Source: Terriglobia bacterium
GTDB lineage: Bacteria > Acidobacteriota > Terriglobia > Terriglobales > Acidobacteriaceae
Direction: 5' to 3'
Length of the DNA: 64,000 nucleotides
Assembly: GCA_020073165.1 (NCBI GenBank)
Contig: JAIQFP010000006.1
Span: 124,001 to 188,000 of the forward strand
In this document: in pieces, positions 1 through 64,000 of the stretch
Position numbering within the stretch: position 1 is the stretch's first letter
How the letters are laid out: every line of letters starts with the position of its first letter
Program-made: the position numbers and the translations under genes
The notes under the pieces: generated by a model
The model's input: only the letters and a program-made list of their open reading frames with translations
The model's database searches: none
Told to the model about the DNA's origin: nothing

Positions 1-422
1 AGGCAACCGAGTCCGGCGCGGTGATTGATTATCGCGACTGGCAGATTCCGTTGGGCCGCCGCTTCCGCGCGTTGAAACTCTGGTTCGTGATCCGGCACTA
101 CGGCGTGGAAGGCCTGCAGCACCACGTGCGCGAGCATGTCCGCCTGGCGCAGCAATTCGCCGACTGGATTCGCAGCGACGACCGCTTCGAACTGGCGGCG
201 CCCGTGCCGTTGAACCTCGTCTGCTTCCGCCACAAAGGGGGAGACGAAGCCAATCAAACCTTGATGGACCGCCTGAACCGCAGCGGCGATCTCTACCTCA
301 CGCACACTCGTCTGAACGAACGCCTGACCCTGCGCCTGTGCGTCGGGCAGACCAACACCATCGAGCGCCACGTGGAGCATGCGTGGAAAAGGATTCAGGA
401 GGAAGCAGCGAGTTTGCCGTAG
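1..422 (+). CDS. PLP-dependent aromatic amino acid decarboxylase, C-terminal part (5' truncated)
   Basis: The frame is open from base 3 and ends at a TAG at 420-422, so only the last ~139 residues are present. The visible stretch begins ATESG-VIDYRDWQIPLGRRF and continues with RALKLWFVIRHYGVEGL, the signature of the C-terminal domain of group II decarboxylases (aromatic-L-amino-acid/tyrosine decarboxylase family). In that family this domain packs against the PLP-binding large domain; the lysine-bearing domain lies outside the window. The end (LTHTRLNERLTLRLCVGQTNT) is also typical. The substrate cannot be told from this fragment. A long inverted repeat begins at its stop codon and separates it from a convergent GAF gene. 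Confidence 0.9.
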   Translation, partial: ATESGAVIDYRDWQIPLGRRFRALKLWFVIRHYGVEGLQHHVREHVRLAQQFADWIRSDDRFELAAPVPLNLVCFRHKGGDEANQTLMDRLNRSGDLYLTHTRLNERLTLRLCVGQTNTIERHVEHAWKRIQEEAASLP

Positions 423-485
423 AGATGCAGCTTGCTGCGTCTCGCGCACCCAATACTGGAGACGTAGCAAGCTACGTCTCTACGG
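417..485. repeat. Inverted repeat between convergent genes
   Basis: Arms 417-443 and 459-485 are near-perfect reverse complements (CCGTAGAGA..GCGTCTC and GAGACGTAG..TCTACGG) with a 15-base loop. It overlaps the stop codon of the decarboxylase and precedes the end of the convergent GAF gene. No T-run follows on either strand, so it is an intergenic palindromic element rather than a classical terminator. Confidence 0.85.
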
Positions 486-489
486 GGCA

Positions 490-1002
490 CTACTTCTCTC
501 CCACGGCAGCGGACCGGACCGTCCCGGCCGTAGCGGACTGAGGCCCCCGGGCCTGCGGCTTGGGTTCGGCCTCCGGCGCACCAGCAGCTGCTTCTCGGGC
601 TTTTCTGGCGATGTACTTGCCCGGCCCAGCCAGGAAGCGCGCCAGCACATCGGCAACCTGCTCGAGCAGAACGCGGTCCTCGGCGCCGAACGCGTTTTCG
701 CGATCGCTCTCTACCGCCAGAACACCCAGCTCGCGGGTCGCCAGCTTGATCGAAACCAGAATCTTCGACTGCGTCTCCGGCAGCGCCACTTGCCCGGGAT
801 GCTGGTCCCGGCCAGCCTCCAGCAGTTGTTGCGGCGTGTTCTTGCCGACCGCGAGGTAAATGCCGACCCACGTGTAATGGCGGCCGCGGCAGAGCAGTTC
901 GATGACGTCTTCCAGGGGAGAATGATGAAAAGAAGGCTTGTTCGCAGCGAGCACACGCTTAACTTCTGCGAGCATTTCGCGGGCGGAACAGTAGGTTTTC
1001 AC
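490..1002 (-). CDS. GAF domain protein
   Basis: This is a soluble protein of about 170 residues with a central GAF-type sensor fold: helix LEDVIELLCRG, strand YTWVGIYLAVG, later strand ILVSIKLATRELGVLAVES and the closing helix VLLEQVADVLARFLAG. GAF domains bind small ligands or mediate dimerisation; the ligand here is unknown. The C-terminal ~35 residues are basic and Ala/Pro-rich, probably disordered. I prefer the GTG at 1002, preceded by CAGGA, which gives MKTYCSAREMLAEV; the frame is open to a TTG at 1071, so the start is uncertain. It lacks the conserved cysteines expected of a free methionine-R-sulfoxide reductase. It stands alone, convergent with the decarboxylase. Confidence 0.75.
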   Translation of the reverse strand: MKTYCSAREMLAEVKRVLAANKPSFHHSPLEDVIELLCRGRHYTWVGIYLAVGKNTPQQLLEAGRDQHPGQVALPETQSKILVSIKLATRELGVLAVESDRENAFGAEDRVLLEQVADVLARFLAGPGKYIARKAREAAAGAPEAEPKPQARGPQSATAGTVRSAAVGEK

Positions 1003-1105
1003 GTTTGAGTCCTGAGCGGCAAAGATTTGGGAATCGTGATCAAGTCTAGCCGCCGGGAGAACCACGGTCAACGACTAAGCCGTGGCGCCGGGCTGTTCGA
1101 CGGCG

Positions 1106-2101
1106 TTACTCCCTTTTTCCCAGGTTCTTCGGCAGGTCGGGAGGTGCAGGAGGAATCGACGAGGCCGGCCGCAGACCAGTCGCATTCGCATTGGCTGGAG
1201 CCGCGGGGTTTACCCCGAAATCCCAGACGTAGAGGTTCATGCCTTCTTTACCCAGCATCTCGACAACGGCGTACTCCCCGGGCGTGAGGGGCTCGGTGGG
1301 CGTCACCTTCACCCAGCCGCCAGTAAGCTGCTCGGCGTTGCTCGGAACCAGCTTCTGCTCCTGGCTGACCTTGCCGTAAACCGCGATCTTGATGTCGCCC
1401 ACGATGCGCTTGTCCCCTTTGGTCTGCACCCGCACAATGCGGAACCGGTCCCAGGGTTGTTCCGGCTCCTGGCTGGATTGTAGGGGCTGTTGCGGGTCGC
1501 TTCCGGCGGCTTGGTTCTGCTGCTCCACATTCACGTAGATCGAAGGCAGGGCGGCATGCGATTGAATTTTCGCGTGCGTTCCAGGGATCTCAATGCTCTG
1601 CTTGGAACTGGCAATGGGATTGATCGTCGCCCGCAGAATGTTTCCTGTCATGTTCTTCTTAACCTGGCTGCCCTGCTGCTGCAATTCGACCAGTTCCGGC
1701 TGGCCCTGGTAGGTATCGAGCAGCATGATGCCGCCGTCCTCGGGCAGGCGCAGGCCGGGCGCGACCTGGGGTGTCTTGAGCTCTTCGGCCTTGCGTTCCG
1801 CCTCCAGCTCCTTGTCAAGCTCCACCGCTTCCGGAGCGGGCTTCCCGGCGGCGCGGTCTTTCTCAAACTGCTCGGTCGCTGTCCAGTCCACCAGGTCTTT
1901 GGGCACTTCTTCCCACTCGTTGCGCTCCGCGCTGAGATAGCGGACGCGGTCGCCCTTCACCTCATACTTGGTGACCAGCTGGTAAGAACCGTCTTTCAGG
2001 ATCAGCCGCTTGGCGAGTTCCTGGGCGGAGGCCGAGTGCGCCACCACAAGGGACGACACTCCCAGCAGCAAACCGATCAGAATGAGGTAAAGGCGGCGCA
2101 T
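1106..2101 (-). CDS. Secreted hypothetical protein
   Basis: I do not recognise a named family. The 331-residue product starts with a clear Sec signal peptide (MRRLYLILIGLLLGVSSL, cleavage probably after AHSASA). A short strand-rich segment follows (RLILKDGSYQLVTKYEVKGDRVRYLS), then a charged Glu/Lys/Ala helix around residues 75-115. The second half is globular with strand patterns such as GDIKIAVYGKV and PLTPGEYAVVEM, ending in a Pro/Ala-rich tail. It is probably exported to the periplasm or outer membrane. It lies 49 bp downstream of the merB-like gene on the same strand and may share its transcript. The function is unknown. Confidence 0.75.
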   Translation of the reverse strand: MRRLYLILIGLLLGVSSLVVAHSASAQELAKRLILKDGSYQLVTKYEVKGDRVRYLSAERNEWEEVPKDLVDWTATEQFEKDRAAGKPAPEAVELDKELEAERKAEELKTPQVAPGLRLPEDGGIMLLDTYQGQPELVELQQQGSQVKKNMTGNILRATINPIASSKQSIEIPGTHAKIQSHAALPSIYVNVEQQNQAAGSDPQQPLQSSQEPEQPWDRFRIVRVQTKGDKRIVGDIKIAVYGKVSQEQKLVPSNAEQLTGGWVKVTPTEPLTPGEYAVVEMLGKEGMNLYVWDFGVNPAAPANANATGLRPASSIPPAPPDLPKNLGKRE

Positions 2102-2150
2102 AACCCCTATCCGTTAGATGCAGCCTGGCAGGCCCAGTTTACCCCGGACT

Positions 2151-2828
2151 TCACCCGGCAAGCCTCCAGAATTCCCCGGCCAGACCAATCCTGGCAAAGG
2201 CGGCCTCGGCCTCCTCCACGGTCTTCGGGCGCCAATCGGGACTCAATCGGTCTCCATACCACTCCTGGGCCAGCCGCCAGCCCTGATGCAACGTCAGGGT
2301 CCCTCCTCGAGGCCGGCCCCACAGCAGGCACCAGCGATCCACATGCTGTTCCGACCGGAACAGAAGCATGGTTTTTCAGGTGAATACGATGTCCTTATAC
2401 CAGTGGCGAGCGGGGACGGCAAAGTGGATGATTCCCCTGTGATCCAGCAGTTGGCCATCCTTCACCCGCAGCCCCATCTCAAAGTTGCAGCAGCCGCAGG
2501 AGGCCTGGATGCGAGCGTCTTTGTGCAACATGGCCGGAATCCCGAGCGCATCCCAGATACAGTTGCTGTACCAAGAGCGTTCCCCGACCTGCACCGGGAA
2601 GGCCGTGGGCACGGCCGAGAATGGGGCGGCGCGCCATAATTCTCCGTTCTCCTGTAGCACAAACGCGTGAGACTGGCTTAACCGCTGGAGTGCCGCTTTG
2701 GCTTGCCGCCGCCGACTTCCCAGCCCTTTGGCCATCTCTGCCACGCTTGGCGCCCGGCCTTTACGCAGAAAATGCCGATAGATGTACAGGCGCAACTTGC
2801 TGTCGAAGCCACCATATATCTCCGGCAT
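2151..2828 (-). CDS. MerB-like organomercurial lyase homologue, predicted selenoprotein (TGA at 2376-2378 read as Sec)
   Basis: Read through the TGA, this is a 225-residue protein close to MerB length (~212). The N-terminal part is a winged-helix-like module (RAPSVAEMAKGLGSRRRQAKA). It is followed by SNCIWDALGIPAML, matching the MerB Cys96-x-x-Asp99 motif as Cys90 and Asp93. The TGA is codon 151, in DIVFT-U-KTMLLFRS. Aligned by hand to MerB (CCHVHFFAS), it falls on catalytic Cys159. After the TGA the same frame continues 74 codons (EQHVDRWC, WYGDRLSPDW, FARIGLAGEFWRL) to a TGA at 2151. Established: MerB cleaves C-Hg bonds using Cys96, Asp99 and Cys159. Inference: selenocysteine replaces Cys159. 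The start at 2828 follows an AAGGGGG Shine-Dalgarno. The alternative is a Cys-to-stop mutation giving a pseudogene. The real substrate may not be mercury. Confidence 0.8.
2339..2371 (-). promoter_or_regulatory. Bacterial SECIS-like hairpin downstream of in-frame TGA
   Basis: On the minus strand, four bases after the TGA (2376-2378), CCATG (2371-2367) pairs with CATG-(T)-GG (2345-2339). After a CTT bulge, CTGTTCC (2363-2357) pairs perfectly with GGAACAG (2352-2346) around the tetraloop GGTC (2356-2353). The loop starts 19 nt after the TGA and has G in its first two positions, matching the published bacterial SECIS rules. The GGUC resembles the SelB-recognised loop of fdhF. The hairpin lies inside coding sequence, as bacterial SECIS elements do. 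Confidence 0.75.
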
Positions 2829-2964
2829 GCTGCCCCCTTGGATACATGTTACCTGCCGCGCTGGCCGACTGTTGAGTGCCAGTTTTCCACTGTTCCCTTC
2901 CCCGAAAAACTCTGGCATAATTGGTCGTGCACCCATCCTGCACAAAATTCCAAAGACAATTTAG

Positions 2965-4650
<1,686 letters not shown>

Positions 4651-4659
4651 AGCAGTTTC

Positions 4660-5088
4660 ATGCCGCAAACCACGGTTGAAATTCGCTCTCTGGGGGACAG
4701 TTCTCTGGCCGTAGGTTCTTCCGGCCCGCGCACGGTTACCATTGACCGCACGAAGGAAGCCGGTGGCCTCGGACTCGGCTTCAACGGCGGCGAACTGCTG
4801 CTGCTGGCTGTCGGCGGATGCTATAGCAACGATCTTTACCGCGAAGCCGCCAAACGCGGGATCAAAGTACGAGGAGTGCAGGTTAGAGTAGACGCGGATT
4901 GGGGTGGCGAGCCGGTACGTGCTCAGAACCTGTCATTTTCTGTGACCGTGGAGGCAGAAGCTGCGGAAGCGGAGATCGTGGAACTCATCCGGCACACCGA
5001 TCGTGTCGCCGAGATCCCCAACTCCCTGCGGCTGGCAACCCAGGTCAGGCTTGCTGAAATCACCGCACTGCCGCGCGCATCGCGGTAG
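4660..5088 (+). CDS. OsmC family protein with a single cysteine
   Basis: The 142-residue protein has the OsmC/Ohr fold pattern: an N-terminal strand region, then NGGELLLLAVGGCYSNDLYREAAKRG carrying the family's first redox cysteine (Cys54) at the start of the long helix, then the beta-rich second half. OsmC/Ohr proteins use a Cys pair to reduce organic hydroperoxides. Here the second cysteine is absent: the region that normally carries it reads HTDRVAEIPNSLR, and Cys54 is the only cysteine in the protein. It may therefore work as a 1-Cys enzyme or be a non-peroxidatic paralogue. It follows pyrG by 9 bp and is probably co-transcribed with it. Confidence 0.88.
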   Translation: MPQTTVEIRSLGDSSLAVGSSGPRTVTIDRTKEAGGLGLGFNGGELLLLAVGGCYSNDLYREAAKRGIKVRGVQVRVDADWGGEPVRAQNLSFSVTVEAEAAEAEIVELIRHTDRVAEIPNSLRLATQVRLAEITALPRASR

Positions 5089-5114
5089 GATAAACCACGA
5101 AGGCTTTGACCGGC

Positions 5115-5963
5115 ATGAGTGTCTCCTTCCAACTCGAAGGCATCCACATCGGCGACGGCGGCCTGTTCCTGATCGCCGGACCCTGCGTAATCGAAAGCGA
5201 AAAGCACGCCATCTTCATGGCTGAGGTCATCAAGGGCGTCACTCGCTCGCTTAACTTCCCTTTCATCTTCAAAGCTTCCTACGACAAGGCCAACCGAACC
5301 TCCATTCGCAGCTTTCGCGGCCCCGGCCTCGCCGAAGGGCTGCGCATCCTGAAAAAGGTCAAGGACGAAGTCCACGTCCCGGTGCTCACCGATGTGCACG
5401 AGGTGCAGGACGTCTCCAAGGTCGCCGAGGTCGCCGACGTGCTCCAGATTCCCGCTTTCCTCTGCCGCCAGACGGATCTGGTCGTGGCCGCGGCCATGAG
5501 CGAGCGCGTGGTGAACATCAAGAAGGGACAGTTCGTTTCCCCCTGGGACATGAAGCATGCGGTCGAGAAATGCCGCGAGGCGGGCAACGACCGCGTGTTC
5601 GTCACGGAGCGCGGCTCAAGTTTCGGCTACAACAACCTAGTGGTGGACATGCGCTCGCTGGCCATCATGCGCAAGTTTGCCCCGGTGGTGTTCGACGCTA
5701 CCCACTCGGTGCAATTGCCCTCGGCCTCCCACGGCGATGAAGACCAGCAGCCGGTGAGCGGCGGTCAACCGGAATTCATCCCAGTACTGGCCCGCGCCGC
5801 CGTCGCCGCCGGCGTGGACGGTGTGTTCATGGAAGTGCACGATAATCCCAAGGAAGCCAAGTCTGACGGGGCCAACGCGCTGGAATCCACCAAGCTGCGT
5901 GGGGTGTTGAAGGAGTTGCTGGCCGTGCATGGGGCGCTGTCGGGGGCGCATCTGACGCCCTAG
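5115..5963 (+). CDS. kdsA: 3-deoxy-8-phosphooctulonate (Kdo-8-P) synthase
   Basis: The enzyme condenses arabinose-5-phosphate and phosphoenolpyruvate to Kdo-8-phosphate for LPS core synthesis. The 282-residue TIM-barrel protein shows the family blocks [47 protein letters not shown] and DATHSVQLP. The N-terminal motif is AGPCVIES with Cys24 at the position that is Asn in the metal-independent E. coli enzyme. By analogy with the Aquifex enzyme this predicts the metal-dependent class. I chose the ATG at 5115 rather than the TTG at 5106 because AAGG at 5099-5102 is better spaced. kdsD and kdsC lie 1.3 and 11 kb away. Confidence 0.97.
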
Positions 5964-6019
5964 CCTGATGCCCCGTCGCCGAATCTGCTACCATCCCAAT
6001 CTCATCCCGCGCCTGGGCC

Positions 6020-7171
6020 ATGCTGACTTTTGCTGCCATTGCCGGCCTTGTAATCATCCTCGCCGTCCTGCAGGACGCTTTCGAAACCGTCGTCCTGCCA
6101 CGCCGCATTACCCGCCACTTCCGGCTGACCGCCTGGTTCTACCGCAACACCTGGCGGCCCTGGCTGAAGCTGGCGAGGCGCATCCACTCACCCAATCGCC
6201 GGGAAGCTTTCCTCAGCTACTTCGGGCCGTTGTCTCTCATTCTCTTGCTGGTTTTCTGGGCGGCGGGCCTGATCTTCGGTTTCGCCTTGCTGCAGTATGG
6301 CGCCGGCGAGCACGTGAAACTCGGCGATGAGCCAGTCACGTTTGGGATTTTGGTCTATCACAGCGGCGAGACGTTCTTCACTTTGGGATACGGCGACATC
6401 GTCCCCAGTAACGGGCCGGCGCGCGCCTTGGCCGTGCTCGAAGCCGGCATGGGATTCGCCTTCCTGGGCGTCGTGATCGGCTACCTGCCCGTGGTCTATC
6501 AGGCATTTTCCGTGCGCGAGCTCGAGATCTCAATGCTCGACTCCCGTGCCGGCTCGCCTCCCAGTGCGAGCGAATTGCTATCCCGTCTGGGCTGCTGTCC
6601 TGACCAGTTCGTGCTGGATCAGGTCTTTCGCGACTGGGAGCACTGGTCCGCGGACTTGCTGGCCAACCATCTTTCGTATCCTGTCCTTAGTTTTTTTCGA
6701 TCGCAGCACAGCAACCAGTCATGGCTCGGTGCTCTCACGGTCATGCTGGATGTGACTGCGCTGGTGATGGCAGGAATTGACGGCATACGTACCGACCAGG
6801 CCCAACTCACCTTTGCCATGGCCCGTCACGCCGCGGTAGATCTCGCGCAGGTAGTGAACGCCCGCTACGACTCTTACACCCACAATCGCTTGTCCCAGGA
6901 GGAACTCGACGGATTGCGGAAGGCCCTGGCCGCGAGCGGGCTGAACCTGCACAGCGACGCTGCCGCAGAACAAAAACTGGCCAAACTCCGCTCCATGTAC
7001 GAGCCCTACATACAAGCCATCGCCCGCAACCTGCTGATCACGCTGCCGTCGTGGGTGCCGGCAGAAAAGAAGCGGGACAACTGGCAGGGTGGCCCGTGGG
7101 ACAAGATCATTCAGGCCAAAGGCTTGGGTGAACTGGGCGGACGTCCCCGAGTGAGGGACGAGCACTTCTGA
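6020..7171 (+). CDS. Two-TM potassium channel family protein
   Basis: This is a 383-residue membrane protein. It has an N-terminal hydrophobic helix (about 3-20), a second at 69-92 (LSLILLLVFWAAGLIFGFAL), a re-entrant pore loop with the K+ selectivity filter TLGYGD at 121-126, and a third helix around 135-160. The pattern fits the Ion_trans_2 (2-TM pore) superfamily. The C-terminal ~220 residues are cytoplasmic and helical, with no RCK/TrkA-N signature that I can see, so its gating ligand is unknown. It begins 56 bp after kdsA on the same strand. An inverted repeat follows its stop. Confidence 0.85.
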   Translation: MLTFAAIAGLVIILAVLQDAFETVVLPRRITRHFRLTAWFYRNTWRPWLKLARRIHSPNRREAFLSYFGPLSLILLLVFWAAGLIFGFALLQYGAGEHVKLGDEPVTFGILVYHSGETFFTLGYGDIVPSNGPARALAVLEAGMGFAFLGVVIGYLPVVYQAFSVRELEISMLDSRAGSPPSASELLSRLGCCPDQFVLDQVFRDWEHWSADLLANHLSYPVLSFFRSQHSNQSWLGALTVMLDVTALVMAGIDGIRTDQAQLTFAMARHAAVDLAQVVNARYDSYTHNRLSQEELDGLRKALAASGLNLHSDAAAEQKLAKLRSMYEPYIQAIARNLLITLPSWVPAEKKRDNWQGGPWDKIIQAKGLGELGGRPRVRDEHF

Positions 7172-7175
7172 AAGA

Positions 7176-7241
7176 CAGGAGTCGGTAGTCGGTAGTCAGG
7201 AGTCAGCGCGTGCATTTCCTGACTCCCGACTCCTGACTCCT
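7176..7241. repeat. Inverted repeat of AGTCGG/AGTCAGGAGTC units
   Basis: The left arm 7176-7205 is built of tandem AGTCGGT and AGTCAGGAGTC units, and the right arm 7220-7240 (TGACTCCCGACTCCTGACTCC) is its reverse complement. It occupies the whole channel-kdsD gap. No T-run follows. It resembles in design the other low-complexity inverted repeats between genes in this window. Confidence 0.8.
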
Positions 7242-7274
7242 TGCTTCTGGGTTCTGCTAACATCCTCTGTTTCT

Positions 7275-8270
7275 ATGAAACACATCGGCGAGAACGTGGT
7301 GCGCATCGAAGCCGAGGCGCTGCGTGCGCTGGCCGACCGCATTGCCGGCCCCATGGCGGACGCTTTTAATCGCGCTGTGGAACTGATCTACCGTTGCACC
7401 GGCCGCGTGGTTGTCACAGGCATGGGCAAGAGCGGCATCATCGCGCGCAAAATTGCCGCCACCCTAAGTTCGACCGGTACTCCCTCCTTGTTCATGCACC
7501 CGGTGGATGCCGTGCATGGCGACCTGGGAATGGTGGTTCGCGGGGACGTCGTGATGGCGCTTTCTTCGAGCGGCGAAACCGAGGAGATTCTGCGCCTGCT
7601 GGCGACCATCAAGCGCCTACAGGTACCGCTGATCAGCATGACCGGAGACACACTTTTCCCCGTGGCCTCCCGATCCGGCCGCCTATCCACCGTGGCCGCC
7701 GCGGCCGATGTTGCGCTGGACTGTTCGGTCGCCCAGGAAGCCTGCTCGCTAGGCCTCGCACCCACCGCCTCGACCACGACGATGCTGGCTCTAGGCGACG
7801 CGCTGGCCATGGCGCTCTCCGAGAAACGCGGATTTAAAGAAGAAGACTTTGCCAACCTGCATCCCGGAGGCAACCTGGGCAAACGCCTCGCCCGAGTTGA
7901 AACCCTGATGCATGCTGGCGACGCGGTGCCTCGCGTAACTCTCAAAACCAAAATGCCGGACGTGATCTACGAAATGTCCCGCAAGAAGCTGGGCGTCACG
8001 GCCGTGGTCGAAGGTGAGAAGCTGGTAGGTATCATCAGTGACGGCGATTTGCGCCGCTTGCTGGAAAAGCGCGGCAAAGACGTGCTCGATCTCACTGCCG
8101 CCGAGTGCATGACCGGGAACCCGAAAACCATCGCCCCCGGAGAGTTCGCCGCCACCGCCATCGCCATCATGGAAGAAAAGAAGATCACGTCGCTGGCGGT
8201 GGTGAATGGTCAGGGGAAATTGGAAGGTATTGTCCACCTGCACGATCTTTGGGGAACAGAAATGATGTAG
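7275..8270 (+). CDS. kdsD: Arabinose-5-phosphate isomerase (KpsF/GutQ family)
   Basis: The enzyme interconverts ribulose-5-phosphate and arabinose-5-phosphate, supplying the KdsA substrate. It is 331 residues. The N-terminal SIS sugar-isomerase domain includes GRVVVTGMGKSGIIARKIAATLSS, FMHPVDAVHGDLG and ALSSSGETEEI. The link HPGGNLGKRL is characteristic of the KpsF family. Two C-terminal CBS domains follow from about residue 205 (VIYEMSRKKLGVTAVV, GIISDGDLRR, ITSLAVVNGQGKLEGIVHLHDL). The ATG at 7275 lies just after the inverted repeat. Together with kdsA and kdsC it marks this as an LPS-making Gram-negative. Confidence 0.97.
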   Translation: MKHIGENVVRIEAEALRALADRIAGPMADAFNRAVELIYRCTGRVVVTGMGKSGIIARKIAATLSSTGTPSLFMHPVDAVHGDLGMVVRGDVVMALSSSGETEEILRLLATIKRLQVPLISMTGDTLFPVASRSGRLSTVAAAADVALDCSVAQEACSLGLAPTASTTTMLALGDALAMALSEKRGFKEEDFANLHPGGNLGKRLARVETLMHAGDAVPRVTLKTKMPDVIYEMSRKKLGVTAVVEGEKLVGIISDGDLRRLLEKRGKDVLDLTAAECMTGNPKTIAPGEFAATAIAIMEEKKITSLAVVNGQGKLEGIVHLHDLWGTEMM

Positions 8271-8280
8271 GGAAATTTTG

Positions 8281-8365
8281 GTAATTGTGTAATCGGGTAA
8301 TTTGGTAATTTGAACGAGCACCAGGAAAAATTACACAATTACCCGATTACCAAATTGCCCAATTG
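8281..8365. repeat. Inverted repeat of ATTACACAATTACC type (copy 1)
   Basis: The A/T-rich arms GTAATTGTGTAATCGGGTAATTT (8281 onward) and AAATTACACAATTACCCGATTACC (to about 8362) can fold on each other through about 15 bases of spacer. A second copy with the same core lies at 60861-60955. It is markedly AT-rich against GC-rich surroundings and fills the gap between kdsD and the small ORF. Confidence 0.85.
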
Positions 8366-8377
8366 CGAGATGTCCCC

Positions 8378-8590
8378 ATGTATCACTACGATCCCAACAC
8401 CGCGCTGGAAGAACTGACCGAAGACGCCACTCTCCCCAACCCGGTCCACGTGCGCGACATGATTCTGCGCAAACGGCTCGGTCCGGACAAGTCGCTGGAG
8501 TTGAACCGGCTATTCGTCGAGTACCAGAAGTTCTTCGGCGAGACGCAGAAGCTGGGGAAGGAAATTCTCAAGCAGCTGGCGGGTTCCTAA
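8378..8590 (+). CDS. Small hypothetical protein
   Basis: This is a 70-residue acidic-then-basic soluble protein, MYHYDPNTALEELTED..., with a predicted helical second half (DMILRKRLGPDKSLELNRLFVEYQ; KLGKEILKQL). No family is recognised. The ATG at 8378 is favoured over an upstream in-frame TTG at 8363, which lies in the repeat. The codon usage is like its neighbours and the residue pattern is non-random, so I consider it a real gene. It is possibly transcribed with kdsD, although the AT-rich inverted repeat lies between them. Confidence 0.6.
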   Translation: MYHYDPNTALEELTEDATLPNPVHVRDMILRKRLGPDKSLELNRLFVEYQKFFGETQKLGKEILKQLAGS

Positions 8591-8654
8591 GCAAAGCAGC
8601 CACCGGGTGCCCTCCATTCCTCGGTTCCATCCCGATAATACTGTGCCTCCCGGC

Positions 8655-9491
8655 TCACTTCAGATAATCTTCCACATCCACCAGGCAGTAGTAGTTCGTC
8701 TGCCGCACCAGATCGGACAGGATGGTGAGGTGTCCGGAACCAATCAACAGCAGGATGCGGTCGTTGGACAAGTCGGCGACGCGGTTGATGTTGGTAAGAA
8801 TACGGATATTTCTTTTATACCAGTTCGTAACCTCATCGGCTTGTCCGTAAGGAGCGTCGGTTTCATCGGGAAGCAGCATATCCAGATAGGAGGCGTGGTC
8901 GGGGCGCTTGGCTTCCTCGGAGTTCGCGAAGCGAAGATATTCGAGGACTGTGCTTTTCTTGAGCACCTCATCCCCCTGCACCACCCAGTCCGGCCGGGCC
9001 TGGTTATCGGCCGACGAAGAAGCTGGCGCGGGCTTCGGCGGCTTGACGGGTGGAGCGATTTCGGCGGGAACCCGGCCGTCCATCCACATCTGGTAGTCCA
9101 CGGGATAAATGGTGGAATGATTCAGGCGCTTGGCCAGTTTGAACCCGATCTGCTCAATTTCGTTTCGTCCCAGTTCGTGCTTTCCGGCAATGTAATCGGC
9201 GTATCTTGAGGTCCAGATGGACTGGTTGTACTGGCCTTCGACCGCGATCTTGCTGGGACGAAAGCGCTGCAGCCGGTCCAGCACCTCATCGATCTCTTTC
9301 TGCTTCTGGGCGGTCAGCACGTCATCGGCCTTCAGGTTGTATTTGTCCTGTCCCGGATTGTTCATGTGATAGGTACCCAGAATCATGACTTGCGTCATGC
9401 CGGGCTTGCAGGAGTTGTCTTTCTGGGAGGCGGCATGAGCACACGCCAGAAAGGCGAAAATTGGCAACATTCTTGAGAGAAACCGACGCAT
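8655..9491 (-). CDS. DUF5694-type exported protein
   Basis: The 278-residue product has a signal peptide (MRRFLSRMLPIFAFLACAHA). It then shows VMILGTYHMNNPG, KIAVEGQYNQSIW and near the end LLLIGSGHLTILSDLV. Such GTYH / AVE / GSGH motifs are seen in DUF5694 proteins, whose fold resembles the TraB/TIKI-like metalloprotease group. The conserved His and Glu could bind metal, but activity is unproven. A Pro-rich linker (PPVKPPKPAPASSS) interrupts the middle. It is a single gene, divergent from proS; an inner-membrane or periplasmic location is likely. The naming is from motif recall, so confidence is moderate. Confidence 0.7.
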   Translation of the reverse strand: MRRFLSRMLPIFAFLACAHAASQKDNSCKPGMTQVMILGTYHMNNPGQDKYNLKADDVLTAQKQKEIDEVLDRLQRFRPSKIAVEGQYNQSIWTSRYADYIAGKHELGRNEIEQIGFKLAKRLNHSTIYPVDYQMWMDGRVPAEIAPPVKPPKPAPASSSADNQARPDWVVQGDEVLKKSTVLEYLRFANSEEAKRPDHASYLDMLLPDETDAPYGQADEVTNWYKRNIRILTNINRVADLSNDRILLLIGSGHLTILSDLVRQTNYYCLVDVEDYLK

Positions 9492-9664
9492 GAAAGCTCC
9501 CCCGGTCGGGCAGAATTACTGGTCGCCACTTAGACGCACGAGATAAGAGGGTGTGAGCAACTCCGTCGCCCGCAGCGCAAGACCAAGAGCAAAAGTTCCC
9601 ACGCGGGTCGCGCTGCTCCAATCATTTACAATAGGCAATTCGACTCACACGAGACTGACTGACT

Positions 9665-11443
9665 ATGCACCGCTGGTCTGAACTCTTCATCCCTACCCTC
9701 CGCGAGGCCCCGGCGGATGCCGAGGTGGCCAGCCACAAGTTTCTGGTGCGGGCGGGCTACATCCGCCAACTGGCCGCCGGAATTTACTCGTATCTCCTTC
9801 TGGGCAACCGGTCGTTCAACAAGATCATCGCCATAGTGCGCGAGGAGATGGACAAGATCGGGCAGGAGTTTTACCTGCCGGCGCTGCATCCGCGGGAGCT
9901 CTGGGAAGAGAGTGGGCGCTGGGCGGTGATGGGCGACACCATGTTCCGGCTCAAAGACCGCAAGGGCGCAGACCTGTGCCTGGGCATGACACATGAAGAG
10001 GTCATGACCTCGATCGCGCGCCGCGAGCTGCGCAGCTACAAGCAGTTGCCGCAAATCTGGTACCAGATCCAAAACAAGTTTCGCGACGAGGCTCGGCCCA
10101 AGTCCGGCCTGCTGCGGGTGCGGCAGTTCACGATGAAGGACTCATATTCGTTTGACATCGATCCCGCCGGCCTCGACGTTTCTTACCGCAAGCACTACGA
10201 CGCCTACTGCCGCATCTTCGACCGTTGCGGGCTGACATACATGGTTGTGGAAGCGCACTCTGGAGCCATGGGCGGCTCTCAGTCGCACGAGTTCATGGTG
10301 CGCACGCCGGCGGGCGAGGACCAGATTGTGAGCTGCGAAAGCTGCAACTACGCCGCCAACATGGAGAAGGCTGCCTCGAAGCTGGCGCCGGTCGAGGACC
10401 TGGCGGCTGCGGGGGACGGTAATCCGGTGGAAGTGCACACTCCGGGCCAGAAGACGATTGAAGAGGTCGCGCGGTTTCTGGGTGTCTCGCCGAAGAACAA
10501 GATCAAGACCCTGGCGATGATGGCGAACGAAACTGATGCGAAAACCGGAAAACCAAAGCCGCGCGCCGTGGTGGTGCTGTTGCGCGGCGACCATCAGCTC
10601 AACGACGCCAAGCTGTCCACTGCGCTGGGTGGCAAAGAAGCGCGCGCCATGCAGGAGGAAGAGATTCGCCAGGTCTTCCACTCGCCGGCGGGTTTCCTTG
10701 GTCCGGTCGGCCTCAGCAACATAGCAAAAGCCAACAACGGCGCGTTTGGGGATGGCGTCATCCTGCTGGTGGACACATCGCTCGAAGGCCGCAAGAACCT
10801 GATCTCCGGAGCTAACAAGGAGGACTACCACCTGAAGAACGTGACCCCGGGACGCGACTTCCAGCCTACCGCCTATACCGACTTGCGCAGCGTCGCGGGC
10901 GGCGAAGCCTGCCCCAACTGTGGCGGGCAGCTTCGCATTGATGCCGCGGTCGAGATCGGGCACATCTTCAAGCTGGGCTACAAGTATTCCGAGTCCATGG
11001 GCGCGCGGGTGCTGGACCGCAACGGCAAAGAAGTCACGCCCATCATGGGCTGCTATGGGATTGGGATCGAGCGCATCCTGACCGCTGCGGTCGAGCAGAA
11101 CAACGACGAAAACGGCTTCTGGCTGCCGCCGCAGATCGCTCCTTTCGAGATTGTGGTGACTCCGACCAACGTTGGGGATGACAAGCTGAGAAACACCGCT
11201 GAGGACATCGCTCGCCGCCTCGAAGCTACCGGATTCGAGGTGTTACTGGACGACAGGGACGAACGGCCAGGGGTCAAGTTCAAGGACGCCGACCTGGTGG
11301 GCATGCCCTTTCGTGTCACCGTGGGCAAAAAGGTTACCGAAGGTACTGTGGAGGTGGTTCGGCGCTCGACTCGGGAAATGTCGGATGTTAGCATCGCCGC
11401 AATAACCGAGTACTTTGACAAGCTTTTGAGGCCGGCGCGCTAG
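9665..11443 (+). CDS. proS: Prolyl-tRNA synthetase, bacterial type with editing insert
   Basis: The enzyme charges tRNA-Pro with proline. The 592-residue length matches the long bacterial ProS. Class II motif 2 is seen in [21 protein letters not shown], and motif 3 in [17 protein letters not shown]. Between them lies the YbaK-like editing insert (about residues 225-400, with [10 protein letters not shown] and GPVGL). The C-terminal anticodon-binding domain follows ([13 protein letters not shown] ... [23 protein letters not shown]). ATG at 9665. The next gene starts 39 bp downstream. Confidence 0.98.
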
Positions 11444-11482
11444 TGGGGGCGGCATGACGCGCGGCCGAAGGCGGAGCGCGTT

Positions 11483-11839
11483 ATGGGAACTATCAAACTT
11501 GGGGTCGGGATTTTCGCTATCGTGGCGGTGGTGTACGTCTGCGCCGAGCTGATTCCACCCTTCTTCTCCAATTACGAATTCGAAGACGTCATCAAGAGCG
11601 AGGCCACCCTCGCCACTTACAGCACCAAGCCTGAGGATGCCATCCGCGACACCATCTTCAAGAAGGCCCAGGACCTGGAAATCCCGTTAACCAAGGAAGA
11701 CATTAAGGTGAAGCGCACTGGCTTGCAGGGCACCGGCACGGTGAGCATCGAAGCCCACTACACCGTGCATGTGGATCTGCCCGGCTATCCCCTCGATCTC
11801 AACTTCGATCCCTCCACCAGGAACAAGGGTGCATTCTAG
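11483..11839 (+). CDS. DUF4845-like membrane-anchored small protein
   Basis: The 118-residue protein has one N-terminal hydrophobic helix (IKLGVGIFAIVAVVYVCAEL), then a small alpha/beta domain (FEDVIKSEATLATYS; EIPLTKEDIKVKRTGL; GTVSIEAHYTVHVDLPGYPLDLNFDP). This arrangement resembles the DUF4845 family, which is found near lepB in many bacteria; the biochemical role is unknown. The domain after the helix is probably periplasmic. It starts 39 bp after proS on the same strand. Confidence 0.6.
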   Translation: MGTIKLGVGIFAIVAVVYVCAELIPPFFSNYEFEDVIKSEATLATYSTKPEDAIRDTIFKKAQDLEIPLTKEDIKVKRTGLQGTGTVSIEAHYTVHVDLPGYPLDLNFDPSTRNKGAF

Positions 11840-12013
11840 GCACCTGCGGTAGGAGAACCCGCCTGGGTATGGGCCACTTACGTTCGTAACCTTGTGCTGG
11901 CTTTCGGTAACCCCCTAACATCCTCCAAGGCGCACCTCCCAGCGGGAATACAGGAAGTGACCCGGGACGCCGCGCCCATCGACCAACAGAATCGCTTTTG
12001 CGGAGACGATGTG

Positions 12014-13234
12014 ATGACACCGAAATTCAGAGCCCTCTGCCTGGTTCCAGTATTCGTGGCCGCCCTTTTCCTGTCCGGATGCGGCAAGCACACTTGCCCA
12101 ACAACTTCGCTGGGTTCGAGCGGTTCCGGTGGCGGGAAGGGCGGCATCAACACTGGAGGCAGTCTTTGCGGCAGCGGCAACTTGCCCGGCACAGCTGCAG
12201 CTCTCGTGTATTACAACAATGTCACCAACGTGGCGGCAGGCAGCATCAGCAATGCCGGAAGCTTCAGCCAGATTCTGGGCCCCACGTTCCCCAGCATGGC
12301 CAGTGGCGCGAATGACGACGTCACCATCGTCAACCAAGAGTTTCTGTACTACCCGTTCTTCGATATCCAGGCAGTCCAGGGATTCGTGATCGACCGCAAC
12401 TCCGGCGCGGTGGCAGAGATGGCGGGTAGCCCCTTCTTCTTGCAGTCGCCCGCAGAAGCGGATGCCGTGGTCTCCGATCCGCAGGGCCGTTTTCTTTTTG
12501 TCGGTGGAGAAGGCAACGGCTCCCTCTCGGTTTTCACGATCGACCCGACCACCGGGGTGCCGACGGAAATTTCGGGTTCCCCATATACTAGTTTCGGATT
12601 GTCTTTTGCCGACAGCATGGCGGTGGATGGCACTGGCAATTTCCTCTACGTCGCGCAAGGTGATCCTTCTCTCCCCGTAGCTGTATTTTCGATCGATCAG
12701 AACACCGGTGCGCTCTCGGCCGCCGGCCAATTCGCTCTCGGCGTCGCCCAATTGCACGCCGACGCCAGCGGCCAGTTTCTGCTTGGCGTACCCCAAATTC
12801 AGGACCTTTTCGGTTTTGCCGCCGAGACGAGCATTTCCGTGTTTTCCCTGGATGTCACGGGAACTCCTACGGCAGTTGCCGGTTCACCATTCCCTACCGT
12901 GGCTGCCCCCTTTGATTTTGCCATCAGCCCGAACTCAAACTTTGTCTACACCACGGGGAACGACCCTCTGAGCGGAACTCTCTCGCCCGTCGAAGGGTTT
13001 CAACTGGACCAAAACACTGGTACCCTGACCCCATTATCGGGTTCGCCATTTTCCAGCTTGGCAGTCACCCCCAACCAATGCAAGTTCGACCAGAGTGGAG
13101 AAATCCTGCTGTGCACCGAGAGTACCGCGGGTAGTTTCTCCGTGCTTACGGCCAATCCGACCACGGGTGACCTCACACACACAGGAACGGACACAGTCAA
13201 CCTTAAGACCTTCCCATTTGCCATCACCGACTAG
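12014..13234 (+). CDS. Lactonase-type beta-propeller lipoprotein
   Basis: The 406-residue product starts MTPKFRALCLVPVFVAALFLSGC; LSGC is a lipobox, so Cys23 is probably acylated. After a Gly/Ser linker, repeated blades follow with the pattern FVIDRNSGAVAEMAGSPF, FTIDPTTGVPTEISGSPY, FSIDQNTGALS and FQLDQNTGTLTPLSGSPF. This is the YVTN/lactonase (6-phosphogluconolactonase-like) 7-blade repeat common in acidobacterial exported proteins. Enzymatic activity is not implied. I chose the ATG at 12014 because GGAGA sits 7 bp upstream and the lipoprotein signal then begins at residue 1; an in-frame upstream ATG at 11894 is less likely. A terminator hairpin follows. Confidence 0.85.
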   Translation: MTPKFRALCLVPVFVAALFLSGCGKHTCPTTSLGSSGSGGGKGGINTGGSLCGSGNLPGTAAALVYYNNVTNVAAGSISNAGSFSQILGPTFPSMASGANDDVTIVNQEFLYYPFFDIQAVQGFVIDRNSGAVAEMAGSPFFLQSPAEADAVVSDPQGRFLFVGGEGNGSLSVFTIDPTTGVPTEISGSPYTSFGLSFADSMAVDGTGNFLYVAQGDPSLPVAVFSIDQNTGALSAAGQFALGVAQLHADASGQFLLGVPQIQDLFGFAAETSISVFSLDVTGTPTAVAGSPFPTVAAPFDFAISPNSNFVYTTGNDPLSGTLSPVEGFQLDQNTGTLTPLSGSPFSSLAVTPNQCKFDQSGEILLCTESTAGSFSVLTANPTTGDLTHTGTDTVNLKTFPFAITD

Positions 13235-13249
13235 GTACGCAGAAATCCC

Positions 13250-13297
13250 TACGCCAGCTTCGCGAAAGACCACCCGCGGAGCTGGCGTAACCTTTTC
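13250..13297 (+). terminator. Rho-independent-like terminator after lipoprotein gene
   Basis: Stem TACGCCAGCT (13250-13259) pairs perfectly with AGCTGGCGTA (13280-13289) around a 20-base loop, followed by ACCTTTTCC. It begins 15 bp after the stop codon of the beta-propeller gene. The T-run is short, so termination may be partial. Confidence 0.65.
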
Positions 13298-13461
13298 CGG
13301 CAATGCCGGGTGCAGGGTAAATTCGCCCCCGGGGCGCTAAAATGGACTTGCACTCACCGTCCCAGAAGGGATCTCACGTCGGGCCTGGGAGGATTTTCTT
13401 CATGGCAGGTAACGGCGCTGATGCCTTTTGACGTCTAATGACCTAGAACCGCCCATCTAAC

Positions 13462-16053
13462 GTGACCATCAAGCTCAAGATCCCGAAAGGCAACCCTGGC
13501 GGAAAGCGCGGCAAGGGCCTATTTCCGCGCGATCCGGTGATCCGCGCCGCCGTGACCGTCTTCCTGGTCGCCGCGGTTGTTCTGGTGGGCTGGTTTTCCT
13601 ACTACTACGTCAAGTACGACCGCATCATCGATCAGAAGTTCAAAGGCCAGGTCTTCAGCAACTCCGCCAAGATCTATGCCATACCACACGCGTTGCGGGT
13701 CGGTGAGAAGATCGAGGCCAAAGATGTAGTTGCGCAACTGCGGCGGGCCGGCTATGCCGACAAGGACGGGCAGTCTCCCATGGGCAGCTACCGTCTGCTG
13801 GAACGTGGCATTGAAATCAAGCCGGGACCTGACTCGTACCACAGCCCCGAGCCCGCCAAGATTCACTTTCAGGACGGCGCGGTGGACAGGATCACCGGCA
13901 GTGCCGGCGATCTCGACGGCTACGAACTGGAACCCCAGCTGGTGGCCTCCCTGTTTGACGCCGAGCAGCGCTCCAAGCGCCAACTGGTCAAATACGACGA
14001 TATCCCCAAGGTAATGGTGGATGCTGTGCTCGCCATCGAAGACCGCCGCTTCTTCCAGCATGGCGGAGTGAATTTCATCCGCCTGGTCGAGGCGGCATGG
14101 GTGGACTTCACTCACCAGCGGCATGAGCAGGGCGGTTCCACCATCACCATGCAGCTTTCACGCGCCTTTTTCCTGACCCCGGAGAAGACCGTCAAGCGCA
14201 AGTTGGCCGAGATGATGATTGCGCTGGAGCTGGAACAGAAGTTCAGCAAACAGCAGATCTTCGAGTTCTATGCTAACCGCGTCGACCTGGGACAACGGGG
14301 TTCGTTCACGATTAGTGGCTTCGCGGAGGCCGCGCGCGCTTACTTCAACAAGGATCTGAAGGACATTTCCCTGCCCGAGGCGGCTTTGATTGCAGGGCTC
14401 ATTCAGGCGCCCAGCTATTTGTCCCCCTACCGGCATCCGGAACGGGCGCTCGAACGCCGCAACCTGGTGCTCGACAGCATGGTAGACACCCATGCCATCA
14501 CCAAAGCTGAGGCGGAGAAGGCCAAAGCGACTCCGCTGAAGCTGGCTCCCCCCAACGTCGAAGCCAGCGACGCGCCTTACTTCGTGGACCTGGTGCGTGA
14601 CCAACTGATCTCCAAGCTGAATGAGCGCGAAATCAACGATCAGTCATACCGCATCTACACCACGCTGGATCCCGACTTGCAGAAAGCCGCCGCTCAGGCC
14701 GTGGAAGCCGGCATCAAGCTGGTGGACGAGCAGGTCACGAAGATGCGCACCCGGCGGACCAAGATCGGCAAGAACAAGTTCGAAACCACGGTAGTGCCCG
14801 GGCCGCAGGCGCAGGTGGCGCTGGTCGCCATGGATCCTCACACCGGCGAGATACTGGCGTTGGTGGGCGGGCGCAACTACGGCCTCAGCCAGCTAAACCA
14901 TGCGGTGGCAAGGCGTCCCACCGGCTCTATCTTCAAACCATTCGTTTATGCGGCAGCGGTGAACACCGCGCTGGACGGTGGCAACCCGGTGATTACGCCG
15001 GCGTCGCTGGTGGCGGACCAACCGACCACGTTCGCCTACGGCGACCAGATCTACGAGCCGCGGAACTACAAAGAGGAATACCACGGGGACGTGACCACCC
15101 GTTACGCGCTCGCCATGTCTTTGAATAACGCCACTGTCAAAGTGGCGGAAGAGGTCGGTTACGACAAGGTGGCAGATCTGGCCAAGGCGGCGGGCATCAC
15201 CTCGGTGAAAGCAACCCCGGCGATGGCCTTGGGCGCTTATGACGCCACCCCTTTGGACATGGCCGCGGCCTACACCGTCTTCGCCAACGCCGGCACCCGC
15301 ATTTCCCCCATCCTGGTCAACTCGGTACGCAACGCCAACGGCGATATGGTCATGGACTTCAAGACGGACAAGAGGCCGGTCCTTGATCCCCGCGTGGCCT
15401 ACGTAATGACCGACATGATGGAGGGCGTGCTGAACTTCGGCACCGCATACCTGGTGCGCACCCGTGGCTTCACCGCCCCCGCTGCGGGCAAAACGGGAAC
15501 CTCGCACGATGGCTGGTTTGCGGGCTACACCAGCAACCTGCTGTGCATTGTCTGGGTCGGCTACGACGATTACAGCGACATTCGCCTTAGCGGCGCCCAG
15601 ACCGCCGCCCCCATCTGGGCCGAGTTCATGAAGAAGGCCATCACCCTGCCGCAGTACTCAGATGTGCAAGCCTTCAGCCAGCCCTCTGGCGTGGTCGATG
15701 TTCAATTGGACAAGGTCACCAATCTGCTGGCCACGCCCGCCTGTCCGGAGACCTACAACGCCGCCTTCATCGCCGGCACCGAGCCGAACCAGACTTGTGA
15801 TCAACCCGCCGGCGTGAAGGGTTTCTTCTCCCGTATCTTTGGCCTCGGGAACGAAAAGGTTTTGCCACCGCCTCCGCCTGGCGCTGGGGCGCCGGCCACT
15901 GGCCCGGCAAATGCCCCCGCGCAGGACTCTAAGACTCAGGATGCCGGGAAGAAAAAAGGTTTCTTGGGGAAATTAGCGGGTATCTTTAAGGACGACAAGC
16001 CGTCTAATCCCCCGTCCAAACCACCGGACAACGACGGAAACGGGCCCCGCTAA
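13462..16053 (+). CDS. Class A penicillin-binding protein (PBP1A-type)
   Basis: This bifunctional peptidoglycan synthase is anchored in the inner membrane. It is 863 residues, with a basic N-terminus and one TM helix at about 30-50 (VTVFLVAAVVLVGWFSYYYV). The GT51 glycosyltransferase domain has AIEDRRFFQHGG (Glu193) and GGSTITMQLSRAFFL. The transpeptidase domain carries the SxxK motif in GSIFKPF (Ser489), SLNN, and the KTG motif in AGKTGTSHDGWFAGY (Lys677). A Pro/Lys-rich cytosolic-like tail follows. The start is GTG at 13462. A 9-codon ORF with its own GGAGG lies just upstream (13402-13431). A TPR protein gene follows at 55 bp. Confidence 0.95.
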   Translation: MTIKLKIPKGNPGGKRGKGLFPRDPVIRAAVTVFLVAAVVLVGWFSYYYVKYDRIIDQKFKGQVFSNSAKIYAIPHALRVGEKIEAKDVVAQLRRAGYADKDGQSPMGSYRLLERGIEIKPGPDSYHSPEPAKIHFQDGAVDRITGSAGDLDGYELEPQLVASLFDAEQRSKRQLVKYDDIPKVMVDAVLAIEDRRFFQHGGVNFIRLVEAAWVDFTHQRHEQGGSTITMQLSRAFFLTPEKTVKRKLAEMMIALELEQKFSKQQIFEFYANRVDLGQRGSFTISGFAEAARAYFNKDLKDISLPEAALIAGLIQAPSYLSPYRHPERALERRNLVLDSMVDTHAITKAEAEKAKATPLKLAPPNVEASDAPYFVDLVRDQLISKLNEREINDQSYRIYTTLDPDLQKAAAQAVEAGIKLVDEQVTKMRTRRTKIGKNKFETTVVPGPQAQVALVAMDPHTGEILALVGGRNYGLSQLNHAVARRPTGSIFKPFVYAAAVNTALDGGNPVITPASLVADQPTTFAYGDQIYEPRNYKEEYHGDVTTRYALAMSLNNATVKVAEEVGYDKVADLAKAAGITSVKATPAMALGAYDATPLDMAAAYTVFANAGTRISPILVNSVRNANGDMVMDFKTDKRPVLDPRVAYVMTDMMEGVLNFGTAYLVRTRGFTAPAAGKTGTSHDGWFAGYTSNLLCIVWVGYDDYSDIRLSGAQTAAPIWAEFMKKAITLPQYSDVQAFSQPSGVVDVQLDKVTNLLATPACPETYNAAFIAGTEPNQTCDQPAGVKGFFSRIFGLGNEKVLPPPPPGAGAPATGPANAPAQDSKTQDAGKKKGFLGKLAGIFKDDKPSNPPSKPPDNDGNGPR

Positions 16054-16108
16054 AACGACGGAACACCGGGGACTTCGGTTCCGCGTGACCGTCTTCCGGA
16101 GGCGAAAT

Positions 16109-16918
16109 ATGCGTGCTTGGCCCCTGCTTCGCATGTTGGCGTTGGTTGCGCTGGCGTCCCCCTCGCTGATGGCGCAGGTCTCTCCTGCCGACCAGGTACA
16201 GATCGGACCGCCCGCCCTGCGGCGCGCTGAGCCTCCCACCGCATCCGCCTCCGCCGAAGAACTGGAGAAACGAGGAGACGACTTGCGCGCCGACAAGGCC
16301 TACCTGGACGCGCTGGACTATTATCGCGCCGCGCTCAAGAGGAAACCCAACGATGCCGTCCTCCTCAACAAGTCTGGTATTGCCGAGATCGGGCTGCTGC
16401 GCTGGAAGGAGGCGCGCAAGAGCTTTGAGCGCGCCATCAAGGCGAATCGCAACTATCCTGAGGCCTACAACAACCTCGGCGTGATCCGCTACTTGGACAA
16501 GAAGTACGACAAGGCGATCACACAGTACGAAAAGGCGATCAAGCTGCGCAGTGATGCGGCTTCTTACTTCAGCAATCTGGGCGCGGCGTACTTTGCCAAG
16601 AAGGAGTTCGAGAAGGCCGACGTTGCCTACCGCCAGGCCCTGCAACTGGATCCCGATATTTTCGAAAGGGTCTCCCGGTCCGGGGTAGCCGCTCAGCTCT
16701 CATCTCCCGAGGACCGTGCCCGGTTCGATTACGTCATTGCCAAGCTGTACGCCCAGATCGGCAACATGGACCGCTCCCTGGAGTACCTGCGCAGGGCGAT
16801 GGAGGAGGGTTACAAGGGAATTGACGACGTCTACAAAGACGCCGAATTTGCCGCGGTGCGCAAGGACCCCCGCTTCACTGAATTGATGGCTGCCCGGCCC
16901 CCAGCCATTCCTCAGTAA
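16109..16918 (+). CDS. Exported TPR protein
   Basis: The 269-residue product has a signal peptide (MRAWPLLRMLALVALASPSLMA). Three to four tetratricopeptide repeats follow between about residues 55 and 190 (YLDALDYYRAALKRKPNDA; KSFERAIKANRNYPEAYNNLG; YDKAITQYEKAIKLRSDAASYFSNLGAAYFAKKEF). A TPR-like C-terminus resembles those of TPR proteins that end in ...KDPRFTELMA. It probably scaffolds periplasmic complexes, perhaps cell-wall related given the PBP upstream. I chose the ATG at 16109 for its GGAGG seven bases upstream; the GTG at 16085 is in frame but lacks this. A strong terminator follows. Confidence 0.85.
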   Translation: MRAWPLLRMLALVALASPSLMAQVSPADQVQIGPPALRRAEPPTASASAEELEKRGDDLRADKAYLDALDYYRAALKRKPNDAVLLNKSGIAEIGLLRWKEARKSFERAIKANRNYPEAYNNLGVIRYLDKKYDKAITQYEKAIKLRSDAASYFSNLGAAYFAKKEFEKADVAYRQALQLDPDIFERVSRSGVAAQLSSPEDRARFDYVIAKLYAQIGNMDRSLEYLRRAMEEGYKGIDDVYKDAEFAAVRKDPRFTELMAARPPAIPQ

Positions 16919-16957
16919 GCTCCGTGTTCCGGTGGAGTTACAGAGCCCTCCAAGAAA

Positions 16958-16982
16958 TTTCGGCGGCGCGCCGAAACTTTTT
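16958..16982 (+). terminator. Rho-independent terminator after TPR gene
   Basis: Perfect 8-bp stem TTTCGGCG (16958-16965) / CGCCGAAA (16969-16976) with a GCG loop, followed by CTTTTT. It lies 40 bp after the TPR stop codon. Confidence 0.85.
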
Positions 16983-17002
16983 GCCGGGTTTGGGTTTATG
17001 AT

Positions 17003-17105
17003 TTGCAAATACTCCTGAAAACAACAGGGTGAGTAAGGAGAAACGGTAGTCCACTGGTTGTCGACCCGAGCACGCCCCAAGCAGGCAACCAGTGGGTTTT
17101 TGTGT
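17003..17105 (+). ncRNA. Candidate small RNA ending in a terminator hairpin
   Basis: Between the TPR terminator and the end of kdsC is a ~100-bp stretch with no ORF that finishes in its own intrinsic terminator. A TATGAT (-10-like) occurs at 16997-17002, but no good -35 is visible at the right spacing. The segment from about 17008 is purine-rich (AGGGTGAGTAAGGAGAAACGG) and matches no RNA family I can name. This is a proposal based on position and terminator only. Confidence 0.3.
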
Positions 17106-17108
17106 TTC
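17051..17108 (+). terminator. Strong rho-independent terminator not preceded by a gene
   Basis: Stem CCACTGGTTG (17051-17060) pairs perfectly with CAACCAGTGG (17086-17095) across a 25-base loop and is followed by GTTTTTGTGTTT on the plus strand. The upstream coding gene already has its own terminator at 16958, so this one implies a separate short transcript. In the minus direction the hairpin is not followed by T, so it does not serve kdsC. Confidence 0.75.
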
Positions 17109-17137
17109 CTGGCGGCCCTCTCCGTCTTCCGAAGTTC

Positions 17138-17776
17138 TTACTTGCTCCCCGCTGGGCTGCGCTCGCAGATATACTCGCTCACGACCCCCTCCCATTTTCC
17201 CTGGGCCTTGAGAATGTACTCAACTGCGTCGCGCAGGGCGCCGTCACCCCCTGAGTGTTCAGTCACGTAGTGTGCTTCTTGTTTGACCTCGCGGCGGGCA
17301 TTGGCCACGGCGACGGCAAATCCGCAGTTCCGCATCACCGGCAGGTCAATCACATCGTCCCCTACGAAAGCAGCCTCGCTGGCGTGGATCCCTTCCTGCC
17401 GCAGGATTCCTTCAAAGCAGGTCAGCTTGTCCTGAATGCCCTGATGCACGTGCTCCAACTTCAAGTCACGGGCACGCAGCGCAACGGTCTCCGAGATGCG
17501 CTTGGTGATCAGTCCCGTCTTGATTCCCGCCAGGCGCGCCAGGGAGATAGACGTGCCGTCGTGTGCGTGGAACCCCTTGGCCTCCACCATGGTCTGGCTG
17601 ACCAGGCCGAACCCGCCTTGTCCCCCATGCTTGACGGCCTGTTCCTGGGTGGTGGGCTGTGCTCCAGCCGGCGCGGGAAAAACGAAAATCTTGCCGTCGG
17701 TGAGCACGCCGTCTACATCGAACAAAATCAGTTTGATTTTCCTGGCGCGAGTCTTCGCTGAGGCAGTTTTGGGCAT
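17138..17776 (-). CDS. kdsC: 3-deoxy-D-manno-octulosonate 8-phosphate phosphatase (HAD)
   Basis: The enzyme hydrolyses Kdo-8-phosphate to Kdo. The 212-residue C0-type HAD protein has motif I DVDGVLTDG (catalytic Asp), motif II Thr in GLITKRISE and motif III FVGDDVIDLPVM. It ends with the KdsC-like ADYVT equivalent (AHYVTEHSGGDGALRDAVEYIL). About 23 extra residues sit between strand 1 and KGFHAHDG compared with E. coli KdsC (FPAPAGAQPTTQEQAVK...), in the region forming the beta-hairpin of the tetramer. I chose the ATG at 17776 (MPKTASAKTRARK); the longer frame upstream enters a repeat region. It is separated from kdsA/kdsD and on the opposite strand. Confidence 0.92.
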   Translation of the reverse strand: MPKTASAKTRARKIKLILFDVDGVLTDGKIFVFPAPAGAQPTTQEQAVKHGGQGGFGLVSQTMVEAKGFHAHDGTSISLARLAGIKTGLITKRISETVALRARDLKLEHVHQGIQDKLTCFEGILRQEGIHASEAAFVGDDVIDLPVMRNCGFAVAVANARREVKQEAHYVTEHSGGDGALRDAVEYILKAQGKWEGVVSEYICERSPAGSK

Positions 17777-17809
17777 CGGCCGGATTCTAGCACCTGGGCT
17801 GTCAGCCCT

Positions 17810-17883
17810 CAGCCCCAGGAGAGTAGCTCCGGCGTCCCGCCGGCTGCAGTGGGAGCGTCCCCGCCCCCACACTTGCGGACAAG
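17810..17883. repeat. GC-rich palindromic repeat region between kdsC and M16 gene
   Basis: The 108-bp gap contains GTAGCTCCGGCGTCCCGCCGGC and TGGGAGCGTCCCCGCCCCCAC. A close relative of the first block occurs inside the Lhr helicase ORF (22147-22166), and GGGCGTCC/GGACGCCC blocks form the insertion in mutM. It is probably a degenerate member of a dispersed GC-rich palindrome family. Confidence 0.5.
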
Positions 17884-17884
17884 A

Positions 17885-19285
17885 CTAGCTCCCACTCTTC
17901 TCGTACGGAGCAATCTGCCCGGCAACCTTTTCCTTATCACCTACCACCACGATGGTCAGCTTGTCGGCCAGGATGTACTTCTGCGCCATTTCCTGCACCT
18001 GCTGCGGTGTGAGGGCGTACACCTTTTGCACGTAGGTATCCAGGTAGTTGTCGCCGAGTTGGTGCAAATCCACGTATTGCAGCTGGGCGATCAGGCCGTC
18101 CCGGCTGGAATTCCGCAGCACGAACACCCCCGCCAGGTAGTTCTTGATTCCGTCCAGCTCCGCATCGGACGGCGGAGATTTCTGCAGCCGGTCGATTTCG
18201 TAGAGGATTTCCTTGATCGAGGGCCCGGTCACCGCGGTGGTCACATCGGCAACCTCCGCCCAATAGGCATCGCGGTAGCGCGCCGAGATCTGGCTGCGTG
18301 GCGAGTACGTGTATCCCTTCTGCTCGCGGATGTTGGCGGTGATGCGGGAACCAAACGAGCCGCCGAGCAGCGAATCCATCACCTGCAGCGGAATGTAATC
18401 CGCATTGCTGGGGTCAATCGTCGACAGTCCGATATAGAGAGTGGATTGTGCGGCGCCCGGCCGGTCCACCAGGTCCACTTCCCGATTGCTGACCGGCTTG
18501 GGGATTTCGATCAGCGGATCGGGTCCGCGCTTCCAGCCGGAGAATGCCTGCGTGACGGCCGCCTTCACGGCTGCGGAATGGAACTTTCCGGCGACATAAA
18601 TGTGGGTCCGTGCTGCCCCGAAGTTTTCGTCGTAGAACTTCTTCACTGCCTGAACATCGAAGGAACTGATGATGGGTTCCGTAGACAAGAGCCGCCCGTA
18701 AGGATGATCGGGATAGAGCGCCTTCAAGAAACGCTCCCGGGCCAGCGCTCCAGATTGCGACTTCTGCACACTCAACTGCCGCAGCAGGTCTTGCTTGAGA
18801 CGAGCCAGTTCAGACCCCGGCAGCAGCGGGTGTTCCGCAACATCGGCCAGCAGCGCTACCATCTTCGGGCCGAACTCGGAGAGCACATCGGCGCTGATAT
18901 TGGTCACATCGGGGCCAGCGCCGATTTCGACCGAACCGCCCATGGACGCAGCCTCCTGGGCTACTTGTTGCGAGCTGCGTGAGGTCGTGCCTTCTTTCAT
19001 GAGTTCGCCGGTCAGGTCGGCCAGCCAGGTTTCCGACGCCGATTCGTTGAGGTTGCCAGCGCGCACGGCCACATTGATCCGCACCTTCGGAATGGAGCCG
19101 TAAGGCACCAGGGTGACCTGCAGGCCATTGGGCAAGGAGAAGCGCTCGACCTGCGGCAGGTGAAAAGCTTTGGGTGGGCCTCCGGCGGGCGGCCACTGCT
19201 TAGCCGGACTCTGCCCCGCCGCGAACAGGCTCGACGTGAGCGCCAGGAAAGTGGTGCACAACAGTGTGGTCACAGGGTTTCGCAT
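17885..19285 (-). CDS. M16 peptidase family protein, non-catalytic subunit
   Basis: The 466-residue protein has a signal peptide (MRNPVTTLLCTTFLALTSSLFAAG) and two M16 alpha/beta halves. The N-terminal half starts FSLPNGLQVTLVPYGSIPKVRINVAVRAG. The position where catalytic members have HxxEH reads WLADLTGELMKEGT, so the zinc site is missing. The R/Y motif half is present (SRITANIREQKGYTYS). In mitochondrial-processing-type and many bacterial periplasmic M16 systems a catalytic beta subunit pairs with such an inactive alpha subunit. The catalytic partner lies 15 bp upstream on the same strand, so a heterodimer is likely. ATG at 19285, with GGAGAG upstream. Confidence 0.93.
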   Translation of the reverse strand: MRNPVTTLLCTTFLALTSSLFAAGQSPAKQWPPAGGPPKAFHLPQVERFSLPNGLQVTLVPYGSIPKVRINVAVRAGNLNESASETWLADLTGELMKEGTTSRSSQQVAQEAASMGGSVEIGAGPDVTNISADVLSEFGPKMVALLADVAEHPLLPGSELARLKQDLLRQLSVQKSQSGALARERFLKALYPDHPYGRLLSTEPIISSFDVQAVKKFYDENFGAARTHIYVAGKFHSAAVKAAVTQAFSGWKRGPDPLIEIPKPVSNREVDLVDRPGAAQSTLYIGLSTIDPSNADYIPLQVMDSLLGGSFGSRITANIREQKGYTYSPRSQISARYRDAYWAEVADVTTAVTGPSIKEILYEIDRLQKSPPSDAELDGIKNYLAGVFVLRNSSRDGLIAQLQYVDLHQLGDNYLDTYVQKVYALTPQQVQEMAQKYILADKLTIVVVGDKEKVAGQIAPYEKSGS

Positions 19286-19300
19286 GGTCTCTCCTCGCTC

Positions 19301-20683
19301 TCAGTTGCCGGGCTTGGCGTCGGCTTCCGCCGCTTTGGTTTCCACCACCAGCACGGTGCGGTTCGCCGGTTGCAAATATTCCGCTGCCGTCTTCTGAATC
19401 AGCTTCGGCGTCACTTTGCGGAATTGGGCTTCCAGGTCATTGATGCGGGCCGGATTGTCATCGAACAGCGCAAAGCTGGCCAGCAGGTCGGCGCGCCCGA
19501 AGCCATTGAAAGTCCCTAGCTGGTCATACAAGCCGGAACGCAACTTAACCAGGGCGCGGTCCAGAGTGGCTTGGTCGATGGGCTTGTCGCGTAAGGGCGC
19601 GATCACGGACTCTGCTGCGTTGACGATGTCGTCGGGCTTGGCGCTGCTGTCGTGGATGAGGGACGCCATCCACAGCATGGGTCCGTTGTAGTTGAACATG
19701 TTGCCCAGCATGTTGATTCCGCCGTCCAGGGAACCGGTGAACCCGCGCCGCTTGACTAGTTCCTCATACAGCAGGCTGTCGTCGCCCTGCAGGAGCAACT
19801 GGTCGATCAGGCCCATGGCGTAATACTCCGGAGTGTTGCGGTCCGGCATGTGATAAGCAAAGGCGAGCGCAGGACGCTTGGCCAGCGCATCCACTTTGCT
19901 GACACGCTTCTCTTTCTCCTGCTTGGGCTCAGTCAGATCGGGCTGCTTGGTTACCGGGGCGGATGCGAGGCCGGCAAAATATTTGTCGATCAACTTCTTC
20001 GCATCGGCTGGCTCAAAGTCGCCGACCACCGCCAGCGCGGCATTGTTGGGCGCGTAGTAGGTCTTGAAGAACTGCTGCACGTCGGGCAAGGTGGCAGCCT
20101 CGATATCTTTCAGGTCGCCATAGAAATTGTGCGCGTTATACCAGTTGGTGTTGGCGTACTGCGGCATGTCCAACCAGGGGAAGCCCCCATAGGGGCGGTT
20201 CAGCACGTTCACCTTCACTTCGTTCCCCACTACGCCTTGCTGGTTCTTGAGGTTTTCGTCGGTGATAGCAAGGCCTCGCATGCGGTCGGCTTCGGCCCAG
20301 AGCACGGTCTCCAGCTTGTTGGCGGGCATCACCTCGAAATAATTAGTGAAGTCGAAGCGCGTGGAACCGTTGAGCACCCCGCCGTTCTGCTGCACCAGGC
20401 GGATCATCTCCATTTTGCCCAGGTTCTGCGAACCCTGAAACATCATGTGCTCGAACAGATGAGCAAAGCCGGTGCGGTCGCGGGGCTCCACGCGAAACCC
20501 GATCCGGTAGTAAACGCCAACCACCACCGTGGGCGCCGAGTGATCGGGCGACAGCACCACCCTTAGGCCGTTGGGCAACTTGTAGTACTCGACCGGCACG
20601 TTGAAGCTGTCGCCAGCCGGTGGCGATGCCAGCGCAGGCAGCACCAAGGCTCCAACCAGGGCCAGGAAAAGAAGGGATTTCAT
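19301..20683 (-). CDS. M16 zinc peptidase, catalytic subunit
   Basis: The 460-residue exported protein (signal MKSLLFLALVGALVLPALA) has the inverted zinc motif HLFEHMMF (His75, Glu78, His79) after YYKLPNGLRVVL. The distal Glu is probably in the GVVGNEVKVN region. The C-terminal half follows from about residue 200 (LPDVQQFFKTYYAPNNAALAVVGDF). This is the pattern of pitrilysin/MPP-beta-type enzymes, which degrade or process peptides in the periplasm. ATG at 20683 is preceded by GGAGG. It is transcribed ahead of its non-catalytic partner with a 15-bp gap. Confidence 0.95.
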   Translation of the reverse strand: MKSLLFLALVGALVLPALASPPAGDSFNVPVEYYKLPNGLRVVLSPDHSAPTVVVGVYYRIGFRVEPRDRTGFAHLFEHMMFQGSQNLGKMEMIRLVQQNGGVLNGSTRFDFTNYFEVMPANKLETVLWAEADRMRGLAITDENLKNQQGVVGNEVKVNVLNRPYGGFPWLDMPQYANTNWYNAHNFYGDLKDIEAATLPDVQQFFKTYYAPNNAALAVVGDFEPADAKKLIDKYFAGLASAPVTKQPDLTEPKQEKEKRVSKVDALAKRPALAFAYHMPDRNTPEYYAMGLIDQLLLQGDDSLLYEELVKRRGFTGSLDGGINMLGNMFNYNGPMLWMASLIHDSSAKPDDIVNAAESVIAPLRDKPIDQATLDRALVKLRSGLYDQLGTFNGFGRADLLASFALFDDNPARINDLEAQFRKVTPKLIQKTAAEYLQPANRTVLVVETKAAEADAKPGN

Positions 20684-20869
20684 GAATTGCCTCCAGGACA
20701 GGGCGTTGCTCTTGCGGTGAAGGGGTGCGCCAAACAAACTACATCCGTAAAGGGGAGACATGCAAGGGAATCAGACGGGCGAGATCGCAATGGGTGAGCG
20801 AGCACTTTCCGCCTGATAAACTAGGGCGAACATTTTGCGAAACCACGCTTTCCGGGTAAAATACCGGCA

Positions 20870-23800
20870 ATGTCCCTGCCTGCTTCACCCCTCGGCTGGG
20901 CCCACCCTCTGGTGAGGGAGTGGTTCGTCCGCCGCTTCGGCACCCCCACCGAGCCGCAGGAGCAAGGCTGGCCGCACATTCTGGCCGGGCGCACCACGCT
21001 GATCTCAGCACCTACCGGCTCCGGGAAAACGTTATCTGCTTTCCTCGCCTGCATCGATCGCCTGGTCCGCAAAGCTCTGGCCGGCGACCTGCAGGATCGT
21101 ACGGAAGTGCTCTATGTCTCCCCGCTGAAGGCCCTCGGCAACGATATCCAGAAGAACCTAGAAGTGCCGCTCGGCGAAATTCTGCAGATGGCCGGCGAGC
21201 GCGGCCTGCTGATGCCGGAGATCCGCACCGCCGTCCGCACCGGCGACACGCTCATGCACGAGCGCCGGGCCATGCTGAAGCGCCCGCCGCACATCCTGGT
21301 CACTACGCCCGAGTCGCTCTACATCCTGCTCACCGCCGAGAAGAGCCGGGCCATTCTGCGGGATGTCGAGACGGTGATCGTCGATGAAATCCACGCCGTG
21401 GCCGACGATAAGCGCGGCGCGCATCTCACGCTGTCCCTGGAACGCCTCGAAGCTCTGACTTTTCGGCCTCCGGTGCGCATCGGGCTTTCTGCGACGCAAA
21501 AGCCAATCGAAGAGGTGGCGCATTTCCTCACCGGCAATGGCCGTCCCGATCCGGTGATTGTCAATATCGGCCACCGGCGCAAACTCGATCTCGCAGTCGA
21601 GGTTCCCGCCAGCCAGCTCGGCCCCATCACTACCAACGAAATGTGGGACGAGATTTACAACCGCCTGGTCGAACTGGTCGAGCAACATCGCTCGACGCTG
21701 GTTTTCGTTAACACCCGGCGGCTGGCGGAGCGCGTGGCGCATCATCTCGGGGAACGCCTTGGCGAAGACAACGTCGCCGCCCACCACGGCAGCCTCGCGC
21801 GCAAGCTCCGCCTGACCGCGGAGAAGAAGCTCAAAGAAGGCCAGGTCAAAGTGCTGGTAGCGACCGCATCGCTGGAACTCGGAATTGATATCGGCACGGT
21901 TGACCTGGTGGTGCAGATCAGCTCCCCGCGCGCTATTGCGGTCGCCCTGCAGCGGGTAGGACGCTCTGGCCACTGGCGCGGCGCAGTTCCTAAGGGACGC
22001 TTTTTCGCCACCACCCGCGATGAGCTGCTGGAATGTGCCGCCCTGGTGCACGCCATCCAGCATGGCGAACTGGATCGCCTGATGATCCCCGAGGCCCCGC
22101 TCGATATCCTGGCGCAACAAATCGTAGCCACCTGTGCCAGCCGTAGCGCTGGCGTCCCGCCGGCCACCCCAGACTCCGCTCAAGACGACGCCTGGGATGA
22201 AGACGCCCTCTTCGCCCTGGTCACCCGCGCCTATCCCTACCGCAACCTCTCCCGCGCTACCTACGACGCCGTCCTCGAGATGCTCTCCGAAGGCATAGCC
22301 GCCCGCCGTGGACGCTACGGCGCGTACCTCCATCACGACCGTGTGAATCACAAGCTCCGTGCTCGCCGCGGCAGCCGTCTGGCAGCCATTACCAGCGGAG
22401 GCGCTATCCCGGAAACTGCGCTCTTCAACGTGGTGGCAGAGCCCGAAGGCACCATGGTTGGCACCGTTGATGAAGACTTCGCAGTGGAGAGTATGGCCGG
22501 TGACGTCATGCTGCTGGGCAACACTTCCTGGCGCATCCGCCGCATCGAGGGCAAGTCCGGACGCGTGCTAGTCGAAGATGCGCACGGCGCCGCGCCCAAC
22601 ATTCCCTTCTGGCTGGGCGAAGCCCCGGCCCGCACGCACGAGCTCTCAGCCGACGTCGGCCAACTCCGGCAGACGGTCAGCGACCTGCTGGGCAATACGT
22701 TTCCGGTCGGCCCCTCGCAGAGTAATCCCGAAGTGGCTGCGGCGGTCGGATGGCTCAAGCAGGAATGCGGTCTCGACGAATCCGGCGCCGAGCAGGCCGT
22801 CGAATACATCCTGCAAGGGCGCGCCGTGCTGGGCGCGGTGCCCACCCAGGACACCATCATTGCCGAGCGCTTCTTCGACGAAGGCGGCGGGATGCAACTG
22901 GTCATCCATGCGCCCTTCGGCGGACGCATCAACAAAGCATGGGGATTGGCCTTGCGCAAGCGCTTCTGCCGCGGATTCAACTTCGAGCTGCAAGCCGCCG
23001 CCACCGACAATGGCCTGAACATCGCGCTGGCCGAGCAGCACAGCTTTCCCCTTGCCGATGTCTTCCACTTCCTGACGGCGGAGACGGTACAGCCGCTGTT
23101 AGAGCAGGCGGCGTTGGCCTCACCCATCTTCGGCACGCGCTGGCGCTGGGACGCCAACCGCTCCCTTGCCCTGCTGCGCTTTCAGTCCGGCAAGAAAGTT
23201 CCCCCGCAGATTCAGCGCATGCGCTCCGACGACCTGCTGGCGTCGGTGTTCCCCGACGTGGCCGCCTGCCAGGAAAACATTGTTGGCGACATCCAGATTC
23301 CCGACCATCCCCTGGTGCATGAGGTCATGAAGGACGTGCTCACCGAGGCGATGGATGTGGAAGGGCTGAAGGAGTTGCTGCGTGGCATGGACGAGGGGCG
23401 CATCCGCTGCCTGGCCGTGGACACGCCCGTGCCTTCGCAATTCTCCCACGAAATCCTGAATGCGAACCCGTACGCCTATCTCGACGACGCGCCGCTCGAG
23501 GAGCGTCGAGCCCGTGCCGTGGAAATGCGGCGCGTCCTGCCGGAATCGGTTCTGGAAGAAGTCGGGAAGCTCGATCCCGCGGCAATTGCCCAGGTTCGCG
23601 AAGAGGCGTGGCCGGACGTGCGCGATGCGGACGAATTGCACGATGTACTACATACGCTGGTCGCTTTACCCGAGGATTTGTCCAGTGTGAGGCGGGCAAG
23701 CCTCCCCGCCACGCCATGGGCATATCACTTTGAGCGCTTGGTCGAGCAACACCGCGCTGCCGTGGCTATCTGCCTCGGCCATCGCTACTGGGTCGCCGCC

Positions 23801-25204
23801 GAACGCGCTCAGGCATTCTCCGCCTTGTTTCCGGACTCGACTTCCGGGCCCGTGTTGCCCATCGTCTCCAATGGCATCCTGTCGGCGGACGATGCGCTGC
23901 TCTCCGCCGTAACCGGTTGGATGTCGCACCTGGGGCCGACAACAGCAGACGCACTGGCGGAACTGCTGGGACTCTCCAGTTCCACAATCGAAGCCAGCCT
24001 GTTGCGGATGGAGGCTTCCGGAGCGATCCTGCGCGGCAAGTTTACCGACTCCAAGTTAGAAGCAACCGAGTGGTGCGAGCGCCGCTTGCTGGCACGCATT
24101 CACCGGCTCACAGTCGCCACGCTGCGCAAGCAGATTGAGCCCGTGACCGCCGCGCAGTTCATGCGCTGGCTGCTGCGTTGGCAGCACGTCGCCACGGGGA
24201 CTCAGGTGCAAGGTGAGCGTGCCACTCTGGATGTGCTGCGCCAATTGCAAGGATTCGAGATTCCGGCCAACGCCTGGGAGCGTCAGGTGCTCGGGAGACG
24301 CATTGCCAACTACGATCCCAAGTGGCTCGACCAGCTCTGCCTCACCGGCGCCGTGGGATGGGGAAGATTGTCTCCGCACCCTGCAACGCTGGAAGACTCC
24401 GCTGCTGGCAAACGCCGAGTGATCCCGACTAGCGTGGCTCCCATCACCTTCTTCGTCCGCGAAGAGGCGGACTGGATGACTCCGCACAACCCGGCTGCGG
24501 ATCAACCCGAGGCGCGCGGTCTGAGTCATGGCGCCCGCCAGGTTCTGGAATTCCTGCGCCAGCGGGGAGCGTCGTTCTTCGCGGATATTGTCCGCGGCAC
24601 CGACAAACTGAAAGCTGAGGTCGAAACCGCGCTCTGGGAGCTGGTTGCAGCCGGGGTGGTCACCGCCGATGGTTTCGACAACCTGCGCTCGCTCATCGAT
24701 CCCAAGCGGCGCGCCGGACAAGGCAGCGGGCGTAGCGCGCGTCCCCGGCACAGCTCCGGGCGCTGGGCGCTGCTGTTTACCGATCAGGCCGTCGACCGCA
24801 ACCGCGCCGTCGAAGCCACCTGCTGGATGCTGCTCAAGCGCTACGGCGTAGTCTTCCGCGATCTACTGGCGCGAGAGACCAATCTGCCCAAATGGCGTGA
24901 ATTGCAGATGGCGTTCCGCCGCCTGGAGGATCGCGGCGAAATTCGCGGCGGGCGCTTCGTGGACGGATTCCTGGGCGAACAGTTCGCCCTGCCCGTGGCG
25001 GTGGAGTCGCTGCGCGCCACCCGCAAGCTGCCAGCGGTCGGAGAGATCATTACTCTTTCCGCGTCGGATCCCCTCAACCTGGTCGGCATCCTGGTTCCTG
25101 GGGAACGCGTTCCCGCCATCTCCGGCAAAACTGTCACTTTTCGAGATGGGGTGGCGGTGCAGGAAGCGGCGTTTTCCACTCCATCCGCGGTGATTAGCGC
25201 GTAG
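20870..25204 (+). CDS. lhr: Lhr-type DEAD/DEAH-box ATP-dependent helicase
   Basis: This is a 1444-residue SF2 helicase. Motif I SAPTGSGKT (about residue 45), Ia YVSPLKALGNDI, Ib TTPESLY, motif II VDEIHAV, motif III LSATQKP, then the second RecA domain with VFVNTRRLAERV, HHGSLARKLR, VATASLELGIDIG and motif VI LQRVGRSGH. The winged-helix, DEAD-associated and long C-terminal domains follow, as in full-length bacterial Lhr. Lhr is a 3'-5' translocase implicated in DNA repair. Near residues 424-436 the protein contains ASRSAGVPPATP, encoded by a GC-rich repeat-like sequence. It is divergent from the M16 pair and monocistronic. Confidence 0.95.
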   Translation: MSLPASPLGWAHPLVREWFVRRFGTPTEPQEQGWPHILAGRTTLISAPTGSGKTLSAFLACIDRLVRKALAGDLQDRTEVLYVSPLKALGNDIQKNLEVPLGEILQMAGERGLLMPEIRTAVRTGDTLMHERRAMLKRPPHILVTTPESLYILLTAEKSRAILRDVETVIVDEIHAVADDKRGAHLTLSLERLEALTFRPPVRIGLSATQKPIEEVAHFLTGNGRPDPVIVNIGHRRKLDLAVEVPASQLGPITTNEMWDEIYNRLVELVEQHRSTLVFVNTRRLAERVAHHLGERLGEDNVAAHHGSLARKLRLTAEKKLKEGQVKVLVATASLELGIDIGTVDLVVQISSPRAIAVALQRVGRSGHWRGAVPKGRFFATTRDELLECAALVHAIQHGELDRLMIPEAPLDILAQQIVATCASRSAGVPPATPDSAQDDAWDEDALFALVTRAYPYRNLSRATYDAVLEMLSEGIAARRGRYGAYLHHDRVNHKLRARRGSRLAAITSGGAIPETALFNVVAEPEGTMVGTVDEDFAVESMAGDVMLLGNTSWRIRRIEGKSGRVLVEDAHGAAPNIPFWLGEAPARTHELSADVGQLRQTVSDLLGNTFPVGPSQSNPEVAAAVGWLKQECGLDESGAEQAVEYILQGRAVLGAVPTQDTIIAERFFDEGGGMQLVIHAPFGGRINKAWGLALRKRFCRGFNFELQAAATDNGLNIALAEQHSFPLADVFHFLTAETVQPLLEQAALASPIFGTRWRWDANRSLALLRFQSGKKVPPQIQRMRSDDLLASVFPDVAACQENIVGDIQIPDHPLVHEVMKDVLTEAMDVEGLKELLRGMDEGRIRCLAVDTPVPSQFSHEILNANPYAYLDDAPLEERRARAVEMRRVLPESVLEEVGKLDPAAIAQVREEAWPDVRDADELHDVLHTLVALPEDLSSVRRASLPATPWAYHFERLVEQHRAAVAICLGHRYWVAAERAQAFSALFPDSTSGPVLPIVSNGILSADDALLSAVTGWMSHLGPTTADALAELLGLSSSTIEASLLRMEASGAILRGKFTDSKLEATEWCERRLLARIHRLTVATLRKQIEPVTAAQFMRWLLRWQHVATGTQVQGERATLDVLRQLQGFEIPANAWERQVLGRRIANYDPKWLDQLCLTGAVGWGRLSPHPATLEDSAAGKRRVIPTSVAPITFFVREEADWMTPHNPAADQPEARGLSHGARQVLEFLRQRGASFFADIVRGTDKLKAEVETALWELVAAGVVTADGFDNLRSLIDPKRRAGQGSGRSARPRHSSGRWALLFTDQAVDRNRAVEATCWMLLKRYGVVFRDLLARETNLPKWRELQMAFRRLEDRGEIRGGRFVDGFLGEQFALPVAVESLRATRKLPAVGEIITLSASDPLNLVGILVPGERVPAISGKTVTFRDGVAVQEAAFSTPSAVISA

Positions 25205-25543
25205 CCATCGCTACTCGGCTTCCCAAAATCAATCGGGAACCCAGTGAGGGGGTCACCCAGGTCCCCGATGAGCAGACGCTCAGCTAGACTGCAAAAGCGC
25301 TTCCCCCATCGCTTTCGCTGGGCTAATCGGCTCCATGCGATGCGCCTCGAGAACGATGCACCGCGCGCGCATCTTACCTCGGTAACCGGCGAATGGATGG
25401 AATCTGTCTTTTTTGTTCTGGAATCAGAAAATGATGGGAAAATATACCCATAAATGCAAGGTTTGCGGGAGCAGTGAGAAGCTTCTTTGTTCGGTTAATG
25501 GAACAAGCGCGACCCCCGGCGGTCTAGCGGCTTTCCTGCGATC
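25205..25543. other. Intergenic region without a recognisable gene
   Basis: 339 bp lie between lhr and the convergent M23 peptidase gene. A 69-codon forward frame at 25244-25453 has low-complexity Arg/Ser-rich sequence, no ribosome binding site and no familiar motif, so I do not call it. A T-run (25408-25413) and A/T-rich tract (25425-25455) are present without a convincing hairpin. Confidence 0.5.
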
Positions 25544-26491
25544 TCACGGTAACTTGAGGTTGAGCAGCGTTGCCGGGTTCAGATAAACCCCCTGCCACCG
25601 CACCGCCACGTGCAAGTGAGGTCCGGTCGCACGCCCGGTCCCGCCGCTAAGCCCGAGTTTCTGTCCGCGCGCCACCCGATCGCCTTCCTTGACTTCGACC
25701 TCGGAGAGATGCATGTACAAGGTCAACAAGCCCTGCCCGTGATCGAGTACCACGCAGTTGCCTTCGAAAAACAGCGGCCGTGCCAGCAGCACCGTTCCCC
25801 GATTCAGGGCCGAAACCGCCGTGCCCTGCGGAACCGCATAGTCGAGTCCCTGGTGCATGCTCTGGGTCTTGCCGTTAAACGTCCGCCGCGTGCCGAACCC
25901 GTCGGAGACGCGGGCCTCGACCGGGGCAAGAAATCGTCCCGACCACTCGCGCTCGGGATCCATTCGGCTGAACAATTCCTGCTTCAGGACTTTCTCCTGA
26001 TTGATGCGCTGCAATTCCTCCGGGCTGGGCTCGGTGAATTTCTTGGAAACAGTCACCGCGATGGTCGGGTATCTCTCCCTGCGAATGCTGACCTTTCGAT
26101 CGAAAACGATTTCCTTTCCGCTGGGAGTGGTCCCTTTCAACGCCAGAGGGTAACTGCCAGCCGTGGTCTCCAGGCTGATGCCGGCAATCCCGTACCAGGT
26201 CTTGCTTGCGGGGTCTGGACGGAAGAAGACTTCATGCCCCAGCCATTTTGCTGAGAGCCTTTCGACTCGCACCGGTGCGGTGATCTGGAAAAGCACGGGC
26301 GCTCCGTTGACCAGTCGCGTGGGCTGCCAGCGGACGGACCAGGCCTTGGTGGCAATCTTCGTCCCCACTGGGGCTGCTGCCAGCTGGAACGCAGAGAAAA
26401 GAACACCCGTGAGTAGGAGCACCGGGCCCCAGCGGCGGACGAATCGGGTTCTGTCGTGGAAGGGAGGCAAGCCTGAGCACCAGCCTAGCAC
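25544..26491 (-). CDS. M23/LytM family peptidase with N-terminal Ig-like region
   Basis: The 315-residue exported protein has a TM/signal helix at about 21-40 (WGPVLLLTGVLFSAFQLAAA). A beta-rich region of roughly 150 residues follows (QPTRLVNGAPVLFQITAP), then the M23 domain. Zinc ligands are visible in MHQGLDYAVPQGT (His, Asp) and GPHLHVAVRW (HxH), with the supporting motif VVLDHGQGLLTLYMHLS. Such enzymes cleave peptidoglycan cross-bridges or, if inactive, activate amidases; all ligands are intact here. The N-terminal start (GTG at 26491) is uncertain, since the first 20 residues precede the hydrophobic segment. Confidence 0.9.
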   Translation of the reverse strand: MLGWCSGLPPFHDRTRFVRRWGPVLLLTGVLFSAFQLAAAPVGTKIATKAWSVRWQPTRLVNGAPVLFQITAPVRVERLSAKWLGHEVFFRPDPASKTWYGIAGISLETTAGSYPLALKGTTPSGKEIVFDRKVSIRRERYPTIAVTVSKKFTEPSPEELQRINQEKVLKQELFSRMDPEREWSGRFLAPVEARVSDGFGTRRTFNGKTQSMHQGLDYAVPQGTAVSALNRGTVLLARPLFFEGNCVVLDHGQGLLTLYMHLSEVEVKEGDRVARGQKLGLSGGTGRATGPHLHVAVRWQGVYLNPATLLNLKLP

Positions 26492-26555
26492 TCGGCCTCC
26501 GGTGATGCGATGTCTGACGAGGATACCGATCCCGAGTCAGATTGGGGACGGAACT

Positions 26556-26599
26556 TGGTGGACCTTGGTCGGGTTCGAACCGACGACCTCTTCCATGCC
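26556..26599 (-). pseudogene. tRNA-Ala 3'-half fragment (attachment-site-like duplication)
   Basis: 44 bases repeat, with one inserted T, the CCA end, acceptor 3' strand, T-arm and half the anticodon stem of the intact tRNA-Ala(GGC) at 28875-28950. Identity stops at the anticodon (...CCATGCC) and the 5' half is missing, so it is not a functional tRNA. Orientation is the same as the intact gene. This is the signature left by tRNA-targeting site-specific integration. Confidence 0.85.
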
Positions 26600-27070
26600 T
26601 TTTAACCCCGATTAACAAATCCAACAACTTACGACACCTAGAGGACCGTCTCTTGGGCTTTTGTACCCGTAACGCAGGTAAGGATCACAGGTAAGAGGCG
26701 CAGGCTAGCGGCTTAGCCCCTGCCTAGAACCACCCCGCTCTGCCGCTCAGATGCCGAGAGAGGCACGATCGTGGCGGTGGGACACGTAACCAGTGCAGGC
26801 AGTCGCCGGCCGCATAGAAGGATCGCGATGGCTAGACCTGTCCGTTGACGGGGGCATCATCGCGTGATAGCTTCCCACGCTAGCTCGTGGGGCAGTTCTC
26901 CAGCCCATTCCGGCCCAGTTCGTAAGTGCTCGCGTTGTTTGCAACAAGTGTTGGTAGGCGTGGCAACACTTGCCTGCCATGCACAAAACTACAAACTATG
27001 GCTGCGGATTTCGGATGCGAGCCCGATTCGAATCGTAGATTTCCAGAATTGATCTTCGGGGGAGGAAATC
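26600..27070. other. Non-coding left part of tRNA-Ala islet
   Basis: The 471 bp between the tRNA fragment and the GloVer gene contain no ORF I can support. A reverse frame at 26747-26986 is Arg/His/Cys-rich and unlike its neighbours. Visible features are CAGGTAAGGATCAC at 26675-26688, echoed with one mismatch at 28810-28823, and the hairpin AAGTGTTG/CAACACTT near 26946-26971. GGGGGAGG just before 27071 is the ribosome binding site of the next gene. Confidence 0.5.
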
Positions 27071-28720
27071 ATGTCGCATGAGCAAAGTGCCGAGATTCCG
27101 AAACTGAATGGCAGCAGTTCACGATGGCTGGCGCTCGTCTTCGCGCTGGTCATGGGGCTTGCCGCAGCTCCGCTCCACGCGCAGTTCACCTTCGTGGACG
27201 AGTATGAATTCAACTGCGCCACGGGAGGATGTTACCCGAGCGACAATGGGCAGTTGACGCAGGGTTCAGATGGCAACCTGTATGGAACCGCGCCAGCCGG
27301 CGGGACTCACGCGTTTGGCACGACCTTCACTGTGACAACCTCAGGCGCCTATACGGATCAGTGGGCATTTGACGGGCTCACGGGAGAGCAACCTGATGCA
27401 GCCTTAACATTGGCGTCCGATGGGAACTTCTACGGCACGGCTGCTTTCGGCGGCACCAATAACAACGGAACCCTATTTCGCTTCACGCCTCCCAGCACAG
27501 TCACTGTGCTACATAGTTTCACCACCGCCGAGGGCGTACCTGAGGCTCCGCCCATCCAGGGCAAAGACGGGAACCTCTACGGAGTGACGAACTCCGCCGT
27601 AGCTTACAGCGTTACTCTCACCGGAACTTACAAGCAACTGTCGCCGGCGCCGGGATCGGTCGAAGCGCCTCTACTTTTGGCATCGGACGGCAATCTCTAT
27701 GGTACTGCCTTGACAGGCGGTACCAATAGCGACGGTGCAGTGTTCCGCATGTCGACGCCGGGAGGCGCCATCAAAGTCATTCATAATTTTACCGGCATCG
27801 ACGGCTCCAGGCCGGTTGGTCCTCTGGCTCAAGCATCCGATGGCAACTTGTACGGAACAACGTTTGCCGGCGGACCCAACAACAATGGCGAGGTCTTCAA
27901 GATGACCTTGGCTGGAAAGATCACGGTCTTGCATACGTTCGACGTAAACGGAGTCTCTGATGGGGAGTTCCCCGATGCGGGCTTGCTGGCAGCTTCCGAC
28001 GGATACTTATACGGGGTTAACGGTTCCGGCGGAGCTGACACGGTTGGCACTCTCTTCCGGATAACTACCAGCGGGATTTTCACTAAACTTTTCGATTTCA
28101 CGGATGTTGGAGGATCGGTGCCCGGTGCTTATGCGGGTACTACTCTCATGCAACACACCAACGGCAACTTGTACGGCCTTGCCTACAGAGGTGGCGCCTC
28201 CGACAACGGCACGTTCTTCAGTCTGTTCGCCCCCAACCTCATACAGATTCTCAAGGTCTCCGGGCCCATCTTCGTTCTCCCCGGCGGCCCCGTGCAGATC
28301 CTCGGCAATAACCTGACGCACGCGATCTTCGTCAACTTCGGCTCGGTGCAGGCACAATTCCAGCCAGGCACTGACAACTATCTCACCGCCACAGTTCCCA
28401 ACGCCGCCGTCGACAGTGTCATCAGCGTCACCTATGACACCGGTCTTCAGACCCAGACCCTCATGTCCGTGCATATCCTGCCGAAGATCACCAACCTCGA
28501 TCCTCCCTCTGGCTCGGTAGGCACGGTAGTCAACATCACGGGCGGCGGTTTCACCGGCGCAAAGAAGGTTACATTCGGCGGAGTCGCCGCGGAGAACTTC
28601 ACCGTGCTGAGTCCGAGCCTGATTCAGGCCACCGTGCCAACTGGCGCGAAGACGGGCAGAGTGAAGGTCGCCACGCCCAACGGCAGCGCCACCAGCCCGA
28701 TGAAGTTCACCGTCATCTGA
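27071..28720 (+). CDS. Exported GloVer-repeat protein with IPT/TIG domains
   Basis: The 549-residue protein has a signal peptide after a polar N-terminus (hydrophobic RWLALVFALVMGLAAAPLHAQ, about 18-37). At least seven tandem repeats with the pattern ASDGNLYGT..GGT.NNGTVF are visible (e.g. SDGNLYGTALTGGTNSDGAVF), known as the GloVer anchor repeat of acidobacterial and soil-bacterial secreted proteins. Two IPT/TIG Ig-like domains end the protein (about 395-549; ITNLDPPSGSVGTVVNITGGGF, FTVLSPSLIQATVPTGAKTG). The function is unknown; a cell-surface structural or adhesive role is inferred. It is the sole gene of a small islet bounded by tRNA-Ala repeats. Confidence 0.88.
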   Translation: MSHEQSAEIPKLNGSSSRWLALVFALVMGLAAAPLHAQFTFVDEYEFNCATGGCYPSDNGQLTQGSDGNLYGTAPAGGTHAFGTTFTVTTSGAYTDQWAFDGLTGEQPDAALTLASDGNFYGTAAFGGTNNNGTLFRFTPPSTVTVLHSFTTAEGVPEAPPIQGKDGNLYGVTNSAVAYSVTLTGTYKQLSPAPGSVEAPLLLASDGNLYGTALTGGTNSDGAVFRMSTPGGAIKVIHNFTGIDGSRPVGPLAQASDGNLYGTTFAGGPNNNGEVFKMTLAGKITVLHTFDVNGVSDGEFPDAGLLAASDGYLYGVNGSGGADTVGTLFRITTSGIFTKLFDFTDVGGSVPGAYAGTTLMQHTNGNLYGLAYRGGASDNGTFFSLFAPNLIQILKVSGPIFVLPGGPVQILGNNLTHAIFVNFGSVQAQFQPGTDNYLTATVPNAAVDSVISVTYDTGLQTQTLMSVHILPKITNLDPPSGSVGTVVNITGGGFTGAKKVTFGGVAAENFTVLSPSLIQATVPTGAKTGRVKVATPNGSATSPMKFTVI

Positions 28721-28874
28721 AGCTAACTTGGTAACGCGAATGAGTGAGCCAGCGGCCCCTGCGCTAAGCCCCGCCGCAACGACGGGGCACCCCAACTCAA
28801 AAGAAATTACAGGTAAGGACCACGGGGATCGAAATGGCGATGGGAGTTCAACCGTTGAGAATGATTGAGAATGA

Positions 28875-28950
28875 TGGTGGACCTGGTCGGGTTCGAACCG
28901 ACGACCTCTTCCATGCCATGGAAGCGCGCTCCCAACTGCGCCACAGGCCC
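28875..28950 (-). tRNA. tRNA-Ala (anticodon GGC)
   Basis: The minus-strand sequence folds as a complete 76-nt cloverleaf. The acceptor is GGGCCTG/CAGGTCC with the G3:U70 pair diagnostic for alanine. A D-arm TGGCGCAGTTGGGAGCGC is followed by anticodon stem CTTCC/GGAAG around ATGGCAT (anticodon GGC). The T-arm is GTCGG TTCGAAC CCGAC. The 3' CCA is genomically encoded (28875-28877). Confidence 0.97.
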
Positions 28951-29142
28951 ACTGGCGAGCGAGAAAAACTCAACCCAATTCTCGCCCAGCCGCCGGGGAT
29001 AGTCAAACGACTGTTAGCCTCATCTGCGTTCATCATGACCCCACAGTCTGAACGCGACAAGCCAGCCATGTGATGCAAGCCTGACTCGCTTCCGATTTAC
29101 GAAATTCATGAAACTTAGTATTCTGAGCAAACCGAAGCCGAC

Positions 29143-29841
29143 ATGAACCTGAGCCCCATTTGCAAGACATTCTCTCTCCTGCCGCTGCTGGTGCTGGCGG
29201 CGAGCGCGCAAACCCCATCCGCACAAAACGCTGCCCCGCCTCCCGTGTCTTACTCGTCGGTCAGCCAGTTGAACCTGCTGCTGTCCCAACTGGAACAGGC
29301 CACCCAAGCGGTACAGGGTGATCTGTCCAAGCTGCGCATCGAAAAGTGGAAGACCGATTCCGACACCAAACGTCAGGCCCAGACCAATGTGGACTCCATC
29401 CAGCGCAATCTCCAGAGTGCGCTCCCCGAGATCATTGCCCGCTTGCGAAACTCGCCGGAGGATCTCACCGAAACCTTCAAACTCTATCGCAACCTCGATG
29501 CCCTTTACGACGTATTCGGCTCGGTGGCGGAATCAGCGGGAGCGTTCGGCTCACGCGATGAGTTCCAGTGGCTGGGCAACGATCTGAATGCCCTGGAGAG
29601 GTCCCGCCACTCGTTTGCGGACCGCATGGAGACTCTGGCCGGCGCCAAGGAAGTCGAACTGACGCGGTTGCGCACCCAGTTGCGCAGCCTGCCGGCTGCG
29701 ACTCCTGCTCCTCCAGGGCCCAAGAAAATTATCGTGGATGACGACGAGCCCCCGAAGAAAACCACCAAGAAGAAACCCGCCTCCAAGCCGAGCCCGACCC
29801 AGCCGGCGACAGCCCCTGGGACGACCCAGCCACCGCACTAG
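29143..29841 (+). CDS. Secreted coiled-coil hypothetical protein
   Basis: The 232-residue product has a signal peptide (MNLSPICKTFSLLPLLVLAASAQ). A predominantly helical region (about 40-185) has heptad-like spacing (LNLLLSQLEQATQAVQGDLSKLRIEKWK; RNLQSALPEIIARLRN; MKTLAGAKEVELTRLRTQL-like turns). It ends in a Pro/Lys/Thr-rich tail (EPPKKTTKKKPASKPSP). No enzyme motif is visible. Secreted helical proteins of this type recur in Acidobacteria, but I cannot name the family. It is monocistronic, between tRNA-Ala and the sigma factor gene. Confidence 0.7.
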   Translation: MNLSPICKTFSLLPLLVLAASAQTPSAQNAAPPPVSYSSVSQLNLLLSQLEQATQAVQGDLSKLRIEKWKTDSDTKRQAQTNVDSIQRNLQSALPEIIARLRNSPEDLTETFKLYRNLDALYDVFGSVAESAGAFGSRDEFQWLGNDLNALERSRHSFADRMETLAGAKEVELTRLRTQLRSLPAATPAPPGPKKIIVDDDEPPKKTTKKKPASKPSPTQPATAPGTTQPPH

Positions 29842-30022
29842 TCGGCGCTCACCCCAAACCGCTCAAAAGCGTCCCGTAAGTTACTGAATTGACGGCCTTT
29901 TCTCGTGGAACTCTGAACACCTTCGTGGAGTCTATGTAGACGAGGTGGATACCCCGTGCCGAGCAAGAGTAAACGCGGTGCCGGGATCACTTTTGGGCCA
30001 GCGTCGCGACCGGAAAAGAACC

Positions 30023-30028
30023 TATAAT
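30023..30028 (+). promoter_or_regulatory. Possible -10 box for the sigma factor gene
   Basis: A consensus TATAAT lies 13 bp before the ATG at 30041. The only TTGGGC nearby (29993) is spaced 24 bp away, too far for a normal sigma-70 promoter. If used, the transcript would have a very short leader and would exclude the upstream in-frame GTG at 29945. Confidence 0.35.
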
Positions 30029-30040
30029 GGGGGTGACGCC

Positions 30041-30790
30041 ATGAGGGTCATGGCGGGAGCAACCACGTTGGGTGATCTCGCAGGGGCACTGGCAGTCCGG
30101 GCTCAGGAATCCGCGATCGTGGCCGAGTTGAAGGCCGGATCCGAGGACGCTTACGCCTGGCTGATCGGCGAGTTTCACCAGCCCATCTACAGCCTCGTTT
30201 ACCGCCTGGTGGCCGATCCGGCCGACGCTGCCGACACCACCCAGGAAGTTTTCTTGAAGGTTTTCCGTGGCATGAAGCATTTTCACGGGGAGTCCAGCCT
30301 CAAGACGTGGATTTACCGCATCGCCGTGCATGAAGCCTACAACCGCCGCCGCTGGTGGTTCCGCCACAAGGCGCGCGAAACGTCGATGGAACCGCTGCAC
30401 GCAGGTACTGAAGCGGGCGCGGCGGCGGGTTTGAAGGATTTGCTGGTGGACGAAGGCGAGTCGCCGTTCGACTGCGTGGTTCACGAAGAAATCCGGGCAC
30501 GTGTCGAGGAAGAGTTGCGCAAGGTACCCGAGCCCTATCGCACTGCGGTGATTTTGCGGGATATCGAGGAGATGTCGTACGAGGAGATTGCCGAGATCAC
30601 CCAAGTTTCGCTGGGAACGGTGAAATCGCGTTTGACCCGCGGACGCGAGGCCCTCAAGCAGCGCTTGGTGACCTATGTCCGGGAGGTAGGCCCGCAGCTT
30701 GGCCTTCAGTCTCCCATGGAGCGTCGCTCGAAACTGGAAGCGCGTTCCCTTGGTTCTACCGATGGCAGGGAAGTCGAGGTGACGTCATGA
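30041..30790 (+). CDS. ECF-type RNA polymerase sigma factor
   Basis: The 249-residue protein has sigma region 2 (FHQPIYSLVYRLVADPADAADTTQEVFLKVF, with the -10 recognition helix SSLKTWIYRIAVHEAYNRRR). It also has region 4.2 (VPEPYRTAVILRDIEEMSYEEIAEI, VSLGTVKSRLTRGREALKQRL). Region 3 is absent, as in ECF/RpoE-like factors. A ~50-residue linker carrying an acidic patch joins the two. It directs extracytoplasmic-stress type transcription; the signal is unknown. The ATG at 30041 is preferred because a TATAAT lies between it and the upstream start. Its stop overlaps the start of the anti-sigma gene by 4 bases (ATGA). Confidence 0.92.
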   Translation: MRVMAGATTLGDLAGALAVRAQESAIVAELKAGSEDAYAWLIGEFHQPIYSLVYRLVADPADAADTTQEVFLKVFRGMKHFHGESSLKTWIYRIAVHEAYNRRRWWFRHKARETSMEPLHAGTEAGAAAGLKDLLVDEGESPFDCVVHEEIRARVEEELRKVPEPYRTAVILRDIEEMSYEEIAEITQVSLGTVKSRLTRGREALKQRLVTYVREVGPQLGLQSPMERRSKLEARSLGSTDGREVEVTS

Positions 30791-31458
30791 AGTGCGCCGA
30801 AGCCAAGTCCTTGTTCTCGCTTTACCTGGACGGCGCAGTGACCGGTACGCAGATGCGTGCCCTCAGCCAGCACCTGCAAGCCTGTATTCACTGCCGGCAG
30901 GAGTATGTCTCTCTTCATCACACCCAGCAACTGCTGGCCCGGGTGGGTCGCAGGAAAGCGCCTGCCGACCTGGCGCTGAAGCTGCGGGTTGCCATCTCCC
31001 ACGAAATCGCGCACTCCAAACGTCCTTTCCTCGATGGCATGATGATTCGGTTGGAGAACGCCCTGAACGCGTTTATGGTTCCGGCCACGGCCGGCTTGGT
31101 CACCGCGGTCGTCATCTTTGGCTTGCTTACCTTTTTCCTGGCGGTTCCCGGCCAGTTGCAGGCCGACAACGACGACGTCCCACTTATGCTTTACACTGCG
31201 CCCCAACTGCAGCAATCGGCGTTTGGGACCACTCTGGATTCCATCAGCGAAGACGCGGTCGTGATCGAGGCCTATGTCGACTCGAATGGCCGGGTGGAAG
31301 ACTATCGCATTCTGTCGCATCCCGACAAGGCGAAGACATTGCTGCCGCAATTGAACCGCATGCTGATTTTCACTACCTTCCGTCCCGCGACCTCCATGGG
31401 CCGGCCTACCGCCGGGCGGGCGGTGCTGTCGTTCTCGAAGATCAGCGTGAAGGGGTGA
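30787..31458 (+). CDS. Anti-sigma factor with zinc-finger domain and periplasmic domain
   Basis: The 223-residue protein begins with a zf-HC2-type zinc-binding anti-sigma module: Cys3, then HLQACIHC giving His/Cys/Cys ligands near residue 28-35. One TM helix is at about 99-121 (GLVTAVVIFGLLTFFLAVPG). The periplasmic part (VVIEAYVDSNGRVEDYRILS ... FTTFRPATSMGRPTAGRAVLSF) resembles the TonB C-terminal-like fold. The 4-bp overlap with the sigma gene shows translational coupling. By analogy with ZAS family anti-sigmas it should hold the sigma at the membrane until a signal is sensed. Confidence 0.88.
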   Translation: MKCAEAKSLFSLYLDGAVTGTQMRALSQHLQACIHCRQEYVSLHHTQQLLARVGRRKAPADLALKLRVAISHEIAHSKRPFLDGMMIRLENALNAFMVPATAGLVTAVVIFGLLTFFLAVPGQLQADNDDVPLMLYTAPQLQQSAFGTTLDSISEDAVVIEAYVDSNGRVEDYRILSHPDKAKTLLPQLNRMLIFTTFRPATSMGRPTAGRAVLSFSKISVKG

Positions 31459-31464
31459 GGAAGC

Positions 31465-31568
31465 AGCAATTAGCATTTAGGATCTCGCCCATCCGGCTCA
31501 GCGACGCAAGCGCCCGATGCCGAAGGAAACCCGGCGAGTTTTGTGCTAAATGCCAAGTGCTAATTGCT
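31465..31568. repeat. Inverted repeat with AGCAATTAGCATTTAG arms
   Basis: The arms AGCAATTAGCATTTAG (31465-31480) and CTAAATGCCAAGTGCTAATTGCT (31546-31568) are reverse complements apart from an internal insertion of 7 bases, with a 65-base GC-rich spacer. The repeat lies between the anti-sigma gene and the next exported protein. It has the same design as other AT-rich arm repeats here. Confidence 0.8.
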
Positions 31569-31650
31569 GGTCCTTTCGTTTGACCCTCTGCGGAGAAGCC
31601 CTTAAACTGACACAGTAACCCGCATCCCGACCAGCCTGCTGGAGGTTTCC

Positions 31651-33159
31651 CTGGATCGTTGGTTTCGACGCTCGCTCTATGCGGCCCTGCTTGGGCTGGC
31701 GGCACAGGCGTGTCTGGCTGAGAGCACTCCCAACGTGGCCCTCGATACCAGTGAAACTTTGTTCACGGTCATGACGGCCCTGAATGCCTGCGGATACGAC
31801 CAGGAACTGGATGTCTCCGATCCCCTGCGAAGCCAGATCCGCAGCGAGGTCGCCAAGGCCATTCAAGCTGCTCCCGAGGTCAAAGAGGCAACTCGGGCCA
31901 TGTGCCAGGTCTATGCCGACCTCCAGCAGCCCGACTCTTCCCGCACCCTGGCACAATACGTGTCGCTGGCGTTGTATTTGAACCCGCCGCCGGCTCTCAC
32001 CCCCAGGGTGCGCGACACCGAACTTCCCCCCGATGCCACCGCGGTGTTCGGGTTCCTCCCCCTGATGCAGAAGTTCTATCAGGTGGCCGGATTGCACGCC
32101 ATTTGGGAGCGCCATCGCGAGGCCTATAGCGCCCTGACCGAGCGCTATCACGAGCCCTTGTCCAAGATGTTGTTCGACACCGAGATCTATCTGAAGCTGC
32201 CCTCCTCGGGATACTTGGGACACCAGTTCACCGTCTACCTCGATCCTATGGGCGCCCCGGGGCAGACCAACGCCCGCAACTACGGCCCGGATTACTTCGT
32301 CGTGATTTCCGCGGGTAAAGGATCGTCCCTCAAGGTGGAGCAGATTCGTCACACCTATCTGCACTACTTGCTCGATCCTCTTGCGCTGAAGTATCCCGCC
32401 ACCCTGAAGCGCCTGGAACCGTTGTTGGATGCGGTCAAGACGGCGCCCATGGATGAGAGCTTCAAGAACGACATTTCTCTGCTGGTCACAGAGTGCCTGA
32501 TACGGGCCATCGAAGCCCGCACTGGCCCCATGGGAAAAGCCTCTGAGGAGGCTCGCGACCAGGCCGTCGAAGCCTCCATGGAGCAAGGCTTCATCTTGAC
32601 CGGCTACTATTACGATGCTCTGGTTCAGTTCGAGAAGGATCCCGCGGGTCTGCGCAATGCTTACGGAGACATGCTGACCGGCATCGAGGTCGGAAAGGAA
32701 GAAAAGCGGGCGGCACAGATCCAGTTTGCCAACCAGGCGGACACCGAACTGCTTCACCTTTCTCGGCCTCTCGAAGGCAAGCTGCTGGTTACCGCCGAGC
32801 AACGCCTTTCTGCCGGAGATGCAGAAACCGCGCAGAAGTTGGCGCAGGAGGCACTGGACGAGAAGAGTGAGGACCCCGGCCGGGCTCTGTTCATTCTGGC
32901 CCAGGTCGCCACGATGAACCGCGACATACAGGGCGCCCGCAACTATTTCCAGCGCGCCCTGGAGGTGGCGCAGGAGCCCAAGGTAGTCGCCTGGTCGCAC
33001 ATCTACCTGGGAAGGATCTTCGACTTGCAGGAAGACCGCGCCGCGGCGCTGGACCATTACCGCGCTGCTTTGAACGCTGGCGCCTTGTTGCCGGAAGCCA
33101 AAGCCGCAGCCGAGCGGGGGCTTCAGCAGCCCTACGAGCCACCCAGTCATGCGCAGTAG
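31651..33159 (+). CDS. Exported TPR-containing hypothetical protein, probable CTG start
   Basis: No ATG, GTG or TTG start leaves room for a signal peptide. From CTG at 31651 the product reads (M)DRWFRRSLYAALLGLAAQACLAES, a good export signal, and GGAGG at 31641-31645 is spaced five bases before this CTG. The first GTG (31735) has no ribosome binding site and would delete the signal. The 502-residue product has an uncharacterised alpha-helical N-terminal domain (about 30-330). Tetratricopeptide-like repeats follow at the C-terminus (AQKLAQEALDEKSEDPGRALFILAQV; GARNYFQRALEVAQEP; AALDHYRAALNAGALLPEA). A TPR gene of similar type follows at 57 bp. Confidence 0.8.
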   Translation: MDRWFRRSLYAALLGLAAQACLAESTPNVALDTSETLFTVMTALNACGYDQELDVSDPLRSQIRSEVAKAIQAAPEVKEATRAMCQVYADLQQPDSSRTLAQYVSLALYLNPPPALTPRVRDTELPPDATAVFGFLPLMQKFYQVAGLHAIWERHREAYSALTERYHEPLSKMLFDTEIYLKLPSSGYLGHQFTVYLDPMGAPGQTNARNYGPDYFVVISAGKGSSLKVEQIRHTYLHYLLDPLALKYPATLKRLEPLLDAVKTAPMDESFKNDISLLVTECLIRAIEARTGPMGKASEEARDQAVEASMEQGFILTGYYYDALVQFEKDPAGLRNAYGDMLTGIEVGKEEKRAAQIQFANQADTELLHLSRPLEGKLLVTAEQRLSAGDAETAQKLAQEALDEKSEDPGRALFILAQVATMNRDIQGARNYFQRALEVAQEPKVVAWSHIYLGRIFDLQEDRAAALDHYRAALNAGALLPEAKAAAERGLQQPYEPPSHAQ

Positions 33160-33216
33160 GAGAAGAGCACCGGAAAAATTGATCGTGATGTCATGGTCGC
33201 AACTTAAGGAGAACTC

Positions 33217-34125
33217 ATGAAGCGCGCAGCGATGATCATCTTGCTACTGGCGATGGCAACTGTTTTGTCGGCTCAGCAGCAAGGCACACAGAACCCGCCG
33301 GCAGCCCAGCCCGGCGCCGGACAATCGGGTACGGCGCAGCCCAGCGCCCCTGCCCCCCAGGGCAAACACCCGCCGCAAGCCAAGACCCAACCGGAATTCG
33401 ATGCCTATAAAACAGTCGCGGCCATCGCTGACCCGGCCGCTTTTGAGAAGGCTACTGATGATTTTGCCACCAAATTCCCGGATAGCGAATTGCGCGTGGT
33501 CTTGTACCGCAACGGCATGCACCTCTACCAAAGCGCCAACAACGGCGACAAGATGCTTGAAATGGGTCGGAATGTGCTGAAACTCGATCCCGATGATCCC
33601 GAGGCACTGGTAGGCGTCGCTGAAGTCCTGGCCGAACGCACCCGGGACACCGACCTCGACAAAGATCAGCGCCTGGATGAAGCCATGAAAAACGCCCAGC
33701 GCGCAGTCGAGACGGTGGATACCGATATCGTCGCGCCAGCGGAAACGCCCAAGGAGCGGATTGACGCCTACAAAGGTTTCTTGCGATCCACAGCCTATTC
33801 GATCATGGGCACGCTGGCGCTAAACAAGGACAAGTACGCCGATGCGGAGAATTATCTACGCAAATCCATCGATGCTTATCCGTCGCAGCCCGATCCGGTG
33901 GCAGTCCTTCGCCTGGCAGTGGCGCTGGATAAACAGGAGAAATACTCCGAAGCGTTGAAGGTGGCCAACCAGGCGGTTGCACTGAACCAGGAAAACACCC
34001 ACGCAGGAACGGCCGCGCGCCAGGAACGCGACCGGTTGATGAAGCTCACAAACAGCGGCACTCCCGCTCCGGCCCCTAAACCGCCCGCCGGCGATGCCCA
34101 GAATCAGGCTCCACCGAAGAACTAG
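33217..34125 (+). CDS. Exported TPR protein
   Basis: The 302-residue product has a signal peptide (MKRAAMIILLLAMATVLSAQQ) and a long Gln/Ala/Pro-rich linker (about 22-58). Helical repeats follow (EFDAYKTVAAIADPAAFEKATDDFATKFPDSELR; MGRNVLKLDPDDPEALVGVAEVLA; NYLRKSIDAYPSQPDPVAVLRLAVALDKQEKYSEALKVANQAVAL) typical of TPR scaffolds. The C-terminal tail is Pro-rich. ATG at 33217 with AAGGAG at 33206-33211. It is followed by rnc after 69 bp, so it may share the transcript with the rnc-lepB set, though this is not shown. Confidence 0.85.
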   Translation: MKRAAMIILLLAMATVLSAQQQGTQNPPAAQPGAGQSGTAQPSAPAPQGKHPPQAKTQPEFDAYKTVAAIADPAAFEKATDDFATKFPDSELRVVLYRNGMHLYQSANNGDKMLEMGRNVLKLDPDDPEALVGVAEVLAERTRDTDLDKDQRLDEAMKNAQRAVETVDTDIVAPAETPKERIDAYKGFLRSTAYSIMGTLALNKDKYADAENYLRKSIDAYPSQPDPVAVLRLAVALDKQEKYSEALKVANQAVALNQENTHAGTAARQERDRLMKLTNSGTPAPAPKPPAGDAQNQAPPKN

Positions 34126-34194
34126 TCGGCGGCGATTCGGAGGTGCCTTGCTACAACCGTTGGGGCTGGCGGTCCGCCCATCGCAACTCAGACC

Positions 34195-34998
34195 ATGAAG
34201 TCACGGGACATTGCGGCACTGCAAGCGACTCTGGGACACCACTTCACTCGCCCAGAATTGCTCGCGCAGGCGCTGACCCATACCTCCCAGGCCCGGGAGT
34301 TGGAAGCTCTGCAACCCCTCGCCCGCAGTCGGGTGGGCGACAACGAGCAACTGGAGTTCCTGGGCGATTCTGTGCTCGCCCTGGTCACCAGCGAGGAACT
34401 GTTCCATCGCTTCCCTCATTTTCGCGAAGGGGAGCTGTCCAAGTTGCGGGCCCACCTGGTGAGCGAAAAGCATCTGATTCGGGTGGCGCAGCAACTGGAG
34501 CTCGGTCATTACTTGCGGTTGGGACGAGGCGAGGAAAAAAGCGGTGGACGCAACAAGACGGCGCTGCTGGTGGATGCGCTGGAGGCAGTTCTTGCGGCCA
34601 TCTATCTAGATAGCGGCTTGGACACGGCGCGCCGCCTTATCTTGCAGTACATCGTCGGCCCGGAGCTGGAGCGTATCGCTCTCCACGGCAACGGGCTGCC
34701 GCTCACGGATTACAAGTCGGCGCTGCAGGAAAGGCTGCAGGCGCTCGGACGCCCCCAGCCATCGTACCTGCTGGTCAAAGAGCAGGGCCCGGAGCACAGC
34801 AAAACCTTTACTATTGAGATCAGGCTGCAAGAGCCGGAGGCCCCCGCCAAGGCCGAGTTCGTAGGCCGCGCCGAGGGTTCCACCAAGAAGAACGCGGAAC
34901 AGGATGCCGCTCGTCAGGTGCTCGAATATCTGGCTTCCTTGCCCGGCGGCTCTCTCGGACAGGGGAAGACGAAAGGGGTACGTGTAGTCAGATCATGA
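34195..34998 (+). CDS. rnc: Ribonuclease III
   Basis: The enzyme cleaves double-stranded RNA (rRNA precursors, mRNA). It is 267 residues. The RNase III signature NEQLEFLGDSVLALVTSE carries the catalytic Glu/Asp; the second acidic pair is in KTALLVDALEAVLAAIYLD. The C-terminal double-stranded RNA-binding domain begins TDYKSALQERLQALG and ends KKNAEQDAARQVLEYL. ATG at 34195. Its stop overlaps the lepB start by 4 bases (ATGA), indicating translational coupling, as is common for lepB-rnc pairs. Confidence 0.97.
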   Translation: MKSRDIAALQATLGHHFTRPELLAQALTHTSQARELEALQPLARSRVGDNEQLEFLGDSVLALVTSEELFHRFPHFREGELSKLRAHLVSEKHLIRVAQQLELGHYLRLGRGEEKSGGRNKTALLVDALEAVLAAIYLDSGLDTARRLILQYIVGPELERIALHGNGLPLTDYKSALQERLQALGRPQPSYLLVKEQGPEHSKTFTIEIRLQEPEAPAKAEFVGRAEGSTKKNAEQDAARQVLEYLASLPGGSLGQGKTKGVRVVRS

Positions 34999-35768
34999 CG
35001 GAAGCCGTTCCAACCCAGGCAGAAGTAGTTCACCACCAGGCGCCGGCTGACTGGACGATGTCGCTGCAGTCGCTCTTGGCCACAGTGGTCATCGCGGTCT
35101 TCGTCATCACTTTCATCGTGCAAGCCTTCCAGATCCCATCGGAATCCATGGAAAACACGCTCCTGATCGGCGATTATCTGCTGGTCGACAAACTCCGCTA
35201 TGGCGGGGACGGCTTCTGGGACCACCTGGTTCCCTACCGCCCCGTGCACCGTGGGGACATCATCGTTTTCCGCTATCCCGTCAATCCCACCCAGCACTTC
35301 GTGAAGCGAGTCGTGGGCGTGCCCGGTGATCGGGTGCGGCTCGTCAATCGCCAGGTTTACATTAACGGAATTCCCCTTCGCGAACCTTACGTGCGGTACA
35401 CCTCGCACGTGCACGACCTTTTCCGCGACGAGTTTCCTCGCTTGAATGTTTCCGTTCCCGGCTTGGAGGGAACGTGGTGGCTGGAGATGAAGAAGATGGT
35501 CGAAGACGGACAGCTCATCATCCCCCAGGACCATTATTTTGTTCTGGGCGACAACCGCGACGAGAGCCTGGACAGCCGCTATTGGGGGTTCGTCCCCAAG
35601 GAGAACGTAATTGGCCGTCCTTTGCTGATCTACTGGTCGGTGCGCGATGTTGACCACGACATGCCCTTTCCTTCCACTGCGGGTGATAAACTCTTTCACT
35701 TCGCTTATGCGGCGACCCACTTGTTTCAGATCACCCGCTGGGACCGCACATTTCGAGTAGTCAACTAA
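34995..35768 (+). CDS. lepB: Signal peptidase I (first of two)
   Basis: The enzyme removes Sec signal peptides on the periplasmic face of the inner membrane. The 257-residue protein has one N-terminal TM helix (LLATVVIAVFVITFIVQAF). The Ser/Lys dyad is intact: Ser51 in IPSESMENTL and Lys104 in HFVKRVVGVPGD. Box E is GDNRDESLDSRYWG. It overlaps rnc by 4 bases. A second, divergent SPase I gene follows 40 bp later. Confidence 0.97.
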   Translation: MTEAVPTQAEVVHHQAPADWTMSLQSLLATVVIAVFVITFIVQAFQIPSESMENTLLIGDYLLVDKLRYGGDGFWDHLVPYRPVHRGDIIVFRYPVNPTQHFVKRVVGVPGDRVRLVNRQVYINGIPLREPYVRYTSHVHDLFRDEFPRLNVSVPGLEGTWWLEMKKMVEDGQLIIPQDHYFVLGDNRDESLDSRYWGFVPKENVIGRPLLIYWSVRDVDHDMPFPSTAGDKLFHFAYAATHLFQITRWDRTFRVVN

Positions 35769-35808
35769 AGGGCGCGGTTGCAACGCCCTATGACGGGAAG
35801 ATGATCTG

Positions 35809-36576
35809 GTGGCCAAGAAAGAGACCAAGCAGCCGGAAAAACCGCGTGAGACCACGGTCGAGTTTTTAGCGTCGCTGGCCGCAGTGTTGGTGACCGGCCT
35901 GTTCATCATCACTTTCATCGTGCAGGCCTTCGAGATTCCCTCCAGTTCTATGGAGAACACCCTGCTCATCGGCGACCACGTGTTCGTGAATCGCGAGCAG
36001 TTCGCCCCGCCGACGCGCTGGGCTGGCCCCCTGCTTCCCTATCGGCAGATACGCCGCGGAGACATCGTGGTTTTTCTTTCTCCCGCGGAACCGGGCCTCT
36101 ATGTGGTGAAACGGATCATGGGCATTCCCGGCGATCGCATCCATCTGCGCGACGGCGTGGTTTACCGCAACGGTGAGAAGCTGGAGGAACCCTACGTCAT
36201 CCACAGTGGGCGGGACAGCTACAATCCCTATCGCGACAACTTCCCCTCGGTGCCGCCCTCTGATTTCAACAATGTGACCCCGGAGTGGCAACTCCTCATC
36301 AAGCAGTACGTTCAGGGTGATGACCTGGTCGTCCCCGATGACAGTTATTTCGGCATGGGTGACAACCGCGACGTCAGCTACGACAGCCGCTATTGGGGGT
36401 TCATCCCCAAGCAAAACGTAATCGGGCGGCCGATGTTCGTCTACTGGTCGTTTGAAACGCCGCCCAACCAGTATCTGCAAAAAGAGTTCAGCCAGCGCAT
36501 CGGTTTCCTGGCCCACGTGGTCATCCACTTCTTCGACGAAACCCGGTGGCGGCGTACCTTCAAGGTGGTGCGTTGA
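35809..36576 (+). CDS. lepB: Signal peptidase I (second copy)
   Basis: The 255-residue paralogue of the preceding gene has one TM helix (AAVLVTGLFIITFIVQAF), nucleophile Ser47 in IPSSSMENTL and base Lys101 in YVVKRIMGIPGD. It has GDNRDVSYDSRYWG as box E. The middle segment (HSGRDSYNPYRDNFPSVPPSD) differs from copy one, so the two may prefer different preproteins. GTG start at 35809. Its TGA overlaps the TTG start of the AsmA-like gene. Confidence 0.96.
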   Translation: MAKKETKQPEKPRETTVEFLASLAAVLVTGLFIITFIVQAFEIPSSSMENTLLIGDHVFVNREQFAPPTRWAGPLLPYRQIRRGDIVVFLSPAEPGLYVVKRIMGIPGDRIHLRDGVVYRNGEKLEEPYVIHSGRDSYNPYRDNFPSVPPSDFNNVTPEWQLLIKQYVQGDDLVVPDDSYFGMGDNRDVSYDSRYWGFIPKQNVIGRPMFVYWSFETPPNQYLQKEFSQRIGFLAHVVIHFFDETRWRRTFKVVR

Positions 36577-39104
36577 GCTTTTTCCGCTCCAAACGCGGCG
36601 TCGTAACCACCATCCTCGTGTTGGGGGCAGCACTGTTTTGGATCCGGCCCGGGGCGGAATCGCTGCGTACCCGAATTGTGCATTCCGTCAGCCTCGCCCT
36701 GGGACGATCGGTGGAGATCGAGCACGTCAGCCTGCGTTTGCTGCCCCAGCCTGGCTTTGATTTGGACAACTTCGTGGTCCATGACGATCCCGCGTTCAGC
36801 GCTGAGCCCATGCTGCGTTCGCAGGAGGTCACCGCCGCCCTTCGTCTGACTTCCCTGTTGCGCGGCCGGCTGGAGATTGCCCGTCTCGATCTGACTGAGC
36901 CTAGCCTGAACCTGGTGCGCAACCGCGAAGGCCATTGGAACATCGAGAATCTCCTCGAACGTGCCGCCAGGACGCCCATTGCCCCCACCAGCAAAGCAAG
37001 GACCGAAAGCCGTCCCGGCTTCCCTTACATTGCCGCCGACCGCGGGCGCATCAATTTCAAGTTTGAGCAGGAAAAGAAGGCTTACGCTCTGACGGACGCG
37101 GATTTCAGTTTCTGGCAGGACTCGGAAAACAGCTGGGGAACGCGGCTCAAAGCCCGGCCTGTGCGCACCGATTTCAACCTCACTGACACGGGACTGCTCA
37201 CCGTGAACGGATCGTGGCAGAGGGCGCCCAGCCTGCGGGACACACCCCTCCAATTCAGCCTTCTGTGGGATGGTGGGCAACTCGGCCAGGTCACCAAACT
37301 CGTCTCCGGCAATGATAAGGGCTGGCGCGGCTCCACCAGGCTGTCCGTCACCCTCTCCGGCACGCCGGCCGACCTCGCGGTGCGGACCGCCGCATCAGTG
37401 CAGGACTTCCGCCGGTATGACATCCTCGGTGGAGGCTCGTTGCGGCTCGCGGCGCAGTGCAGCGCTCGCTACAGTTCGCTAGACCACGCTCTCTCCAACA
37501 TTGCCTGCCAGGCTCCGGTGGGCGTTGGCGCCATCACCGTCACCGGCAGCCTTGCCGGTCTGTGGAGTTTGCCCACTTACGATCTCACCCTACTCGCCCA
37601 TGATGTTCCGATCCAGTCGCTGGTCGCATTGGTCCGTCACGCCAAGAAAGACGTTCCCGACGACCTGCTCGCGACCGGCACGCTGAATGCGAATGTCAAA
37701 GTGCAGCACCAGAGTGATGCGGCGGCTGCGGTCTGGGAGGGCGAAGGCGAGACCCTCGGATTTCAGCTAGGGTCGGAGCTGAACAGCACCGAACTGGCGC
37801 TCGGCCGGATACCGTTCGCCGTCACTCCCGCCGCTACCCCCAATCTCAAAGCAAAGACCCGGCGCAATCTAGCGGTGGTTCCGTCTCTACCAGAGACTCG
37901 CCTGAGCGTTGGCCCGTTTGACCTCGGGCTGGGCAGGCCACAGCCCGCCACAATGCAGGGATGGATTTCACGTTCCGGCTACGGGGTGCAGGTGCAGGGA
38001 GAAGCGCAGGTGCAACGACTGCTGCAAGTGGCGCGGACTGTGGGATTCCCCGTCCCGAGGCCGGCGGCCGACGGCATCGCCAAAGTTGATCTGCAAATTG
38101 CGGGTAACTGGTCCGGATTCACCGCCCCCAGAGCCATCGGGACTGCGCAACTGCATTCTCTCCGTGCGGAGGTGCGCGGCCTCAACGCCCCGCTGGAGAT
38201 CGCCTCGGCAAGTCTCGTGCTCACTCAGGACGAAGTCCGCGTGCAGAGTCTGACGGCCGCCTTGGGGGATAGCACTTGGCGGGGGTCCATGGTGCTGCCG
38301 CGGCCCTGCCTGGCGGGAGCATGCTCCATCCGTTTCGATCTCCGCGTCGATGAGCTCGCGACCGGAGAACTCAGCCAGCTACTCAATCCCTATCCTCGCA
38401 AGCGTCCGTGGTACCGGTTTCTATCGCCCTCACCTGCACCCGGTGTGCCTTTCTTGGCCGCGGTGCGCGCAACCGGAACGCTCGCTGCCAACCGGGTACA
38501 GATTGACAAGCTCGTCGCCAGCAAGGTGTCTGCCGGCGTTGTCCTGGACAATGGCAAGCTCCGGCTCACCGATTTGCGCGCCGATCTCCTCGGTGGAAAG
38601 CACCTTGGCGAATGGAAAGCAGACTTCACCACCAGGCCGCCCGAGTACAACGGCAGCGGGACTCTGGAACGGGTCGCCCTGGCACAATTGGCCGAGGCCA
38701 TGCACGACCCATGGATCACCGGCGTGGCCACGGCAAAATACCACGCGACCACCTCCGGCCTGACCCGGTCCGAACTCCTCTCCTCCGCAAGTGCCACGCT
38801 GCAGGTGGACGCACGCGATGGCGCGCTCCCTCACATTGCGCTGGCCGGAACCACCGGCCCCTTGCACATTCATCACCTGACAGCCCGCTTGCTTCTCCGC
38901 AGCGGCACGTTTGATATTCAGGAAGGCAAACTGGAGACTCCTGGCGGCATCTACCAGGTCAGCGGCACTGCCTCTCTGGGCCGTGCGTTGGATGTGAGGC
39001 TGTCGCGAGGCGGCGCCCACGGTTTCAATGTCAGTGGCACCCTCACCCAACCACGCGTGGTGCAAGCCACCTTTCCGGAGACGCAAGCCGCCCTGAAACC
39101 ATGA
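36573..39104 (+). CDS. AsmA-family protein
   Basis: The 843-residue envelope protein starts MSFFRSKRGVVTTILVLGAALF (single TM helix). An AsmA-like N-terminal region follows (SLALGRSVEIEHVSLRLLPQPGFDLDNFVVHDDPAFSAEP; SLLRGRLEIARLDLTEPSLNLVRNREGHWNIENLL). The remainder is long and beta-rich, as in the AsmA/TamB/YhdP lipid-transport-like group. Established: AsmA-like proteins are inner-membrane anchored and span the periplasm. Inference: a role in outer-membrane lipid homeostasis. I chose TTG at 36573, overlapping the lepB stop (TTGA) with AAGGTGG upstream. It overlaps the next gene by 4 bases. Confidence 0.88.
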   Translation: MSFFRSKRGVVTTILVLGAALFWIRPGAESLRTRIVHSVSLALGRSVEIEHVSLRLLPQPGFDLDNFVVHDDPAFSAEPMLRSQEVTAALRLTSLLRGRLEIARLDLTEPSLNLVRNREGHWNIENLLERAARTPIAPTSKARTESRPGFPYIAADRGRINFKFEQEKKAYALTDADFSFWQDSENSWGTRLKARPVRTDFNLTDTGLLTVNGSWQRAPSLRDTPLQFSLLWDGGQLGQVTKLVSGNDKGWRGSTRLSVTLSGTPADLAVRTAASVQDFRRYDILGGGSLRLAAQCSARYSSLDHALSNIACQAPVGVGAITVTGSLAGLWSLPTYDLTLLAHDVPIQSLVALVRHAKKDVPDDLLATGTLNANVKVQHQSDAAAAVWEGEGETLGFQLGSELNSTELALGRIPFAVTPAATPNLKAKTRRNLAVVPSLPETRLSVGPFDLGLGRPQPATMQGWISRSGYGVQVQGEAQVQRLLQVARTVGFPVPRPAADGIAKVDLQIAGNWSGFTAPRAIGTAQLHSLRAEVRGLNAPLEIASASLVLTQDEVRVQSLTAALGDSTWRGSMVLPRPCLAGACSIRFDLRVDELATGELSQLLNPYPRKRPWYRFLSPSPAPGVPFLAAVRATGTLAANRVQIDKLVASKVSAGVVLDNGKLRLTDLRADLLGGKHLGEWKADFTTRPPEYNGSGTLERVALAQLAEAMHDPWITGVATAKYHATTSGLTRSELLSSASATLQVDARDGALPHIALAGTTGPLHIHHLTARLLLRSGTFDIQEGKLETPGGIYQVSGTASLGRALDVRLSRGGAHGFNVSGTLTQPRVVQATFPETQAALKP

Positions 39105-39679
39105 GGGCTTCACTCACGCTTCTGCTGGTCGTTCTCGCTTCTGCCTTTCTTACCGCGCAAACAACTTCCGTTGACTCCAGCGCTGTTACCAGCATGGAGC
39201 GCAAGTTGGAGCGCATCAAGAGCAACGGCGCGCTCCCCCATCCGGACCAGACTCCGACGGAATTTACGGAACACGAGATCAATGCCTATCTCGCGTCAGG
39301 GAAAGTCAAATTGCCGGTGGGCGTACGGTCGGTGCATCTCGAAGGCCAACCCGAGATTGTCACGGGAACCGCGCGCGTAGATTTTGATCAGCTCAAAGCC
39401 GGACGACGTTCTTCCAATCCCTTGCTCTCCGTATTTACCGGCATCCACGACGTAGTGGTTGTGGCTCACGCCCACGGCGCTGGCGGGCAGGCGTTTGTCA
39501 ATGTGGATTCTGTGTCCCTGGATAACGTGGACATCCCGCGCTTCGTACTGCAGATGTTCGTCGACAAATACCTTCAGCCGAAGTATCCCAACATTGGCCT
39601 CGATTCGCGCTTCGCCCTGCCCAACCGGATTGACACCGCGCGGGTGGGAGCGCACAAACTGACGGTGACACAGAAGTAG
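39101..39679 (+). CDS. Secreted hypothetical protein coupled to AsmA-like gene
   Basis: The 192-residue product has a signal peptide (MRASLTLLLVVLASAFLTAQ) and no TM afterwards. The body has alternating strand-like segments (VKLPVGVRSVHLEGQPEIVTGTARVDFDQL; VVVVAHAHGAGGQAFVNVDSVSLDNVDI). A helix precedes the end (PRFVLQMFVDKYLQP). The frame overlaps the AsmA-like gene by ATGA, so the two are translated together and probably act in the same envelope process. No family is recognised. Confidence 0.8.
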   Translation: MRASLTLLLVVLASAFLTAQTTSVDSSAVTSMERKLERIKSNGALPHPDQTPTEFTEHEINAYLASGKVKLPVGVRSVHLEGQPEIVTGTARVDFDQLKAGRRSSNPLLSVFTGIHDVVVVAHAHGAGGQAFVNVDSVSLDNVDIPRFVLQMFVDKYLQPKYPNIGLDSRFALPNRIDTARVGAHKLTVTQK

Positions 39680-39714
39680 GCGCCTGGCGGATCGCCGAGA
39701 AACACTGATTTTGG

Positions 39715-39794
39715 GTGGCGCAGCGCTTTAGCGCTGCGATAAGCGCCCTCGGAGAAAGCGCGGCTTCAGCCGCTGCGGTGCCTGTTTTTTCGGC
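39715..39794. repeat. Tandem short hairpins between convergent transcription units
   Basis: CGCAGCGCTTTAGCGCTGCG (39719-39738) is a near-perfect palindrome. It is followed by GCGCGGCTTCAGCCGCTGCG, a second hairpin, then TGCCTGTTTTTT (39780-39790). The second hairpin plus T-run could terminate the forward operon ending at 39679. Confidence 0.65.
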
Positions 39795-39798
39795 TTCC

Positions 39799-41499
39799 CT
39801 AAGGTACGTAGCCCGCACCCCGCAGCACCTTGCCCGGCAACGCTCCCGTCATCTTTCCCGAATCAATCACCGGCACCCCATTCACCAGCACATACTCCAT
39901 CCCTTGCGACAGCTGGTTGGGATTCTCGAAGGTTGCCACGTCATGCACGGTGGCAGGATCAAAGATCACCACGTCAGCCCACATCCCGGCCTTCAGGACT
40001 CCACGATCCGTCAATCGCATGCGCTGTGCCGGCAAGGCGGACATCTTGCGGATCGCATCCTCCAGAGTCAGCTTCTTCTCTTCCCGGACGTACTTGCGCA
40101 AGATACGGGGAAAGGTGCCGTAAGCCCGCGGGTGCGGATGCTCTTGGCCCAAAATTCCTTCCGGCGACGTTCCCGACGAGTCGTTGTCGATCGAAACCCA
40201 CGGCTGCTGCAGCGCCAGCGCCACATCGGGTTCCGACATGCCAAATACAGCGACGTTCGTAAAGGCATTGTCCTCGATCAGCAGATCGAACAGAGCATCC
40301 ATCGGATCCTTGTTCCACATCTTCGCTACCTCGGACAGCCGCTTGCCCTGCAAGGGCAGCAGCTTCGGATTCTGCACCACTCCGATCAAAATCGCTTCTG
40401 GCCCGGGAATCTCCTCCCATTCGTTGTCCCACTCGCTGGATGGCGTCAGCATGTCTTTCCGGATTCGCGCGCGCATCGCGGGATCTTTCAAACGCTCCAC
40501 CAGCTTGGCATCTCCGCCATCGTGCGCCCACGGCGGAATAAACGCCGAGAAACTGTTGAACCAGGCCGTGTACGCGTAGGTGTCAGCCGTCACGTCCATC
40601 CCTGCCGCGCGCGCCGCATTGATCTTGGCCACCACTTCGGGCATGCGTCCCCAGTTCGCCTTCCCCGCTACTTTGATATGCCAGATCTCAACCGGGATGT
40701 GCCCCTCGCGCCCGATGCGCAACGCCTCATCAATCGCCGGCAGGACCGCGTCACTTTCATTGCGCATGTGCGTGGCGTAAATGCCGCCAAACTTTGAGGC
40801 CTCACCCGCCAGCGTAACTAACTCCTCCGTCTTGGCGTAGGGAGCGGGCGCGTACTCCAGTGACGTGGAAACTCCCACCGTCCCGTCGCGCATCGCCTGC
40901 CGCACCAGCTCTTTCATCTGGTCAAGCTGCGCCGGCGTGGGTTGCTTATCGTCGTCTCCCAGTACCATGCGGCGGACTTGCGTCGCCCCCACATACGAGG
41001 CCAGGTTGATTCCCATCCCCTGCTTTTCCAGCCGCGCAAAATATTGCCGGAAGGTCCGCCAGTCCGGGGTGATGTGGTAGTGCTCGTAGCCCTCCCGGTC
41101 GGCTTGCACGATGGCATCATTCAGCGGCGCCGCTGATCCACCTTCGCCCGTGATTTCCGTGGTGATCCCCTGGTAAATCTTCGAAGGCAACCGCGGATCG
41201 ACGAGTATGGTCAGTTCCGACTGGCCCAGCATGTCAATGAATCCCGGCGCCACTACCATGCCGTGGGAATCGATGGTCCGGCTGCGCGCCGCCGCGCTGA
41301 GATTGCCGATGGCCGCGACCTTTCCCTCCCGAATGCCCACATCGCCCGAATACCAAGGCGATCCCGTGCCATCGATGATGTGGCCGTTGGTGATTACGAG
41401 GTCGAACGTCCGAGACGAAGTCGCTTCCTGTGCCCACAAGACATGCAGACTGCTGAACAGGAGAATAGCTGCGATAAACGCTTTACCGATCGCCTGCAT
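39799..41499 (-). CDS. Exported D-aminoacylase-like amidohydrolase with altered metal motif
   Basis: The 566-residue protein has a signal peptide (MQAIGKAFIAAILLFSSLHVLWAQ). The body has the N-acyl-D-amino-acid deacylase pattern: FDLVITNGHIIDGTGSPWYSGDVGI, ITTEITGEGGS, GGIYATHMRNESDAV, HIKVAGKANWGRM, and DTYAYTAW. The terminal composite domain is LKAGMWADVVIFDPATVHDVATF. In the family the first strand usually ends in a metal-binding HxH (FIDxHxH). Here it reads PGFIDMLGQSE, so both histidines are replaced. The remaining His residues are present. It may act on D-amino acid or acyl-peptide substrates in the periplasm; the substrate is unknown. ATG at 41499, with AGGAGG upstream. Confidence 0.88.
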   Translation of the reverse strand: MQAIGKAFIAAILLFSSLHVLWAQEATSSRTFDLVITNGHIIDGTGSPWYSGDVGIREGKVAAIGNLSAAARSRTIDSHGMVVAPGFIDMLGQSELTILVDPRLPSKIYQGITTEITGEGGSAAPLNDAIVQADREGYEHYHITPDWRTFRQYFARLEKQGMGINLASYVGATQVRRMVLGDDDKQPTPAQLDQMKELVRQAMRDGTVGVSTSLEYAPAPYAKTEELVTLAGEASKFGGIYATHMRNESDAVLPAIDEALRIGREGHIPVEIWHIKVAGKANWGRMPEVVAKINAARAAGMDVTADTYAYTAWFNSFSAFIPPWAHDGGDAKLVERLKDPAMRARIRKDMLTPSSEWDNEWEEIPGPEAILIGVVQNPKLLPLQGKRLSEVAKMWNKDPMDALFDLLIEDNAFTNVAVFGMSEPDVALALQQPWVSIDNDSSGTSPEGILGQEHPHPRAYGTFPRILRKYVREEKKLTLEDAIRKMSALPAQRMRLTDRGVLKAGMWADVVIFDPATVHDVATFENPNQLSQGMEYVLVNGVPVIDSGKMTGALPGKVLRGAGYVP

Positions 41500-41525
41500 T
41501 TTCTTAGCGCCTCCTGAGATACTCT

Positions 41526-41603
41526 GTCATCCTGAGCGAAGCGAAGGACCTGCTTGCTCCCGGCGCCGACGAAAAACAGGTTCTTCGCTGCGCTCAGAAT
41601 GAC
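41526..41603. repeat. Inverted repeat with GTCATCCTGAGCGAAGC arm (copy 1)
   Basis: The left arm GTCATCCTGAGCGAAGCG... runs 41526-41552 and the right arm CAGGTTCTTCGCTGCGCTCAGAATGAC runs 41577-41603. They pair with a few mismatches over the 24-base spacer. The same left arm recurs at 55965-55993. It occupies the gap between the permease and the amidohydrolase genes. Confidence 0.9.
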
Positions 41604-41623
41604 AAATTTCTGCTTGGACTGCG

Positions 41624-42958
41624 TCACGCACTGCTGATGCTGCTTCGCTCCCGCCATCCCAGCCCCAACCCAATCAAGATCCAAATCCCCAGCGCCAACC
41701 ATTCATAACCGCTGAAGTGTCCGGGCACCTCGGGCACGACTTTCATCAGGATCATCAGTAACCCGACCATCATCCCCACCAGAGCCACCAGGCGCTCGCG
41801 CGCCGGTGGCCCCATGTGGTAGTAGGCAGCACAAGTCGCCAGCCATCCCGCCGCGGATGCCACCGAGCCCACCTCGGTAATCGGCACCAGGATGGCGTCT
41901 CCCAGAAACATGCTGGCCGCCGTTGCCAGCCCCATGCAGAGCACCGCGAACGAAGGAGTCTGATTGCGCGGGTGCACATAGGCCACCCGGCTGTCCACCA
42001 GTCCGCGGCGACCCATGGCAAACAGCAGCCGGCTGGCCGCAACAAAATTCCCGTTGAACACTTTGAACAACGAAAGCAACGCCGCTGCCAGGATCACGCT
42101 CACGATCCAGCGCGAACCCATGGCCCGTTCGAACGCCACCGCGGTCATGAACTTCTCCCCCGTCAGTTGCTGCCACGGCGCAACATAGCCAACCGCCGCG
42201 ATCACGATAGTGTAGAAGAGAATGCCCACGACAATCGCCATCCAGATCGCCTGGAAAAATCCCCGCCCGCGGAACTCCGGGCTGGCCTCCTCCGCAGCCT
42301 TGCCCACCGATTCGTAACCGGTCATGAAATAGGGCACGACTTGCATCACCAACAGCACTGAAACAAACGGGCTGTGCGTGAACAATGGCGGGAAATTTGT
42401 CGTCGAGCCCCTGGTCACCCCGATGCCGACAAACATCGCAAACAGCGCCAGTGTGCCAAATGCTGTCCAGTTCTGAAAAATCGCGCTCAGCCGGATGCCG
42501 CGGTAGTTCAGCAGCGTAATCAGTCCCGTTAATCCCAGCCCGATCACCAGGTGCGGCACATATACGGGGCGTCCGGCGACGCGGTACAGTTCGATCGAGT
42601 CCAGCGCCGGGAAAATGTAGCCCGCAATCCTCCCGATCGCGACCGCTTCCCAGGGACAGACGATAAAGTAGGCGAGAATCATCATCCAGCCGGTGGCAAA
42701 GCTCACGGGCTGGGGAAAGACCTTCGCGGTGTAGGCCACTTCCCCCGCCGCATCGGGCATGGCCATCACCAACTGCCCGTACACATATCCGATGGGCAGC
42801 AACAGCGCGCCCCCGATGGCGAAACCCAGAACGCCGCCTAACACGCCCCCGCGCAGCAGCCAGTCGTCCATCACGACCAGCCAGCCCACGCCCACCATCG
42901 TGCCCCACCCCAGAGTGAAGTAGTCCACGACGCGAAGTTTGCGGGCGAGGGTAGTCAC
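41624..42958 (-). CDS. APC-superfamily amino acid permease
   Basis: The 444-residue polytopic membrane protein has about 12 hydrophobic helices. It starts VVDYFTLGWGTMVGVGWLVVMDDWL and includes GEVAYTAKVFPQPVSFATGWMMI, VPYFMTGYESVGKAAEEASPEFRGRGFFQAIWMAIVVG and NGNFVAASRLLFAMGRRGL. These match the amino acid-polyamine-organocation (APC) pattern. The substrate cannot be told. It lies upstream (same strand) of the amidohydrolase with the inverted repeat between, so joint function in amino-acid or peptide scavenging is plausible. GTG start at 42958. The C-terminus ends in a helix followed by Arg/Glu/Ser. Confidence 0.9.
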   Translation of the reverse strand: MTTLARKLRVVDYFTLGWGTMVGVGWLVVMDDWLLRGGVLGGVLGFAIGGALLLPIGYVYGQLVMAMPDAAGEVAYTAKVFPQPVSFATGWMMILAYFIVCPWEAVAIGRIAGYIFPALDSIELYRVAGRPVYVPHLVIGLGLTGLITLLNYRGIRLSAIFQNWTAFGTLALFAMFVGIGVTRGSTTNFPPLFTHSPFVSVLLVMQVVPYFMTGYESVGKAAEEASPEFRGRGFFQAIWMAIVVGILFYTIVIAAVGYVAPWQQLTGEKFMTAVAFERAMGSRWIVSVILAAALLSLFKVFNGNFVAASRLLFAMGRRGLVDSRVAYVHPRNQTPSFAVLCMGLATAASMFLGDAILVPITEVGSVASAAGWLATCAAYYHMGPPARERLVALVGMMVGLLMILMKVVPEVPGHFSGYEWLALGIWILIGLGLGWRERSSISSA

Positions 42959-42999
42959 GCGATCAGGTGGCGCGAATTATAAAGCATCCCCACGAACCA

Positions 43000-43028
43000 C
43001 GTAGGGACGGCCGCCTCGGCCGTCCACC
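43000..43028. repeat. Short GC-rich palindrome upstream of acyltransferase
   Basis: GTAGGGACGGCCGCCTCGGCCGTCC-type sequence (about 43001-43024) folds into a short hairpin. A degenerate half (GTAGGGACGG) recurs at 45719-45728. It is probably a fragment of a dispersed repeat family. Confidence 0.4.
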
Positions 43029-43093
43029 CGGGCGAAGCCGCTAGTCAGCGCGTATGCTATGTTCTACTTTGCTGATTGCCAGCCGAAGCAGCC

Positions 43094-43906
43094 ATGCCCC
43101 GATACGAATATCGCGTCCTCAACCCGACTCCGCCAGCGCAGAAAACTTTTGTCGAGTGGATTGAACGCCTGGACCGGGAATTCATGAACCGCGATGCCAA
43201 TCATCGCAGCGACGTGGTCCGCGACGCGCTGCACCACCTTTATCTCGGACACCCGTATGCTCCTCCCGATCCCGCTGCCCCCATGGCGCAGCAGTCGCTT
43301 ATTCACTCGTTCGATCCCCGCAATGCCACCCTCGAGCCCGAGTATTACGGCGACGTGGACGCCGCGAAATACGCCGAACGCAAGCCCCTCATCTGGTTCT
43401 GGATGATGTACGACCGCTCCCCGGTCGGATTGAACCACTGGCTGGGATACCGCATGCGCGCCATGCTGGCCCGCCACATCTTCAAACACTGCGGCAAGAA
43501 CGTGAAGATTTTTCATGGCGTCGAGGTTTCCTTCGGCTACAACCTTACCGTCGAAGACAATTGCACCATCCACAAGTACGTGCTGCTCGACGATCGCGGC
43601 GAAATCATCATTCATGAAGGCAGTTCCATCTCCGATTACGCCAACGTCTATTCCCACGCCCACGATCTCAACGACGGCATGATCGTCAACAACCACAAGA
43701 CCGAGATCGGCCCCAAAGCCCGCATCACCTACCACGCTACGGTGATGAGTGGCGTCAAGGTGGGAGAGCACGGCCTGGTCGGCTCGATCGGTGTGGCTTC
43801 CAAGAACGTGGAGCCCTTTCACGTGGTCGCCGGCGTCCCCGCCAAGCCGGTCAAGGTGAAGCCCATCGCCCCCGAAGAACTGCGCCGAGCATTGGAGAAG
43901 CCGTAG
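43094..43906 (+). CDS. Left-handed beta-helix acyltransferase
   Basis: The 270-residue protein has a helical N-terminal half (LDREFMNRDANHRSDVVRDALHHLYLG). Hexapeptide-repeat coils follow in the second half (KNVKIFHGVEVSFGYNLTVEDNCTIHKYVLLDDRGEIIIHEGSSISDYANVYSHAHD; KTEIGPKARITYHATVMSGVKVGEHGLVGSIGVA). It ends with the acetyl-CoA-binding-like VAGVPAKPVKVKPI. It resembles the sugar/maltose O-acetyltransferase group of hexapeptide transferases, but the acceptor is unknown. The ATG at 43094 is preferred to an in-frame TTG at 43076. No operon partner. Confidence 0.88.
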   Translation: MPRYEYRVLNPTPPAQKTFVEWIERLDREFMNRDANHRSDVVRDALHHLYLGHPYAPPDPAAPMAQQSLIHSFDPRNATLEPEYYGDVDAAKYAERKPLIWFWMMYDRSPVGLNHWLGYRMRAMLARHIFKHCGKNVKIFHGVEVSFGYNLTVEDNCTIHKYVLLDDRGEIIIHEGSSISDYANVYSHAHDLNDGMIVNNHKTEIGPKARITYHATVMSGVKVGEHGLVGSIGVASKNVEPFHVVAGVPAKPVKVKPIAPEELRRALEKP

Positions 43907-43982
43907 CGGTATAGCGCCGGCGTCCTCGCCTGCACCTCGTCCCGCAACATCCGCCCCGCATGGTAGTATCAAACCCGACTGC

Positions 43983-44651
43983 ATGACCCGTGAGCATGTT
44001 GACATCCTGTTTCAGTTGATCGCGTTTCTGTTCGCGATCAGTATTCACGAGTCGGCGCACGCCTGGACCGCGAACCTCCGCGGCGACCCCACCGCCCGCA
44101 TGCTGGGGCGCATCACGCTGAATCCCATCAAACACATCGATCCCCTGGGTACCATCGTGCTGCCGCTGATTGCCATGCTGACCCATATTCCCGTGCTCGG
44201 CTGGGCCAAGCCGACTCCGGTGGACCCCCGCAACTTCAAGAACCATGTGCTGGATGACATCCTGACCGCGGTGGCCGGCCCAGTCAGCAACTTCCTGGTG
44301 GCCAGCCTGTCTGTGCTCGCCCTGGGAATCATCAAGCTGGCGTCTCCGACCGGGCGCCAGATCTTATCCGGCAGCCTGCAGGAAACGGACTCGTTTCTGG
44401 TGCCCATGTGTTTGCTGCTCTACGCATTTCTCCAGATCAACGTGGTGCTGGGGGTCTTTAACCTGATCCCAGTGCCCCCCCTGGATGGCAGTCATGTGCT
44501 GCGCCACTTCCTGCCGCCGCCCGTGCTTCGCGTCTACGACACTGTCGGCATGTTTGGTCTGATGGCCTTGGTCTTTTTTGGCGGGAATTTTCTTTTCAGC
44601 CTGATCAGTCCCTTCTTGTATTTCTTTACGTTTCTCCTGTTCAAAATCTGA
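43983..44651 (+). CDS. Site-2 protease-like M50 family membrane peptidase
   Basis: The 222-residue membrane protein carries the zinc motif HESAH in the first TM helix (FAISIHESAHAWTANL). The third-ligand motif is NLIPVPPLDGSH. About five TM segments are predicted. Regulated intramembrane proteolysis is the family role; the substrate (for example a membrane anti-sigma) is not known. ATG at 43983. Its stop overlaps trpS by one base (TGATG). Confidence 0.93.
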   Translation: MTREHVDILFQLIAFLFAISIHESAHAWTANLRGDPTARMLGRITLNPIKHIDPLGTIVLPLIAMLTHIPVLGWAKPTPVDPRNFKNHVLDDILTAVAGPVSNFLVASLSVLALGIIKLASPTGRQILSGSLQETDSFLVPMCLLLYAFLQINVVLGVFNLIPVPPLDGSHVLRHFLPPPVLRVYDTVGMFGLMALVFFGGNFLFSLISPFLYFFTFLLFKI

Positions 44652-45700
44652 TGCCTTCTCCTTCCCATCCTCGCAAACGCGTGCTCAGCGGTATGCGCTC
44701 CACTGGCAAACTGCACCTGGGAAATTTTGTCGGCGCCCTGGACAACTGGGTGCGCATGCAGGACCAGTACGAGTGCTTCTTCTTCGTTGCCGACTGGCAC
44801 GCGCTCACCACCGACTACGCCGACACCTCCAAGGTGAAGGAAAACTCCGTAGAAGTCCTGCTCGACTGGCTGGCCGCTGGGCTCGATCCCGAGCGCTCGA
44901 CCATGTTCATCCAGTCGCACGTGCCCCAGCACGCCGAATTGCACCTGCTGTTTTCCATGGTCACGCCGCTGGGCTGGCTGGAGCGCGTCCCCACCTACAA
45001 GGAACAACGAGAGAACATCACGGAGAAAGACCTCGGCACGTACGGCTTCCTCGGCTACCCAGTGCTGCAGGCGGCCGACATCCTGATTTACAAAGGCGAC
45101 TTCGTCCCCGTGGGCGAGGACCAGGTACCGCACGTGGAGTTGACCCGCGAGATCGCGCGGCGCTTCAACCAGTTTTACAACCTGAAGGGGAAGGCGGTTT
45201 TTCCTGAGCCACAGCCACTGCTGACCCCGGCCGCCAAGCTGCCGGGCACGGATGGGCGCAAGATGTCGAAATCGTACGGAAACACCGTCATGTTAACCGA
45301 TCCGGAGCCGGTGGTGCGGCAAAAGCTGAAAACCATGGTGACGGACCCGGCCCGCATCCGGCGCACCGATCCCGGCAACCCCGACGTGTGCCCGGTGGGC
45401 GACTTGCACAAGATCTTCAGCAGCCAGGAAACCATGGCCAAAGTGAACGCCGGCTGCCGTTCGGCGGGCATCGGATGCATCGAGTGCAAGGGCTGGGCCG
45501 CCGACGCCCTGGTTAACATCTTGAATCCCATGCAGCAGCGCCGCAAAAAATACGAGGACAATCCCCGCCTCGCCTGGGATATTCTGGAGGCGGGCTCGGC
45601 CAAGGCGCGCAAGGTGGCGGACGCCACCATGGAAGAGGTCCGCGACGCCATGCACATGTCGCTGGACTACGAACCCGGCAACCCTCAGGGAAAGAGGTAA
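44651..45700 (+). CDS. trpS: Tryptophanyl-tRNA synthetase
   Basis: This class I synthetase charges tRNA-Trp. It is 349 residues, normal for the bacterial form. The HIGH-like motif is GKLHLGN, with GMRSTG just before it. The KMSKS motif is GRKMSKSYGN. The Trp-pocket motifs (VLQAADILIYKGDFVPVGEDQ and VPHVELTREIA) are present. It overlaps the M50 gene by one base, and scpA starts 50 bp later. Confidence 0.97.
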   Translation: MPSPSHPRKRVLSGMRSTGKLHLGNFVGALDNWVRMQDQYECFFFVADWHALTTDYADTSKVKENSVEVLLDWLAAGLDPERSTMFIQSHVPQHAELHLLFSMVTPLGWLERVPTYKEQRENITEKDLGTYGFLGYPVLQAADILIYKGDFVPVGEDQVPHVELTREIARRFNQFYNLKGKAVFPEPQPLLTPAAKLPGTDGRKMSKSYGNTVMLTDPEPVVRQKLKTMVTDPARIRRTDPGNPDVCPVGDLHKIFSSQETMAKVNAGCRSAGIGCIECKGWAADALVNILNPMQQRRKKYEDNPRLAWDILEAGSAKARKVADATMEEVRDAMHMSLDYEPGNPQGKR

Positions 45701-45750
45701 ACATAACGAACCAGCCCCGTAGGGACGGCTGAAACGACGTCAGGCATCTA

Positions 45751-46623
45751 ATGTTGCCATTGTCCAAACTCAAACCCGAGCCAGTTCCTTCAGACCCCAC
45801 GCTGACACCTGGCCCCGCCCTGGTCGCGCCCGACCCGCGCAAAGAGGAAAGCGATTTCCCCTTCGCGGTTACCGTCGCTGACGTCTACGAGGGCCCGCTC
45901 GATCTCCTGCTTGACCTCATCCGCAAGCAGGACATCAATATCTACGACATCCCGATCGCGAAGATCACCGCACAGTACCTGGCTTACGTCGAAAAGCTCC
46001 GCGAACTGGATGTGAACGTCGCCGCCGAATTCATCTACATGGCCGCGGTACTGATTCATATCAAGTCGAAGATGCTGCTACCGCGCGACCCGCTCGCCCC
46101 CGCCGACGATCAGGATGATCCGCGCGGCGAACTGGTCAACCGGCTGCTCGAGCATGAAAAGTTCAAGTCTGCAGCGCAAATGCTGATGCAGAAGCAGCAG
46201 ATCGAAGACGCCGTCTGGTCCAACCCGGCTATCAAGGAGTTCATGGATGCCGAGGGCACGGACCCGGAGATCGCCGCCGACGTCATCGACCTGGTGAAAA
46301 CCTTCCAGCAGATCGTCGAGCGCGCCCGCAACCGGCCCATCCTCCAGGTGGACGAGGAAGCCGTCACCGTCGGGCAGATGATTGAGTATTTGCGCCGGCG
46401 GCTGGCGCTGGAAGACCGGCCGATCCGCCTGAAAGAGCTATTGCGCAACGTTAATTCCCGCCCAGCGCTGGTGTGCATGTTTCTGGCGCTCCTGGAAATG
46501 GTGCGCCTGCAGGCCATCCAACTGCGCCAGGACCGTCTGTTCGGAGAAATCCTGCTGCGCAAGCACGCTGGATTCGAAGCAGTCATGGCAGAGCAGGCGG
46601 GAGTGCGCGATGATTGGCGGTAA
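45751..46623 (+). CDS. scpA: Segregation and condensation protein A
   Basis: The 290-residue kleisin-like partner of SMC and ScpB works in chromosome condensation. The family signature YEGPLDLLLDLIRKQDINIYDIPI is seen after a ~45-residue disordered N-terminus, then AAEFIYMAAVLIHIKSKMLLPRD. The C-terminal winged helix covers about residues 215-285 (LEDRPIRLKELLRNVNSRPALVCMFLALLEMVRLQAIQLRQDRLF). Upstream is a short remnant repeat. scpB follows after a 78-bp inverted repeat. Confidence 0.95.
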   Translation: MLPLSKLKPEPVPSDPTLTPGPALVAPDPRKEESDFPFAVTVADVYEGPLDLLLDLIRKQDINIYDIPIAKITAQYLAYVEKLRELDVNVAAEFIYMAAVLIHIKSKMLLPRDPLAPADDQDDPRGELVNRLLEHEKFKSAAQMLMQKQQIEDAVWSNPAIKEFMDAEGTDPEIAADVIDLVKTFQQIVERARNRPILQVDEEAVTVGQMIEYLRRRLALEDRPIRLKELLRNVNSRPALVCMFLALLEMVRLQAIQLRQDRLFGEILLRKHAGFEAVMAEQAGVRDDWR

Positions 46624-46630
46624 AGAAACC

Positions 46631-46700
46631 GTCGTTGGTCGTTGGGCATTGGTCGTTCGCCGACAATGACCGCAGCCAACGACGAACGACCAACGACTAG
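46631..46700. repeat. Inverted repeat of GTCGTTGGTCGTTGG units (copy 1)
   Basis: The left half (46631-46659) consists of GTCGTTGG/TCGTTGGG-type heptamers and the right half (46675-46700) is their complement. It lies between scpA and scpB and ends immediately before the scpB ATG at 46702. The same unit occurs at 56772-56850. Longer readings of scpB through this repeat are excluded. Confidence 0.85.
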
Positions 46701-46701
46701 C

Positions 46702-47430
46702 ATGAGCCTCAAAGCCCAACTCGAAGCCATCATCTACGCGGCGGAAACGCCGATCACGCTCGACCACGTCATTCAACTGGTTAGAGATTCTGTCCTTGCC
46801 GATAGCGCGGCCGACGACGCTGAGGTCAAGTCCCGCGTTCGCGAAGCCTTGGACCAGTTGACCGCCGACTATGCCACCGCCGATCACGGTGTCGAGATCC
46901 GCCAGGTGGCCGGCGGCTACCGTGTCTCCACCAAGCCCGAGCACCACGACCTGGTGCGCGCCTTCGCCAAGAGTCTGAAGCCACCGATCCGCCTCTCGCT
47001 CCCGGCGCTCGAAACCCTGGCGGTCATCGCCTACAAGCAGCCGGTTACCGTGCCCGAGATCAGCGAGATTCGCAGTGTGGACTCCAGCGGCGTGATTGCC
47101 ACCCTGCTCGACCGCAAGCTCATCACCACCGCTGGCCGCAAGGCGGTCGTGGGTCGCCCTATCCTTTACAAGACCACCAAGGAGTTTCTGCTGCGCTTTG
47201 GCCTGAAAGACGTCACCGAGCTGCCCAGCATGGAAGAATTCGAGAAGCTGGTTGCCGAATCCTTCCAGAGCGATCTGTTGCCTGTCGAGGGTGAACCCGA
47301 GGTGACCAGTGCAGCAGCCCCTGCCCCTGCGGAATTTTCAGCGGAGCAGCAGGATGAGGTTCAAACCGACGAGAACCAGGTCTTGGCGACGGCTGAGCCC
47401 CATCCCGGCGAGAGTGACCCGGCCGCCTGA
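46702..47430 (+). CDS. scpB: Segregation and condensation protein B
   Basis: The 242-residue protein has two winged-helix domains ([87 protein letters not shown]). A C-terminal low-complexity Glu/Ala-rich tail follows (about 190-242). It partners ScpA and SMC in condensation. I chose the ATG at 46702. Upstream in-frame starts at 46642 and 46666 lie in the inverted repeat. No good Shine-Dalgarno is visible, since the repeat occupies its place. Confidence 0.94.
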   Translation: [242 protein letters not shown]

Positions 47431-47473
47431 ACCGCAGTCCCATCCGCTTTCTGTTCTGTTAGTCTGAACACCC

Positions 47474-48214
47474 ATGCCCGCCGAACGTCTGCAAAAAATC
47501 ATCGCCGCCGCGGGAATCGCCTCGCGCCGCAAGGCGGAAGAACTGATCACGGGTGGCCTGGTGTCGGTGAACGGCCAGGTGGTGACTGAGCTAGGCACCA
47601 AGGCTGACCCCGAGCGCGACCACGTTCGCGTGAACGGGAAACTGCTGCACGGCCCCGAGCGTCACACCTATCTGCTGATGAACAAGCCCAAGGGCTACGT
47701 GACCACCCTCAAAGATCCTGAACACCGTCCCACTGTTATGGACTTGCTGCATGGCGTGGGCGCCCGAGTTTATCCCGTGGGACGCCTCGACTACGCCAGC
47801 GAAGGTTTGCTCCTGCTCACTAACGACGGCGCATTCGCCAACCGTCTGATGAAAGCCGCCTCCCACGTGCCCAAGACCTACATCGTAAAGGTGGCAGGCA
47901 CGCCGGATGCGGAGGGCTTGGCGCGTCTGCGTGCGGGACTGTTCATCCCCTCCGAGCGCGGCAAACGGGTAAAGACGGCCCCCGCCAAGATCAAGCTGAT
48001 CCGGGAAGCCAATAACCCGTGGTACGAAGTAACCCTGATCGAAGGCAAGAACCGGCAGATCCGCCGCATGTTCCAGGAGATCGGCCACCACGTGGAAAAA
48101 ATCAAGCGGGTCCGCTACGGGCCGCTGGAGTTGGATGTTCATCCCGGGGAGTATCGCCGCTTGACCGCGGAAGAAGTGAAGCGCCTGCAGAGTGTTCGAA
48201 AAGCAAAATCTTAA
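47474..48214 (+). CDS. rluB: 23S rRNA pseudouridine synthase, RluB/RsuA-type
   Basis: The 246-residue protein modifies rRNA uridines. It has an N-terminal S4 domain (RLQKIIAAAGIASRRKAEELITGGLVSVNGQVV). The RsuA/RluB/RluE catalytic core follows with the motif GRLDYASEGLLLLTNDG (catalytic Asp) and later EGKNRQIRRMF. The short tail lacks the long extension of E. coli RluB, so RsuA-like function cannot be excluded. ATG at 47474, 43 bp after scpB. It lies in the usual scpA-scpB-rluB synteny. Confidence 0.93.
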   Translation: MPAERLQKIIAAAGIASRRKAEELITGGLVSVNGQVVTELGTKADPERDHVRVNGKLLHGPERHTYLLMNKPKGYVTTLKDPEHRPTVMDLLHGVGARVYPVGRLDYASEGLLLLTNDGAFANRLMKAASHVPKTYIVKVAGTPDAEGLARLRAGLFIPSERGKRVKTAPAKIKLIREANNPWYEVTLIEGKNRQIRRMFQEIGHHVEKIKRVRYGPLELDVHPGEYRRLTAEEVKRLQSVRKAKS

Positions 48215-48310
48215 ACCGCAAGGGTCGCCAAGAACCGCCGCAAAGTGCGCAAAGATGAATGCTTTGCGACCTTCGCGGCATTTCTTTGCGTTCTTTGCGG
48301 TTGCGGTTTT
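48213..48310. repeat. Inverted repeat with AACCGCAA / TTTGCGGTT arms
   Basis: The stretch from TTAAACCGCAAGGGTCGCC... to ...GTTCTTTGCGGTTGCGG forms imperfect arms (48213-48245 and about 48272-48310). TTTGCG units repeat inside. It begins at the rluB stop codon and ends about 70 bp before hisC. Confidence 0.75.
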
Positions 48311-48381
48311 GTCGCGCCGAGGCTTATCACAAGCCAACGTGACACTCCCCTCGCCGACGTGATAATCATTATGCAGCCAAG

Positions 48382-49509
48382 ATGAGCGACTTCAGCCAGT
48401 GGGTACCCGAGCACATTCGCACCCTGGGCGGGTACACTCCCGGCAAGTCGCTCCGCCAGGCCCAACGGGAGAGCCGCGTGAACTGCATCAAACTGGCCTC
48501 CAATGAGACCCCCTTTGGCCCCTCGCCGCGCGCTGTGCAGGCGATGCAGGCCGTCCTCAGGGAATGCAATTTCTATCCCGATAACGATGCCGGCGAACTG
48601 CGTGAGAAGCTTGCCGAGCGCCACCACGTCGAGCCCGAGCAGGTGGTGGTCACTGCCGGCTCGACTTCGCTGCTCGGTATCATCGCCCGCACCCTGCTGT
48701 CGCCCGGACTCAATGCCGTCACCAGCGAGCGTTCGTTCATCGTCTATCCGATCGCCACCAAGGCCGCCGGTGGACAGTTGATCGAAGTCCCCATGCGTGA
48801 CAATGGCTTCGACCTCGATGCCCTCGCCGCTGCGATTGACCACAACACCCGCCTGGTGTTCATTGCCAACCCGAACAACCCTACCGGCACCCTCGTGGGC
48901 CCCGACGCGCTGGATCGCTTTCTCGAAAAGGTCCCCGAGCACGTCATCGTCATTCTGGACGAGGCCTACTGCGACTTCGCCCAACACTTCGCGACCGCGC
49001 GCGGAACCAAATATTCCCACTCTCTCGATTACGTGCGCGATGGCCGCAAAGTCGTAGTCCTGCGCACCTTCTCCAAGGCACACGGACTGGCCGGAGTGCG
49101 CGTGGGATACGGTCTGGGCCCGGCCGAACTGATGTCCTACTTCGCCCGCATGCGCACCACGTTTTCTGTCTCGAGCGTGGCCCAGGCCGCCGCCCTGGCT
49201 GCGCTCGAAGACGAAGCTCACACCCGCAAGGCCGTCGTCAACAACAGCGAGCAGGCCGACTGGCTGGTCCGAAGGCTGGCAGAACTCGGCTACCGCGTGC
49301 TTCCGACCTGGGCTAATTTTGTCTATTGCGAGCTCGGCGAAGATGCCGCCGCCGTAGCGAAGAACTTACAAAACGAAGGCGTGATCATCCGGCCCCTGGG
49401 CCCATGGGGCGCCCCCACTGCGATTCGCATCACCATCGGCACCCCGGAGCAGAATCAAACTTTCCTCAAGGCTTTCAAGAAGGTGATGGAGAAGGCCGCG
49501 GTGCGGTAA
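48382..49509 (+). CDS. hisC: Histidinol-phosphate aminotransferase
   Basis: The PLP enzyme transaminates imidazole-acetol phosphate in histidine synthesis. The 375-residue class I/II aminotransferase has RVNCIKLASNETPFGPSP, NPNNPTGTLV and the PLP lysine in RTFSKAHGLAGVRVGYG. The C-terminal part (VIIRPLGPWGAPTAIRITIGTPEQN) is typical of HisC. Other his genes are not nearby. It could in principle serve other aromatic aminotransferase roles. Start ATG at 48382. Confidence 0.93.
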   Translation: MSDFSQWVPEHIRTLGGYTPGKSLRQAQRESRVNCIKLASNETPFGPSPRAVQAMQAVLRECNFYPDNDAGELREKLAERHHVEPEQVVVTAGSTSLLGIIARTLLSPGLNAVTSERSFIVYPIATKAAGGQLIEVPMRDNGFDLDALAAAIDHNTRLVFIANPNNPTGTLVGPDALDRFLEKVPEHVIVILDEAYCDFAQHFATARGTKYSHSLDYVRDGRKVVVLRTFSKAHGLAGVRVGYGLGPAELMSYFARMRTTFSVSSVAQAAALAALEDEAHTRKAVVNNSEQADWLVRRLAELGYRVLPTWANFVYCELGEDAAAVAKNLQNEGVIIRPLGPWGAPTAIRITIGTPEQNQTFLKAFKKVMEKAAVR

Positions 49510-49850
49510 CAGAACTCTGGGTTCAGGGCTGCTTGCCCCGACCAATCAAACTTGACGCCATCATTTCAGGGACTTACAACACACCCCATCCAGCGCTCTT
49601 GCTCCGACCTGTCAGGTAGGTCCATCGTCGTTAGATCGCCAGAGGGACTCATGATTGGGTTGTGAGCGCTAAGCCTGTTCTCATCAATTGACGCAGGAGT
49701 CTCAGAGGATGGCCAGCGTATCAGTAGCGAAAAGAAGGACGTTGAGGGAACGGAGTGGCATTTCTGCCGCTGCATTGTAAATGCAAGTTTTTACAGCTTG
49801 CGGAGCGAGGCGAACCGGGAGGAGAATGGCTGGACTTCAGGGGGGAATTT
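49510..49850. other. Intergenic region before FG-GAP gene
   Basis: 341 bp without a supported gene. A frame in phase with the FG-GAP gene is open from 49755 but lacks a signal peptide there. TTGACGCAGGAG (49688-49699) is -35-like, with no -10 at normal spacing. A short hairpin GCATT-GTA-AATGC at about 49771-49783 is followed by AAGTTTTT and could be a weak terminator or a leader structure. Confidence 0.4.
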
Positions 49851-51992
49851 ATGAAGATTTCCCACAATGCCATTTTCGCGCGGGGAATTCCATTTGTCGT
49901 CCTGGCGCTTCTTCTCGCCCATGCCCGAGCGGCCGAGTTTACGACTCCACCCCGTTATCCTCTCGCCAGCAGCGGTGTTTCCGTCAGGGCGGACTTCAAC
50001 GGCGACGGGAGGGTCGATGTTGCGTCGGCCAGCGGCATTTTGTCGATTGCCCTTGGCCAGTCCGGTGGGTCCTTCAAATTGAAGTACCAGTACACGCTGT
50101 CCTACGGGCCGATCGTAATGGTAGCTGCGGACTTCAACCGGGACGGCAAAATGGATATTGCTATCTCAGGCACTTGTTTCATATTTGCCGATGGAGGATG
50201 TGTGAGCGTTTTCTTAGGCAACGGCGATGGCACCTTCCAAGCAGAAGTTGATTACGATTCTGGCGGCCAGTTTCCGGCGGGTCTTGGTACCGCAGACTTC
50301 GACGGGGACGGCATCCCCGACCTTGTGGTTTCGGATAGAGAACAATATCTCGGGAGCGATAGCGTTTTGGCCGTGCTGTACGGGAACGGCGATGGGACAT
50401 TTTATGGCCCATTCGGAACAGTTCTTAACTACTGGTACTATTACGGGCCGGTTGTTGTTGGCGACTTTAACGGGGACCGCAAGCCCGACGTCGCAGTGGG
50501 CTTTGACGAAGGCGTGCTGATCTTCATCAACAATGGTGGCGGCTTTCTGCCCGCGGTACCATACGACCCTACTGTCTATGTAACAGGTTTGGCCGCAGGC
50601 GATATGAATGGGGATGGTCATCTGGATCTGGTCACGACCGACGCGGTGATCCTGGGTAACGGCGACGGCTCATTTCAGTCCCCGATTGCGTTTAGTGGCG
50701 GGAACTTCCCGGCGCTCGCCGACGTGAATGGGGATGGGAAGCTCGATATAGTTGAGGCTTTTTACAACTCAGCGGGAGTCCTTTTGGGCAACGGCGACGG
50801 AACGGTCCAACCGCCGATCATATTCAACGTGACGGGACCAAGTGCGATTCTGGTCGCAGATGTGAATCGGGACGGCCATCCGGACCTGCTTGTACCCGGC
50901 AACTCGCTCCTTACGGTGGTCTATGGCAATGGGGATGGCACCTTCCAGGCACCGCCAATTCTGCCAGTTTCTACGGGGCCCCTGATTACCGGTGACTTCA
51001 ACGCGGACGGCAAACTAGACGTTGCAACCGTCAATTACACGCAGGTTGGCGTGTTTCTGGGTAATGGCGACGGCACTTTTCAAAGCGAGTTGCAGTTTGC
51101 GGCCGGAAAGGAACCGGATGCGCTCACGGCGGCCGATTTCAATGGAGATGGCAAGCTCGATCTTGCGGTTGGCAACATTGCCAGCCTCAACGTAAGCATT
51201 TTATTCGGCAATGGCGACGGAACTTTCCAGGTGCCAGTGAACTATCGGCTATCTGAGTACGGAGGTACTTCCCTGACGGCGGCTGACTTCAATGGCGATG
51301 GGAAACCCGATCTGGCCGTGATTGAAGAGAGCACACATGGAATGGGCAAACTGAATATTCTTCTGAACAACGGCGATGGCACGTTCCAAAAAGCGGTGGT
51401 CTATGCAGTTGGCGGGGGTCCAGGTTCGGTTGCGGTTGGAGATTTCAACGGCGATGGAAAGATCGATGTGGCGGTCAACAACTCTCTTGCTAGCGTAGTT
51501 GTGCTCCTGGGCAACGGAGATGGCACTCTCCAGACTGGAGTCCGCTATAGCACCCGCTACACCGGCGGACAGTTGCGAGTTGCAGACTTTAATCATGACG
51601 GATACCAAGATCTGTTACTGGGGACAGAATCCGATCTCGTTGTCCTTCCGGGCAAGGGAGACGGGACCTTTGGGCCTCCCATCATTTCAGCGACATCGCC
51701 GTACACCTATGTATCAGATGTGGCGCTGGCCGACTTTAATTCCGATGGCAACGTGGATGTGGCCGAAGCTGGCACTGGCTTTTCTGTTGGTACGGGAGCT
51801 GGAAACGGAAAATTTAAGACAGTTTTCTATGGTACGGGAGCGGCGAATGTTGCGGCAGGGGATTTCAACGGCGACGGCGCTCCGGATGTGATTTTGAACG
51901 TCAGGTCTGGATTGGTGGTGCTGCTGAATACGGGCCATGCAGATGGATCAGTCTTTGGTCGGGGTTCAGGGAGGGAATTCAGAACTAAGTGA
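49851..51992 (+). CDS. Exported FG-GAP/VCBS repeat protein
   Basis: The 713-residue protein has a signal peptide (MKISHNAIFARGIPFVVLALLLAHARA). About 14 tandem repeats follow with the calcium-binding core ADFNGDGKLDLAV and the strand FLGNGDGTFQ (for instance AADFNRDGKMDIAIS, GDFNGDRKPDVAV). These are integrin-like FG-GAP/VCBS beta-propeller blades that bind Ca2+. A cell-surface or secreted location is likely; a partner is unknown. I chose the ATG at 49851 because GGGGGG precedes it by about 6 bp and the signal begins there. The next gene is convergent. Confidence 0.9.
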   Translation: MKISHNAIFARGIPFVVLALLLAHARAAEFTTPPRYPLASSGVSVRADFNGDGRVDVASASGILSIALGQSGGSFKLKYQYTLSYGPIVMVAADFNRDGKMDIAISGTCFIFADGGCVSVFLGNGDGTFQAEVDYDSGGQFPAGLGTADFDGDGIPDLVVSDREQYLGSDSVLAVLYGNGDGTFYGPFGTVLNYWYYYGPVVVGDFNGDRKPDVAVGFDEGVLIFINNGGGFLPAVPYDPTVYVTGLAAGDMNGDGHLDLVTTDAVILGNGDGSFQSPIAFSGGNFPALADVNGDGKLDIVEAFYNSAGVLLGNGDGTVQPPIIFNVTGPSAILVADVNRDGHPDLLVPGNSLLTVVYGNGDGTFQAPPILPVSTGPLITGDFNADGKLDVATVNYTQVGVFLGNGDGTFQSELQFAAGKEPDALTAADFNGDGKLDLAVGNIASLNVSILFGNGDGTFQVPVNYRLSEYGGTSLTAADFNGDGKPDLAVIEESTHGMGKLNILLNNGDGTFQKAVVYAVGGGPGSVAVGDFNGDGKIDVAVNNSLASVVVLLGNGDGTLQTGVRYSTRYTGGQLRVADFNHDGYQDLLLGTESDLVVLPGKGDGTFGPPIISATSPYTYVSDVALADFNSDGNVDVAEAGTGFSVGTGAGNGKFKTVFYGTGAANVAAGDFNGDGAPDVILNVRSGLVVLLNTGHADGSVFGRGSGREFRTK

Positions 51993-52046
51993 GCCCCTCG
52001 AATCTGAACGAGGGCAATCGTAACGGTTGAAAAATCGCCATGGCAC

Positions 52047-53069
52047 TCACCACCCCCCACCCATCATCGCCACCCGGGCCGCCCCGTACAACCCGGCGTC
52101 ACTCCCCAGCAGTGCCCGCGTGATGATCGTTCTTGTACCCGTGCCGGACTCCACCTTCGCCAAGCCTCCCTGATCGCCGGCCATATCGGCAGGTGCTGTC
52201 GCCGCATACACCATCGATCTCTCCCGCAATTCCCGAAACATGCTGGGAGAGAATGCTTCCCAGGCGCCTGAAACTCCTCCGCCGATGACGTACATAGGAA
52301 GGTTGAGGCCGTTCACCATCGTGGCCAGGGCGATACCCAGTGCGCTTCCCACCAGGCTGAAGACGTGCTGTGCCACTCCATCACCCTGAATAGCGAGCTT
52401 GTAAACGGTCTTCGCGCTGAACTCGGGATCGGAACTGGCGGCGCGGGCGAGGCCCGGGGCAGCGCCAGCGTCAATCTTCTCGCGCGCCATGCGCATCACA
52501 GCGGTCGCGGACGCATACTGCTCCAGGCAGCCCCGGCCGCCGCATTTGCAGGGAACTCCATCGGGCTCGATGGTCATGTGACCGAACTCGCCCGCCATGC
52601 CGGTCATGCCGTGCCAGATGCGTCCGCCCAGCACGATGCCGCCGCCCACGCCGGTGCCCAGCGTGAGCATGGCCATGTCGTCCACCTCGCGCCCTGCCCC
52701 CAGCCACTTCTCGCCCAGCGCCGCGCAATTGGCGTCGTTCTCCAGAACCACCTGCGTGCCCAGCCGTTTCTCGATCTCCGCCCGCACCGGATAGTCGGCC
52801 CACCCCGGCAGGTTGGGCGACTCGCGCAACATGCCCTTCCGCATGTCGATGATGCCCGCCACGCCAACGCCGATCCCTTGCAGCGAAGCCCGGCCTTGAT
52901 ATGTGGCCTCCAGCCCCCGGATCGCCTCGCACATGTCGTTGATCACCTGGTCCCGGCCCAACGCCAAACGGGTACCAAGCGTGATCTTCTCAAGCAGGTG
53001 TCCCTGCTCATCTACCGCCGCAATACGCAGGTTGGTCCCGCCGAGATCAACGCCGATGGAGTAGCTCAT
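52047..53069 (-). CDS. glk: ROK-family glucokinase
   Basis: The 340-residue sugar kinase has the ATP-binding start SIGVDLGGTNLRIAAVD and the phosphate/sugar motif VLENDANCAALGE. The ROK signature follows: EFGHMTIEPDGVPCKCGGRGCLEQYAS, including the zinc-binding Cys set and His. The Glc/ManNAc preference cannot be fixed from sequence; glucose is inferred from ROK glucokinases of similar length. ATG at 53069 overlaps the mutM stop (ATGA). Upstream in-frame starts lie inside mutM. Confidence 0.92.
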   Translation of the reverse strand: MSYSIGVDLGGTNLRIAAVDEQGHLLEKITLGTRLALGRDQVINDMCEAIRGLEATYQGRASLQGIGVGVAGIIDMRKGMLRESPNLPGWADYPVRAEIEKRLGTQVVLENDANCAALGEKWLGAGREVDDMAMLTLGTGVGGGIVLGGRIWHGMTGMAGEFGHMTIEPDGVPCKCGGRGCLEQYASATAVMRMAREKIDAGAAPGLARAASSDPEFSAKTVYKLAIQGDGVAQHVFSLVGSALGIALATMVNGLNLPMYVIGGGVSGAWEAFSPSMFRELRERSMVYAATAPADMAGDQGGLAKVESGTGTRTIITRALLGSDAGLYGAARVAMMGGGW

Positions 53070-53944
53070 TTCTGGCATTTCGGACAGTAATGGCTGCTGC
53101 GTCCGGCAATCACCACGCGCTTGATGGGAGTCTTGCACACCAGGCACGGCTCGCCCTCCCGTCCGTAAACCCGGTGCTGGAGTTGAAAGAACCCCTCTTC
53201 GCCATCGGCATCCACGTAATCCGAGATCGAAGACCCGCCCAGCGCGATGGCTTCTTTCAACACCTCCTGCACCGCCAGATACAGCCGCCGCAAATCTTCG
53301 CGGGTGAGCGACGCCGCCCGCCGCCGGGGACGGATGCCTGCCCTAAACAGCGACTCATCCGCATAGATGTTGCCCACGCCACTCAGCAGCTTCTGGTTCA
53401 GTAAGGCGCTCTTGATCGGCGTCTTGCGGCCACGAAACAGGCGCACGAAGCGCTCCAGTTCGACTTCGAGGGGCTCCGAACCAGCAGCCTGAAACCCGTG
53501 GGTGACGCTGAGCCGCCCGAACCGCCGCGGATCTACGAAGCGCAGTTCCCGTCCCGAGGCCAGCCGCAGGACGGCGTGGGTATGCTTCGCCATCTCAGCC
53601 TGCGGTTCGCACACCATCATGCGCCCGGTCATGCCCAGATGCACGATCCACTGTGCCGGAAGATTCGATGGAGGCACGGGCGTCCTCGCCCGTCCTGCCG
53701 TGGGACGAGTTCTCCGCCTGGCGGGCGCGGACGCCCGCCCTCCACTGTCCAGGTCGAACACAATATGCTTCCCCACCCGGCGCACCCCGGCAATGCGTTT
53801 TCGTTCCAGAGTGGACGCCATCTCCCCCGCCGAAGACTTCAGCGGCTCGGGCTTCGACCCCAGCCACACCGACTCGATCACGTCCCCGCTCACCCGTTTG
53901 GCGAGCCCACGCGCAATGGTTTCGACCTCAGGCAGTTCGGGCAT
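53066..53944 (-). CDS. mutM: Formamidopyrimidine-DNA glycosylase with in-frame palindromic insert
   Basis: The base-excision enzyme removes 8-oxoguanine. It starts with the catalytic MPELPEVETIARGL (Pro1 after Met removal). It has the H2TH region (NQKLLSGVGNIYADESLFRAG) and ends in the zinc finger CLVCKTPIKRVVIAGRSSHYCPKCQ. The product is 292 residues, longer than E. coli MutM (269). Residues about 67-96 (SGGRASAPARRRTRPTAGRA...) interrupt strand HIVFDLD and QWIVHLGMTGRMM. They are encoded by a 76-bp inverted repeat (53669-53744). The insert falls in a surface loop, so activity may persist. ATG at 53944; a TTG at 53950 is ignored. Confidence 0.93.
   Translation of the reverse strand: MPELPEVETIARGLAKRVSGDVIESVWLGSKPEPLKSSAGEMASTLERKRIAGVRRVGKHIVFDLDSGGRASAPARRRTRPTAGRARTPVPPSNLPAQWIVHLGMTGRMMVCEPQAEMAKHTHAVLRLASGRELRFVDPRRFGRLSVTHGFQAAGSEPLEVELERFVRLFRGRKTPIKSALLNQKLLSGVGNIYADESLFRAGIRPRRRAASLTREDLRRLYLAVQEVLKEAIALGGSSISDYVDADGEEGFFQLQHRVYGREGEPCLVCKTPIKRVVIAGRSSHYCPKCQK
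53669..53744. repeat. Palindromic element inserted in mutM
   Basis: TGGAGGCACGGGCGTCC (53669-53685) pairs with GGACGCCCGCCCTCCA (53729-53744), with a further small hairpin CGTCC..GGACG in the loop. It lies in frame in mutM and encodes Arg/Ala/Pro-rich sequence. Related GC-rich words occur at 17826-17840 and in lhr. Confidence 0.8.
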
Positions 53945-53977
53945 AAGCAACCAGTCTACAAGCGTCAGTCGTTGGGC

Positions 53978-54048
53978 GTCAGGTGCTTGGTCTCAGGTTT
54001 CGGGTGTCAGGTCTCAGGCTTCCAGTGATGCTCCAAGCCTGACACCCG
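53978..54048. repeat. Repeat of GTCAGGTCTCAGG units (copy 1)
   Basis: TGTCAGGTCTCAGGCTT (54005-54021) pairs with AAGCCTGACACCCG (54034-54048). A preceding variant lies at 53978-53997. The related GACCTGACACCTGCGACCTGAG occurs at 54228-54256. Confidence 0.7.
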
Positions 54049-54227
54049 CGACCTGATGTCCGTTGCCCCTTCCCCGCCCGGCAAGGTATCATTTGGAGTA
54101 CACATCGATCCCGCCTATTCCTGCAATTCAGCAACTGCGCAGTCAACTGCGGGCAACAAGTGTGTGCGACCCCCGGGAAAATGCGGCAAAACTTGTTTTT
54201 CCAGAGGCTTCATGTGCCAGGATTCAT

Positions 54228-54256
54228 ACCTGAGACCTGACACCTGCGACCTGAGA
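54228..54256. repeat. GACCTGACACC repeat unit (copy 2)
   Basis: CTGAGACCTGACACCTGCGACCTGAG-type sequence is the reverse complement of the unit at 54005-54021 and lies 25-50 bp before purA's TTG start. Confidence 0.6.
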
Positions 54257-54282
54257 ACCGAAGTAGAGAACGGAGTCAGCTT

Positions 54283-55629
54283 TTGAACAAGGGCAAGACG
54301 GCGGTCATCATCGGTGCGCAATGGGGCGACGAGGGCAAAGGCAAGATCGTCGACGTCCTCTCCGAGAATTTCTCCATGGTCGCGCGCTACGCCGGAGGGC
54401 ACAACGCCGGCCACACCGTCATCATCAATGGCAAGAAATTTATCCTGCAACTGGTGCCGTCGGGCGTGCTGCGCCCGGGATGCCGCGGGGTCATCGGCAA
54501 CGGCGTCGTACTCGATCCTGTCGCCTTGCTCAAAGAGATTGCCAACCTGCGCGCCGCGGGTGTCACGATTGACGGTAACCTGTTCGTCAGCAACCGTGCC
54601 CAGGTCATCCTGCCCTATCACCGCATGATCGAACTGGCGGCGGAGAATGCACCCGGACGAGTGAAGATCGGCACGACCTCCCGCGGCATTGGTCCGGCTT
54701 ACGAAGACAAGATGGGCCGCCGCGGCCTGCGTGTCGCGGACCTGCTCGACCTCGAACTGCTCAAGACCCACATCGAAAACGCGGTGCATGAGAAGAACAT
54801 GATCGCGCACGCGCTGTTCAACTCCGAGCCGCTCGATGCCGACAAGATGTACAAGGAATACGCCGACGCCTCCGCCCAGATCGCGCCCTTTGTCTGCGAC
54901 ACCGCCGCGCTGCTCAACCAGGCCCTGGCCGGCGGCGAGTCCGTAATGTTCGAAGGCGCCCAAGGCACCATGCTCGACATCGATCATGGCACCTATCCCT
55001 TCGTGACCTCTTCCAGTTCCACCTCCGGCGGCGCGGCCACTGGAACCGGCGTCGCACCCACGGCGATCAGCACCGTCATCGGCGTGACCAAGGCCTACTG
55101 CACCCGTGTCGGCGGAGGCCCTTTCCCTACCGAGGCGCTCGACGCTCTCGGCGACCAACTGCGCGCCCGCGGCAACGAGTTCGGCGCCGTCACCGGACGT
55201 CCCCGTCGCTGTGGCTGGCTTGATTTGCCTCTCTTGCGTTACGCTGGCATGATTAACGGAATCTCCTGGCTGGTGGTGACCAAGCTCGACGTGCTGGACG
55301 AACTGGCCGAGATTCCGATTTGCGTGGGGTATAAGATTAACGGCAAGAAAACAGCGGAGATTCCGGCCCAGGCCAGCGGCTACGATCAGATCGAGTGCGT
55401 GTACAAGAAGATGCCGGGTTGGCGCACCTCGACTCAGGGGATCACCCAGATGGAGAAGCTGCCAAAAGCAGCCCGCGAATACCTTGCTTTTGTGGAGAAG
55501 GAGAGCGGCGCCCGCATCGGAATGGTCTCCACCGGACCAGGACGTGAGCAGACTATGTTTGTGGATGAGTTTTCCGCGGGGTTGAGGGCTTTGGCAGAAC
55601 CCAGAACCAGGGCCCAGGCAAGAATCTAA
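54283..55629 (+). CDS. purA: Adenylosuccinate synthetase
   Basis: The enzyme makes adenylosuccinate from IMP, aspartate and GTP, the first committed AMP step. It is 448 residues. The P-loop-like GAQWGDEGKGKIVD is at the start, followed by YAGGHNAGHT. The conserved FEGAQGTMLDIDHGTYPFVTSS and later VCGGPF-equivalent (RVGGGPFPTE) are present, then GRPRRCGWLDLPLLRYA. TTG start at 54283 with GGAG about 10 bp upstream. It is followed by a small monooxygenase-like gene 20 bp later. Confidence 0.97.
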   Translation: MNKGKTAVIIGAQWGDEGKGKIVDVLSENFSMVARYAGGHNAGHTVIINGKKFILQLVPSGVLRPGCRGVIGNGVVLDPVALLKEIANLRAAGVTIDGNLFVSNRAQVILPYHRMIELAAENAPGRVKIGTTSRGIGPAYEDKMGRRGLRVADLLDLELLKTHIENAVHEKNMIAHALFNSEPLDADKMYKEYADASAQIAPFVCDTAALLNQALAGGESVMFEGAQGTMLDIDHGTYPFVTSSSSTSGGAATGTGVAPTAISTVIGVTKAYCTRVGGGPFPTEALDALGDQLRARGNEFGAVTGRPRRCGWLDLPLLRYAGMINGISWLVVTKLDVLDELAEIPICVGYKINGKKTAEIPAQASGYDQIECVYKKMPGWRTSTQGITQMEKLPKAAREYLAFVEKESGARIGMVSTGPGREQTMFVDEFSAGLRALAEPRTRAQARI

Positions 55630-55649
55630 CCTAGCGAACGGAGCAGGCG

Positions 55650-55937
55650 ATGGTTGTTCTGGCGGTAACGTGGATGGCAAAAGTAGGCCACGAAGCGGAA
55701 GTGGCCGGCGTTCTTTCCAAGCTCACCGAAGAATCACGCAAGGAGCCCGGCTGCTTGTTGTACCAGGTGCACCGCCACAAGACCGAGCCCCGCCGCTTCT
55801 TCATCTACGAGCAGTACAAGGACGACGCCGCCCTCGAAGCCCACCGCGCCGCCCCCCACTTCCTGCAATACGCCCGCAAAGAACTAACCAAGGTCGCCGA
55901 CCGCGTCGAGGGGCAACTCTACGACCCACTGGGGTGA
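55650..55937 (+). CDS. Antibiotic-biosynthesis-monooxygenase-like (ABM) protein
   Basis: The 95-residue protein has the ABM dimeric alpha/beta barrel pattern: VLAVTWMAKVGHEAEVAGVLSKLTEESRKEPGCLLYQVHRHKTEPRRFFIYEQYKDDAALEAHRAAPHFLQY. Members include quinol monooxygenases (YgiN) and heme-degrading IsdG types; this one lacks a clear heme-ligand set. The cellular substrate is unknown. It starts 20 bp after purA and is probably in the same transcript. A repeat follows. Confidence 0.85.
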   Translation: MVVLAVTWMAKVGHEAEVAGVLSKLTEESRKEPGCLLYQVHRHKTEPRRFFIYEQYKDDAALEAHRAAPHFLQYARKELTKVADRVEGQLYDPLG

Positions 55938-55964
55938 GAATCCCATCCAGCAATCAATGTATTT

Positions 55965-56095
55965 GTCATCCTGAGCGAAGCGAAGGACCTGCTTTCTGCC
56001 GGGGTCAGCACAGACCAGCCCCGCAGGGGCGGCCCACCGTATCCCATCGCTTCAGCGCTGGGTAGCTCAGGCAGGAACGACAAAATCCCAGAGGG
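55965..56095. repeat. Inverted repeat with GTCATCCTGAGCGAAGC arm (copy 2)
   Basis: The 29-base arm GTCATCCTGAGCGAAGC... at 55965-55993 matches the arm at 41526. A GC-rich middle with CCGCAGGGGCGGCC follows. The complementary side (CAGGCAGGAACGACA, about 56068-56083) is partially degraded. Confidence 0.75.
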
Positions 56096-56101
56096 ACCGC
56101 A

Positions 56102-56129
56102 CAAAAAGACGCGCGGTTTCAGCCGCGCC
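56102..56129 (-). terminator. Rho-independent terminator of the tautomerase gene
   Basis: On the minus strand GCGCGG-CTGAAA-CCGCGC (stem bases 56128-56123 and 56116-56111) is followed by GTCTTTTTG. It starts 3 bp past the stop codon of the gene at 56132-56323. Confidence 0.9.
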
Positions 56130-56131
56130 CG

Positions 56132-56323
56132 TCACTTCTCCTTATCCGCCATCAATACCCCGCCCGAGGCGTAGCTCTCCTTCGACACTTCGACGAAGGT
56201 CACCACGATCGCCTCGCGCCGCGCACCCGCCTCTTCCACCATGGCGTCGGTAATGCGGTGCGCCAGCTTGCGCTTCTGATCCGCGGTCCGGCCGGTCAAC
56301 ATTGTCACTTGAACCAATGGCAT
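56132..56323 (-). CDS. 4-oxalocrotonate tautomerase-family protein
   Basis: The 63-residue protein starts MPLVQVTMLTGRTADQKRKLAHRITDAMVEEAGARREAIVVTFVEV, with the catalytic N-terminal Pro2 after Met removal. A conserved Arg in the VxLxxGRTxEQ region is also present. Family members tautomerise oxalocrotonate or act as small isomerases; the substrate here is unknown. It is upstream-adjacent to ndk (22 bp gap), same strand, and ends at a strong terminator. Confidence 0.88.
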   Translation of the reverse strand: MPLVQVTMLTGRTADQKRKLAHRITDAMVEEAGARREAIVVTFVEVSKESYASGGVLMADKEK

Positions 56324-56345
56324 GAAAACAACTCCTGGCTACCAG

Positions 56346-56771
56346 CTATTTCGCCAACTCATATCCCGCGAAGAAGAAACTCAACTCAAACCGCGCCGTA
56401 TCTTCCGCATCGGAGCCATGAATCGCATTATGCTCGATGTTGGTCGCCCACTTCTTGCGAATCGTGCCTTCTTCCGCATTGGCCGGATTGGTCGCCCCCA
56501 TCAGCTTGCGCAGGTCGGCGATGGCCTCTTCCTTCTCCAGCGCCAGCGCCACAATCGGCCCACTCGACATGAAATCGGTCAGCGAATTGTAAAAAGGCCT
56601 CCCCGCATGCACCGCGTAGAACTGTTCCGCCTGATGCTTGTTGATCTCCAGCATCTTCATGGCGAGAATGCGGAAGTTGTTCTTCTCGAATTGCTCAATG
56701 ATGTCTCCGACCGCGTTCTTCCGCACCGCGTCCGGCTTGACAATAGTAAGAGTACGTTGCAAGGTTTTCAT
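56346..56771 (-). CDS. ndk: Nucleoside diphosphate kinase
   Basis: The enzyme transfers phosphate between NTPs and NDPs. It is 141 residues, with [19 protein letters not shown] at the N-terminus. The catalytic histidine lies in [20 protein letters not shown] (His-Gly-Ser-Asp). [22 protein letters not shown] is a conserved family block. The ATG at 56771 is followed on the 5' side by repeated GTCGTTGG units. It is co-directional with the tautomerase gene. Confidence 0.96.
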
Positions 56772-56850
56772 TCGGTCGTTGGTCCTTAGTCGTTAGTCGT
56801 TGGTCGTTGATCGTTGGTTGTTGGTTGTTGGTTATTGGTTATTGGCTTTG
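56772..56850. repeat. GTCGTTGGT-type tandem units (copy 2)
   Basis: The run GGTCGTTGGTCC..GTCGTTAGTCGTTGGTCGTTGATCGTTGG (56774-56820) shares the heptamer of the scpA-scpB repeat and continues into TTGGTTATTGG-type units (to 56848). It lacks a complementary second half, so it is a one-sided copy upstream of ndk. Confidence 0.65.
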
Positions 56851-56879
56851 TCCGCTTCGTATCAGGGTATGGCTTCAGC

Positions 56880-56990
56880 CGTACCGCAATGGATCGACTG
56901 ACGACCCGCTTTAGCGGCTGCAGCGCCTGAAGGCGCGATACTGCTACTCCTGGCGCGGCATCGCTGAAGCAATGCCCTGATACGAATCAA
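56880..56990. repeat. Small palindromes upstream of ndk / downstream of sucD
   Basis: Contains CCGCTTTAGCGGC and GCGCCTGAAGGCGC-type hairpins, related in form to the 39719-39738 palindrome (GCGCTTTAGCGC). It is the last intergenic block before the convergent sucD end. Confidence 0.5.
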
Positions 56991-57028
56991 AGCCTTGTTT
57001 GTTGCTCGATACTTGCAACTCGGAACTC

Positions 57029-57913
57029 TTAGGCGCGCGCCGTCACCCCCATCGCCGCAATCGCCGTTTCCCCGATCACAGCCGGGGTCTTGGCCACGCG
57101 AATGCCCGCCGCTTCCATAGCTTTGATCTTCTCTGCCGCAGTTCCCTTCCCGCCGGAAATGATCGCTCCGGCATGGCCCATGCGCCGCCCCGGAGGCGCA
57201 GTCTGCCCGGCAATGAAGCCAACTACCGGCTTCTTCATGTGCGACTTCACGTATTCCGCCGCCGTCTCTTCGGCATTGCCGCCGATTTCCCCGATCATCA
57301 CCACCACTTCCGTCTGCGGATCGCGGTTGAACAGTTCAAGTGCATCCACAAAATTGGTGCCGATGATGGGGTCACCCCCAATGCCGATCGCGGTGGACTG
57401 TCCAATCCCCCGCGTGGTCAGCTGATACACCGCCTCGTAGGTCAGCGTCCCCGAGCGCGAGACAATCCCCACCGGGCCTTCGCGATGAATATGTCCCGGC
57501 ATGATGCCAATCTTGCACTTGCCCGGCGAAATGATCCCTGGACAGTTCGGCCCGATCAGCCGCGCTCGCCGGTTTTGCAGAAATTCCCACGCCCGCACCA
57601 TGTCCAGCGTCGGGATGCCTTCCGTGATGCACACAATCAGCTCGATCTCCGCATCAGCCGCTTCCATGATGGCGTCCGCGGCATACGGCGGCGGAACAAA
57701 GATGACCGAAGCGTCCGCCCCGGTCTTGCTCACCGCTTCCTGCACGCTGTTGAAAATGGGCCAGCCTTCGTGAGTCGTGCCGCCTTTTCCAGGAGTCACT
57801 CCGCCCACAATCTTGGTTCCGTATTCCGCACAGGCCTTGGCGTGAAACGTCCCTTCCCGCCCGGTCAGCCCCTGCACCACCACTCGCGTCGACTTATCAA
57901 TTAGGATTGCCAT
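57029..57913 (-). CDS. sucD: Succinyl-CoA ligase alpha subunit
   Basis: The TCA-cycle enzyme makes succinyl-CoA or ATP/GTP with its beta partner. The 294-residue alpha subunit has the CoA-binding Rossmann part ([34 protein letters not shown]). The phosphorylated histidine lies in [14 protein letters not shown] near the C-terminus. [12 protein letters not shown] is also present. It follows sucC by 37 bp on the minus strand. Confidence 0.97.
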
Positions 57914-57950
57914 AAATTATTCACTTCCGATTACTCATTTCCGTTAGGAA

Positions 57951-59126
57951 CTATGCGGCCCCTGCCGCCGCGACCACCTTCTCCGCCGCGTCCTTCATTG
58001 TCTCCGCCACGATGAAGTTCAGGCCCGACTGCTTCAGGATCTCCCGTCCCGCCTCCACGTTCGTTCCTTCCAGCCGCAACACAATCGGCAGTTGGATGTG
58101 CGTCTTGTTCGCCGCCTCCACCACGCCCGTGGCCAGCGTATCCACCCGCAGGATGCCGCCAAAAATATTGATCAGCACCGCTTTCACATTCTTGTCGCTG
58201 AGCAGAATCTCGAACGCATGCGTCACCTGCTCGGCATTCGCCCCGCCGCCCACGTCGAGAAAATTCGCGGGCATCCCACCGGCATACTTGATAATGTCCA
58301 TAGTCGACATGGCTAGCCCCGCGCCATTCACCATACAGCCCACATTCCCGTCGAGCTTGATGTAGTTCAGGCTGTACTTCGAGGCCTCCACCTCCAGCGG
58401 GTCTTCCTCGCTGATGTCGCGCAGTTCCCGGATGTCAGGATGGCGGAACAGCGCGTTGTCATCGAAATTGAGCTTGGCGTCGAGCGCGAACAGGCGGCCG
58501 TCGCTGCAGGTAATAAATGGATTGATCTCGACCAGTGAGGCGTCCGTGTCGAGAAACGCGCGGTAAAGACTGGTCAGGAACTGCACCGCCGGATTGATCT
58601 GCTGCGGCTTGAGTCCGAGCGAGAAAGCAATCTTCCGCGCCTGGAAGGGCTCCAGCCCCATGCCCGGGTCAATATGCTGCTTGAGGATTGCACCGGGGTT
58701 CTCCGCCGCCACCTGCTCAATCTCCATTCCACCCGCCGCCGACGCCATGAAAACCGGTTTGGCTTCTGCCCGATCCAGCAGAATGCCCAGGTAGAGTTCC
58801 TTCTCGATCGGCAGCGTCTCTTCAATCAGCAAGCGCTGCACAATCTTTCCTTCCGGCCCGGTCTGGTGCGTAACCAGTCGCATTCCGAGCATCTTGCCGG
58901 CAAGATCGGCAGCCTCCGCGACCGACTTGGCGATCTTCACCCCGCCGCCCTTGCCGCGTCCGCCGGCATGAATCTGCGCTTTGACCACCACTCCGCTGGC
59001 GCCGGCGTCGAACAGGTTCTTGGTGGCCGTCTCCGCTTGCTCCCGGGTTTCCGCCATCTCGCCGCGCGGCACGGCCACGCCGTACTTCTTCAGAATTGCT
59101 TTGCCCTGATACTCATGAATTTTCAT
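57951..59126 (-). CDS. sucC: Succinyl-CoA ligase (ADP-forming) beta subunit
   Basis: The 391-residue subunit has an ATP-grasp N-terminal domain ([37 protein letters not shown]) and the C-terminal ligase CoA domain. [18 protein letters not shown] and [17 protein letters not shown]-like segments ([10 protein letters not shown]) are visible. It forms the alpha2beta2 or alphabeta enzyme with SucD. ATG at 59126. Nucleotide specificity (ADP or GDP) is not determined by what I can see. Confidence 0.96.
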
Positions 59127-59275
59127 AATGATTCCGGATCATCGTAATTTCGGAAGGGACCCGCTTGCGGCTTCTGACATGAGGCAGCAAACCATTGATT
59201 TTATAGAAGCCCCTCCGGTTGGGCAAACCTGAAGCGTCACGTTTCCCGGTGATTTGCTAACCTGTACTCGGGCCA

Positions 59276-60328
59276 ATGATCACTGACATCCTCCACCGCA
59301 TCGCCACCCACCGCCAGTCGCTCACGCGGGAGGAGTCCCGCGCCACCATGGCGGAAATTCTGGCGGGCGAATGCACCGACGCCCAGATCGCAGCCCTGCT
59401 CGTGGCCCTTCACATGAAAGGCGAGACGGTCGAAGAGATCGTTGGTTTCGCGGAAGCCATCCGCGCTGTTGCCTCTCCGTTAATCCTGCATCAGAATTCC
59501 ACCGTGGACGTCAGCGGCACCGAGCGCGACGCCCTAGTTGACACCTGCGGCACCGGCGGCGACGCCAGCGGCACTTTCAACATCTCCACCGCCACGGCGC
59601 TGGTGACAGCCGGCGCGGGCGTGCGCGTAGCTAAGCACGGCAATCGCAGCGTGACCTCCAAATGCGGTTCGGCCGACGTCATGGAAGCGCTCGGCGTGAA
59701 CATCAACCTGCCGCCCGCCCGCTTGGCTGCCTGCCTGGAGCAAGTCGGATTCGCCTTCCTGTTCGCTCCCGCCATGCACTCGGCCATGAAATACGTCCAA
59801 CCTGCCCGCCGCGAACTGCGGCTGCGCACGGTTTTCAACCTGCTCGGCCCGCTCACCAACCCCGCCCACGCCTCAGCCCAGGTGGTTGGGGTCTATTCGG
59901 TCGAACTGGTGGAGAAATTGGCAGAGGCCCTCAGCATGCTGGGATTGCACCGCGCCGTGGTGGTGCATGGATTGGATGGTCTGGATGAAATCAGTATCAG
60001 CGGCCCCACTCGCGTTGCTGAAGTCCGCGAGGGCAGTGTTCGCACCTATGAAGTCACCCCCGAGGAATTCGGCATGAAACGCGCAGCCATCGAAGAAATC
60101 TCCGGCGGAGATGCCGCCGCCAACGCTGCCATCATCCGTGAGGTTCTCGGCGGGAAGAAGTCGCCACGCCGCGACGTAGTCCTGCTCAACGCCGCCGCCT
60201 CCCTGGTGGCCGCCAGCAAAGCCGACCACCTCGCCGAAGCCTTGCCCCTGGCCGCCCGCGCTATCGATTCCGGCGCCGCCGCAAGCAAACTGGACGCGCT
60301 GGTGCGCTTCACCAACGCCCACCATTAG
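59276..60328 (+). CDS. trpD: Anthranilate phosphoribosyltransferase
   Basis: The enzyme couples anthranilate to PRPP in tryptophan synthesis. The 350-residue protein has the helical N-terminal lobe ([30 protein letters not shown]). The glycine-rich PRPP motif [17 protein letters not shown] is followed by [23 protein letters not shown]. The DE-type Mg2+ motif is in [13 protein letters not shown] at 59276. No other trp genes are visible nearby, so it is split from the pathway operon. Confidence 0.96.
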
Positions 60329-60369
60329 GCTGCCCACCGTAGCGGCCACCGGCCAAAAGGACAACCGCG

Positions 60370-60846
60370 CTACCCTGCCGCCTTCTTCAGCCGTTCAATC
60401 TGCTCCAGATGATTCGGCCCGTGCCCCGCCATCATCCCCACGTACTCCGCGACCGTGACCTTGCGTTTGTGTTCCGGATGGGACGCACCCTTCTCCAGGT
60501 CGGCCGCCTTCAAACGCCTCAACAGACGCACATTGCTGTAGCGATTCAACCCATAGGCAGCAACCAGTTCCGCCGGAGACTCCTGCATGTATCCGAGATT
60601 CCGCGCCCAGGCGTCCTGATCCATGGGCGCAAGCACAGGATCCCTGTCCGCCAGCATCTGCCGCATACGGTAGGAGTACACGACTTCGATGTCCGCCAGG
60701 TGCCCGAGAATTTCCAGGATGCACCACTTGTCCGGCGACGGCTTGTAGCGCAGCGTCTTGTCCGGCAGCCCCGACACCGCCGCCGCAATCAGCTTTGGAC
60801 TCCTCTCCGCCGCGTCCAGATGTTTCTTCAATTCCGCTTCCGTCAT
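60370..60846 (-). CDS. DinB-family metal-binding protein
   Basis: The 158-residue four-helix bundle protein has helix ILEILGHLADIEVVYSYRMRQML, with a His in the metal-binding position (HLAD). The second site is AGHGPNHLEQIERL, giving the DinB three-His arrangement. These proteins may act as thiol-dependent hydrolases or damage-related functions; the role is unknown. ATG at 60846 is preceded by GGAGGGGG. It is separated from the beta-CASP gene by an AT-rich inverted repeat. Confidence 0.88.
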   Translation of the reverse strand: MTEAELKKHLDAAERSPKLIAAAVSGLPDKTLRYKPSPDKWCILEILGHLADIEVVYSYRMRQMLADRDPVLAPMDQDAWARNLGYMQESPAELVAAYGLNRYSNVRLLRRLKAADLEKGASHPEHKRKVTVAEYVGMMAGHGPNHLEQIERLKKAAG

Positions 60847-60860
60847 GGCCCCCTCCGGGC

Positions 60861-60955
60861 GATTGTGCAATCGGAGGATTGTGTAATTTGGTAATTCGAA
60901 AAACCGCTCCCGGATCGGTTCGTAAATTACACAATTATCCGATTACAAAATTAAG
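60861..60955. repeat. Inverted repeat of ATTACACAATTACC type (copy 2)
   Basis: GTGTAATTTGGTAATTC (60881-60897) and GTAAATTACACAATTATCCGATTAC (60922-60946) fold on each other. The core matches the copy at 8281-8365. It lies between the DinB-like gene and the metallo-beta-lactamase gene. Confidence 0.85.
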
Positions 60956-62384
60956 AAATCTGTACCTTCTGCATCCACTGGGCAATCTGCACGTTCCATC
61001 CCAGCTCTTTGCTCATGGTATCGCGCAGCTGCGATGCTGCCGCCGGCTCCCCGTGCACCAGATAAGTCGCGCCCGGCTTCTTGGGGAACGTGTGCAGCCA
61101 CTCCAGCAGTTCCGGCGGGTCGGCATGATCACTGAACTGCTCGAAAGCCGCAATCTGCGCCCGGATCGGCACGATCTGCCCGAAGATCTTCACCTCCGGC
61201 GCGCCGCTCTTGATGGTAAACCCGCGCGTCCCCGGCGCCTGGAACCCGATGAAGATCACCGTGTTCCTCGGATCGGGCAGCCGCTGCGCCAAGTGATGCT
61301 GGATGCGCCCGCCGGTCACCATCCCGCTGGAAGAAATAATGATCGAGGGAAATTTCGTCTCGTTGATTCTCTTCGACTCCTCGGGCGTGGAGGCGAACGT
61401 CAGTTCCTTCCACTCCATTGGCGAGCCGCAGTTCTTGATCAGCTGCCGCGTCTCCTCGCTGTATTCCTCGCTGTGCTTCAGGAAAATCTGCACCGCCTGG
61501 ATGGCCATCGGGCTGTCGCAATACACGGGAATGCTGGGGAGCTGCCCGGCCAGCATCATCTGCTTCAGCATGAACAGCAGCTTCTGGGTCCGCTCCACCG
61601 CGAATGCCGGCACGATGACGCTGCCCCCGCGGGCCACGGTCTGCTTGATCAGCGCAGCCATCTCCGGCCGTGGATCAGTCGAGGGATGCCGCCGGTTGCC
61701 GTACGTCGATTCCATCACCAGCACATCGGCCGTCTCGCCCTCCGTGGGCCCGGAGTGCACCACTTTCCCCGGCGCCACGTTCTGGTTGCGCACCCGCCCG
61801 ATGTCGCCGGTAAACAGCAGCCTCCGGGTCTGCCCGTCGGTGCTGAGCGTAAGCTCCACCATCGACGATCCCAGGATGTGCGCCGCCCGCACAAAGCGGA
61901 ACGAAATTTCCGGGCAGAGCTGCCGGCTTTCCCCGAACGCCACCGGGTGGAAATACTGCAGCGCTTCCTGCGCTTCTTCCAGCGTGTACAGCGGCAGCGC
62001 CGGAGTATGTTTCGATGTCCTGGTCTTGTTGTAGAACGCCGCATCTTCTTCCTGCAGATGGCCGGAGTCCGGAAGGATGACCCCGCACAAGTCAATGGTT
62101 GCCGAGGTTGCATAGATCGGCCCGCGGAATCCTTCCTTCACCAGCCGGGGAATCCAGCCACAGTGATCCAGGTGCGCGTGCGTAAGCACGACCGCATCAA
62201 TTTCCCGCGCTGGAACCGGCGTGTCCTGCCAGTTGCGCTCCCGCCATTCCTTCGGTCCCTGGAACATCCCGCAGTCAATCAGGGTTTGACAGCCATCTTT
62301 CCCGCTGGGATCCGGGCTGCTGTTGATCAGGTGCTTCGAGCCCGTGACCGTTCCCGCCGCGCCAAGAAACTGGATGTAGGCCAA
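60951..62384 (-). CDS. MBL-fold beta-CASP RNA-processing-like nuclease
   Basis: The 477-residue protein has the metallo-beta-lactamase motif VVLTHAHLDHCGWIPRL. Further metal ligands are in DIGRV and the C-terminal beta-CASP (FSDHADPPELLEWL; MVTGGRIQHHL). It resembles the CPSF73/RNase J-like exonuclease group, which acts on RNA or nucleic acid. The exact substrate is unknown. The start is TTG at 62384, preceded by GGAGGTAAGAC, an exceptionally good Shine-Dalgarno. An AT-rich inverted repeat overlaps its 3' end. Confidence 0.93.
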   Translation of the reverse strand: MAYIQFLGAAGTVTGSKHLINSSPDPSGKDGCQTLIDCGMFQGPKEWRERNWQDTPVPAREIDAVVLTHAHLDHCGWIPRLVKEGFRGPIYATSATIDLCGVILPDSGHLQEEDAAFYNKTRTSKHTPALPLYTLEEAQEALQYFHPVAFGESRQLCPEISFRFVRAAHILGSSMVELTLSTDGQTRRLLFTGDIGRVRNQNVAPGKVVHSGPTEGETADVLVMESTYGNRRHPSTDPRPEMAALIKQTVARGGSVIVPAFAVERTQKLLFMLKQMMLAGQLPSIPVYCDSPMAIQAVQIFLKHSEEYSEETRQLIKNCGSPMEWKELTFASTPEESKRINETKFPSIIISSSGMVTGGRIQHHLAQRLPDPRNTVIFIGFQAPGTRGFTIKSGAPEVKIFGQIVPIRAQIAAFEQFSDHADPPELLEWLHTFPKKPGATYLVHGEPAAASQLRDTMSKELGWNVQIAQWMQKVQIS

Positions 62385-62423
62385 GTCTTACCTCCGGAGA
62401 GTTCCGATTTTAACCTGCGAAAA

Positions 62424-64000
62424 TCACTTTGGAAGGGTGCCAGTCTCAATCTTCAAAACGTTGTTGCTCATGTCGCTTTCCGGCACGCTGCCGTCGTTCA
62501 CCGTGACTTCCTGCGGCGCGGTTGGGGCCTCGATCCGCACCACCGCTTTCGACTTCGCTCGCGCCTCCAGCCGTTTGGTGATCTCTCCGCCCTCCACCTT
62601 CAGCGTCACCGGCACTTCGGCGCCAGCCTGACCCAGGTTCTCCACCGACACGGTGACCACATACCCGCCCCCAACCGTCGCCCGCGGAATCGCCGAGTCC
62701 ACCCGAAAATCCGGCAACCCGCGATCACGATAGACCCAGTCATCGAAAAACCATTCCAGGTCCCGCTTGCTCTGCGCCTCGATCAGGCGCTGCACGTACG
62801 AAGGCGCTTTGTCCTCCTCGGGACGATACGCAGCCAGTGCCTTTTTCAGCGCCGCTTCACCCACCATGTCGCGCAGCATCCACCATACGTACATGGCTTT
62901 GCTGCGGTATAGCTCCTCCACGCTGGTATTGACCAGCGACTCCCGCGCCGCCGCGCCCTTATCGTGCTCAGCCGTGATGGTGTTCTCGGCATTGGCCACC
63001 GCCGTGCGATGCTGCGCCATGAAATCCAGTGCCGCCTTTCGTCCGCTCTGCTGCTCGCGGAACGCCGCTTGCGCAAAATGCGCCAGCCCTTCGTAGATCC
63101 ACAGACGCTCTGAAGGAAACGCCGCATGTGTCAACTGGTGAACCGCCGTCATCTGTACCAGCCGTGTATCGGCGGATGGGCTGAGTGGCGTCAGCAGCAT
63201 GCTGCCGCTCTCGAACGGCGCAGCTTGCGGATCGGCGAGTTCCGCAACCACCGCCTTCCGTCGGGGAGCGCCAAACCATTCGGTGACGAACGGAGCACCC
63301 AACTCCACCGCCAGGGCGAAGTCTTCCGCGTTTGGCTTGTGACCGGGGAGATAGTGGATTGCCACGGCCGGGCGATCCAGCGTCGAGTAGTCGCCCAGAA
63401 CGAATGCGGGTGTGGTATGCCTTAGTGGCGTAAAAGTGTGTTCCTCGCAGTTCACTCCGGCTGTAGTCGCTGACGAACTCACCCCCGTCGCAGCCCCACG
63501 CTCATCGTTCATTAATCCCGTAGGCGATGTGGAGCAGAAATTGACCCGCATTTGCGCCGCCCCTTCCTTCTCCTTCCATCTCCCTACCGTCTCGAACAAG
63601 CTGTTCCCTTCCCCCAGGTCCGCCGACTCCGTCGCCACCGGATACCACACCACGTATCCAACCCCCCGCACCGCGGTGAACGCCTTGCCGATCTGGTCCC
63701 AGTCGGTATGTTTGGCCGCCTCCTCCGGAACCCCAATCCCGGTCAGCCGCGTGATGTCGAGCGCGATCGTGCCCTCGTAGCCCACCTCGATTTCAACCGT
63801 GCCGTTGGGCGCGACCGGCTGCGGTAACATCACAATCGCCTCCGACAGCCCGCCGGCGTGGTCAAGGTCAGAGAGATAAGGTTGCGAGACGAACTGCACT
63901 GCCTTGCCGCCAATCTGAACAGAACGCCAGTCGAGGCCCGAGGAAATCTGTAGGAAAACGTTTTTCTGCGGAGACGCCGAGTCGTTACGCAGCGTGATCT
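62424..64000 (-). CDS. M1-like exported peptidase with HQLTH motif, 5' end outside window
   Basis: The frame is open to the window edge, so the N-terminus and any signal are missing; about 525 residues are visible. The C-terminal half has the M1-like arrangement AVHQLTHAAFPSERLWIYEGLAHF. The usual zinc motif HExxH reads HQLTH, lacking the catalytic Glu, while the downstream Glu of EGLAHF is kept. YVWWMLRDMVGEAALKKAL is also M1-like. The C-terminal ~100 residues form Ig-like strands. It may be a non-catalytic or altered-mechanism M1 homologue. It is upstream of the beta-CASP gene on the same strand. Confidence 0.8.
   Translation of the reverse strand, partial: ITLRNDSASPQKNVFLQISSGLDWRSVQIGGKAVQFVSQPYLSDLDHAGGLSEAIVMLPQPVAPNGTVEIEVGYEGTIALDITRLTGIGVPEEAAKHTDWDQIGKAFTAVRGVGYVVWYPVATESADLGEGNSLFETVGRWKEKEGAAQMRVNFCSTSPTGLMNDERGAATGVSSSATTAGVNCEEHTFTPLRHTTPAFVLGDYSTLDRPAVAIHYLPGHKPNAEDFALAVELGAPFVTEWFGAPRRKAVVAELADPQAAPFESGSMLLTPLSPSADTRLVQMTAVHQLTHAAFPSERLWIYEGLAHFAQAAFREQQSGRKAALDFMAQHRTAVANAENTITAEHDKGAAARESLVNTSVEELYRSKAMYVWWMLRDMVGEAALKKALAAYRPEEDKAPSYVQRLIEAQSKRDLEWFFDDWVYRDRGLPDFRVDSAIPRATVGGGYVVTVSVENLGQAGAEVPVTLKVEGGEITKRLEARAKSKAVVRIEAPTAPQEVTVNDGSVPESDMSNNVLKIETGTLPK

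Follow-up and report, generated by a model that had tools for sequence, protein, structure and literature searches.

The window, a 64,000-nt stretch of a contig from a soil acidobacterium within which the positions of Table 1 are counted, carries on its minus strand a frame that opens at ATG 2828, meets an in-frame TGA at 2376-2378 and runs on for 74 further codons to a terminal TGA at 2151-2153. The initial annotation had read the internal TGA as codon 151 of a MerB-family frame with a family-like continuation in the same frame. This is borne out: the frame stays open, and the read-through protein scores 99.3 bits against the Pfam MerB profile PF03243 (curated cut-off 27), with the domain lying on both sides of the TGA (60.5 bits for the part ahead of it and 19.5 bits for the part behind it, scanned separately). 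It is the sole PF03243 match found in the host genome. With the TGA read as selenocysteine (Sec, U), residues 150-151 form a TU motif, and near the C-terminus F220 and W221 are both invariant in the 25 rows of our alignment A1. Pfam HTH_20 matches the N-terminal part below cut-off only, and neither the window protein nor any of the seven relatives scanned scores over cut-off with an NCBIfam model.

Table 1. Features of the MerB-like gene in the window, and copies of the double-TGA family in other genomes
Feature	Position	Strand	Remark
MerB-like gene, predicted selenoprotein	2151..2828	-	225 residues with read-through of TGA codon 151; last codon TGA 2151-2153
TGA codon 151, predicted selenocysteine	2376..2378	-	MerB Cys159 column
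SECIS-like hairpin	2346..2363	-	7-bp stem, loop GGTC, starts 12 nt past TGA
Cys90 codon	2559..2561	-	MerB Cys96 column
Asp93 codon	2550..2552	-	MerB Asp99 column
Pfam MerB domain, residues 70-192	2253..2621	-	PF03243 profile match
Winged-helix-like N-terminal part, residues 6-53	2670..2813	-	Predicted structure; resembles LexA-type DNA-binding domains
C-terminal extension past the Pfam domain, residues 193-225	2154..2252	-	Ends with conserved FW pair
Possible ribosome-binding site AAGGGGG	2833..2839	-	Ahead of ATG 2828; assigned by eye
Double-TGA copies L040, L041, L042, L043, L059, L094, L101, L111			G259, G380, G104, G203, G121, G408, G327 twice

The gene is divergent from pyrG, on whose side genes for an OsmC-like protein, KdsA, an ion channel and a KpsF/KdsD-type isomerase are also located; the opposite side encodes a GAF-like protein and a 331-residue protein (1106-2101, minus strand) that comes after the MerB-like gene and has no Pfam or NCBIfam match. 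Judged by eye, pyrG adjoins the Sec-MerB gene also in the acidobacterial metagenome-assembled genomes (MAGs) L055 and L058. Also by eye, the gene that comes after Sec-MerB in L054, L055 and L056 encodes a protein related to the 331-residue one. None of the seven neighbouring genes scanned is a mer gene, and the best MerA (TIGR02053) match in the host genome reaches 338.2 bits, below the cut-off of 454.45, in contrast to the setting of mer-operon MerB. MerA exceeds this cut-off in 2 of the 24 genomes searched, a sample that included one genome without MerB match (G018); in one of the two, G379, its neighbour is a canonical MerB. Since MerA stays below cut-off in the host and the seven neighbours include no mer gene, the context gives no indication of organomercury, and assignment as a mer-operon MerB was rejected on the same grounds.

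Catalytic columns, predicted fold and known MerB-like proteins

Alignment of the A1 profile to PDB chains places C90, D93 and residue 151 on Cys96, Asp99 and Cys159, the catalytic residues of MerB, in agreement with the initial annotation, where the TGA had been assigned to the catalytic Cys159 and Cys96 and Asp99 were recognized as Cys90 and Asp93. Residue 151 likewise pairs with the cysteine in 'GTCKQI' of MerB2. In the C160S mutant chain 3f2g it aligns to the remaining cysteine, which fixes the register of the alignment. The predicted structure, computed from six sequences (pLDDT 80, pTM 0.79), is uncertain just ahead of Sec151 (residues 144-148, pLDDT <50). Its best structural match is MerB2 5c17 (Foldseek E 3.8e-12; VIA Z 18.5, 3.0 A over 188 residues), followed by seven MerB entries (Z 10.1-14.6) that match over both parts of the protein. 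We count the proposed MerB-like identity as established, and organomercury as a candidate substrate.

The window protein shares the fold and the three catalytic columns with MerB and MerB2, but has Sec in place of Cys159 as well as a C-terminal extension, and the NCBIfam MerB models remain below cut-off (46.4 of 193 bits and 30.1 of 200 bits). MerB-like selenoproteins as such are already known. A table in PMC9312934 (2022) lists an alkylmercury lyase MerB-like selenoprotein, and PMC13188914 (2026) names that accession SaoL, with motif CU, and assigns six selenoprotein genes to the SAO operon, citing Haft and Gwadz 2023. As described there, SaoL (NF040728) resembles the window protein in being MerB-related with one Sec; however, the SaoL model gives 47.8 bits against a cut-off of 140, which rules out membership, and the CU motif of SaoL differs from TU. 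On this description, the window clade is a separate variant. In the portions of the literature covered, including PMC9312934, PMC13188914 and PMC12013277, with Haft and Gwadz 2023 and Haft and Tolstoy 2025 outside the scope, we found neither the window clade nor a double-Sec MerB, and in the corresponding portion of the deep-Sep paper none of the nine new families is MerB-like.

Relatives, hairpin and selenocysteine machinery

In a phylum sample of 396 genomes, a search for PF03243 detected it in 29, at 34 places, 15 with one in-frame TGA, five with two and 13 without any in-frame stop; the remaining place, with three TGA and one TAG, lies below cut-off. The search of a class sample (399 genomes) with A1 matched 22, among which six more usable one-TGA copies were present. 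The tree additionally took in five named acidobacterial MAGs (L054-L058) and two plasmid copies. Left out were L044 (G349) and L045 (G005) as below cut-off, L033, L036 and L039 as distant, two G026:C336 pieces, the frame-broken L070, the partial or weak L088, L089, L095, L096, L103, L104 and L106-L110, and the duplicate places L071-L073, L078, L097-L100, L102 and L105.

The resulting 54-row tree holds a 39-row clade with the window gene (support 100/99), in which the residue-151 column reads TGA in 26 rows, Cys in 12 and Trp in one. Columns 90 and 93 are Cys and Asp, respectively, in every TGA row (26/26). The Cys rows (L032, L037, L068, L069, L079-L085, L093) instead carry a cysteine at column 93, that of the catalytic Asp (12/12), and judging from these residues the three-cysteine relatives may use a chemistry different from that of MerB. 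An example is the Sphingomonas panacis plasmid protein WP_069207870.1 (L069), annotated as organomercurial lyase, which shares the C-terminal extension with the window protein, but differs at the Sec and Asp93 columns as its group does. Since the 12 Cys rows form one group (100/99) nested among the Sec rows, Cys may here be derived from Sec, in a tree whose deep forks are weak. The Trp row (L035 1303-1968, in the SelA-bearing genome G167) carries TGG in place of the Sec codon, together with a Ser in the Cys96 column, and is perhaps a non-enzymatic descendant.

Behind the TGA, comparison of the window gene with six relatives yields dN of 0.11-0.26 and dS of 0.93-1.68, with dN well under dS in all six comparisons and a constraint similar to that ahead of the TGA or stronger; these codons are under purifying selection. 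The homologues accordingly display what the initial annotation had anticipated, namely TGA or Cys at the Sec column and conservation past it. An actinobacterial relative on the Rubrobacter radiotolerans plasmid NZ_CP007515.1 (L070 2935-3700) has TGA at the same column; its annotated merB stops exactly there, exemplifying the predicted failure of gene callers at this codon, and its frame is broken soon afterwards. Plasmid searches returned five records with the window protein and 39 with its relative L022; most of the 30 listed among the latter bear the annotation MerB or alkylmercury lyase, and three were examined further. Viral contigs, scanned twice, revealed no relative of the single-Sec clade or of the double-TGA family described below.

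The hairpin reported in the initial annotation, with a perfect 7-bp stem, a GGTC loop and 19 nt from TGA to loop (12 nt to the stem), is present in the window sequence. When the 40 nt from the TGA are folded, the structure of minimum energy has a somewhat different outer stem. Taken alone, the window hairpin is weak and not decisive evidence, being only modestly unusual (z -2.19, with 4 of 200 shuffles equally good) and retaining all seven pairs in 13% of synonymous recodings. An Rfam scan of 2000-3000 gave a single match (E 9.3) under the gathering score, and hence no named RNA family for the hairpin.

Covariation and recoding were assessed on 25 genes, i.e. 20 single-TGA genes and the second TGA of five double-TGA genes, later-found genes being left out; their 40 nt from the TGA align without gaps. 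Against shuffles that ignore relatedness among the genes, the stem formed by columns 16-22 and 27-33 has 96.9% of its cells paired versus 84.6%, its covariation score is 0.402 versus 0.172 (0/500 shuffles as high; slid versions <=0.143), and 21 cells are changed on both sides versus 6.2 (0/500). Two of the five covariation measures are less extreme than the rest: four pairs have double-sided change, reached by 28 of 500 shuffles, and nine further pair types occur in the stem, reached by 48 of 500. Synonymous recoding, equally blind to relatedness, leaves 143 +/- 3.6 of the 175 pairs, with a maximum of 157 in 5000 recodings, versus 170 observed. Compensatory changes include CUG/CAG versus CUC/GAG, and in the double-TGA genes the closing C-G becomes U-A with the GGUC loop unchanged. 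Conserved with such changes across relatives, the hairpin exceeds chance, and, judged by covariation and position, it fits the bacterial SECIS element originally proposed.

The machinery for Sec insertion, which the initial annotation had proposed to look for, is encoded in the host genome, an assembly of 4.6 Mb in 35 contigs with a stated completeness of 100: a tRNA-Sec with anticodon tca (70.3 bits), SelB (370.7 bits), SelA (535.3 bits, two pieces in one frame) and SelD (341.5 bits, two pieces; L049, G000 contig 2). SelA scores over cut-off in all one-TGA genomes searched (15/15 in the phylum sample and 6/6 in the class sample), a search that took in the genomes of 21 of the 26 TGA rows and left out MAGs L054-L058. 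With a base rate of 250 SelA-bearing genomes among the 396, the hypergeometric probability for the phylum sample is 0.0009, relatedness being ignored. SelA is also found in seven of nine genomes with full-length Cys copies, so that a Cys copy does not in general reflect loss of the machinery, nor does SelA dictate Sec; G352 and G618, with Cys copies and from the host's own family, have no SelA over cut-off.

As a separate observation, the host SelD gene has an in-frame TGA at 'AAGUASKLS', a known Sec site of this protein, and is a second probable selenoprotein of the genome; the host hence appears to use Sec elsewhere.

A related family with two in-frame TGA codons

A second MerB-like family, of which three members were scanned and gave 42-52 bits against PF03243, has a TGA at the Cys96 column ('AUAEDA' or 'AUGADA') and another at the Cys159 column, before 'FFWSEEHA'. 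Both are present in all eight full-length copies found, in seven genomes (Table 1), as is Asp at the Asp99 column (8/8), and the second TGA also occurs in partial copies in G164 and G263. In the family profile both TGA columns align to cysteines of MerB2, and the core past the second TGA, UCUUCUGGUCAGAAGA, is identical in 10/10. Past the first TGA, a CCUU...AAGG stem can be drawn by eye in 8/8, and is missing from the minimum-energy fold in L043, L059 and L094. SelA exceeds the cut-off in six of the seven genomes, the one without being G104 (750 contigs). One double-TGA protein, used in a plasmid search, gave no match.

In G203 (L062 1736-6245), three further genes continue the strand downstream of the double-TGA gene: one of 99 residues, then a second selA, and one that is selD-like and carries a fused CMD (AhpD-like) domain. 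The 99-residue gene (L062 5190-5486) has no Pfam or NCBIfam match. A relative with 60% identity over 80 residues lies on the opposite strand beside the double-TGA gene of G121 (L059 4681-4917); none was detected at the other double-TGA loci searched.

The family is a candidate double-selenocysteine MerB, with Sec apparently at both catalytic positions. We find it reasonably probable that in Acidobacteriota the MerB fold has given rise to two more selenium-dependent enzyme types besides SaoL, i.e. the single-Sec clade and a distinct double-Sec family in which both nucleophiles are Sec and each UGA has its own hairpin.

Proposed mechanism and competing explanations

MerB, the textbook enzyme for breakage of mercury-carbon bonds, operates with two cysteines and an aspartate. 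We propose that the window protein is very probably a MerB-fold enzyme in which the nucleophile equivalent to Cys159 is Sec, and infer that in the cell it is inserted at the UGA by SelB and tRNA-Sec via the adjacent hairpin. In such a scheme, UGA 151 would be decoded by these two components, guided by the hairpin directly behind it. The Sec151 selenolate and the Cys90 thiolate would then grip the metal atom of the substrate, an organometal or organometalloid compound, with Asp93 protonating the carbon leaving group. Selenium might provide faster and tighter metal capture, or access to a substrate that is poorly attacked by thiols. By analogy, we lean slightly towards the protein working as MerB does on a compound of this kind, and judge the overall explanation, a Sec151 MerB-like metal-carbon lyase, to be quite likely.

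Standard gene callers do end the gene at the TGA, as would be appropriate for a true stop in a decaying or truncated MerB, and a sequencing error would have the same appearance. Both are very improbable. The same column is TGA in 26 of 39 rows, which argues against an error in one assembly, and the dN/dS values past the TGA, the covarying hairpin and the Sec machinery of the genome speak against decay and error alike; a pseudogene or sequencing error was therefore rejected. Reading of the UGA as another amino acid such as Trp, for which the TGG of L035 could be cited, is less probable still, and we discarded it given the Cys in 12 rows and the host tRNA-Sec. Furthermore, the window gene itself terminates with TGA, and L035 has also lost the Cys96 equivalent, like a decayed site.

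Alternatively, the MerB-fold selenoprotein may bind without cleaving, as a trap or sensor: a soft metal such as Hg(II) would be held by Sec151 and Cys90, and the winged-helix-like N-terminus would be regulatory. Selenium binds mercury very tightly, which could slow turnover; in the host, no MerA over cut-off is available for released Hg(II), and the N-terminus of the model resembles LexA-type DNA-binding domains. However, MerB itself has such an N-terminus, and the MerB entries match the model over both parts. Moreover, all 26 TGA rows retain the Asp responsible for product protonation in MerB, together with the arrangement of both nucleophiles. A trap or sensor is thus doubtful, and a metal-carbon lyase is more likely, given that the Sec clade has retained this Asp.

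Standard gene calling stops at the UGA and loses the catalytic residue, and surveys of mercury genes may misread such genes. The preferred reading as a metal-carbon lyase points to organometal chemistry in soil acidobacteria away from mer operons. If the second family is what it appears to be, it would represent a U-D-U catalytic triad for the breakage of metal-carbon bonds; none of the copies found is a Cys form. The two columns would then offer a natural series on the MerB fold, from Cys-Cys through Cys-Sec to, apparently, Sec-Sec, and with it a direct test of the role of selenium in metal-carbon cleavage.
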